Virus record (IMG/VR): IMGVR_UViG_3300004154_000351
Coordinates: 1-27,400 of that record
Reading direction: 5' to 3' (one strand)
Length of the DNA: 27,400 bases
From: a virus
The notes below the pieces were generated by a model. It did not search any database, was not told where the DNA came from, and worked only from the letters and a program-made list of their open reading frames with translations. Below, piece after piece: positions 1 through 27,400 of this stretch (position 1 is the first letter of the stretch; every line of letters starts with the position of its first letter). A program made the translations under genes and the position numbers.

Positions 1-1084
1 GGGCAGCCGCTTTTCGACCGCCAACGACGTGTACGGGGCCCTCGTGCTGGGCGCCGTGGTGCTCACGGGGTTTTTGCCGTGGCTTTTTCGCGCGCTGGCA
101 AACCTCGTCGGGGCGCAGGGGGCGTGGGGGTTTTCCTTCGTCCTGCTGGCGCTGTTGTGGGTGTTGGGCCTGACGGAATGGCCGTGGGATTGGGCGCACC
201 AGTTCAAACTGGAGGAGCGTTTCGGCTTTAATAAGAGCACGCAGGGCCTGTGGTGGGGCGACAAGCTCAAGGGCATGGCCGTGGTGCTGCTCATCGGCTG
301 GCCGATTTTGGCGCTCATCTTGTGGATCGCCTCGGCGCTGCCCTTGTGGTGGCTGTGGGCGTGGGTGGCCCTCACGCTCGTGCAACTGCTTATATTGGTG
401 CTCTATCCCCGGCTGATTCTGCCGCTGTTTAACAAACTGACTCCCTTGCCGGACGGCGAACTTAAAACGGCCCTCCTGTCGCTGGCCGACCGCACGGGCT
501 TTCGCGCCTCGACCATTCAGGTGATCGACGGCAGCCGCCGCAGCGGGCACTCGAACGCGTTTTTCACCGGCTTTGGGCGTTTTCGGCGCATCGTGCTGTT
601 TGACACGCTCATCCAGCAGTTGTCCGTGCGCGAGCTGGAGGCGGTGCTCGCCCACGAAATCGGCCACTACCGCAAGGGCCATGTGCCGCGCATGATTGCG
701 GTGTCGTCGCTGTCGAGCCTTGTCGCCTTTGCCGTCATTGCGTGGTTGGCGGGCGCGCCGTGGTTCTTGCAGGGCTTCGGCTTTGCCGCCCAAGACGCCT
801 TGCCCGCCGCCTTCGCCATTTTCCTGCTGTGCGCCGGGGTGGTCACGTACTGGTTCACCCCGATCGCCAACTTCTGGTCGCGCCGCAACGAGTACGAGGC
901 CGACGCCTTCGCCAAAGCCGCCCTGGGCAGCCCCGCCTCCCTCATCGACGGCCTGCGCAAGCTCCACACGGCGAACTTGAGCAACTTGACCCCGCACCCG
1001 CTGTACAGCTTTTTCCACTACTCGCACCCCACGCTAGCCGAGCGCACCGCCGCGCTGGAGCTGGCGCAGGACGAATGCTTCTAA
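1..1084 (+). CDS. CAAX prenyl protease 1 / Ste24-like M48 metallopeptidase, 5' truncated by window
   Basis: Integral-membrane zinc metalloprotease of peptidase family M48 (Ste24 type). The frame is open to the left edge (it reads GSRFSTAND before the GTG at 29), so the true start lies outside the window and about 360 residues are visible. The zinc motif HEIGH is at about 656-670 and is followed by YRKGH. The third ligand lies in the NEYEADAFAKAAL motif near 885-920. Hydrophobic segments occupy the N-terminal third and flank the catalytic domain, as in Ste24. The C-terminal motif NLTPHPLYSFFHYSHPTLAER is typical of the family. This is the host chromosomal gene beside the prophage. The last codons (Cys-Phe-stop) may have been supplied by the phage end, because a TG dinucleotide sits at 1076-1077. 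Confidence 0.93.
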   Translation, partial: GSRFSTANDVYGALVLGAVVLTGFLPWLFRALANLVGAQGAWGFSFVLLALLWVLGLTEWPWDWAHQFKLEERFGFNKSTQGLWWGDKLKGMAVVLLIGWPILALILWIASALPLWWLWAWVALTLVQLLILVLYPRLILPLFNKLTPLPDGELKTALLSLADRTGFRASTIQVIDGSRRSGHSNAFFTGFGRFRRIVLFDTLIQQLSVRELEAVLAHEIGHYRKGHVPRMIAVSSLSSLVAFAVIAWLAGAPWFLQGFGFAAQDALPAAFAIFLLCAGVVTYWFTPIANFWSRRNEYEADAFAKAALGSPASLIDGLRKLHTANLSNLTPHPLYSFFHYSHPTLAERTAALELAQDECF

Positions 1085-1090
1085 TAACGC

Positions 1091-1235
1091 TTGGGTACGT
1101 GAAAAAGCGGGAAAAACCGCGAAAAGCCGTTACATCACCGAGGGAAATGGCAACCGGCGCCGCCGTTGATCACGCGCGGGCCGGGTTGGGTATGGAGGGG
1201 GGCAGAACCGGGCGTATTCTCACGACTTTGGGTAC
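1091..1235 (+). repeat. Three direct TTGGGTAY sites, candidate transposase binding sites L1-L3
   Basis: TTGGGTAC at 1091-1098, TTGGGTAT at 1186-1193 and TTGGGTAC at 1228-1235 all point the same way, with steps of 95 and 42 bp. The Mu left end also has three same-direction MuA sites with a long then a short step. The context of the first site (CTTGGGTACGTGAAAAA) loosely recalls the Mu L1 site. The function is inferred from position and spacing only. Confidence 0.45.
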
Positions 1236-1244
1236 AAACGCCCC

Positions 1245-1280
1245 AAAAACGGCCGCGCCGGAGCAATGATGCACGGCCGT
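1245..1280 (-). terminator. Putative leftward terminator 2
   Basis: The inverted repeat ACGGCCG (1249-1255) / CGGCCGT (1274-1280) is followed, in the minus-strand direction, by TTTT (1248-1245). It lies about 95 bp beyond the last early gene and would stop early transcription before it enters the host gene. The 18-nt loop is long, so strength is uncertain. Confidence 0.4.
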
Positions 1281-1312
1281 TAAAAACCCATTGCAACGGG
1301 GTTTCAGAAAAC

Positions 1313-1349
1313 AAAAAAGCCCGGCGAAACTCAAGGTGTTGGCACGGGC
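1313..1349 (-). terminator. Putative leftward terminator 1 of the early operon
   Basis: On the minus strand a GCCCG (1349-1345) ... CGGGC (1323-1319) stem is followed directly by six T (1318-1313). It sits 26 bp past the stop of the last early gene. The stem is short and the loop is 21 nt, so this is a moderate candidate. Confidence 0.4.
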
Positions 1350-1374
1350 GTTTTGGGCAAGAGGGTTCATTGGA

Positions 1375-1800
1375 CTATTTCTTACTTAAGGCTTTTCTAA
1401 AAAATCGGAGGACGCGCCGCGTGAGGCGCATGCTTATGGGAGTCCGCCAGTGAATAATCTGGCCCTTGAATCCATCGGCGCCACGGTCGAAAAAGGCGAA
1501 GAAATCATTTACCGACTGGAAGCCGTCTGCGCGTGCAAGGTCTGCGATTTCCACCAACTCCAACAGGCGATAATTGATGAGCACACGCCAGAAGCCATAC
1601 CCCTGATAGATTTCGATGTCGGAGGCTTCCGTGCAGACGCTCTCGCCGAGTTTACGGCAGTACTTGGTGCGCTGCCCCGTGTAAAAGAAAAGGCGGTCAC
1701 CCGCCTTGAAGGGGCACTTTCGATTCGCCCGGATGGACTGGGGCTTACTGCCGTCCTCCACGGCGGGAGCGAATTGTTTTTGGAAATTTAGGGCGGGCAT
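1375..1800 (-). CDS. ASCH-domain protein
   Basis: A 141-residue protein starting at the ATG 1800-1798, one base after the stop of the upstream gene. A longer Arg-rich N-terminal extension in the same frame is an overlap artefact. The signature of the ASCH (PUA-like) fold is present: G17-x-K19-x-x-x-x-R24 (GSKPQSIR), then FKAGDRLFFYTGQRTKYCRKLG, the conserved beta core (residues 31-52). The C-terminal part has DFFAFF and GQIIHW, which recur in phage ASCH proteins. ASCH domains bind RNA or modified nucleosides; the substrate here is unknown. It is the last gene of the leftward early operon, a usual place for accessory host-takeover genes. Confidence 0.75.
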   Translation of the reverse strand: MPALNFQKQFAPAVEDGSKPQSIRANRKCPFKAGDRLFFYTGQRTKYCRKLGESVCTEASDIEIYQGYGFWRVLINYRLLELVEIADLARADGFQSVNDFFAFFDRGADGFKGQIIHWRTPISMRLTRRVLRFFRKALSKK

Positions 1801-1802
1801 TG

Positions 1803-2003
1803 CTATTTTTTGGATTCGTCTTCGTCTTCGTCTTCGATTTTGCGCAGTAGTTTTTGCAGTTCGCGCTCGTTTTCCTCCATCTCCTTTTTTATTTGCACTA
1901 ATGCCTGGAGGCTCTTCACCGCTCCAATGGCGCAGCAAAAGAGCACATAAAACCCGAAAGTAAAAAAGGCTGCGAAGATGATGTCGGGGAACGGGCTGGT
2001 CAT
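1803..2003 (-). CDS. Small membrane protein with C-terminal coiled coil
   Basis: 66 residues. A hydrophobic segment at about 8-32 is followed by a charged heptad-like stretch (KKEMEENERELQKLLRKIEDE) ending in an acidic tail. The start codon overlaps the stop of the upstream gene by ATGA (2003-2000), so translation is coupled. The architecture copies that of the preceding 62-aa protein, suggesting related or partner proteins. Function unknown. An anchored coiled coil in the early region could interact with host membrane complexes or with its neighbours. Confidence 0.65.
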   Translation of the reverse strand: MTSPFPDIIFAAFFTFGFYVLFCCAIGAVKSLQALVQIKKEMEENERELQKLLRKIEDEDEDESKK

Positions 2004-2188
2004 TCGCGTGTGGCCTTGTCGGCGACCTCCAGTTGACGTATTTTTGCGTTATTTTCGGCGATCGTCAGCTTTATCTCCGACCAAAACTTTACCATGATGA
2101 GAGCGCCGCCAACGCTGGCAAATGTAAAGAAAAAAACCGCGAAGAGTAGCGCGCCAATGAAAGGCTTCTCGATTTCTTTTTTATCCAT
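2000..2188 (-). CDS. Small membrane protein with C-terminal helix
   Basis: 62 residues. A short charged N-terminus (MDKKEIEKP) precedes one strong hydrophobic helix at about 10-34, then a predicted amphipathic or coiled-coil tail (EIKLTIAENNAKIRQLEV). It overlaps the upstream gene by 8 bp and the downstream gene by 4 bp. Same layout as the 66-aa neighbour. Function not recognised. Confidence 0.65.
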   Translation of the reverse strand: MDKKEIEKPFIGALLFAVFFFTFASVGGALIMVKFWSEIKLTIAENNAKIRQLEVADKATRE

Positions 2189-2372
2189 GGCGGACTCCTT
2201 TCAGGGAATTGCCAATGGCAATGATGATGGCGAGGAGGGTGACAAGGGCTGAAGCGGCCGCGTAGGGAATCCACAAGGGAGCGGTGATCCACCACCATGA
2301 CCACGCGACGGCCCCGGTGAGTTTCAAAGTGAGAAAGACCAAAAAGACGGTAAAGAAGATTCCGATTTTCAT
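2181..2372 (-). CDS. Small two-helix phage membrane protein (Fragile-X-F-like annotation family)
   Basis: 63 residues, almost entirely hydrophobic, with two probable membrane helices (about 3-21 and 28-56). The motif FLTLKLTGAVAWSWWWITAP closely matches a small membrane protein common in tailed phages and often labelled transmembrane Fragile-X-F protein. The role of that family is not established. It is the first of three consecutive small membrane genes at the distal end of the early operon. Confidence 0.7.
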   Translation of the reverse strand: MKIGIFFTVFLVFLTLKLTGAVAWSWWWITAPLWIPYAAASALVTLLAIIIAIGNSLKGVRHG

Positions 2373-2373
2373 T

Positions 2374-2679
2374 TTATACCCCTACCTTTCTGTGAGCGGC
2401 CGCCAGCCGATCTAAGCGGTCGATTTCGGCGGCGATAAGCGCCCCGGCCTTAACAAGGTCGCGGCGGCGTTCGGAAATTTTAAAAAACTTTATGCACCAA
2501 TTTTTCGGCCATAAACTCTTGCGGTTGAGGGCATAGGCCGCCGAAGCTTGAGCGAGTTCCCATCCAATATGATGGTCGTCGCACTCCGCCGCGTACCCCT
2601 CGACGTCAATTTGCCGCCGCCGCTCCACCGCGATAGCCTCTACGCCGGGACTGGCGAATACTTGTAATTTCCTGCTCAT
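2374..2679 (-). CDS. Conserved phage protein of the ERRRQ...KAGALIxAEIDRLDR family
   Basis: 101 residues. It has the features of a widespread phage hypothetical family: VERRRQIDVEGY near the N-terminus, an acidic/His stretch (CDDHHIGWELAQASAAYALN), a WPKNW motif, then RRDLVKAGALIAAEIDRLDR. The fold is probably all-helical. No enzymatic residues are evident and the biological role is unknown. It starts one base after the stop of the RHH gene, inside the early operon. Confidence 0.75.
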   Translation of the reverse strand: MSRKLQVFASPGVEAIAVERRRQIDVEGYAAECDDHHIGWELAQASAAYALNRKSLWPKNWCIKFFKISERRRDLVKAGALIAAEIDRLDRLAAAHRKVGV

Positions 2680-2680
2680 T

Positions 2681-2878
2681 TTACTGCCCCACCTTTCCGG
2701 TGGACGGGCTGAATCCGTGCGAGGAGAGCCAGCCTTCCATCACATTGGTGATGAAGTTCGAGCGATTGCGGTTGTCCGCCTTGGCGGCCTGTTTAATGCG
2801 ATCCATCAGGTCTTTGCTCATGCTGATGGAGATTTGGGTCATGCCCGCTGCGCGGGCGGTGTTTTTGCGTGTGGTCAT
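2681..2878 (-). CDS. Ribbon-helix-helix DNA-binding protein (Arc/CopG type)
   Basis: 65 residues. A beta strand (MTQISISM, residues 13-20) is followed by helix A (SKDLMDRIKQAAKADN), a turn with NRSN, and helix B (FITNVMEGWLSSHG). This is the standard RHH layout of a dimeric DNA-binding protein. It may regulate the distal early genes or host genes. The 40-bp gap upstream is the largest in this part of the operon. It differs in sequence from the two RHH proteins of the immunity region. Confidence 0.75.
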   Translation of the reverse strand: MTTRKNTARAAGMTQISISMSKDLMDRIKQAAKADNRNRSNFITNVMEGWLSSHGFSPSTGKVGQ

Positions 2879-2918
2879 AGGTTTTGCTGAGGTTGAGTTT
2901 ACTGACGGGGAAAAAGGG

Positions 2919-3503
2919 TTAATGGAGCATTTGGTCTTGGGCGGTCATGTCCAGACCGGCAAGCGAGGGTTGCCGAGTGACAGGGCGCGCCGGCGCGGCT
3001 GGCGGAGCGAGGTTGAGCACCTTGGCCGTGGGAGGCTTTTTCGGCGGGGTGTACGGGCGCCAGCGATTTTGTCGCAGAAGATGCGTTTTAAGGGCGGCCA
3101 GGATGTCGCGCCACTGCATATCCGTCACCTTGGCAAGGAAGTTGCCCGTCATCTGCAGGGCGATACCGTTGAGGTAGTCCTCGCGCTTCGCATTCTCGAT
3201 TTCTAGGCAGTCCAGCAGGTGCTTGGCGTAGAGGGAATGCCGCGCGCGGTCATCGCCGTTGTGCCGATGGGCCACGGCCTTGCCGAAGATGACGAACTGG
3301 AACTCCGCGCGGATGCGGTCAAATTCATCGTTCGTCAGGTCTTTGCTGGAGCGGGCTTCGCCCCACGAGTCCACGACGCCGGCGCGCACATGGAACGCCT
3401 TGCGTTCCTCGTCCGCAAGGATGGAATCCATGCCGTCGGCGATGAGCTTCTTTCTCACCTTGCCCCACATGCTCCAGTAGAATTCTTTTTGTTTGGGTGT
3501 CAT
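2919..3503 (-). CDS. GemA/DUF1018-like early regulatory protein
   Basis: 194 residues. The N-terminus (TPKQKEFYWSMWGKVRK) and the pattern HVRAGVVDSWGEARSSKDLTNDEFDRI resemble the DUF1018 (Mu gp16/GemA) family, where a short helical region is followed by a conserved S-S/T-K-x-L-T/S segment. In Mu, GemA alters host gene expression and supercoiling. The match is from pattern memory and is partial. A basic Pro/Ala-rich tail (about 150-190) is probably disordered. The gene overlaps gam by ATGA (3503-3500), and the Gam-GemA order fits Mu-like early operons. Confidence 0.5.
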   Translation of the reverse strand: MTPKQKEFYWSMWGKVRKKLIADGMDSILADEERKAFHVRAGVVDSWGEARSSKDLTNDEFDRIRAEFQFVIFGKAVAHRHNGDDRARHSLYAKHLLDCLEIENAKREDYLNGIALQMTGNFLAKVTDMQWRDILAALKTHLLRQNRWRPYTPPKKPPTAKVLNLAPPAAPARPVTRQPSLAGLDMTAQDQMLH

Positions 3504-4033
3504 GAGACTTTCGGGTCAGCGCCCGCCTTGGGTTTGATGAAAAACTTTTCGGCCTGTTCGAAGCACAGGCCGCGTTCGGCCAGCCACTGGGCGCGTTCGG
3601 CGGGATCCTCGATTTTATTGGCGGCAGCCATAACCGCGTCCTTCAAAAGCGAGATGACAACCTTCACGAAGTCATCCTCGCCCTTTTCCTTGAGGGCAAG
3701 GGCCACCTCCTCAAAGGATCCTTTGAGCGTCGCAAGTGACGGCGGATCCATGCGGAAGCCGAAAACGGCGGCGGGGCTGTCGGCGGACTTTTTCCCCTCG
3801 GAAAAGAGTTCGTCGGCGTGTCGCGTGGCGAAGGACACTAGGGGGCCTTCCAGCAGCTTCATGCTTGCCTTCAGTTCCTTCACCTTGTCGCCGTAGCGCT
3901 TTTCGATTGCGTTGATGAGGTGTTTTTTGCGCGCCTCCAGCAGTTCGATTTGGACCGCGCAATGCGCGAGCTGGTCCACGCCGTCAAAGAAGGCGTCGCG
4001 GGAGAGTTCGGGAATTTTGATTTTGATGCGCAT
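3500..4033 (-). CDS. gam: Mu Gam-like host-nuclease inhibitor / DNA-end-binding protein
   Basis: 177 residues from the ATG at 4033-4031; an upstream extension in the frame covers the previous gene and is rejected. The family features are a coiled-coil N-terminal half (LEARKKHLINAIEKRYGDKV, about 33-52), a small beta core near GFRMDPPSLATL, and a C-terminal helical part ending FEQAEKFFIKPK. Mu Gam is a Ku-like dimer that coats double-strand ends and blocks exonucleases, protecting phage DNA before transposition. It lies five bases after the 152-aa gene and downstream of the transposition genes, as in Mu-like early operons. Confidence 0.82.
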   Translation of the reverse strand: MRIKIKIPELSRDAFFDGVDQLAHCAVQIELLEARKKHLINAIEKRYGDKVKELKASMKLLEGPLVSFATRHADELFSEGKKSADSPAAVFGFRMDPPSLATLKGSFEEVALALKEKGEDDFVKVVISLLKDAVMAAANKIEDPAERAQWLAERGLCFEQAEKFFIKPKAGADPKVS

Positions 4034-4038
4034 GGTAT

Positions 4039-4497
4039 TTAGATTTCGGAAGTGGGAATCGGTTTGCTGTCCGGGCCGTAGCAGTCTGCCGAGATTTCCG
4101 GGAGGCACCCGCCCGTTGCGGCCGGCCCCTCCTCTTCGATGCCCAGCATTGGCAGCTGCTGGATGGCGCGGGAACGTTGCATGCCCCAAAGGAGGCTTTC
4201 TTCTTCCACAGTTACGTGTAGCTCGCCGTTAGCGGGGAACATCACGTCGGCCAGCAGAATGTCTGCGAGGACGAAGGCGTCCTTATTGTGGGCAAAGGGG
4301 TAGTCGGAAGACTGCCCTCTATTGTTGTATTTGACCGCAGGGAGTCCCTGCGCCTTGCGCGAGGCGGCAAGGGCCTCGAAGAGCGTCGCCTCGGTCACCA
4401 CATAGTGGGTCTTGGCGAAGAAATTCCCCGGTTCGGCCAGCAGCTTGCCGGCCAAAAATAGGACGTTGTTTTGAAAGGTAAAAATATGTGAGATCAT
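4039..4497 (-). CDS. Hypothetical early protein
   Basis: 152 residues, starting at the ATG 4497-4495 that overlaps the stop of the 49-aa gene (ATGA). No known domain is recognised. The N-terminal part alternates hydrophobic and polar residues (ISHIFTFQNNVLFLAGKLL) and looks beta-rich. The centre contains NNRGQSSDYPFAHNKDAFVLADILLAD and the C-terminus is acidic and Pro-rich. There is no membrane segment or signal peptide. It lies between the MuB-like ATPase and Gam and is co-transcribed with them. Confidence 0.7.
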   Translation of the reverse strand: MISHIFTFQNNVLFLAGKLLAEPGNFFAKTHYVVTEATLFEALAASRKAQGLPAVKYNNRGQSSDYPFAHNKDAFVLADILLADVMFPANGELHVTVEEESLLWGMQRSRAIQQLPMLGIEEEGPAATGGCLPEISADCYGPDSKPIPTSEI

Positions 4498-4643
4498 GAA
4501 AAAAGGGCTCCGATAAAAAGGCCGAGACCGAGGCAGAAAATGAACAGGCACGGCAGCCACAAGGGCGAATGCCTGGACGCGCTCAGCGCGTTTAAAAAGC
4601 GCGCCCACGGGCGGCGCGCGGTGCAGTAGTGGGCAATGTTCAT
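4494..4643 (-). CDS. Small single-pass membrane protein, 49 aa
   Basis: A short basic N-terminus (MNIAHYCTARRPWARFLNALSASR by position) is followed by one hydrophobic helix, LWLPCLFIFCLGLGLFIGAL, at the C-terminus. The start codon overlaps the stop of the ATPase gene (ATGA, 4643-4640). A good Shine-Dalgarno, GAGGAGG, lies inside the end of the ATPase gene. The positive-inside rule predicts the N-terminus in the cytoplasm. Function unknown. Confidence 0.6.
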   Translation of the reverse strand: MNIAHYCTARRPWARFLNALSASRHSPLWLPCLFIFCLGLGLFIGALFS

Positions 4644-5821
4644 AACACCTCCTCGGGTTTTTCGTTGGCGGCCTTGGCGGCAATCACGGCGCACAGCAAG
4701 GCGTGGTCGCGGGGCAGTCCGTTGCGATCGGCGGCGGCGGCCGCGCGGCGCAGGGTGTCGAACACTTGCTTGAGGCCATTGTCCGAGGCGTAATTAAAAA
4801 ACGAGCGCATCACGGTATGGGCATCGCCACTGCTGTTCGTTATCGCGCGCTGGTAGGTGTCCTGCGCCCCAGCAGTCGGGAACGGGAAACCGAAGTGCTT
4901 AAAAATCGCCCGCATGTCGCGGATGTGATTTTTGTCCGACAGGCGCAAAATATGAGAGCAGCCACGGCGGTAAGTCTGCTTGAGGATTTGGGCGTCCTTC
5001 CCGCCGATCATTTCCTCCAGCCCGATGTTGGTAGAGATATTGCACATCGCGCATTTGGTTTCGTCGTAGAGGGCGCGCAAGGTCTCTATCAGGCGGATTC
5101 CAGCGTTGGGCTGATACTTGGGGAGCAGCCAGTGCCATTCGTCCACGATAATTAGCATCGTGGGGTTGATGGCCGCCTTAACGCGTTCCTTCAGCCGGTG
5201 GAGGCTGTTGTCCTGCGAAATGTAGAGCATGCGGGCCAGTCGGCGGTAAAGCTCCACCTCGCTGTGGACGCCCTCCACAGTCAGATAGCCGGTGCGCTGC
5301 ATGCCGAAGCGCTCACGATACCAGAGCGCCGACTGGGTTTTGCCGACTTGCGACTCGCCGATGACGAACCCCATATTGCGCGGCTCGCCGGGCACGGTGT
5401 TGCCGTTATCGTCGCGCGCGGCCACGCGGTGCATATGCTCCCAGATGATGTCGACGGTCGGAAAGCGCACATAGCTGCTGGATCGCTGCTGGGCGTCCAT
5501 TGCCTCCTGCCGCAAGCGGCGGATAATGGCCATCATCGGGGCGGGCGGCGCGATCATCTCGCCCGTCTTGGGGTTGATATAGTTGGCGGCGAGCACGCGC
5601 GAAATCGTGGGCGCGCTCACCTCAAGCTTGCGGGCCAAATCGGCTTGCGAGTAATTTTTTTCGCACGCCCAGCCCCACAGCCAGCGCAGATCGTCCTGGT
5701 ATTCCGGGCGGTGGCGGGCAATGGCGAGTTCGACTTTATCCCCGGCAAGGTTGGTGCCGTGCCAGGCATCGACGCCCTGTTCTTCGAGGACGGCGGGTGC
5801 GGAATCAGTTTGTGCGTTCAT
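4640..5821 (-). CDS. B: MuB-like AAA+ ATPase, target-DNA activator
   Basis: 393 residues. An N-terminal helix-turn-helix (YSQADLARKLEVSAPTISR, 57-75) precedes a AAA+ domain with Walker A GESQVGKT (155-162) and Walker B LIIVDEWHW (223-231). A sensor-like STNIGLEE follows. This order matches MuB, which polymerises on DNA in ATP form, selects the target and stimulates the transposase. It is longer than Mu B (about 312 residues), mainly N-terminally and C-terminally. It lies 13 bp after the transposase gene, in the A-B order of Mu-like phages. Confidence 0.87.
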   Translation of the reverse strand: MNAQTDSAPAVLEEQGVDAWHGTNLAGDKVELAIARHRPEYQDDLRWLWGWACEKNYSQADLARKLEVSAPTISRVLAANYINPKTGEMIAPPAPMMAIIRRLRQEAMDAQQRSSSYVRFPTVDIIWEHMHRVAARDDNGNTVPGEPRNMGFVIGESQVGKTQSALWYRERFGMQRTGYLTVEGVHSEVELYRRLARMLYISQDNSLHRLKERVKAAINPTMLIIVDEWHWLLPKYQPNAGIRLIETLRALYDETKCAMCNISTNIGLEEMIGGKDAQILKQTYRRGCSHILRLSDKNHIRDMRAIFKHFGFPFPTAGAQDTYQRAITNSSGDAHTVMRSFFNYASDNGLKQVFDTLRRAAAAADRNGLPRDHALLCAVIAAKAANEKPEEVL

Positions 5822-5834
5822 AGGTTTTTTGCGG

Positions 5835-7868
5835 TTAGTTGAGGGAAAGAATGCTTTTGCCGTATCCGGCCAGCGCGGGGGCCACCGGCTCGGGGATGTC
5901 GATTACCAGCCGCTTGGGCGGGCGCGGGCGCTTGGGTTCGCCATCCTTGCGTTCGGTGAGCGAAGGCTGCTTGGTGACGATGCCAAGGGCGGCATTGCGC
6001 GCGCGGCCGTCGGCGATTTCCGCGTCGGCGCGGGCCAAGATGGGCTGCAGGGCGGCGGCTTCCTGCGCGCGGGCCGCGTGGACCGCGTGGGCGCGGCGCT
6101 GTAGGGCCAATTCGTCGGTGATGTCCACGAAGTGCTGGCGCGCCACCGTTCCCATGTAGGTGCCGTCGCGAAAGAGCGCGATGGCCGACAAATCGCCTTC
6201 CAGCACGCCGTCGTAGCTGCGGCCTTCTTCGAAGTCGGAAAGGCAGGGGTTGCCCTGTTGACGGAAAATCATCGGGTCGGCGCACAGCGCGTTATCGCGC
6301 ACCGTGATGGACCCGTTGATCACGCGCACGGTGCGCTTATCCGCGAAGTAGCCGCGCAAGAGGGGCATCTTGACGGGCTCGAATACAACGCCGTTGCACA
6401 GGCGATGAAACCGCTCCATCGGGGACTCCTTGCGTTGCTTTACCAGCGTGACGGCCAGTTCGGCGGCGGGCAGCAGATGTTGCAGCTGTGCGTAGGGCAG
6501 CCAGCGACCGTCCGGCAGCCGTCCCTCTACGATTTCTTCAAACCCCTGCATCTGGTGGTCGTGGGCATAGCGGAAAAGTTCTATCGCCGCGTAAGCGGCC
6601 GTCAGGTAATCCTTCCAAATGGGCAAGGGCGTCCACAAGGCGGCGAGATCCGTGCGCAGAATGCCCAGGGCATCGGCTTGGTCGAGGATTTGCAGCGCCT
6701 CCTTTGTCTGCGCCTCCAGCGCCTCGTGGGTTAGGTCATAGCGTGCGCCGGTCGCCCCCGGCAGATAGGCCATCGCGTTGTGGAACTTGGAGAAAAACAC
6801 CTCTACGGGCGACTTGCCGAAGGGCGACCCGCCCGCCTCCATGAATCCGTTGGGCGAAAGCTTATTGCGGTAAAACTTTGTGCGCTCCACGCGCACGCGC
6901 CCGCCGAACACCTGCAGCAGGAAGCGCTCATCGTCCGCCGTGATGGCGGCGGCGGCATTTTCGACTACGAGCGTCACCGTGTACGGCGGTAGGCCGTGGC
7001 GCTCAAACAGCTGGAGCAGCACCCCGCGCAACATATTACGCTCTACCCCTTCGCGTTTGCCGTCATCGCGCATCAGGCGCGGCTTGAAGGTTCCTGCCAG
7101 CGGCATGCCTGTGGCCCCATCAATGGCCAGCACGCCCAGCGGAAACACGTTCTGCCGATGGGGACCGTTGAGGAACAAGACCTGCTGGTCGGGCCGAAAG
7201 TCGTCGAAGTAAATCCGTTCCAGTGGCCGCAAGGCACTGCGATCGGTGCGCAGCATATCGGGCTGGCTGCCGTGCGCGGCGAGATAGCCCTGTTTCAGGG
7301 CCAGTTGGGTGGCGGCGCGCTTGGGAATATAGCGCATCAGATTCTGGTAGCTCCAGCCTTCCGGCATGTCGGATGGGCGGCACGTCAGGGCGGTAGGCAG
7401 CGCGCGTCCGCGCGCCGCATACCATTGGGAGGCGAGACCATAGCCGGGCACCGCTTTCCCCGCCAACCACTCCTTTTTGTAGAGGTGATTGACGGCGGCC
7501 TTTCCCGCAGTTTTGCGGCTCTTGAAATCCCCCCATATGCCCTGCCAGTATGGGATAAATTCCTTTGGGAGGGCCGTCTTATCATTGCGCGCGGGTGGAA
7601 ACAGCACCCGCCACGGCTCGGGATTGCCCTCGCGCTGGGCGCGCTGATACTTCAAGTAAAGTTTCAAAATGGTGTTCGTCGCCCAGCCCTTTTGCATCAA
7701 GGGACGGCGCACGGCGGCGGCGTTGCGCGCGCCGGTGCGCAAGTCTTTTGCTTCCGCGATGTCTTTGAAGGCTTCCAGCAATTCCAAGACGCGCGCCCGC
7801 TGTGCGGCGCTGCCCGTTTGGGCAAAAGCGCCGTGCTGCGGCAAGGGGACAATGTAGTTATTCGCCAT
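5835..7868 (-). CDS. A: MuA-like DDE-family transposase with DEE-type active site
   Basis: 677 residues, close to Mu A (663). Likely catalytic acids are D222 or D223 in the strand RIYFDDF, E303 in TLVVENAAAAI, and E356 in GKSPVEVFFSKFHN. The spacing between the second and third (53) is like that of MuA (56). The position normally held by the second Asp appears to be Glu. A Mu-transpos_C-like beta-barrel region follows (about 490-585), then a charged tail (590-655) like the MuA domain that contacts MuB. The enzyme would bind the phage ends, nick them and join them to target DNA. It overlaps the upstream 75-aa gene by 11 bp and is followed by the MuB-like gene. Confidence 0.88.
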   Translation of the reverse strand: MANNYIVPLPQHGAFAQTGSAAQRARVLELLEAFKDIAEAKDLRTGARNAAAVRRPLMQKGWATNTILKLYLKYQRAQREGNPEPWRVLFPPARNDKTALPKEFIPYWQGIWGDFKSRKTAGKAAVNHLYKKEWLAGKAVPGYGLASQWYAARGRALPTALTCRPSDMPEGWSYQNLMRYIPKRAATQLALKQGYLAAHGSQPDMLRTDRSALRPLERIYFDDFRPDQQVLFLNGPHRQNVFPLGVLAIDGATGMPLAGTFKPRLMRDDGKREGVERNMLRGVLLQLFERHGLPPYTVTLVVENAAAAITADDERFLLQVFGGRVRVERTKFYRNKLSPNGFMEAGGSPFGKSPVEVFFSKFHNAMAYLPGATGARYDLTHEALEAQTKEALQILDQADALGILRTDLAALWTPLPIWKDYLTAAYAAIELFRYAHDHQMQGFEEIVEGRLPDGRWLPYAQLQHLLPAAELAVTLVKQRKESPMERFHRLCNGVVFEPVKMPLLRGYFADKRTVRVINGSITVRDNALCADPMIFRQQGNPCLSDFEEGRSYDGVLEGDLSAIALFRDGTYMGTVARQHFVDITDELALQRRAHAVHAARAQEAAALQPILARADAEIADGRARNAALGIVTKQPSLTERKDGEPKRPRPPKRLVIDIPEPVAPALAGYGKSILSLN

Positions 7869-8085
7869 TTTTTTGTGAGAGTTTGGAGGCTAGCGCGCCC
7901 ATGGCGCGCGAAAGGTTTGCGAGGTTGATTTCACGTTCAGGGAACCCGCAGCGCCGCACGGGCACGCAGCGGCGGGCTTGCCGGTGCAGTTCGTCCACCA
8001 CCAGCGAGGCGTCGTAAATGGCTAAGACCTCGTCGGCGGTCAAGGCTACGGCGGCGCGCATGGGCGTTTGCGAGGGGCTATTCAT
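7858..8085 (-). CDS. Hypothetical small early protein
   Basis: 75 residues. The central helix ALTADEVLAIYDASLVVDELHRQARR is followed by a Cys/Arg-rich turn (CVPVRRCGF) and a second helix (INLANLSRAMGALASKL). No family is recognised. The two cysteines alone are not a metal site. Its end overlaps the transposase start by 11 bp, so it is translationally coupled to the transposase. It could be a helical adaptor or simply a leader gene. Confidence 0.6.
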   Translation of the reverse strand: MNSPSQTPMRAAVALTADEVLAIYDASLVVDELHRQARRCVPVRRCGFPEREINLANLSRAMGALASKLSQKNGE

Positions 8086-8088
8086 GTC

Positions 8089-8853
8089 TTAACGGACATC
8101 CTTTCCGCATTTGTCATGGAGAATTTCTTTACCCAGGCGGATGAGTTCTGCGGCGTAAGTCTCCCAGCACGTCGGCGGCAGATTTAGGCCGTCGCTCACC
8201 GACATGCGGTTGCGAATGTCCTTGAAGGTGCGCGTGAAGAAGCCGTTGAACTCCAGCTGCGGGTCGGCGGGAGTATCCGGCGCGGGCGGCGTTTCCTCGG
8301 GGGGTGTCGGCGGGTTTTCCTCGGCGGCGGCGTCGCGCTCGGCCGCGCGCAGGTCGCGCAGGATTTGGGAGAGGCTGCGGCCCCCTACCCATTCGGTCAG
8401 GGACTGCCCGTTGGCGGGCTTGTCGGCCAATGCCAGGGCAAAGGCCTTCGGCAGGTCTACCGGGGGCAGCTTCTTCCCCGCGTCCTCCGCCGCCCCCGCC
8501 GTCACTTGCGGAAAGATTTCATTCAAGTAATTGCGCGCCAAATGCATATAAACATCCAACGTGCGGATAGCCTTATTTTCAAATTCGCAGTGCGTTGCGA
8601 ATTTGGCTACCGCCATTTTGGCGATGTCCTCCATCGTGCGCATCCATTTTCCGTGGGGCGTGTCGGCTTTCAGGGCCAACAGCATGGCCCCGGCCTGTAT
8701 TTGCCGCACCACGGCGGACACTTCGCCGTTGCGCGCCGCCACCAGCGCGGCGACCACGGTTTCGGGTTTCAGTTTGGCCCCAAGATCCTTCAGGCAGGCT
8801 TTGGCGTTCTTGGGGAGTTCGTTGGCAGGGATAATTTCGGTTGTGGGTGACAT
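8089..8853 (-). CDS. DUF3102-like phage protein
   Basis: 254 residues. The segment from about 45 to 110 reads VRQIQAGAMLLALKADTPHGKW and continues with FENKAIRTLDVYMHLARNYL. This resembles the DUF3102 pattern (a helix, then HG-x-W/F, then a region that ends in a ...R-x-Y-M-x-L-A helix). A Pro/Glu-rich linker (about 195-220) precedes a C-terminal helical part. DUF3102 proteins are common in phages and plasmids and may bind DNA. There is no direct evidence here. It lies just upstream of the transposition genes. Confidence 0.55.
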   Translation of the reverse strand: MSPTTEIIPANELPKNAKACLKDLGAKLKPETVVAALVAARNGEVSAVVRQIQAGAMLLALKADTPHGKWMRTMEDIAKMAVAKFATHCEFENKAIRTLDVYMHLARNYLNEIFPQVTAGAAEDAGKKLPPVDLPKAFALALADKPANGQSLTEWVGGRSLSQILRDLRAAERDAAAEENPPTPPEETPPAPDTPADPQLEFNGFFTRTFKDIRNRMSVSDGLNLPPTCWETYAAELIRLGKEILHDKCGKDVR

Positions 8854-8881
8854 TTTTTAGAGTGAGCAAAAAATTAATCCT

Positions 8882-9331
8882 TCATTCCGGGTAATCGGGC
8901 AAAGGGCGTCCCCGGCGGATGGCTTTTGATAAATCATCCCAAGCGGAATAACCCTCATTTGTTCCGCTCCAGATAAACGAGCCGATCACGTCGGCAAGCG
9001 AATCGTATTCCCTCGATCGTTCTGGGATATTTTTCAAAGCTGCCTCGCGCCATTTCGGTGACAGTTCGAGGAGCCATTCAAAAGCTATCTTCGGGGCGGG
9101 CTCGCAGTATGCCGGGGAATTACCGGATATCATCATAGGGGGGTTCAGCTTCAAAAATTCTGCTTGGAGTTCCGCCACATGCCTTCCTATCGTCCGTAGC
9201 ATTTCATACACCTCGCGCCGATTGGCAAAAATCTGGGATATGTCTTCCGGGCGAACGCGGGATTTTCGGGAGGGCAATCCGTTCGCTTTTGCAAACAGAC
9301 GGGCGACTTTCTTTTTTTTGTAGTGGTTCAT
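8882..9331 (-). CDS. Hypothetical early protein
   Basis: 149 residues. A very basic N-terminus (NHYKKKKVARLFAKANGLPSRKSR) may bind nucleic acid. The rest is helical, with a hydrophobic core (IAFEWLLELSPKWREAALKNI). No domain is recognised. It is coupled by ATGA (9331-9328) to the upstream 76-aa gene. Lower GC than several neighbours is visible around 8930-9010. Confidence 0.65.
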   Translation of the reverse strand: MNHYKKKKVARLFAKANGLPSRKSRVRPEDISQIFANRREVYEMLRTIGRHVAELQAEFLKLNPPMMISGNSPAYCEPAPKIAFEWLLELSPKWREAALKNIPERSREYDSLADVIGSFIWSGTNEGYSAWDDLSKAIRRGRPLPDYPE

Positions 9332-9558
9332 TGGCGTTTGGAAATGGTGCTTTCGCGGGGGAACAGCGTGGTGGGTGTTTTGGCGGGGAAGCAGCGCAGG
9401 AAGGCGAGGCGCATGTTATGGGCCTTATGCTGCATCATGCGCTTGGCGGGGATGCGCAGGTGCAGCGTTTCGATCGCGCGGCAGGTGTCCCAAATCGACT
9501 CATAGAGGGCGGCTTCGGGCTCCAAATCCGGGCGATAGGGAGGAATAGGCGTGGGCAT
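9328..9558 (-). CDS. Hypothetical small early protein
   Basis: 76 residues. A Pro-rich N-terminus (MPTPIPPYRPDLEPEA) is followed by a helix (LYESIWDTCRAIETLHLRI) and a basic, Met-rich segment. No family is recognised. It ends in an ATGA overlap with the next gene, which supports it as a real translated unit. The gene lies within a run of small unknown genes that separate the switch from the transposase. Confidence 0.55.
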   Translation of the reverse strand: MPTPIPPYRPDLEPEAALYESIWDTCRAIETLHLRIPAKRMMQHKAHNMRLAFLRCFPAKTPTTLFPRESTISKRQ

Positions 9559-9561
9559 GGG

Positions 9562-9795
9562 CTATACGGGTTTGAGGGTGAAGATGACATCGGGAATGTT
9601 TGGCAGCGCGGCGTCGGTGTTGACGTCCATCTGCAGGGTGTCGATGGTGAACTCCTTTTGAAACCGCGCGCGCACCTTGTTTTGAATGTGCGTGCGCACC
9701 GCCGCTTCCGACGGCCGCGCCCCGTAGAGCCACAGCCGGCCGCCGACGCGCGCCGGATAGTCGATGATGTCAAAGCGGATGCGGGGATTGTTCAT
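9562..9795 (-). CDS. Hypothetical small early protein
   Basis: 77 residues with a mixed alpha/beta pattern: a strand (RIRFDIIDYPARVGGRLWLY), a helix (EAAVRTHIQNKVRARFQKEF), and strands ending in IPDVIFTLKPV. It looks like a compact folded domain without a recognised family. Its stop lies three bases before the ATG of the downstream gene. There is no membrane segment. Confidence 0.6.
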   Translation of the reverse strand: MNNPRIRFDIIDYPARVGGRLWLYGARPSEAAVRTHIQNKVRARFQKEFTIDTLQMDVNTDAALPNIPDVIFTLKPV

Positions 9796-9804
9796 GAGGG
9801 TTTC

Positions 9805-10179
9805 CTAGGCGTTGTATTCAGGGGCCAGGGGGTCATCGCCAAAAAGCTCATCGGCGGGCTGGCGCAAAACCGCTGAGATGGCCCAGATTGAGCGCGCGTT
9901 TCGCGCGATCAGGGAGGGCAATTCCTGACGGGCAGTTGCGCGGGGCCAAAGGCAATCAAGGAGGTTGTCCGCGAAGTGCCGGCCGCTGGGGGATCGCAGG
10001 AAATTGCGCACGGCGATTTCGGTAGGCAGCCACTTTTCACCCGTGAAGTGATCCATCGCGCATTTCCACAATTCGGCGGATTCGGCTTCGCTCAATTCGA
10101 GCGCGTATTTGAGCGTCCCATAAAACCCTAGCTTGTCATTGGTGGGCGGGGTCGTGAGCGGTGTTTTTTGTGCGGTCAT
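9805..10179 (-). CDS. Hypothetical early protein
   Basis: 124 residues. After a Thr/Pro-rich N-terminus comes GFYGTLKYALELSEAESAELWKCAMDH, then KWLPTEIAVRNFLRSPSGRHFADNLLDC, which looks helical and soluble. The acidic C-terminus ends DELFGDDPLAPEYNA. No catalytic motif or known domain is seen. It starts three bases downstream of the HTH gene stop. Confidence 0.65.
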   Translation of the reverse strand: MTAQKTPLTTPPTNDKLGFYGTLKYALELSEAESAELWKCAMDHFTGEKWLPTEIAVRNFLRSPSGRHFADNLLDCLWPRATARQELPSLIARNARSIWAISAVLRQPADELFGDDPLAPEYNA

Positions 10180-10182
10180 AGG

Positions 10183-10530
10183 TCAGTTGTAGCGTTGGAG
10201 GCGCAGGGCGCAGTGCTTTTGGAGTTGCAGGGCCATTTCCCGAGAATTGGTGTCGATGACGGCCTTGACGGCATCCAGCAGCATGCCGGGGTCGAAGTTG
10301 GCGCAGCTGGCGAGGTACAGGATTGCGAACTTGCGCGGGATCCTCCGCGCCCAGCGCGCCTCTTTGCCGCGCGTGGCGCGGCCGTTTGACTCAAAGCCCA
10401 TAACTTTTCCCTCGGCGAATGCGTTGATGACGTGCTGTTCTGAGAAGCCGCACACCGCCGCGATCTGCTTGACCGTCAGGAAATCTCCCGGCGGCAAGCA
10501 ATAATCGAAGTAGGTTTGGGCGGCGTCCAT
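10183..10530 (-). CDS. HTH protein, excisionase/MerR-like
   Basis: 115 residues. The segment FLTVKQIAAVCGFSEQHVINA (about 17-37) fits a helix-turn-helix of the excisionase/winged-helix type. It is followed by a basic wing-like part (SNGRATRGKEARWARRIPRK) and IAILYLA-type helices. It is probably a DNA-binding regulator in the early operon, by analogy with small HTH proteins in Mu-like phages. A specific role such as Ner or Kil cannot be assigned. Confidence 0.65.
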   Translation of the reverse strand: MDAAQTYFDYCLPPGDFLTVKQIAAVCGFSEQHVINAFAEGKVMGFESNGRATRGKEARWARRIPRKFAILYLASCANFDPGMLLDAVKAVIDTNSREMALQLQKHCALRLQRYN

Positions 10531-10541
10531 GGCGGAAAAAC

Positions 10542-10931
10542 TCAGGCGGTGAAAAGGTTATTGAGCCAGCGCCGCAACAAGGTGGCATGCGTTTGCCCGA
10601 AAAGGCACTCTCCCGGGAGGGAATAGCCCGTGTACGGATTTTGAAGAAACTGTACCTTGGCCAGATTGAGGCATAGATCGGAAACGGTAAAATCACCGAC
10701 ATACTCCCAATGGGGATCCTTGTGGTCGGCATAAAACCGCCGTTTGGCGGCCTCGCGTTCTTCAGGAGAGGCGGTGGTGAATATCCGTGTCACTCCCTGG
10801 GAGCCCTTGCGTTTTGCGAACAGTATGAGGGTCGGATGCAAGAACACGTTGGGGGCGACAAGCTGGCGCGGGATTTCCCGCGCGCGGGGGCAGTCGGGGC
10901 GGATGGCAAGGGCGGTGCAGTGCGGTTTCAT
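10542..10931 (-). CDS. Hypothetical early protein
   Basis: 129 residues. It contains a beta-like N-terminal half (VFLHPTLILFAKRKGSQGVTRIF), a charged helix (SPEEREAAKRRFYADHKD), and a C-terminal half with VGDFTVSDLCLNLAKVQFLQ and LLRRWLNNLF. No family is recognised and there is no signal or membrane segment. It lies between the 85-aa gene and the HTH gene in the same transcript. Confidence 0.6.
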   Translation of the reverse strand: MKPHCTALAIRPDCPRAREIPRQLVAPNVFLHPTLILFAKRKGSQGVTRIFTTASPEEREAAKRRFYADHKDPHWEYVGDFTVSDLCLNLAKVQFLQNPYTGYSLPGECLFGQTHATLLRRWLNNLFTA

Positions 10932-10952
10932 AGGTGGTGCAATGGTCCTGGG

Positions 10953-11210
10953 TTAAACCTTGGCGGCGGCGGCGCGGGCGGCATTGCGCGCGGCCGTGAG
11001 GGTTTCAATCGTGGTGTCGAGACCGCGCGCCACCGCGTCGGCTTCGATAACGTGCGTGTGCCTATCCATCTTTATCACGATGGAGGTGGCCCCCATCTTG
11101 CGCATGACGTTGACAAAGGCGCCGGCATGGACGATGGCGTTGCACTCGTCTTCGGTAAGCATCACCTTCAACGGGAACGGCGACGCGGGATTTTGTGGGA
11201 TTTGAATCAT
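10953..11210 (-). CDS. Hypothetical small early protein
   Basis: 85 residues. The core VMLTEDECNAIVHAGAFVNVMRKMGATSIVIKMD suggests a small alpha/beta domain. The C-terminus is an Ala-rich helix (TLTAARNAARAAAAKV). No family is recognised. It is the first leftward gene after the inserted plus-strand gene at 11276-11668, so its transcription must pass antisense through that gene unless it has its own promoter. Confidence 0.6.
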   Translation of the reverse strand: MIQIPQNPASPFPLKVMLTEDECNAIVHAGAFVNVMRKMGATSIVIKMDRHTHVIEADAVARGLDTTIETLTAARNAARAAAAKV

Positions 11211-11251
11211 AGGATTGTGCGGTTTTGGGTTGTGGGGAAAATGGATGTCGG

Positions 11252-11764
11252 TTAGCGTTGGGGCACATTACCCCCATGGACTGGATTACGATTATCGTTG
11301 CGCTCGTTACCGGCACGCTCGCCGCAGTTGTGACCCCTTGGTCCGCCTTCGGCGTCGCGCTGGTCAATAACCGACTGCGAACACGCCAACGGGACGCACA
11401 AATAAAAGCGGCCATTGATTCCTTGAGCCCCAAGGCGATTGAGTTCCTCCAGCGTTTCCTTACCGAGGGAAACCCCATTCATTTTATGCGCATCCCCGCT
11501 GCCGAGTGGGGCAAGTACATCCAGCCACTGGCAAAAGCAAAAGTGCTGATCTTGCCGCGATACGAGAGTGATGAGGCTTTTGTGGGTGTAGCAATGCACC
11601 CGGTCGCAATCGCGTACATGAGGGCCAAACACCCAGTACCAGAACCAGAAGCCCCCGAAGCCAAATAAGAAGGCCAGGGTGCAGGAGATCGCGTAGTGGA
11701 TGGCGTCCCATTTCTCAAAACGGGCTTGGCGAAGACCAGTGTAGGGTTTGGGAAAGGTGGGCAT
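11252..11764 (-). CDS. Doubtful small membrane ORF, antisense to the SieB-like gene
   Basis: The ATG at 11764-11762 lies four bases after the stop of the 74-aa early gene, the normal spacing of this operon. It opens MPTFPKPYTGLRQARFEKWD, then a hydrophobic stretch. Only the first 32 codons lie outside the plus-strand gene. The Trp/Phe-rich part is the complement of that gene's Pro/Glu-rich tail, and the rest reads like antisense noise. It may be a truncated early gene whose 3' part was replaced by the plus-strand insert, or no gene at all. Confidence 0.25.
   Translation of the reverse strand: MPTFPKPYTGLRQARFEKWDAIHYAISCTLAFLFGFGGFWFWYWVFGPHVRDCDRVHCYTHKSLITLVSRQDQHFCFCQWLDVLAPLGSGDAHKMNGVSLGKETLEELNRLGAQGINGRFYLCVPLACSQSVIDQRDAEGGPRGHNCGERAGNERNDNRNPVHGGNVPQR
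11276..11668 (+). CDS. Membrane-anchored protein, possibly SieB-like superinfection exclusion; antisense cargo gene
   Basis: 130 residues from the ATG at 11276; the frame could start at a TTG at 11225, but that extension lacks support. A hydrophobic N-terminal segment (ITIIVALVTGTLAAVVTPW, about 3-21) precedes a cytoplasmic-looking domain: SLSPKAIEFLQRFLTEGN, then IHFMRIPAAEWGKYIQPLAKAKVLIL and VAMHPVAIAYM. The layout recalls superinfection-exclusion SieB-type proteins (N-terminal membrane helix plus a small winged-helix-like domain with a final Y-[AM] helix). The similarity is from pattern memory only. It is the only plus-strand gene inside the leftward early operon, as expected for a lysogenically expressed cargo (moron) gene. 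No clear promoter was found upstream. Confidence 0.65.
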   Translation: MDWITIIVALVTGTLAAVVTPWSAFGVALVNNRLRTRQRDAQIKAAIDSLSPKAIEFLQRFLTEGNPIHFMRIPAAEWGKYIQPLAKAKVLILPRYESDEAFVGVAMHPVAIAYMRAKHPVPEPEAPEAK

Positions 11765-11768
11765 AGCG

Positions 11769-11993
11769 TTAGAGGTTTTCCTTGGTGAACTGATAAAAGT
11801 CGGCGATGCCGATGGTAGGGGCCACCGAGGTATCGCACATGTTCTGCGTGAACTGGCGACGGGCTTGCCGCCCGACGCGGCCCGGCTTGAGCGCGTTGCG
11901 GGCAAAGCAACGCAGGTGCGGGAAGTGCTTGGTATGGGCCTCTATTACCCGGCGCGTGAGGTCGGAGATTTCCGAGGTGGTATCTGTGGGCAT
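11769..11993 (-). CDS. Hypothetical small early protein
   Basis: 74 residues from the ATG at 11993-11991. The helix DLTRRVIEAHTKHFPHLRCFARNAL is followed by a basic segment (KPGRVGRQARRQFTQNMC) and an aromatic C-terminus (IADFYQFTKENL). It is rich in Arg/His and may bind nucleic acid. No family is recognised. It lies 25 bp after the stop of the 54-aa gene. Confidence 0.55.
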   Translation of the reverse strand: MPTDTTSEISDLTRRVIEAHTKHFPHLRCFARNALKPGRVGRQARRQFTQNMCDTSVAPTIGIADFYQFTKENL

Positions 11994-12018
11994 AATGGAG
12001 TGCGGTTTAGTTTTAGGG

Positions 12019-12183
12019 TTAGCGCCGCTTGGATTTGGCGGGCACCACTTCGAGCACGCGGGTGGCGTTGGCATGCTTACCCCGGAAGGGGCGCGGCGGG
12101 CGGGAGGAGATCAGGACGATGCCCCAATCTCCGGGCTGGCGGGCGTTTGGGCCGGTGAGTAGGTATTTTTTCATGGGAGGCAT
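12019..12183 (-). CDS. Small basic protein, 54 aa
   Basis: Reading MPPMKKYLLTGPNARQPGDW and on to a basic end (VLEVVPAKSKRR). An alternative start at the second Met (12174) gives 51 residues. The core WGIVLISSRPPRPFRGKH looks like a small beta structure with a basic loop. It fills the gap between the RHH gene (stop at 12205) and the next early gene. The codon use matches its neighbours. Function unknown. Confidence 0.6.
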   Translation of the reverse strand: MPPMKKYLLTGPNARQPGDWGIVLISSRPPRPFRGKHANATRVLEVVPAKSKRR

Positions 12184-12204
12184 AGCGGTGTTGGGTGGGT
12201 GGGG

Positions 12205-12393
12205 TTAATTGGCGAGGGCTTGCAATTTTACGCTTAGTTTTTTTTCTGAAATGACTCGCCCCATGCGGTCATATATGGCCTGCCGAATGAATTTGCTCTT
12301 GTCGCGTTCGTCCAGCAGAGCGATGCGTTCAAGTTCGGCAAAGTCTTCAGCGGGGAATTTGAAATTTATAAGTTTTGTGGGTTTCCGCTTCAT
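12205..12393 (-). CDS. Ribbon-helix-helix regulator heading the early operon (Cro/Ner-like position)
   Basis: 62 residues. Beta strand KLINFKFP (7-14), helix AEDFAELERIALLDE, then KSKFIRQAIYDRM form a typical Arc/CopG fold. It is divergent from a second RHH gene at 12483, with 89 bp between the starts. The two share the KSKFIRQAIYDRM / RSTFIREAIYEKM helix, so they are likely paralogues. By position it would be the early, Cro- or Ner-like partner, transcribed leftward from the promoter with TTGACA at 12440-12435. Confidence 0.8.
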   Translation of the reverse strand: MKRKPTKLINFKFPAEDFAELERIALLDERDKSKFIRQAIYDRMGRVISEKKLSVKLQALAN

Positions 12394-12397
12394 GTTT

Positions 12398-12430
12398 AAT
12401 CTTTATTCAATCTTTACTAAATCTTTATCG
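12398..12430. repeat. Three tandem 11-bp operator-like repeats
   Basis: AATCTTTATTC (12398-12408), AATCTTTACTA (12409-12419) and AATCTTTATCG (12420-12430) are exactly contiguous with an 11-bp period. AATCTTTA is invariant. One helical turn per unit lets RHH dimers bind side by side on one face of the DNA. The array covers the spacer, -10 and start region of the leftward promoter, so binding would repress the early operon. A looser inverted match (CAAAGATG) lies at 12452-12459 inside the rightward promoter. Confidence 0.7.
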
Positions 12431-12440
12431 AGTATGTCAA
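12408..12440 (-). promoter_or_regulatory. Leftward early promoter with exact TTGACA -35
   Basis: An exact TTGACA lies at 12440-12435 on the minus strand. The -10 is less clear: at 16-18 bp spacing it falls on AGTAAA/TAAAGA within the repeat array. The start of transcription would lie 10-25 bases before the ATG of the RHH gene at 12393. It would drive the whole leftward early operon. Confidence 0.55.
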
Positions 12441-12448
12441 TTTATTTT

Positions 12449-12483
12449 TTGCAAAGATGCGGAAAAAAAATAATATGCCTCTA
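12449..12483 (+). promoter_or_regulatory. Rightward repressor promoter, probably giving a leaderless mRNA
   Basis: TTGCAA at 12449-12454, a 16-bp spacer and TAATAT at 12471-12476 form a fair sigma-70 type promoter. The predicted +1 falls on or next to the A of the ATG at 12483. No Shine-Dalgarno sequence precedes this ATG. The situation is like lambda cI made from PRM, which is also leaderless. Confidence 0.5.
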
Positions 12484-12800
12484 TGGAGAAGCCAAAAAAA
12501 CGAGCGCAACGGTTAATCAACCTTGTCGTCGATCCTCAATTCTTGGAGGCGATAGACAAGGTCTCACGGATGGCAGGTTATGCAGACCGGAGCACTTTCA
12601 TCCGCGAGGCCATTTACGAAAAAATGGCGGAAAAGGGAGCTAAAATTTCGCGCGAAATTTCATTGCCGCCCTCACGTTCCGGCGTCGGTGGAAAGCCATC
12701 GCACAAAAGGAAGTATACGATAAACGCTCCAGGAGGTAGTGTACGGATCGTGGAAGATTATTCAAAAAAGTCGTTTTTAAAATCTGACGCTCGAAATTAA
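12483..12800 (+). CDS. Ribbon-helix-helix protein, probable prophage repressor
   Basis: 105 residues. The RHH core is RLINLVVDPQFLEAIDKVSR, then a turn with YADRS and the helix TFIREAIYEKMAEK (about 10-51). A C-terminal extension of about 50 residues, rich in Ser/Lys, follows (KRKYTINAPGGSVRIVEDY) and has no known domain. It is divergent from the early-operon RHH gene and shares its recognition helix pattern. Position, divergence and operator array argue that it is the lysogeny repressor, although no serine-protease or CI-type domain is present. It heads an operon running to the terminators at 13849. Confidence 0.7.
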   Translation: MEKPKKRAQRLINLVVDPQFLEAIDKVSRMAGYADRSTFIREAIYEKMAEKGAKISREISLPPSRSGVGGKPSHKRKYTINAPGGSVRIVEDYSKKSFLKSDARN

Positions 12801-12807
12801 CTTTACT

Positions 12808-12957
12808 ATGCAAAATCACACAACGATAAGCATTGGAACAATCCAGCATTGCACGACGGGCGTTTGCATCAACTCAGATGCGCCCGCTTCGACTGAAACC
12901 CCTCCGCCCGCCAAGAACGCAATCCCCTTCCCGGGAGCGCCCTACCTCGAATCGTGA
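12808..12957 (+). CDS. Small ORF, 49 aa, in the immunity operon
   Basis: The ATG at 12808 opens MQNHTTISIGTIQHCTTGVC; the ORF ends TGA at 12955-12957, seven bases before the next ATG. The first half alternates polar and hydrophobic residues like a beta hairpin with two Cys (about 15 and 20). The second half is Pro-rich (ETPPPAKNAIPFPGAP). It fills the space between the repressor and the first membrane gene exactly, which supports it. The ribosome-binding site is poor. Confidence 0.45.
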   Translation: MQNHTTISIGTIQHCTTGVCINSDAPASTETPPPAKNAIPFPGAPYLES

Positions 12958-12964
12958 TTTTGCC

Positions 12965-13459
12965 ATGAAAGACTACGATAAGGATCCGGCGTTTCAGGCT
13001 TTCTTGCAAAAAGACCAGGGAGACGTATCGCTGCAGGATGAAAAAGAAGATTCCGAAACTAAGGCGTTGAAGGTCAAACAAGCGCGCGCAGCATGGAGTT
13101 TATTTTTTCTGGTATTCCTCGCGCTGGCTTTTGTGTTGCTAATCAGCTCAACGAACCCGGCAGCTGAAGCACAGTTCAAAACCCATGTCGTTGAGGAGAC
13201 AAAAAAAATAATTGAGGAGTATTTGCGCGCCCCCGCCTCTGCTAAATATCCAGAGCAGGCTGATGTCTACAAAACAAAAGACGGCTTATGGGAATATGCA
13301 AGTTACGTTGATTCCCAAAATGCTTTCGGTGCCATGTTGCGCACAAGATTTTCGGCGATTTACGATAAAACGACATATGGGACCCCACATCTGGTTGAGT
13401 TAAACCTAGGTGGACGTAGTACGGGGAGCGTATCGGATTATTTGCGCGAGCGAAAGTAA
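12965..13459 (+). CDS. Membrane-anchored protein of the immunity operon
   Basis: 164 residues from the ATG at 12965; an upstream in-frame Met overlaps the 49-aa ORF. The cytoplasmic N-terminus MKDYDKDPAFQAFLQ is followed by an acidic stretch. One membrane helix (AAWSLFFLVFLALAFVLLI, 42-60) leads into an outside domain (65-164): HVVEETKKIIEEYLRAPASAKY, then WEYASYVDSQNAFGAMLRTRF. That domain matches a recurring small extracytoplasmic family (LxxPxSAKFP ... YVDAQNxFGAxxR). The role is unknown. Expression with the repressor suggests superinfection exclusion or another lysogenic-conversion function. Confidence 0.7.
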   Translation: MKDYDKDPAFQAFLQKDQGDVSLQDEKEDSETKALKVKQARAAWSLFFLVFLALAFVLLISSTNPAAEAQFKTHVVEETKKIIEEYLRAPASAKYPEQADVYKTKDGLWEYASYVDSQNAFGAMLRTRFSAIYDKTTYGTPHLVELNLGGRSTGSVSDYLRERK

Positions 13460-13484
13460 TTGATTTTTCGGACAACCTACAGCC

Positions 13485-13841
13485 ATGAAAAATTACGATA
13501 ATGACCCTAAATTCCAAGCGTTCCTCCAGCAAGGGAAGCCACAAATAGAAACAGAATCTCCTGCAGAAATCGTGCCAGAGGAGGTTTCACCCGAAGAGGT
13601 AAAGAATGCTGCGTTTTCAAAAGACGGTGTGTTTTTTGCGAAGTGTGCAATTACTGGGATTATCTTTGCCGGGGGAAATCTAGTTTTAACCTTTGGGATG
13701 CTGGGCGGCGCGGTTAATTTAATAAAACCGCAGGATCTTCCCATGCAATTTTATGGGTGTTACTTCATGGGCGGCATTTTCACTTTTATTCTCTTGGGGG
13801 CATTCGCCCAGATTTGTAAAAAACACTGGATGTCCAATTAG
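13485..13841 (+). CDS. Two-helix membrane protein of the immunity operon
   Basis: 118 residues. The N-terminus MKNYDNDPKFQAFLQ is nearly identical to that of the preceding gene, although the rest differs. An acidic Pro/Glu linker (20-40) precedes two or three membrane helices (about 50-80 and 87-109). It ends KKHWMSN, and the first rho-independent terminator follows within 10 bp. The shared N-terminal motif implies a common partner or targeting role. No family recognised. Confidence 0.7.
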   Translation: MKNYDNDPKFQAFLQQGKPQIETESPAEIVPEEVSPEEVKNAAFSKDGVFFAKCAITGIIFAGGNLVLTFGMLGGAVNLIKPQDLPMQFYGCYFMGGIFTFILLGAFAQICKKHWMSN

Positions 13842-13848
13842 ACCCCAA

Positions 13849-13876
13849 CCCCGGCTCTTGCGAGTCGGGGTTTTTT
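13849..13876 (+). terminator. Rho-independent terminator 1 of the immunity operon
   Basis: Stem CCCCGGCTC (13849-13857) / GAGTCGGGG (13862-13870) has nine pairs including one G-U, a TTGC loop and a TTTTTT tail. It begins seven bases after the stop of the second membrane gene. Confidence 0.85.
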
Positions 13877-13890
13877 GTGCCGCTGGGCCT

Positions 13891-13922
13891 AGCCCCCAGT
13901 CCGTAAGGACTGGGGGCTTTTT
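13891..13922 (+). terminator. Rho-independent terminator 2
   Basis: A perfect 12-bp stem AGCCCCCAGTCC (13891-13902) / GGACTGGGGGCT (13907-13918), with a GTAA loop, is followed by T residues. Read leftward it also has AAAG... flanks rather than a T tail, so it acts rightward. Together with terminator 1 it isolates the lysogenic operon from the late genes. Confidence 0.8.
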
Positions 13923-14026
13923 CGTGCCCAAATTTTCGGGGTTTTTTAAGAAAAAAATCTATCCCGAGTCAACGGAGCCAACGCAAAAATGACATCGTGA
14001 AAATCTGTGCGAAAATGGCTTTGTCT

Positions 14027-14280
14027 GCGGGGAAACCCGCCTGTGGTTATGAAACGCTGAACCGGAGCGGGGTTGTGCGGCCCCGCTCCGGATGAGGCGC
14101 AAACCGTTCTTAAACAATCCCACCCGAAAATCAGGCGAGCGGCTCTGCAAAAGCCGTTCGCGCCGTAGCGGCGAGGCGCATGCAATGCCGCTGCGGATGT
14201 TCTTTTTTGACGGGCAAGTCATGTGCGATAGCAGGTTGTTCCTGCGCCGGCGGCGCTCTCTGGCATAGGAGCGCCGCCGG
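14027..14280 (+). ncRNA. Candidate structured RNA / late leader between terminators and holin
   Basis: The 378-bp stretch 13931-14308 has no convincing gene. It holds hairpins at 14027-14040 (GCGGG-GAAA-CCCGC, a GNRA tetraloop), 14062-14091 (11 bp, 8-nt loop), 14136-14160 (9 bp), 14161-14173 (CGCCG-TAG-CGGCG) and 14247-14280 (12 bp, 10-nt loop). None has a T tail, so they are not plain terminators. They could be a phage small RNA, a late-gene leader or a protein-binding region. The strand and promoter are not established. Confidence 0.4.
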
Positions 14281-14308
14281 ATTCCCTTTCCAACATCCCA
14301 AAAAAATC

Positions 14309-14533
14309 ATGAAAGACACCATCCTCTCCATTATTCGCCATCTCCTGACATTCGGGGGCGGCTTCCTCACGGCCCAGGGCATCATCTCCTCGTCGGGGTG
14401 GGAAACCCTCGCCTCCGCGATTGCCACGCTGGTGGGCGCCGGCTGGGGCGCGTATGACGAATACGCCGCCGCCAAGAAGGCCAAGGTCGCCGCCGCGAGC
14501 ACCACAACCGCCTCGGCCACAACCACCTCCTAA
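14309..14533 (+). CDS. Putative holin (Pam3 gp28-like)
   Basis: 74 residues from the ATG at 14309; the frame is open further left but that part lacks support. The sequence RHLLTFGGGFLTAQGIISSSGWETLASAIATLVGAGWGAYDEY resembles the Pam3_gp28 holin family: an R-x-L-L-T-x-x-G-G-x-L start, a first helix, a Trp-containing turn and a second helix with a WGxYDE end. A Thr/Ala/Ser-rich tail follows. It would form the membrane lesion that starts lysis. It is the first late gene and is followed by the spanin pair. No endolysin is seen beside it. Confidence 0.72.
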   Translation: MKDTILSIIRHLLTFGGGFLTAQGIISSSGWETLASAIATLVGAGWGAYDEYAAAKKAKVAAASTTTASATTTS

Positions 14534-14535
14534 TC

Positions 14536-14793
14536 ATGGCCGTTGGCATCATCGGCGCAATCACCGCCATCCTGACGCTGATCGGCGGCATCTACGCCTA
14601 CAAAAAATTCCGTGACCCTCAACGCGATTATGAAAACTCCGAAGCCAAATGCAAGGCGCTGGAAGCACGCATTGAGGTGCTGCGTGCTGCTGGCGGTAAT
14701 GCCAACGCTCAGCTTGCTGACCGGTTGCGCGAGCAACTCCGCCGAGAGCGCGCAAACTTTGTCGATTTACGATCCCGACGCGCTGACGGTTGA
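14536..14793 (+). CDS. Putative inner-membrane spanin (Rz-like)
   Basis: 85 residues. An N-terminal membrane anchor (VGIIGAITAILTLIGGIYAY, 3-22) is followed by a charged periplasmic coiled-coil region (YENSEAKCKALEARIEVL, then LADRLREQLRRERANFVDL). A second gene encoding a lipoprotein starts inside it in another frame (14630). This overlapping layout is characteristic of Rz/Rz1-type spanins, which fuse inner and outer membranes at the end of lysis. The sequence itself matches no named family, as is usual for spanins. Confidence 0.68.
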   Translation: MAVGIIGAITAILTLIGGIYAYKKFRDPQRDYENSEAKCKALEARIEVLRAAGGNANAQLADRLREQLRRERANFVDLRSRRADG

Positions 14794-14929
14794 GGCCGGT
14801 ACCACCATCATGACGGTGGACGGCCTCTACACCGCGCAAAAGCGTACGACGTTTCACAGCGACAAGCGCTACCGCACGCTCGAGCGCCAGTATGAGGACC
14901 AGCTTGCCACCGCCACCGTTGTCAAATGA
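14630..14929 (+). CDS. Putative outer-membrane spanin lipoprotein (Rz1-like)
   Basis: 99 residues from the ATG at 14630, the best start because a basic N-region (KPNARRWKH) and hydrophobic core (CCVLLAVMPTLSLL) then lead to the lipobox L30-T31-G32-C33. The mature protein starts at Cys33. The gene overlaps the putative inner spanin by 164 bp in a different frame and extends 136 bp beyond it. The C-terminal half (TFHSDKRYRTLERQYEDQL) is longer than in classic Rz1. Its stop overlaps the next start (ATGA, 14926-14929). Confidence 0.7.
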   Translation: MKTPKPNARRWKHALRCCVLLAVMPTLSLLTGCASNSAESAQTLSIYDPDALTVEAGTTIMTVDGLYTAQKRTTFHSDKRYRTLERQYEDQLATATVVK

Positions 14930-15324
14930 CGCACGCCATGCTGCCTTACCTTCTCGCCCAGGTACCCGAGGCCACCCCGAAACAGTATTCGGACTGGCTC
15001 ATCCCGGCCGGGGCCGTCGTGGTGATGGCCTATTACATCATCCAAATCATCCAGTCATTTCGGCCATCCCCGCCCTTGGAACAGCGCTATCCGAGCAGGG
15101 ACGCCCACGAGGCGGTATCCATGAAGATCGCGTCCATCGAGTCCGCGATGGACAAGTCCGAGGGGCGCAATTCTGAGCAACACAAACAGATTTTCGACCT
15201 ATTGCGCAAAACAAGCGAACAACTAGCGGCGACGGCAGCCTTGGAAGACGCCCGCGCCCGTCAACTGATTCACGTCGAAGAAAAACTCGATACTCACATT
15301 TCCAAACCCCACAAATTCTCATGA
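14926..15324 (+). CDS. Membrane-anchored coiled-coil phage protein (DUF2730-like position)
   Basis: 132 residues. One membrane segment (LIPAGAVVVMAYYIIQII, about 25-42) is followed by a charged helical region (MKIASIESAMDKSEGRNSEQ to the end), probably a coiled coil. In Mu-like phages a protein of this type (DUF2730, Mu gp25) lies between lysis and terminase genes, and the same position is held here. Sequence identity to DUF2730 is not claimed. It overlaps the next gene by ATGA (15321-15324). Confidence 0.6.
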   Translation: MTHAMLPYLLAQVPEATPKQYSDWLIPAGAVVVMAYYIIQIIQSFRPSPPLEQRYPSRDAHEAVSMKIASIESAMDKSEGRNSEQHKQIFDLLRKTSEQLAATAALEDARARQLIHVEEKLDTHISKPHKFS

Positions 15325-15590
15325 ATCCGGAAGACAAGGAAATCCTACGCGAGCGAATTCTTATCATGCTGCGCCGCGTCACTCCCAAAGCGGTGCCGCT
15401 GCGCGCCGTCCATGAGGGCCTTTTGTCCGCAGGCTTCAAGCTCACGCCCGACGCTGCGGAAGCTGAATGCAAATTTCTCGCCGAAAAAGGACTGGTGGCT
15501 TTCGTGCAAAGCCAACTTTCCGTTTCGTTGCAAACCTACGCCATCACCGCCGCCGGACGGGAGTACTTGGAAAGCGCCGGACTGGACTAG
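15321..15590 (+). CDS. Small winged-helix protein (Mu gp26-like position)
   Basis: 89 residues. Helices EDKEILRERILIMLRRV, PLRAVHEGLLSAGFKL and DAAEAECKFLAEKGLVAFV, then a strand pair and ITAAGREYLES, form a typical winged helix. Mu-like phages carry a small winged-helix protein at this place, just before the small terminase gene (VpaChn25_0724-type family). Its role is unknown; it may assist packaging initiation. Confidence 0.65.
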   Translation: MNPEDKEILRERILIMLRRVTPKAVPLRAVHEGLLSAGFKLTPDAAEAECKFLAEKGLVAFVQSQLSVSLQTYAITAAGREYLESAGLD

Positions 15591-15593
15591 CCG

Positions 15594-16154
15594 ATGAATA
15601 AAATTGAGAAATCTCTCTCGCCTGAGCAGCTTACCGCTTTCAACGCCAAGCTCGTAGGCACGCCCGGCCTGACGCTGGAGCGCATTGTCGCTCTAGCTAA
15701 GGATGAGGGCGTGGAGATTTCCGTCATGTCGGCGAAGCGCTATCGCGACAAGAATTTCACGGACTTTCTCGCGCGACTGGAAGCGGCTAAGGACGCCGCC
15801 GACGTCATCACTTCCGTCACGGACAACGGGCAGTCGTATTCCGAGGCCGCCGCCGCGCTGGCCTCGCAGCGCGTGTTTGAGGAGCTGATGGCCAATCCAA
15901 AACAGTCAGGCAAAGAGTTGGACCGCAATAGCCAGATCATCATGCGCCTGCGCATGGGGGACCAGAAAAACAAAGAGTTGGCCATGCGCGCGGAAAAGCT
16001 GGAGGCAGAACTTGCCGCCGTCCGCAGAAAAGAAGAAGAGGCCAAAAAAGCGGCGGACGCCATCGGCCAGAACAAAAAACTTTCACCGGAGGAAAAGGCC
16101 GCGAAGCTGCGGGAGATTTTTGGACTCCCGCCGATCGCGCCCACCACCCCATGA
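15594..16154 (+). CDS. DUF3486 family protein, probable small terminase subunit (Mu gp27-like)
   Basis: 186 residues. The N-terminal part (LSPEQLTAFNAKLVGTPG, then LTLERIVALAKDEGVEISVMSAKRY) carries the HTH-like region of DUF3486. A long coiled coil follows (KNKELAMRAEKLEAELAAVRRKEEE, about 123-150) and a C-terminal LSPEEKAAKLREIFGL. The small terminase recognises phage DNA and recruits the large subunit. It overlaps the large-subunit gene by ATGA (16151-16154). Confidence 0.78.
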   Translation: MNKIEKSLSPEQLTAFNAKLVGTPGLTLERIVALAKDEGVEISVMSAKRYRDKNFTDFLARLEAAKDAADVITSVTDNGQSYSEAAAALASQRVFEELMANPKQSGKELDRNSQIIMRLRMGDQKNKELAMRAEKLEAELAAVRRKEEEAKKAADAIGQNKKLSPEEKAAKLREIFGLPPIAPTTP

Positions 16155-17488
16155 ACTCGCCCGTCGAAATCCTGCTGGAGTATCAGCGCGAATGGTATTA
16201 CGACGACGCCCGCTTTAAAATCGGTTTGATGGCGCGGCAAACGGGGAAGTCGTTTACATCCGCCGCCGAAGTGACCGCCGACGCACGTCAACGCGCAGGG
16301 GTTACCTGGGTGATTCTGTCCGCCGGGGAACGCCAAGCGTTGGAGTTCATGGGCAAGGTCAAGGCGTGGGCTCGCGCATGGGATTTTGCCATTTCCACCG
16401 AACTAGAGGAGCGCGACGCAAAAGAGAGCCTGCTCAAATCCGCCGAAGTTATTTTCCCCAACGGGTCGCGCGTCATCGCGCTTCCGGCGAATCCGGCAAC
16501 CGCGCGCGGATACACTGCCAACCTGCTGCTGGATGAGTTCGCTTTCCATGACGACCCGGACGCCATTTGGCGCGCGATCTACCCGAGCATTTCCAATCCG
16601 CTCACTGGCGGCCTGAAAAAGGTGCGCATCATCTCGACGCCAAATGGCAAAGCCAACAAGTTTTACGACCTCTGGACAAAGAATTCCAAGTACTCGAAAC
16701 ACAAGGTCACCATCTACGACGCGGTCAAAAAGGGATTGCCCATCGACATTGATGAACTCAAGTCCGGACTGGATGACCCTGATGGATGGGCACAGGAATA
16801 CGAATGCCAATTCATCGACAGCGCGATGGTGCTGTTGCCCTACGATTTGCTGGCACGCTGCGAGGACAATACCGCTGTCGAACTGTGGCGGGCCGATGCG
16901 CTCTACGTTCCCGGAGAATACTATCTGGGCGTAGACATCGGACGAAAGAAGGATCTCACGGTGTTCTGGCTGTGGGTCAAAGAAGGCGACGTATTGCGCA
17001 CCGTGGGGGTGCATACTTTTGAGAAAACGCCGTTCCACCAGCAGTTGCAGTTCCTATTGGACGCAATGAAAAGCCCGTACATCCGTCGCGCCTGCGTGGA
17101 CGCCACCGGAATCGGTGCCATGTTGGCAGAAGAGGCTCAGCGCCTTGCGGGAAATCGTGTGCAGCCATGCGTGTACAACGCCGCTTTCAAGGAGGAAATC
17201 TTCCTCGACCTCAAGCGCGCGTTTGAAGACCGCCGCGTCCGCATTCCCTCTAGCCGTACTATCCGTGAGGATTTCCACGGCCTACAGAAAATCACCACGG
17301 CTGCTGGAAACACCCGTATCCTTGCGCCGCACAACGATGACGGCCACTGCGACCGGGCCAACGGTGCCGCCCTAGGACTATACGGGGCGAAGATTCTGCC
17401 ATTCCCAGGCGATCCTATTCCTGTTCCCGATTTTGGAGAAAACCACCCTTCCTTTGCTATGCGCGGTGACCGCGCCCTCGCCGGATAA
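16151..17488 (+). CDS. Terminase large subunit (Mu gp28-like)
   Basis: 445 residues. The ATPase domain has a Walker A-like GLMARQTGKS (25-34), Walker B LLLDEFAFHDD (125-135) and a coupling motif near RIISTPNGKANKFY (159-172). The RNase H-like nuclease domain has D262 in GVDIGRKKDLTV, D317 in CVDATGIG, and Asp/His residues in APHNDDGHCDRANG (392-405). It cuts and pumps DNA into the prohead, by headful in transposable phages. Together with the small subunit, portal and protease it forms the packaging module. Confidence 0.9.
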   Translation: MNSPVEILLEYQREWYYDDARFKIGLMARQTGKSFTSAAEVTADARQRAGVTWVILSAGERQALEFMGKVKAWARAWDFAISTELEERDAKESLLKSAEVIFPNGSRVIALPANPATARGYTANLLLDEFAFHDDPDAIWRAIYPSISNPLTGGLKKVRIISTPNGKANKFYDLWTKNSKYSKHKVTIYDAVKKGLPIDIDELKSGLDDPDGWAQEYECQFIDSAMVLLPYDLLARCEDNTAVELWRADALYVPGEYYLGVDIGRKKDLTVFWLWVKEGDVLRTVGVHTFEKTPFHQQLQFLLDAMKSPYIRRACVDATGIGAMLAEEAQRLAGNRVQPCVYNAAFKEEIFLDLKRAFEDRRVRIPSSRTIREDFHGLQKITTAAGNTRILAPHNDDGHCDRANGAALGLYGAKILPFPGDPIPVPDFGENHPSFAMRGDRALAG

Positions 17489-17491
17489 AAA

Positions 17492-18904
17492 ATGAAAACG
17501 ATTGCCGAAGAAATCAGCGACCACTACCGCCGGATGCTCAATCCGCTGCGGGGGCTTTCCATGCGGCGCGTGGTGTCCTATCTCGAGGACGGGCAGCGCG
17601 GTGCTTTTTCGGATTTGCAGTGGCTATTCTGGTTCACCGAGCGCCGCGACGCCACCTTACGCGGGGCCAAACGCCGCCTGCGCAGCGCGTTGCGCAAACT
17701 CGACTGGGCCATCAAAGTGCGCGATGACCTTGAGGGCGCCGCCGCCAAACTGGCTGAGCGCCAGCAGGAGCGCTTGCGCGCCGCCTACGAGCGCGTGGGG
17801 AATTTGCGGCAGGCGCTCGCCTCCCTCGCGCTCGCCGAATTCCGGGGATTTGCCCACTTGGAAAAGCATTGGGTGCGCGAAAACGGAATCTGGAATATAG
17901 AGCGCCTGGAGCCGGTCCCGCAATGGCACTGGGTGCGCGACGGCCTGTACGGCGCGTGGCAGTTCTCGAAGGACGCCGCCTCCGGGCGCACCAAGGGCGA
18001 TGACATCAACGCCGACAATTTTATAATCCGGTCGGTGGAGGATCCCATTGATGAAATAGCCGTCATTTGCTTTCTGCGGAAAAACCTTTCGCAAAAGGAC
18101 TGGGACGCCTTCGTGGAGATGTATGGGCTCCCATTTTACTTCATCATCATGCCCGACCTGACGGATGAAAAGAAAAAGGTGGAATTCCTCAAGGTGGCCG
18201 AAAAGATGACGGGCGACAGCCGCGGCGTTTTGCCCTCCGGCAGCGACATCAAAAGCGCTGACGCCGGCATTCGTGGCGTGAACCCCTTCCGCAGCCACCT
18301 CGATTACCAGGACGAGCAGATTGTCATGGCGGCGACGGCGGGCAAGCTCACCATGCTTTCCGGGCCGACGGGCATCGGGCAGGGCGCGAGCGACGCGCAT
18401 GAGGACACCTTCGCGGACATCGCGCAAGACCAGGCGGGGGAAATTTCCGAGGTGTTGCAAGAGCAGTTCGACGCCCAAATTCTCAACGAGGCGTTTCCCG
18501 GAGAGCCACACTACGTCTATTTCGAGCTGGCCGCGAAGCCGCCCTCTGACGTGACGGCCGAATTTGCGATTGCGGAAAGCGCCACGCGCGGGGGTTACCG
18601 CATTCCTGCGGCGCAGTTGGCCGAGAAGACGGGATACGACGTGCAGGATGCGCCGGTGCCCGCTGCGAGCCCAAGCCTAGGCGTGGCCTTCAATCGCGCC
18701 CCTCCTTCGGCAAAAACGACGGGCGGCGACGCGCTGGATGCTTTCCTGCAAAAGCTCGTTATGGAGGGCGACAGCCTCACGCCAGAAGAAATCCAAGGAA
18801 GGCTGTCGCACGAACTGCCGCAAGTTTACGCCCAACTGGAGCGCGGCGGCCGGACGGCGGCCGACATCCTCCAAAAACTCTCCATCGCCGCCGTCCAAAC
18901 CTGA
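17492..18904 (+). CDS. Portal protein, DUF935 family (Mu gp29-like)
   Basis: 470 residues. The N-terminal segment (DHYRRMLNPLRGLSMRRVVSYLEDGQRG) and the central NADNFIIRSVEDPIDEIAVICFLRKN, then FVEMYGLPFYFIIM, are characteristic of DUF935 portals. A helix-rich stem region (ASDAHEDTFADIAQDQAGEISEVLQ) follows. The C-terminal 90 residues are Ala/Pro-rich and probably line the crown. It forms the dodecameric portal vertex. It starts three bases after the terminase stop. Confidence 0.86.
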   Translation: MKTIAEEISDHYRRMLNPLRGLSMRRVVSYLEDGQRGAFSDLQWLFWFTERRDATLRGAKRRLRSALRKLDWAIKVRDDLEGAAAKLAERQQERLRAAYERVGNLRQALASLALAEFRGFAHLEKHWVRENGIWNIERLEPVPQWHWVRDGLYGAWQFSKDAASGRTKGDDINADNFIIRSVEDPIDEIAVICFLRKNLSQKDWDAFVEMYGLPFYFIIMPDLTDEKKKVEFLKVAEKMTGDSRGVLPSGSDIKSADAGIRGVNPFRSHLDYQDEQIVMAATAGKLTMLSGPTGIGQGASDAHEDTFADIAQDQAGEISEVLQEQFDAQILNEAFPGEPHYVYFELAAKPPSDVTAEFAIAESATRGGYRIPAAQLAEKTGYDVQDAPVPAASPSLGVAFNRAPPSAKTTGGDALDAFLQKLVMEGDSLTPEEIQGRLSHELPQVYAQLERGGRTAADILQKLSIAAVQT

Positions 18905-18978
18905 AAAACGCACAAAGGCCCTTTTAAGCCCAGCACCCCCCTTTATGCGGCCATCCCATCAAATTTTCCATAGACCCC

Positions 18979-19000
18979 CCGTTGCAAGGCGTTGCAACGG
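18979..19000. repeat. Perfect 9-bp inverted repeat between portal and protease genes
   Basis: CCGTTGCAA (18979-18987) and TTGCAACGG (18992-19000), with a GGCG loop, lie in the 135-bp gap between portal and protease. A T-rich patch (ATTTTT) follows 12 bases later, too far for a standard terminator. It could be an mRNA processing or protein-binding site. The remainder of the gap shows nothing recognisable. Confidence 0.5.
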
Positions 19001-19039
19001 CAAGGAACGCAAATTTTTCGCCAAACCCAACCTATAAAA

Positions 19040-20092
19040 ATGAAAACCGCCCACAATCGCGCTTTTGGCGCACCGATTGCCATCCTCAACCGGACAACCG
19101 ACGCCAACGGCAAAGCGGCCTTCCAGTTGCCGGAAGACGGCTATTACCATCTGCTCCCGATCGGCGAGTTCCCCGGCCACATGCAGCGCGGCGAGGAAAC
19201 CAAAGAAGCCATCCAAGTAATCGATGAGGCAGCTATCGACAGTATCCTCAATCATTTTGCGGGCGAAGTGCTGGTTGACTACGAGCACTTTTCGCATGAC
19301 GCGGATAAGGCTACCACGGCCGCCGCGTGGATTGAATCGCTCGAAAAGCGCGCGGACGGCATTTGGGGGAAGCTGCGCCTCTCCGACAAAGGCCGCGCCG
19401 ACATCGCGGGCGGCAACTATCGGTATATCTCGCCCGAATGCGACCAACTGGAGGACATCGGCAACGGAAAATATCGCCTCCTGACTCTTTCCGGCGCGGG
19501 GCTCACCAATCGCCCCATGCTCAAAACCCTCACTCCGCTCACCAACCGCGAGCGCAACACCGAAACTCCCATGGACTATAAATCCCAACTCATCCAGTTG
19601 CTCGGTCTCAAGGCCGACGCCACTGACGAAGAAATCACCGCCGCGCTCGCTAAGAAGGCGAACGCCGCGTCGCCCAGCGCCGCCGAAGTGGAAACGCTGC
19701 GCACCGAAAACCGCCGTCTCAAGACGGAAAACGAAGCCGCCCTCAACCGTCAGGTCGAAACCGATCTCGAAACCTTCAAGGACGTGATCGCCGATCGCGA
19801 CCTGACGAAGGGCATGCTGGTGGCGAACCGCGATCAGACCGTCAAGTTCCTGCAGGGACTCAAGGACGCCTCCGCGAAGGGCACGCGCGTTTACAACCGC
19901 TCCACCGCCGCGCCCGCAAAGGGCAAGGATGCCGTGAAGGGCACCGCTCACGATGAGTTCGAGGTGTGTGTGCGCAACCGCATGGCCACCGAGAAATGCA
20001 CCTACACGCGCGCCTACGAGGACTGCAAGGTCCTCAACCGCGACAAATTCGACGCCTGCCAAAAGGAAGACGCCGCCGAAGACACCGAATAG
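19040..20092 (+). CDS. Mu I-like prohead protease with C-terminal scaffold
   Basis: 350 residues from the ATG at 19040. The N-terminal half (about 1-175) matches the Mu I-type protease: FQLPEDGYYHLLPIGEFPG, then EVLVDYEHFSHD (likely catalytic His here), AAAWIESLEKRADGIWGKLRLSDKG, YRYISPEC (likely nucleophile Ser) and LSGAGLTNRPML. The C-terminal half contains LGLKADATDEEITAALAKK and a coiled coil (EVETLRTENRRLKTENEAALN), as expected for scaffold. An in-frame Met at 19571 (MDYKSQLIQLLGL) could yield a separate scaffold, as with Mu Z, but it has no clear ribosome-binding site. Confidence 0.85.
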   Translation: MKTAHNRAFGAPIAILNRTTDANGKAAFQLPEDGYYHLLPIGEFPGHMQRGEETKEAIQVIDEAAIDSILNHFAGEVLVDYEHFSHDADKATTAAAWIESLEKRADGIWGKLRLSDKGRADIAGGNYRYISPECDQLEDIGNGKYRLLTLSGAGLTNRPMLKTLTPLTNRERNTETPMDYKSQLIQLLGLKADATDEEITAALAKKANAASPSAAEVETLRTENRRLKTENEAALNRQVETDLETFKDVIADRDLTKGMLVANRDQTVKFLQGLKDASAKGTRVYNRSTAAPAKGKDAVKGTAHDEFEVCVRNRMATEKCTYTRAYEDCKVLNRDKFDACQKEDAAEDTE

Positions 20093-20127
20093 TTTCCATC
20101 ACCCTCATCATAGAAAGACCTCTCACA

Positions 20128-20538
20128 ATGATTAAACGCGAAAAGGCCATCCTTCCGCATCTGACCGATGCGGACCACTCCGACAAGGATGGCTACTTTG
20201 TCAGCCTCAACCAGGACACCGGCAAGGTGTCCATCGTGGCCGGAGCCACGGCCGCGCCTCACGGCGTGATTTTGGACGGCGCGGAAGCCGGGGACAGCGA
20301 TTCCATCGGCCTCAGCGCGGGCGGATTGCCCGGCACCGTCGAGGTGAAGCTTTCCGCCAATCCGGGCACCGTCAAGCGCGGCACCCTGCTGGCGCTGGAC
20401 GCCGCCACGCTCGGCACCGTCAAGGCCGATCCGGCCACCGGCGCGCGCGTGATTGTCGCCCAAGCGCTCGAGGCGGGCACGGCCGGCGAACTGATCGAGG
20501 CCGTCCTCCTCTATCCCCAGGTGATTGCCGGCGCGTAA
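20128..20538 (+). CDS. Capsid decoration/cement protein (DUF2190-like)
   Basis: 136 residues from the ATG at 20128; the frame is open to the left only because it overlaps the protease gene. A beta-rich, Gly/Ala-rich sequence (GATAAPHGVILDGAEAGDSD, then GTVEVKLSANPGTVKRGTLL and AGELIEAVLLYPQ) resembles phage capsid cement proteins. It would stabilise the shell after expansion. It lies between protease and major capsid, as usual. A CATAGAAAGA element sits nine bases before the ATG, shared with the major capsid gene. Confidence 0.72.
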   Translation: MIKREKAILPHLTDADHSDKDGYFVSLNQDTGKVSIVAGATAAPHGVILDGAEAGDSDSIGLSAGGLPGTVEVKLSANPGTVKRGTLLALDAATLGTVKADPATGARVIVAQALEAGTAGELIEAVLLYPQVIAGA

Positions 20539-20578
20539 TCCCTGTCATCCAACCTCTCCATAGAAAGAACCATCCATT

Positions 20579-21496
20579 ATGAGCCGTACCGCTCTCAAAA
20601 TTAACACCACGCTCACCAATTACGCGCGCGGCATTTCGCAGGACTTGACCAGCGCGCTGGCAGCCTTCATCGCGCCGCCCGTTCCGGTGGGCGTTTCCGC
20701 GGGGCAGTTCAAGAGCTTCTCCGACAAGAACGCCTTCAAAACCTACGACACCTCGCGCGCGATCGGCGGTCCCGCCCAGCGCATCCGCTTCGAGTCGGGG
20801 GACGAATACTTCAACTGCAAGCCGCAGGCACTGGAAGCCACCATCGACGACGCCGAACGCGACTTGGCGGGAGATGACGAACTCGAGCTGCAGCAGGCGA
20901 AAATCACCGACGTGGTTTCGACGGCCGCGCTGTCCCATGAAAAAAAGGTGTTCGACCTCATCAACGCGAGTGTCTCTGCCGTCTCAGGAAAGGGCGAATG
21001 GTCCAACGCCGCAAAAGACCCTGTGGCGGAACTGGACGAACTCATCGAGGAGATCGCCACCGAAACGGGGCGTTTGCCCAACCGCATGGTGATTGGTTTG
21101 GGTGCCTGGCGCATCTTCAAGAACCATCCGCTGGTGAAGGCCCGTCTGTCGGGCGTGAAGAAAGAAGGCGTGTCGCTCGAAGACGCGGCCTCCTTCCTCC
21201 TCAACCCGGCCATGGACATCCGCATGGGTGTGCTGTCCGCCGACCTCACCAAGATGGGCAAGGCAAAGGACGCGCAGAACATCGTGGGGGCGAACGTCTA
21301 TGTGTTCTACGCGCAGGACGTCCCCACCCGCTATGACCCGAGCTTCGCGAAGACGTTTATGACGAAGCGCAACAGCATCGACAGTGTGGTCGATTACCGC
21401 GACGAAAGCTGCGAATCCGACGTGTACGCCGTCCGCTGGTCCGAGGACATCAAGGTGGTTTCCCCGCTGCTGGCCCGCAAGCTCACGCTCTCCTAA
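20579..21496 (+). CDS. Major capsid protein
   Basis: 305 residues. Position, size and motifs fit Mu-like major head proteins: N-terminal LTNYARGISQDLTSALAAFIAPPVPV, KTYDTSRAIGGPAQRI, then a long helix with ERDLAGDDELELQQAKITDVVS, GRLPNRMVIGLGAWRIFKNHP and a beta-rich C-terminus (VVDYRDESCESDVYAVRWSEDIKVV). An HK97-type fold is expected. A CATAGAAAGA leader precedes it and terminator-like hairpins follow, consistent with high, separately tuned expression. Confidence 0.85.
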   Translation: MSRTALKINTTLTNYARGISQDLTSALAAFIAPPVPVGVSAGQFKSFSDKNAFKTYDTSRAIGGPAQRIRFESGDEYFNCKPQALEATIDDAERDLAGDDELELQQAKITDVVSTAALSHEKKVFDLINASVSAVSGKGEWSNAAKDPVAELDELIEEIATETGRLPNRMVIGLGAWRIFKNHPLVKARLSGVKKEGVSLEDAASFLLNPAMDIRMGVLSADLTKMGKAKDAQNIVGANVYVFYAQDVPTRYDPSFAKTFMTKRNSIDSVVDYRDESCESDVYAVRWSEDIKVVSPLLARKLTLS

Positions 21497-21509
21497 GAGC
21501 GGAGTCTCT

Positions 21510-21533
21510 CCGCGTGGTTGCACGCGGGGTTTT
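21510..21533 (+). terminator. Terminator-like hairpin after the major capsid gene
   Basis: CCGCGTG (21510-21516) / CACGCGG (21521-21527), with a GTTG loop, is followed by GGTTTT. The T tract is short, so it is probably a partial terminator that reduces read-through. Confidence 0.5.
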
Positions 21534-21565
21534 CCGGTTTTCCAAAAAACCGGAACCACTTTTTT
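21532..21565 (+). terminator. Second hairpin with T6 tract after the major capsid gene
   Basis: TTCCGGTTTT (21532-21541) / AAAACCGGAA (21546-21555), with a CCAA loop, gives a 10-bp stem. CCAC and then TTTTTT (21560-21565) follow. It overlaps the tail of the first hairpin. The two together probably act as an attenuator or 3' stabiliser. Confidence 0.55.
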
Positions 21566-21572
21566 AAAAACA

Positions 21573-22013
21573 ATGGCCTGGATACCCATCACGGAAAATA
21601 ATCTCCTCACCGCCATGAGCGGCGATGAGCTTGCTGGCGTGCGCGCGGCCGCGCTGGCCAACGCCCAAGAGGATCCCGTCGCGCCCTCTATTGCGGCGGT
21701 CATCGGGCAGGTGCGCGGCTATGTGGGCCGCAAGCACACGCTGGGCGCCGGCGCGACCATTCCTGAAAAGCTCTTGGCCACGGCCCTTGATTTGATTGTC
21801 CCGCGCATGCTCAACCGCGTCAATTTGGACATTTCTTCGGGGCGCGTTACGGCGGCGGAGGACGCGAAAAAGACCTTGGATGATGTCGCATCCGGCAGGT
21901 TCAACGTCGAGGAGCCCGAAACCGCGACGCCGGAAGTATCCGCTGGCGTGATCGGCCCGGCCATTTCCGCGCCCAAGCGGCGCTTCACGCGAAAGGACCA
22001 AGATGGAATCTAA
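21573..22013 (+). CDS. Head-tail connector-like protein (DUF1320/Mu gp36-like)
   Basis: 146 residues from the ATG at 21573. It begins MAWIPITENNLLTAMSGDEL, then has a helical bundle (AAVIGQVRGYVGRKHTLGAG, then IPEKLLATALDLIVPRMLNR) and a DISSGRVTAAEDAKKTLDDVASG segment. This pattern is that of DUF1320 connectors in Mu-like phages, which sit between portal and tail. It overlaps the methylase gene by 11 bp. Confidence 0.7.
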   Translation: MAWIPITENNLLTAMSGDELAGVRAAALANAQEDPVAPSIAAVIGQVRGYVGRKHTLGAGATIPEKLLATALDLIVPRMLNRVNLDISSGRVTAAEDAKKTLDDVASGRFNVEEPETATPEVSAGVIGPAISAPKRRFTRKDQDGI

Positions 22014-22797
22014 GACCATAAAAACGGCGTTTCCTTATCCCGGCTGCAAGCGCCGGTTGCTCTCGGACATTTTACCGCATGTCCCGGCGCATCGCATCTA
22101 TGTGGAGGTGTTCGCCGGCAGCGCCGCGCTGCTCTTGGCGAAAGAGCCAAGCGCGCATGAGGTCATCAACGACATCAACGGGGACCTCGTGGCTTTCTTT
22201 CGCTATGTAAAATTTCACGCGCCCGCGCTGATGGCGGAACTGGAGGGATGGCCGAACGCCCGCGAAAACTTCTTATCCATAAAGGCGTCGACACCTCTGA
22301 CCGAACTTCAGCGCGCGGCGCGCTGGTATTTTCTGCAAACCTGCAGCTTTGGCGGCAAGGGGGAAGCCTTTGGCCGCGCGCGCGACCGTTACCACGGCTT
22401 TGACGCCGCACGCCATGGGGCGCTGGTCGCCGCCCTTTCCGCGCGTTTGCGCAAGGTGGTCGTGGAAAATCAGGACTGGGAAGAAATCGTGTCCTTTTAT
22501 GACACGCCCGACACCTTCTTCTTTTTTGACCCGCCCTATCTGGGTTGTTCCAAGACGGCTTACAACGCCTGGGACGCACAGACGATGTGGCGGCTCGCCG
22601 GGGCGGTGCGACGGCTCCAGGGCAAATACCTGCTCACCGTCAATGACTCCGCCCAGACGCGGGAAATTTTCGCCGGCATTCCCTGCCGCGAAATGAGCAT
22701 CCGCTATTCCCTTGCCTCCAACCGCTCCGGAAAAGTTTCGGGCGAACTGCTCATCGGAAACTGCCTGACGGCCGCCGCCGGCCGCCGGGCCGCTTAA
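22003..22797 (+). CDS. DNA adenine N6-methyltransferase (Dam/D12 class)
   Basis: 264 residues. FPYPGCKRR (10-18) is the PGxK-like start of D12 methylases, EVFAGSAAL (35-43) the AdoMet-binding motif, INDING the acidic turn, and DPPY (176-179) the catalytic motif. The order is that of the Dam group, whose usual target is GATC; specificity here is not known. It sits in the head operon rather than the early region. It may methylate phage DNA before packaging, to resist host restriction. Confidence 0.88.
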   Translation: MESKTIKTAFPYPGCKRRLLSDILPHVPAHRIYVEVFAGSAALLLAKEPSAHEVINDINGDLVAFFRYVKFHAPALMAELEGWPNARENFLSIKASTPLTELQRAARWYFLQTCSFGGKGEAFGRARDRYHGFDAARHGALVAALSARLRKVVVENQDWEEIVSFYDTPDTFFFFDPPYLGCSKTAYNAWDAQTMWRLAGAVRRLQGKYLLTVNDSAQTREIFAGIPCREMSIRYSLASNRSGKVSGELLIGNCLTAAAGRRAA

Positions 22798-22800
22798 ACC

Positions 22801-24150
22801 ATGGTCGCCAAACTCACAGCGCAGGAATTCTTCGGCCAGAAAGTCCAAATTCCGACCGACTTGCTCACCAAGCAAATGTCGCTGCTGGAGCTTGGCCTGC
22901 GCGAGCGCGCGTTTTGGTCGGCGGGGGTGGAAGACGCCCGATTGCTGGCGGACCTGCAGCGCGCGGTGGACGGCGCGGTGCAGGGAGGCGCTCACGCCTC
23001 CGGGCGCGCCGCCATCACCGCCGCCCTGGACAAGTGGGGTTACAAACCGGCAATGGGCACCGAAGGCACCATAAAGGATTTGCGCTCGCGCCAGCGGATG
23101 GATGTCATCCTGCAGGTCAATGAGCAGATGGCGCAAGGATATACCCAGCTGCAGCGCGCGCAGGACGCGCTTGAAAATTATCCATGTTGGGAATTTGTGC
23201 GCGTGGAGGCCCGCGATCGCCCCCGGCTGGACTGGGAGGACCGCTGGAAAAGAGCCGGTGGTCATTTCTTTGCCGGTGGACGCATGATCGCACTCATCAA
23301 TGACCCCGTCTGGCAACGTCTTTCGGTGTTTCGCACGCCCTATCCGCCCTTTGACTACAACTCGGGCATGGGTGTTGAGCCGGTCGACCGCGATGAGGCC
23401 GTCCGCTTGAGCGTCATCGCGCCGAAGGAAATCTTGGAGCGCGCCCCGGAGCAATCCTTCAACCAAAATCTCGAAACCCATCTGGATGCCAGCGAGGCCG
23501 TCTGGCAGGGCGTGCTTGACCACTTTCAAGGCACGGCCGAGCGCGTGGGCGACAAGTTGATATTTACCGACGCGAACGGCACAAAGCCGTATGACGCTCA
23601 AAAGATTGTCGATGTCATCAGCGCACCGCTACCCAACATCTACGGAAAAGGCGTGAATCCCAATTTCCAGATGGAGGGTATTATACAATGGGCGGACGAC
23701 AGTTCGGGTTTCAAGGCGCATCCGGGGCGGGATATGCCTCAACACATGCGTCGACTGGCTGACCGCATTATCCCACAGACTTTCGACGTCCTTTATCGCG
23801 GCATGGAATTCGACAACTGGGAGGCGCGCGAAAAGTTCCTTATGGATATGTCGGAGGCTTCCGGCCACCGCGTGAAGGACTTTTATGAGTCATTTTCAAA
23901 AAACCTAAAAACGGGACTGTTCTTCGCGGGCGCAACCAAGCCAAAGGTGGAATTTGGCGTAGTGATCAAGCTGCTCAACAGCAAGAGCGGCCATGATATT
24001 TCCCATGCGGTTGCAAAATATGCCCCGCGCCTTGCGCATGAAGAGGAAGTCGTGTTCTCGCGCGGCAGTCACTTCAAAGAAAAATCCCGTCGGACGATTG
24101 TCCAAAACGGGAAGAAGCTGCTGGAGATAACTGTGGAGGAAAAAAAATGA
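22801..24150 (+). CDS. Mu gpF-like head morphogenesis protein fused to an ADP-ribosyltransferase-like domain
   Basis: 449 residues. The first part (about 1-215) is the head-morphogenesis (Mu F / SPP1 gp7) domain: ERAFWSAGVEDARLLADLQ, TEGTIKDLRSRQRMDVILQVN, RPRLDWEDRWKRAGG and TPYPPFDYNSGMGVEPVDRDEA. The C-terminal part (about 315-449) has the order of R-S-E mono-ADP-ribosyltransferases: VLYRGM (R333), FYESFSKN (S364-F-S366), and HEEEVVFSRGSHF (E414-x-E416). The EVVFSRGSxF segment matches the E-x-E-hydrophobic-x-R-G-S/T-x-F signature. It may be carried in the virion and act on a host protein after entry. Target unknown. Confidence 0.85.
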   Translation: MVAKLTAQEFFGQKVQIPTDLLTKQMSLLELGLRERAFWSAGVEDARLLADLQRAVDGAVQGGAHASGRAAITAALDKWGYKPAMGTEGTIKDLRSRQRMDVILQVNEQMAQGYTQLQRAQDALENYPCWEFVRVEARDRPRLDWEDRWKRAGGHFFAGGRMIALINDPVWQRLSVFRTPYPPFDYNSGMGVEPVDRDEAVRLSVIAPKEILERAPEQSFNQNLETHLDASEAVWQGVLDHFQGTAERVGDKLIFTDANGTKPYDAQKIVDVISAPLPNIYGKGVNPNFQMEGIIQWADDSSGFKAHPGRDMPQHMRRLADRIIPQTFDVLYRGMEFDNWEAREKFLMDMSEASGHRVKDFYESFSKNLKTGLFFAGATKPKVEFGVVIKLLNSKSGHDISHAVAKYAPRLAHEEEVVFSRGSHFKEKSRRTIVQNGKKLLEITVEEKK

Positions 24151-24152
24151 TC

Positions 24153-24317
24153 CTACTTTTCAGTTGTCCAGTTGACGGGCGTAGACCGCGAACGGAAGTG
24201 TCTGCGGTCCTTTTCCTCCTGCGTGAGTTTGGGCTTCGGCTGCACGGGATGCTCCCAGCCCCATTCTTCGCGGATGGAGCCGTCCTTGCGCTTAAAGACT
24301 TTCTTAACGACTGGCAT
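24153..24317 (-). CDS. Small basic protein, 54 aa, antisense cargo gene in the late operon
   Basis: On the minus strand, from the ATG at 24317, the ORF reads MPVVKKVFKRKDGSIREEWG and continues as a Lys/Arg/Glu-rich peptide (KPKLTQEEKDRRHFRSRS). An exact TTGACA (24352-24347), a 17-bp spacer and TATATT (24329-24324) precede it. The gene fills most of the 225-bp gap between the gpF fusion and the gpG-like gene. A strong private promoter and opposite orientation suggest expression in the lysogen. Function unknown. A relation to the neighbouring ADP-ribosyltransferase-like domain is possible but unproven. Confidence 0.65.
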   Translation of the reverse strand: MPVVKKVFKRKDGSIREEWGWEHPVQPKPKLTQEEKDRRHFRSRSTPVNWTTEK

Positions 24318-24323
24318 ACCGGA

Positions 24324-24352
24324 AATATATGCCCGCCGCCCGCCTTTGTCAA
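24324..24352 (-). promoter_or_regulatory. Near-consensus sigma-70 promoter driving the antisense 54-aa gene
   Basis: TTGACA (24352-24347) and TATATT (24329-24324, five of six matches) are separated by exactly 17 bp on the minus strand. Only six bases separate the -10 from the ATG at 24317, so the transcript is expected to be leaderless. The GC-rich spacer stands out from the AT-rich -10. Confidence 0.75.
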
Positions 24353-24375
24353 CCCCGCTCCCGGAGGGTCTCGCC

Positions 24376-24945
24376 ATGGGTAAACTCGTGGAAATCGGCG
24401 GTGACGCCATGCCCAATATCCGCGCCATGGTCAAAAAGGCCGGGCAGTTGCCGCGCCTGATGACCAACATGGCCATGGGCGTTGAAACTCTCTTTAAACG
24501 GCATTTCAGGGGCCAGAAAAGCATCAAGAATAAGCTAGGGGGGAAGTCCACCGGCTTCTGGGCGCGCGCCGCGCGCAACACAGCGGCCTATGCCGGGCAC
24601 GCCGGCATTGAGGTGCCTGAACCCGCCAAGGGCGTCGCCCTGCAGGTGTTCGGCGGCACGGTGACCGCGCGCGCAAAGTCGGCCCTGACCATCCCGATCA
24701 GCCCGCTCGCCCACGGCCGCAGCACACAGGAGGCAGACTTCAAAGACCGCCTCTTCAAACTCAAATCGAAAAAGGGCAACACCATCTTAGCAATGAAGGG
24801 CTCCGGGGACGACATCATCCCGATGTTTGTGCTGAAAAAATCCGCAACCATCCGCGGCAACCGGCAGCTGATGCCCTCGGATGAGGCCATCACCGATCAG
24901 ATCGGCAAAGAGATCGACCGCTACTTCGCCTTCACCTTGTCATGA
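24376..24945 (+). CDS. Phage virion morphogenesis protein (Mu gpG-like)
   Basis: 189 residues from the ATG at 24376, preceded by GGAGG eight bases upstream. The N-terminal helix (NIRAMVKKAGQLPRLMTNMAMG) and the following FKRHFRGQKSIKNKLGGKSTGFW, then KSALTIPISPLAHGRSTQEAD and ILAMKGSGDDIIPMFVLKKSATI, resemble gpG/virion-morphogenesis proteins with a basic N-terminus and beta C-terminus. It probably completes the head-tail joint or tail. It overlaps the next gene by ATGA (24942-24945). Confidence 0.7.
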   Translation: MGKLVEIGGDAMPNIRAMVKKAGQLPRLMTNMAMGVETLFKRHFRGQKSIKNKLGGKSTGFWARAARNTAAYAGHAGIEVPEPAKGVALQVFGGTVTARAKSALTIPISPLAHGRSTQEADFKDRLFKLKSKKGNTILAMKGSGDDIIPMFVLKKSATIRGNRQLMPSDEAITDQIGKEIDRYFAFTLS

Positions 24946-25385
24946 GCATCACTTTACCAGCAAGCCAACTGCGCCAACTGCAAACCGAAGTGGAAACGCG
25001 CGTCCAAGGGTTAGTCCCGGACGGCGTGAAGGTGCTTTCGCGCTCTCGCGGGAACATCGCCAATGACGTCACCAACGCCCTCACGAAGATGGGCATCGCG
25101 GTGGTGGTATTTCCGCCGGCCATCCGCAAGGTGAACGCCTCCATCGCCCGCAGCGTCGTTGCCGACGTGGAAATCACCGTCCGCATTTCCGAAACCCCGC
25201 TCACCAACAAAACCGGCGCCGACATCTACCAGCTGCTGGAAGCCCTCATCAAAGGGATGCACCAAACGCGCCTCAGCGACGAGGTGCCGCTCTACGTCGG
25301 CGAAGGCTCCGATGATAGCCCTGCCGAAGGCGCGGCCACCATTTTTTCCCAAACGTTCACCTGCAAACTCACGCTCAATAAATAA
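24942..25385 (+). CDS. Tail terminator / completion-like protein (DUF1834-like position)
   Basis: 147 residues. The alpha/beta order is a helix (ASQLRQLQTEVETRVQGLVP), strands (VKVLSRSRG, GIAVVVFPPAIR), VVADVEITVRISETP, a helix (ADIYQLLEALIKGMHQ), and a C-terminal strand (TIFSQTFTCKLTLNK). This resembles tail-terminator folds (gpU-like) and the gp37/DUF1834 slot of Mu-like phages. The assignment rests on order and pattern. Its stop directly abuts the tail-tube ATG. Confidence 0.6.
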   Translation: MSITLPASQLRQLQTEVETRVQGLVPDGVKVLSRSRGNIANDVTNALTKMGIAVVVFPPAIRKVNASIARSVVADVEITVRISETPLTNKTGADIYQLLEALIKGMHQTRLSDEVPLYVGEGSDDSPAEGAATIFSQTFTCKLTLNK

Positions 25386-26318
25386 ATGAACTCAACTCCT
25401 ATCACCATCGCGGGGCCGTGCTTTGTGCAGCGCGGCGCCGTCAGTTTTCTCACCTCCGGGGATGTCACGGTTGACATTACCAAGGACACCTCGGAAATCA
25501 CCGTTTCGCATTTGGGCAAAGTGGGCGAAAAGCTCACCGCGCTGAAGGCGGAAGTCAAATTCAAGCCGGTCGAATTCAACAACCTCGACGCCCTTTTCCC
25601 CTTTTTGGGGTGGACGTTGGGCCAGTCCATCTTCGGAGCCACGTCTACGCCGACCCACATCTTCGGCGTGGACGGCAAGAAGTGGACTTTTTTCCGAACG
25701 GCCTTCACGGGCGTCGGTGCGATCGGCGCAGGCGTCGAAGTGGATTTGCTTGGCGAGTTCACGCTCACCGCATATGTCGATCCGGCTCGCGGCCTGGATG
25801 AGCTGGACGGCCTCTACGAGGTGACCACGGCGACCTTCACCGCCCCTGCGCTGCTGCCCGCCAAGATGCTGTCCGTGCCCTTCGTGGGCAAGTACGGCGA
25901 CTTGTACTTCGACCTCGAGGAGGGGGCGACGGTTGAATTCGACGTGAAGCTCTCGGAACGCAAGTGTGACCGCCTGGGCGTGTTCGACCAGATTTTCTCG
26001 GGATACGACGTGAGCACTTCGCTGAAGCCCACGGGCATCACGGAAGAGGAGTGGGCCACGCTCGCCAAACCGCAAGGCGAGGCACGACGCGGCGCGCTGC
26101 TGGGCACGGGGTATCCCGATCTGCTGCTTCGCGGCACCAAGACGGGCGATCCGCTCTTCACCCTCAAGTCCGCAGTGGCGAAAAGCTCCGGGCTCGTCTG
26201 GGGGCCGGAAGCCTCGCGCTTCAAGGAAATCTCCTTCGCCGGCACGGCCAATTTGGGCGGCGCCAAGTTCACCCAGGGCGTTGCCGAAGAGGACATCGAG
26301 TTCGACGCGGAAGCCTAA
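25386..26318 (+). CDS. Tail tube protein
   Basis: 310 residues, almost all beta. It opens PITIAGPCFVQRGAVSFLTSGDVTVDITKDTSEI and has a repeated strand pattern (LKAEVKFKPVEFNNLDALFPFLGW, then KKWTFFRTAFTGVGAIGAG). A C-terminal region contains LVWGPEASRFKEISFAGT. Size and position after the terminator-like gene fit a major tail tube subunit. No sheath gene lies between them, so the tail is probably non-contractile. Confidence 0.68.
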   Translation: MNSTPITIAGPCFVQRGAVSFLTSGDVTVDITKDTSEITVSHLGKVGEKLTALKAEVKFKPVEFNNLDALFPFLGWTLGQSIFGATSTPTHIFGVDGKKWTFFRTAFTGVGAIGAGVEVDLLGEFTLTAYVDPARGLDELDGLYEVTTATFTAPALLPAKMLSVPFVGKYGDLYFDLEEGATVEFDVKLSERKCDRLGVFDQIFSGYDVSTSLKPTGITEEEWATLAKPQGEARRGALLGTGYPDLLLRGTKTGDPLFTLKSAVAKSSGLVWGPEASRFKEISFAGTANLGGAKFTQGVAEEDIEFDAEA

Positions 26319-26322
26319 TCCC

Positions 26323-26814
26323 ATGCGTCTGAAAATTGCCAACACGGTGGTGGCGGAGTTGCACGTCGATGGCGTTATCGCCTTCGACGCGCAACCCAAT
26401 ACCGCCAGCCGGACGGTGCAGGTGAACTCGCGCTATGCGGCGCGGTTCGCCGCGCATCGCGACCGGGGCAATATGACGCAAACCTTAAGTATTCTCGTTT
26501 ACCGCGAATTTCCGTCCGCCGCCGCCGCCGAACGCTTCGCCCTACGGCACGCGTCCATCATCGGCGATCTCTCCGGTGAGGGTTTCGAGTATCTGGACAA
26601 CGGGGGCTACCGCTACATCTTTCCGGACGGCGTTTTGGAAACGGTAGAGGTGGTCGACCGCACCGGCTGCGCGCTTACGCACCGCTATAGTTTCAAATTC
26701 GGCAGCATTTTCCGGGGCTGGCAAATCGCCATCGATGACGGCGGCACCCTCAAGATCATCACCATCACCACGACGCCCGACAGCACAATCATCCCTCTTA
26801 TAGAGGCTAATTAA
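26323..26814 (+). CDS. Putative tail protein
   Basis: 163 residues from the ATG at 26323, four bases after the tail-tube stop. Beta-rich: RLKIANTVVAELHVDGVIAFD, SILVYREFPSAAAAERFALRH, GYRYIFPDGVLETVEVVDRTG and YSFKFGSIFRGWQIAIDDGG. No family is recognised. The repeated short strands suggest a structural role near the tail tip or tube. It is not an obvious tape-measure chaperone. Confidence 0.6.
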   Translation: MRLKIANTVVAELHVDGVIAFDAQPNTASRTVQVNSRYAARFAAHRDRGNMTQTLSILVYREFPSAAAAERFALRHASIIGDLSGEGFEYLDNGGYRYIFPDGVLETVEVVDRTGCALTHRYSFKFGSIFRGWQIAIDDGGTLKIITITTTPDSTIIPLIEAN

Positions 26815-26815
26815 C

Positions 26816-27400
26816 ATGTCCGACACTCCACCTTATGTCGCCCTCGGCGACGTCACCACGGTAATCAGCACCGTTACCGACGATACCCGTTTCGCGTGCG
26901 CGCTGGGCGTCACCACCTGGGGCGCAATCAAGGCTGCCTTGCAAGGCCCCATTGATGACAAAGTGGCCACGGCCATCGCGGCCAAGATGACGGAAATCAA
27001 CGCGGCTGCCACCGCCGCCGGCGCGTCCGCCGCCGCTGCCGCGCTCAGTCAGACGGCAGCAGCCAGCAACGCCAGCGCCGCCGCAACGACGAAGACGCAA
27101 ACCGAGACGCTGAAGGGCGAAACGCAGACCCTCCGCGACGAAGTGGAAGAGATGCACGGCGAGGTGCAATCGAACACCGAAGCGGTGACAGCGCTCGCCG
27201 AGGACGCCGCCGAATCGGCGACGGTGGCAGAAGATTCGCGCGTGCGGGCCGTGGACGCCCTGGCAGGGTTTGCCGACAGCTACGCTTTCCGAGGCTTTTG
27301 GAGCACCAACACAGCGCCCGTCCCCACGGCGGCGGGTAACTGGTGGATTATCTCCGTTGCGTGCACCTTTGCCTCCATCAACTGGGCGGTCAACGACCGC
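26816..27400 (+). CDS. Alanine-rich tail fibre-like protein, 3' truncated by window
   Basis: 195 codons are visible from the ATG at 26816 with no stop to the right edge. The first 50 residues (PPYVALGDVTTVISTVTDDTRF) are followed by a long Ala/Thr/Ser-rich helical repeat (about 55-150) with coiled-coil character (KGETQTLRDEVEEMHGEVQ). After it, FRGFWSTNTAPVPTAAGNWW resembles the TAPxxPxxGxxW motifs of phage tail fibres. It is probably a tail fibre or tip protein. The minus-strand reading across it is antisense only. Confidence 0.65.
   Translation, partial: MSDTPPYVALGDVTTVISTVTDDTRFACALGVTTWGAIKAALQGPIDDKVATAIAAKMTEINAAATAAGASAAAAALSQTAAASNASAAATTKTQTETLKGETQTLRDEVEEMHGEVQSNTEAVTALAEDAAESATVAEDSRVRAVDALAGFADSYAFRGFWSTNTAPVPTAAGNWWIISVACTFASINWAVNDR

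Follow-up and report, generated by a model that had tools for sequence, protein, structure and literature searches.

The intergenic region between two divergent RHH genes of a Mu-like transposable phage is, in our judgement, rather likely to hold a c/Ner-type lysogeny switch, in which two RHH proteins would act on phased putative operators and transposition would come under direct control. Lysogeny switches are textbook examples of competition between HTH repressors, and if the reading is true, the lysogeny circuit in the c/ner slot has been built anew with a different DNA-binding fold. The open-access literature that was searched yielded no account of an RHH pair in a transposable phage. The anatomy of the region, its conservation across a family of phages, the phasing of the repeats, the gene order and the matched contact residues all find support at the sequence level.

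The divergent gene pair and its putative operator array

The window (the whole stretch of DNA that was analysed, 27,400 nucleotides or 27.4 kb, from an IMG/VR record) represents a Mu-like phage, with leftward genes for a GemA-like protein, Gam, a MuB-like ATPase and a transposase, and rightward genes for holin, terminases, Mu portal, protease and major head; the phage's right end is not included in it. The Mu-like markers comprise MuB (phrog_296, 2.5e-21), Gam (1.7e-16) and Portal_Mu (3e-41), as well as GemA at an E-value of 1.2e-3, which is under the Pfam cut-off. The transposase (5835-7868, minus strand) had no Pfam or PHROGs match at E<=1 and was identified solely through relatives, being homologous to the transposases of the related phages L134, L099 and L120, of which those of L134 and L099 match phrog_310. 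Searches of viral contigs with the transposase and MuB as single queries yielded no relatives, and neither did a scan of phage genomes with the transposase. The features of the switch and its surroundings are the following:

4640-7868, minus strand: transposition genes, namely a MuB-like ATPase (4640-5821) and the transposase (5835-7868), on the strand of the m-type gene and downstream of it
12205-12393, minus strand: short (m-type) RHH protein of 62 aa, heading the leftward genes including the transposition genes; a Ner/Arc-like role is proposed
12398-12405, plus strand: candidate operator repeat 1, AATCTTTA, at an 11-bp step with repeats 2 and 3
12409-12416, plus strand: candidate operator repeat 2, AATCTTTA, in which the leftward promoter has its probable -10 (TAAAGA, 12416 to 12411)
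12420-12427, plus strand: candidate operator repeat 3, AATCTTTA, within the -35/-10 spacer of the leftward promoter
12435-12440, minus strand: -35 of the leftward early promoter (TTGACA read leftward); a TTGAC-like -35 recurs there in most relatives
12449-12476, plus strand: possible rightward promoter of the p-type gene, TTGCAA-16-TAATAT (P 0.22 against shuffles, only suggestive)
12483-12800, plus strand: long (p-type) RHH protein of 105 aa, divergent from the m-type gene, with a low-confidence tail in the model; a lysogeny repressor role is proposed
12965-13459, plus strand: membrane protein (MKDYDKDPAFQ...), following the p-type gene and probably in its operon; a relative in the related phage L267 adjoins the p-type gene there
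13485-13841, plus strand: second protein with a shared N-terminal motif (MKNYDNDPKFQ...), the last gene ahead of the terminators
13847-13918, plus strand: two consecutive strong intrinsic terminators, closing the p-type operon ahead of the lysis and late genes

Both proteins flanking the array have the RHH fold, as found with family profiles, AlphaFold2 models, Foldseek and a profile search of PDB sequences. Taken singly, the window proteins score 16.2 bits (62 aa) and 18.4 bits (105 aa) against Pfam RHH_1, below the threshold of 20.5, and at E<=0.05 the profile is matched by 16 of the 21 m-type and 11 of the 17 p-type family members. The AlphaFold2 models place helices at residues 15-27 and 32-61 of the m-type protein and at residues 18-30 and 36-50 of the p-type protein; these are models of monomers, and the RHH beta strand forms only in the dimer. 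With Foldseek, Arc, PutA and CopASO align with the m-type model to within about 1 A across roughly 45 residues, and the matches for the window pair also include NikR; superposed on Arc, the m-type model deviates by about 1 A rmsd over 40-42 residues. The profile search of PDB sequences returned VapB26, NikA and CopG-type matches, together with NikR at 5e-6. The two proteins are distant kin (phmmer E about 0.006), with a KLIN/RLIN strand in both, and the claim of the preliminary description that the divergent genes encode related RHH proteins is thereby confirmed. Further, the window p-type protein, as well as the L166 p-type and the L273 m-type proteins from related phages, had no significant tblastn match in a collection of 50,697 phage genomes that includes P22, the best E-values being 0.5-0.8, to Sulfolobus viruses, so that the module may concern a phage space without a cultured model. 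The matches of the window proteins to Arc are matches of fold.

Between the two genes, the three copies of AATCTTTA follow each other at an exact 11-bp step, exactly at the positions given previously. When the 89-bp intergenic sequence was shuffled 20,000 times with its dinucleotides kept, no shuffle contained an 8-mer in three copies equally spaced by 9-12 bp, and one did at any equal step of 8-40 bp, so that the triplet is beyond chance. There is no copy of the word elsewhere in the window, where 0.4 would be expected. Across 2.9 million viral contigs, the exact triplet had three matches, on AT-rich contigs that are unrelated and lack RHH genes; the word is peculiar to the window phage, and the triplet alone is non-diagnostic across so huge a collection.

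The leftward promoter consists of TTGACA (12440 to 12435), an 18-bp spacer and the -10 TAAAGA inside repeat 2, and the array spans the spacer, the probable -10 and the stretch to the start codon at 12393. The repeats had previously been said to cover this promoter together with its TTGACA, which holds for the parts just named and not for TTGACA itself, located just right of the array. When scored alone against shuffles, the leftward promoter of the window gives P 0.27, and the assignment of its -10 is weak. At the right-hand promoter there is a single weak inverted half-site, AAAGAT (12453-12458), just past the -35.

Conservation and specificity in related phages

Loci for comparison were gathered by TerL searches, by a search with the p-type protein and by a search of 388 genomes from the phylum of a Verrucomicrobia genome, and they include 20 distinct divergent RHH pairs in related Mu-like phages, the window counted. 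Where hosts are named, those of the pair-bearing phages are mostly Verrucomicrobiota. The TerL search did find relatives, most of the loci reached in this way being without a visible pair and many of them being fragments without the early region. The search of Verrucomicrobiota genomes also gave NikR-like RHH genes, which were dropped, as they do not form divergent pairs. In the relatives, the m-type proteins measure 53-68 aa and the p-type proteins 73-185 aa, the latter usually being the longer of the two. One locus, L200, has an m-type RHH gene (4157-4336, minus strand) without a p-type partner, and the divergent gene there appears zinc-ribbon-like.

The m-type gene lies upstream of the transposase gene and on the same strand in all 14 phages in which a transposase was found, namely the window, L099, L120, L134, L166 and nine further records. 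In L166, the leftward p-type gene is followed across the intergenic region by the rightward m-type gene, the transposase (phrog_310, 3e-16) and MuB (phrog_296, 4e-13). Since L166 has the gene order of Mu and the window has the layout of Fc02, the p-type gene is, as far as position tells, at the place of Mu c and the m-type gene at the place of ner.

Direct repeats at a lag of 10/11 bp exceed dinucleotide shuffles over the 20 intergenic regions (Fisher P = 7e-10), with 11 of the 20 single regions below 0.05, and lags of 7/8 and 13/14 bp show no excess (P = 0.99). Inverted repeats in general showed no significant excess when tested over the 20 regions (P 0.33), and we claim phased direct repeats, plus individual inverted copies in L003, L009, L164 and L273 only. 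The operator words differ by phage, with CAATGTAGC in L003, TGAGTTTAA in L009, ACTSAGTCT in L099, AATTCAATT in L120, ATGTCGCGAC in L275 and GGTGTATAG in both L164 and L273. A search for AATCTTTA arrays in related prophages had been suggested as a check, and what is conserved among the related phages is the 10/11-bp phasing and not the word. As in the window, the phased repeats of the relatives overlie the early promoter, and leftward promoter scores over the 20 regions are higher than those of shuffles (Fisher P = 2.2e-6). In three phages the -10 elements of both divergent promoters are inside operator copies, the promoters being TTGACA-16-TACATT on both sides in L003, TTGACG/TTGAAA-16-TAAACT in L009 and TTGACT/TTGCAA-17-TATACA in L164.

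The positions of the strand equivalent to Arc residues 9, 11 and 13, in an alignment set by hand from the Arc register, are more alike between the two proteins of a phage than under permutation of the pairs (BLOSUM sum 75 vs -16.5 +- 16.9; 0 of 20,000 permutations). Without four outlying pairs the result is P = 0.00035, and for position 11 alone it is P = 0.00055. When all columns of the domain are scanned, position 11 gives the strongest signal within the strand, with columns 20, 39 and 40 about equal and significant, a signal that probably reflects shared ancestry; three non-contact strand positions are jointly significant as well (P = 0.002). Because of these columns and non-contact positions, part of the contact-residue effect may be due to common descent, which the permutation tests leave in. 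The half-sites GGTGT/ACACC are present in all seven phages with an m-type W13 and non-G11 and in one of the 13 others (Fisher P = 1e-4, for a grouping that was noticed before being tested). The half-sites thus appear to track the contact residues of the RHH proteins, and phages of this kind could offer a natural series for studying an RHH recognition code, for example through W13 with non-G11 tracking GGTGT half-sites.

The proposed circuit and competing explanations

We propose that the intergenic region at 12393-12483 serves this Mu-like transposable phage as its lysis-lysogeny switch and is operated by two RHH proteins. The p-type protein (12483-12800) would be the lysogeny repressor, with dimers spaced by one helical turn along the AATCTTTA array, where they would cover the leftward -10 and start region and keep the transposition operon silent. 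The m-type protein (12205-12393), which heads the transposition operon, would be the Ner/Arc-like lytic partner, reading the same half-sites, limiting its own operon and shutting off the rightward lysogeny promoter. With an own operator word in each phage and the contact residues of both proteins matched, the module would define immunity groups. A non-CI switch of RHH proteins in a transposable phage had been put forward in the preliminary description, and comparison supports this core idea well, through the 20 pairs, the c/ner position, the phasing kept while operator words diversify, the contact residues shared within a phage and the lack of a CI-like rival in the records searched; DNA binding, repression, the direction of regulation, competition between the p-type and m-type proteins and immunity are what we infer from these features. 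A common operator for the two proteins is not guaranteed, as the case of P22 shows: the operators of Arc and Mnt are annotated as distinct even though the two strands have residues in common. In a broader version, repressor and lytic antagonist would both be RHH proteins on the same phased half-sites, with protein and operator specificity co-evolving into many immunity groups, and these modules would form a distinct class of bacterial switch found mainly in Mu-like phages of Verrucomicrobiota; we regard the chances of this as evenly balanced.

Mu c and Ner are HTH-type proteins. The Mu c/ner and the Fc02/B3-type repc/ner regions resemble the window module in having a divergent pair with the ner-position gene first in the early transposition operon, and they differ in that the partners there are HTH-type whereas both are RHH here. 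The repc/ner region of Fc02 has the same layout as the window, and according to RNA-seq, repc is expressed in the lysogen while ner is first in the leftward lytic operon (PMC9936078); RepC of Fc02 was modelled as a CI-like HTH protein (PMC9936078).

The system that appears nearest in kind is Arc/Mnt of P22, though in the window module it is transposition that would be controlled directly. In P22 immI, short Arc (53 aa) and long Mnt (83 aa) RHH genes diverge across operators and both promoters, the short gene heading the lytic transcript and the long one being annotated for lysogeny maintenance (PMC2629481). The strands of Arc and Mnt share F10/N11/R13, and window-type pairs likewise share contact residues within a phage; unlike in P22, these residues vary between phages and match within each. 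Further, immI controls the antirepressor ant, with primary immunity located elsewhere, whereas the short gene here lies upstream of transposition genes, and Arc and Mnt have distinct annotated operators, whereas here a single word is repeated at a 10/11-bp step. Another RHH lysogeny regulator, F55 of the archaeal virus SSV1, binds tandem repeats over early promoters (PMC5569661). The likeness consists of an RHH protein on tandem repeats with a role in lysogeny maintenance, binding being presumed in our case, and it is one of fold only, as SSV1 is an archaeal virus with another genome type and no divergent RHH partner of F55 has been described. The circuit had been called unusual, which is apt for the filling of the c/ner slot by RHH proteins and less so in view of the precedents P22 Arc/Mnt and SSV1 F55.

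The P22 system also suggests the alternative that survives best, though we consider it unlikely, in which the RHH pair would have a secondary part like that of immI, controlling an accessory or antirepressor function or tuning the early operon, and primary immunity would be exerted by another repressor. Arc/Mnt, the best-known divergent RHH pair, has exactly such a secondary role (PMC2629481), the window is cut short on the right, and its early operon holds a conserved third DNA-binding gene, HTH10183, with relatives in L003, L200 and L272. Against this, no Peptidase_S24 domain was present in 12 pair-bearing records (the window included), several of which are 36-43 kb in length, and no small CI-like HTH_3 gene was present in the same 12 records, some of them incomplete, in a search restricted to these families. 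The HTH_3 matches that did occur were to the MuB of the window and to frames of 324-764 aa in three other records, which are MuB- or transposase-sized. Another repressor gene controlling immunity had been named earlier as what would refute the switch, and none of these two kinds came to light. In addition, the pair in L166 occupies the c/ner position and is followed at once by transposase and MuB, without any gene resembling an antirepressor in the interval; as for ant-like control, the gene after the m-type gene is the transposase in L166, and the early operon of the window holds transposition genes.

It is improbable that the repeats serve chiefly to enhance transposition or to bind the transposase, in the manner of the internal activation sequence of Mu, with the RHH genes as incidental autoregulators. 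The array is upstream of the transposition operon, and the operator region of Mu doubles as a transposition enhancer, but operator words and RHH contact residues change together (GGTGT with W13/non-G11), and the centre of the repeats is at the early promoter, beside the RHH genes. We deem it very improbable that the RHH genes play no part in lysogeny and encode orphan repressors of an antitoxin-like or simply autoregulatory sort. Many antitoxins do contain RHH domains, and antitoxin domains (CopASO, AtaR) are among the nearest structural matches, but in L166 the m-type gene is followed by a transposase and not by a toxin, and the divergence of two RHH genes heading the transposition operon is kept in about 20 divergent phages. 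A partition centromere, with a ParR-like RHH protein on parC-like 11-bp iterons, is hardly credible: parC of plasmid R1 does have 11-bp direct repeats beside a promoter, bound by dimers of the RHH protein ParR, and the window array likewise has an 11-bp step, but ParR/parC is a segregation system with an actin-like partner and no ParM-like partner was recognised beside the pair, most arrays have just two or three copies, and a phage that transposes and resides in the chromosome has no need of a partition site. Generic antitoxin and centromere readings were rejected for want of recognised partners.

Neighbouring genes

Terminators closing the p-type operon stand out in the window and are not clear in most relatives. 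The two successive genes ahead of them (12965-13841) share the N-terminal motif MK[DN]YD[KN]DP[AK]FQAFLQ, and in many relatives the ORFs following the p-type gene resemble membrane proteins or lipoproteins; such ORFs are candidates for superinfection exclusion or conversion genes. A DNA adenine methylase-like gene, recognised by sequence reading, is located between the head and tail genes of the window (22003-22797, plus strand), and its relatives in L274 and L275 (1e-57 and 4e-54) are about 1-3 kb downstream of the p-type gene. The otherwise leftward early block contains a rightward ORF with a hydrophobic N-terminus (11225-11668, plus strand), and a third RHH protein, of 65 aa (2681-2878, minus strand), which passes Pfam RHH_1, is encoded at the far end of this block. 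To the left of the prophage, an M48-type membrane peptidase gene (29-1084, plus strand; likewise by sequence reading) probably belongs to the host flank, and the left end of the phage would lie somewhere between about 1084 and 1375.

What the first reader, a model, noticed from the sequence alone, without database searches (positions are those of the whole stretch)
24153..24352. Antisense cargo gene with a near-perfect promoter and leaderless start inside the late operon
A 54-aa basic protein is encoded on the minus strand between the gpF-ART fusion and gpG. It has TTGACA-17 bp-TATATT and an ATG only six bases after the -10. In a region otherwise transcribed rightward by late control this is the hallmark of a moron expressed from the prophage. 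Its position directly beside a possible toxin domain makes an immunity or regulatory role worth testing. Leftward transcription would also run antisense into the 3' end of the toxin-like domain.
Basis: partly seen in the sequence, partly recalled or inferred. Interest (0 to 1): 0.75.

Follow-up and report, generated by a model that had tools for sequence, protein, structure and literature searches.

The report
Antisense immunity-like gene for phage toxin
A tiny gene, read backwards inside a bacterial virus's head-building genes, sits tail-to-tail with a toxin-like enzyme domain and has its own strong switch; related viruses repeat this layout with unrelated small proteins, which suggests it is an antidote that stays on while the virus sleeps in its host.

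Summary
The 54-codon minus-strand frame, TTGACA-17-TATATT box and ATG six bases after the -10 are exactly there and beyond chance. Codon usage supports it as coding and rejects the overlapping plus-strand frame. ORF54's sequence is an orphan: no relative was found. Its architecture is not. Related gpF (MuF) proteins of Verrucomicrobiota phages carry varied C-terminal domains. In 11 of 18 ADP-ribosyltransferase (ART) loci reached without using the antisense profile, a small minus-strand frame lies tail-to-tail with the ART frame behind a leaderless-type promoter; 1 of 138 non-ART gpF loci scores as high. Six ART lineages do this with unrelated proteins; the Akkermansiaceae family also occurs as ART-antisense pairs without gpF, with dN/dS 0.16-0.51 where computable. 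The window domain is an ART by motif and predicted fold. Best reading: a MuF-type polymorphic toxin whose candidate immunity gene is antisense, leaderless and driven by its own sigma70-type promoter, so it could be made in the lysogen while late genes are off (compare colicin B/M immunity genes). MuF toxins, MuF-ART fusions and adjacent immunity proteins are known; I found no report of the antisense leaderless arrangement. Neutralisation, transcription and leaderlessness are inferred, not shown.

The parts
24153..24317 (-). ORF54: 54-aa basic protein, candidate immunity gene; stop codon 2 bases from the gpF-ART stop, convergent
24347..24352 (-). -35 box TTGACA
24324..24329 (-). -10 box TATATT; spacer 17; six bases to the ATG, so predicted +1 is at or next to the A of ATG (leaderless, inferred)
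22801..24150 (+). gpF / MuF-type minor head protein (449 aa) with C-terminal ART domain
   Evidence: PHROG 220 minor head protein and DNA pilot, E 7.9e-8; alignment with 13 phage relatives
23536..24147 (+). linker and ADP-ribosyltransferase domain (RG, ESFS, EEE motif line-up)
   Evidence: AF2 model pLDDT 68, ART folds on top
24376..24945 (+). gpG-like gene; in most relatives with a short gpF its start overlaps or nearly touches the gpF stop
   Evidence: iterative profile
24147..24383 (+). rejected rival frame (78 aa) with GGAGG and ATGA overlap; the GGAGG lies in codons for the ART C-terminal VEE, a tail shared by several ARTs
   Evidence: codon score -13.5; ART C-termini
24090..24105 (-). 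weak terminator-like hairpin about 48 bases past the ORF54 stop
   Evidence: 13 such sites found, 8.6 expected by chance
22003..22797 (+). D12 class adenine DNA methyltransferase between the gp36-like adaptor and gpF (neighbouring gene)

Best explanation
The locus is a MuF-type polymorphic toxin module in a Mu-like phage of Verrucomicrobiota. gpF carries a C-terminal ADP-ribosyltransferase, presumably packed in the head and delivered to the next cell. ORF54 is the candidate cognate immunity gene. Unlike the usual downstream sense gene it is convergent, antisense and leaderless, driven by its own sigma70-type promoter, so the lysogen can make it while the late operon is silent. It would protect the lysogen (and sister lysogens hit by the same particles) from leaky or injected ART; leftward transcription may also damp the ART message. 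Shown: the anatomy, the ART assignment, the recurrence with ART, purifying selection on the antisense frames of relatives. Inferred: transcription, true leaderlessness, toxicity, neutralisation, head delivery.
For: ART by motif and fold. Antisense convergent frame with promoter score at least 9: 11 of 18 ART loci not fetched through the antisense profile versus 1 of 138 non-ART gpF loci (Fisher 1.6e-11); 6 of 11 lineages (2.3e-7); shuffles of 13 of these loci predict 0.06 such loci in all. A TTG lies 34-36 bases from the start in 18 of 20 antisense genes listed. The Akkermansiaceae antisense family is tail-to-tail with an ART profile hit in 11 of 20 copies, some without gpF. dN/dS 0.16-0.51 in the 7 of 12 pairs with computable dS. 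Precedent: MuF toxins followed by a small ORF in 89.4% of 191 (PMC5576092, passages); Bxa, a MuF-ART toxin neutralised by two adjacent proteins (PMC11699363, passages); colicin B/M immunity genes on the opposite strand under their own promoter (PMC8469651, passage).
Against: ORF54 has no detected homologue, so it is not itself shown to be conserved. It does not match the Akkermansiaceae family (hhalign probability 0.2). 6 of 20 copies of that family have no ART beside them. Four ART loci (L048, L033, L210, L211) have a sense small frame instead. L208 has an antisense frame but no good promoter. Start codons of some relatives were chosen by best promoter score. Nothing shows toxicity or binding.
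Confidence: 0.6

Rival explanations
1. The antisense gene is a regulator or silencer: its transcript, or a small basic protein, represses leaky gpF-ART or late-operon expression in the prophage; no direct toxin neutralisation.
For: Leftward transcription faces the ART message and the promoter sits just upstream of gpG. The proteins are mostly small and basic. In L208, L209, L215 and L197 the antisense frame overlaps the ART 3' end.
Against: Protein-level purifying selection argues against an RNA-only device; ART-antisense pairs also occur without gpF; the link is with ART, not with gpF in general.
Confidence: 0.2
2. A generic lysogenic-conversion moron (own promoter, unrelated role) that happens to sit at a cargo hot spot.
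For: The gap is a general insertion site: genes of other kinds lie there on either strand; L141, with a metallopeptidase-like tail, also has a leaderless-type antisense gene.
Against: The strong association with ART and ART-antisense pairs outside gpF.
Confidence: 0.14
3. Chance frame and chance promoter; the gap is non-coding or encodes the plus-strand 78-aa frame.
For: ORF54 sequence is orphan; the plus frame has GGAGG and an ATGA overlap.
Against: Promoter odds, codon scores, recurrence of the layout; the GGAGG is explained by the ART C-terminal codons.
Confidence: 0.06

Closest known systems
MuF polymorphic toxins of temperate phages (Jamet et al. 2017, PMC5576092; abstract, outline and passages seen)
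   Same: MuF/gpF head protein with a C-terminal toxin domain (ART among the known kinds) and a small gene right behind it; short MuF mostly lacks the small gene
   Different: Here the small gene is convergent, antisense and has its own leaderless-type promoter; the words antisense, opposite, promoter and Verrucomicrobia do not occur in that main text
Bxa with BAH and Bsi, Bacteroides stercoris prophage (PMC11699363; abstract and passages seen)
   Same: MuF-ART toxin with adjacent immunity genes; Bsi blocks the enzyme by binding
   Different: No ADP-ribosyl hydrolase was seen beside the window ART; gene orientation in Bxa was not stated in the passages I saw; no sequence comparison made
Colicin B and M immunity genes cbi and cmi (PMC8469651; passages seen)
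   Same: Immunity gene on the opposite strand from the toxin, under its own promoter
   Different: Plasmid bacteriocins; Cmi is a membrane-anchored periplasmic protein; no sequence relation tested
[quoted passage not shown] passages seen)
   Same: MuF-ART fusion predicted to be packed in the head
   Different: The passages seen do not describe antisense partners

Membership tests
MuF polymorphic toxin | N-terminal MuF/gpF head protein encoded in the packaging/head module | tested here: met
   PHROG 220 E 7.9e-8; neighbours Mu portal, Mu I protein, Mu gp36-like, terminase
MuF polymorphic toxin | C-terminal toxin domain that varies between relatives | tested here: met
   ART here; other relatives end at ~270 aa or carry other tails
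MuF polymorphic toxin | Small gene (<150 aa) adjacent to the toxin gene | tested here: met
   ORF54, but antisense
MuF polymorphic toxin | Temperate phage | tested here: inconclusive
   Mu-like head genes and an AAA_22/HTH protein on the left arm; no integration site examined
MuF polymorphic toxin | Toxicity and neutralisation by the neighbour | not testable with these tools
   needs expression
ADP-ribosyltransferase (R-S-E type) | RG / S-x-S / ExE motifs and ART fold | tested here: met
   YRG, ESFS, EEE (motif names recalled); HopU1 Z 10.9 over 108 residues, ART toxin of 6drh Z 9.5 over 97. Window protein itself below Pfam cut-offs; one of six A3 members hits PF03496 and PF01129
Opposite-strand immunity arrangement (as in colicin B/M) | Convergent gene with its own promoter | tested here: met
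   arrangement only, not a colicin
Akkermansiaceae antisense family (profile A2) | Sequence match to the profile | tested here: not met
   hhalign probability 0.2, hmmsearch 2.5 bits
Type I toxin-antitoxin (antisense RNA) | Antisense RNA, not protein, is the antidote | tested here: inconclusive
   protein selection in relatives; no RNA data

The most novel reading that the evidence does not exclude
Phages of the phylum Verrucomicrobiota have repeatedly put the immunity gene of a head-borne ART toxin on the opposite strand under a leaderless sigma70-type promoter, with unrelated immunity proteins in at least six lineages, which uncouples immunity (prophage state) from toxin (late lytic state); in Akkermansiaceae the ART-antisense pair also travels without the head gene.
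Probability: 0.5. Interest if true: 0.75.

Novelty: new variant of a known kind. Interest (0 to 1): 0.62.

Why it matters
How and when MuF toxins act is open: do particles carry them to kill or tune the next host, and how are lysogens spared? An immunity gene wired to be on in the lysogen and off the late operon predicts that the threat is an incoming or leaky toxin, which is directly testable. The layout also gives a way to spot immunity genes that 'next downstream gene' searches miss, including very short orphans such as ORF54.

Tried and rejected
Homologues of ORF54: none with E <= 1e-3 by octapeptide scans of viral contigs and genome contigs; tblastn in phages only E 5 or worse; 0 of 14 related viral records; nothing credible in 160 loci; 1 of 387 phylum genomes at E 0.005 (L223), an out-of-context overlap frame with no ART or gpF, rejected as chance. 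Family scans of ORF54 weak only: PF10902 E 0.02 below cut-off, PHROGs E 0.2; NCBIfam and PADLOC none. A scan of viral contigs with the window's ART tail alone found no relative, and one with the antisense family none.

Considered and dropped: the plus-strand 78-aa frame. L218, L220 and L038 were dropped as ART because they match only the linker, not the ART core. My idea that ARTs that lost ExE also lost the small gene rests on two cases (L219; L049 minus 2872-4057), too few to claim. No ART-like tail or antisense gene was seen by eye behind gpF in the Akkermansia phages DTMo-2021a and Chambord. Antisense-family model: four helices, pLDDT 71.5, pTM 0.36, not informative. A blend query of the family found nothing in phages.

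Limits of the counts: the promoter score and its threshold were set after seeing the first cases; relatives are not independent, hence the lineage count. One search gave 14 of 27 ART rows before I removed loci reached only through the antisense profile (L167, L177, L187, L186, L188) and linker-only rows (L017 N-terminal piece, L038, L218, L220); one search uses the remaining 18. The Fisher values printed (11 of 13; 6 of 9) used a narrower hand-picked set and are superseded. Loci with less than 330 bases behind gpF were left out.

Full report
What is there. The window is a 27.4-kb virus record. Its plus-strand late genes are Mu-like: terminase, Mu portal (PF06074 E 3e-41), Mu I protein (PF10123 E 1e-30), capsid, gp36-like adaptor, a D12 DNA methyltransferase, gpF, gpG (gpG by iterative profile). 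Named gpF relatives come almost entirely from Verrucomicrobiota in the wide sense (Opitutaceae, Akkermansiaceae, Kiritimatiellae, Puniceicoccales, Spartobacteria; single loci are labelled Fibrobacter and Lentisphaerae). Its stop codon lies two bases from that of gpF.

The rival frame. A 78-aa plus-strand frame starts on the gpF stop (ATGA) behind GGAGG, which looks like a coupled late gene. Its codon score is that of a wrong frame (-13.5), and the GGAGG is part of the codons for the C-terminal VEE of the ART domain, a tail that recurs in other ARTs.

gpF carries an ADP-ribosyltransferase. Residues 246-449 align with tails of gpF from Akkermansiaceae and others, with a shared linker (TDPNGT..PY), then RG, S-x-S-like and ExE positions. 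Pfam does not reach the window protein; one of six aligned members hits ADPrib_exo_Tox (2.3e-8) and ART (1.8e-7). The AF2 model from six sequences is moderate (pLDDT 68, pTM 0.61), but 42 PDB chains match at E <= 1e-3, nearly all of them ART toxins or anthrax lethal factor, whose matched part has an ART-like fold (recalled), and the second look gives HopU1 Z 10.9 and an ART toxin from a toxin/immunity pair (6drh) Z 9.5. The match is to the fold; the target is unknown.

A cargo site. With 111 loci in which gpG could be found (106 de-duplicated), short gpF is followed at once by gpG (gap 30 bases or less in 54 of 68), long gpF often is not (15 of 38; gaps of 80-400 bases in 18 of 38). This repeats in this phylum what Jamet et al. 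reported for MuF toxins (PMC5576092, passages seen: 89.4% of 191 MuF toxin genes followed by a small ORF, 25.5% of 952 short ones).

The antisense layout recurs with ART. Four Akkermansiaceae loci with ART tails carry, directly behind the ART stop and on the opposite strand, members of one small basic family. A profile of that family found it in 14 of 260 genomes of the taxonomic family and 4 of 387 of the phylum sample. Of 20 copies examined, 11 are tail-to-tail with an ART profile hit (7 of these in loci with gpF, 4 without a gpF hit in the stretch), 2 (L195) end against ART-tail-like frames by eye only, 1 is cut by a contig end, 6 have no ART. An ART search (5 of 372 order genomes, 9 of 387 phylum genomes) gave further lineages with unrelated antisense frames: L215, L216/L217, L208/L209; L160 came from the gpF search. 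L048 and L033/L210 have a sense small gene and L211 a sense small frame; L219, whose ExE is lost, has none.

Counting it. I scored minus-strand frames of 38-110 aa whose stop lies -40 to +25 bases from the gpF/ART stop and whose start has a -35/-10 pair at leaderless distance. Using 18 ART-core loci reached through gpF or ART searches only, 11 score at least 9; of 138 non-ART gpF loci, one does (L141, a metallopeptidase-like tail by eye): Fisher 1.6e-11; by lineage 6 of 11, 2.3e-7. Shuffling the downstream DNA of 13 of these 18 loci predicts 0.06 such loci. The upstream sequences put a TTG 34-36 bases before the start in 18 of 20; for L209 the script used a wrong start, and with the GTG start the distance is 35; L208 does not fit. 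Start choice by best score helps some lineages (L160, L215, L216, L217); in the Akkermansiaceae family the start is fixed by homology.

Protein, not only RNA. In the antisense families dN/dS is 0.16-0.51 for the pairs with computable dS (7 of 12 pairs tried gave a value in that range; the rest were saturated at silent sites); substitutions pile up at codon position 3 in most pairs. The closest pair (L216/L217) gives 0.44 on only 15 substitutions. ORF54 has no relative to test.

How it most likely works (inferred). The ART is made late and packed with gpF; MuF-ART fusions are predicted to be head-packaged and injected (PMC9503650, passages), and the Bxa MuF-ART kills E. coli and is neutralised by two adjacent proteins (PMC11699363, passages). 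ORF54, under a near-consensus promoter on the other strand, would be made in the lysogen when late genes are silent, as colicin B/M immunity genes are transcribed from the opposite strand under their own promoter (PMC8469651, passage). A leaderless start lets a promoter and a gene fit in the 225 bases between gpF and gpG. Convergent transcription may also restrain ART expression. None of these steps is shown here.

Known or new. MuF toxins, MuF-ART fusions and adjacent immunity proteins are known. I therefore rate it a new variant of a known kind.

Noticed in passing
window 22003-22797: A D12 class adenine methyltransferase gene lies between the gp36-like adaptor and gpF; a viral-contig scan with it gave only one relative (L016).
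   Followed up: no
L002 6146-6331, L005 6170-6280, L068 6182-6319: gpF with another (nuclease-like, judged by eye) C-terminal tail is followed by a sense small ORF with similar N-termini (M-x-x-AK-x-x-I-x-x-x-L): a possible second partner family.
   Followed up: no
L141 6362-6496 minus: A 44-aa basic leaderless-type antisense gene (TTGATT-17-TAGCTT-6-ATG) behind a gpF with a metallopeptidase-like tail: the layout may not be limited to ART.
   Followed up: partly
L192 3718-4323 and 7518-8362: Two ART-antisense pairs without a gpF hit, about 3.8 kb apart on one Akkermansiaceae contig, like orphan toxin-immunity cassettes; in the first the ART arginine motif looks lost.
   Followed up: partly
L198, L199, L200, L201 (Akkermansiaceae): Relatives of the antisense family without ART next to them, one near a YidC-like gene (by eye) and without a clear promoter: orphan immunity genes or a wider small-protein family.
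   Followed up: no
L033 1567-1782 and L210 966-1208: ART frames followed by a conserved sense small protein (GHAPMxGSTMPGFMFIYE...EKYGYxGP): another candidate partner family.
   Followed up: no
L017 1048-2460: gpF-ART is split by a stop into two frames while the antisense gene stays intact.
   Followed up: no
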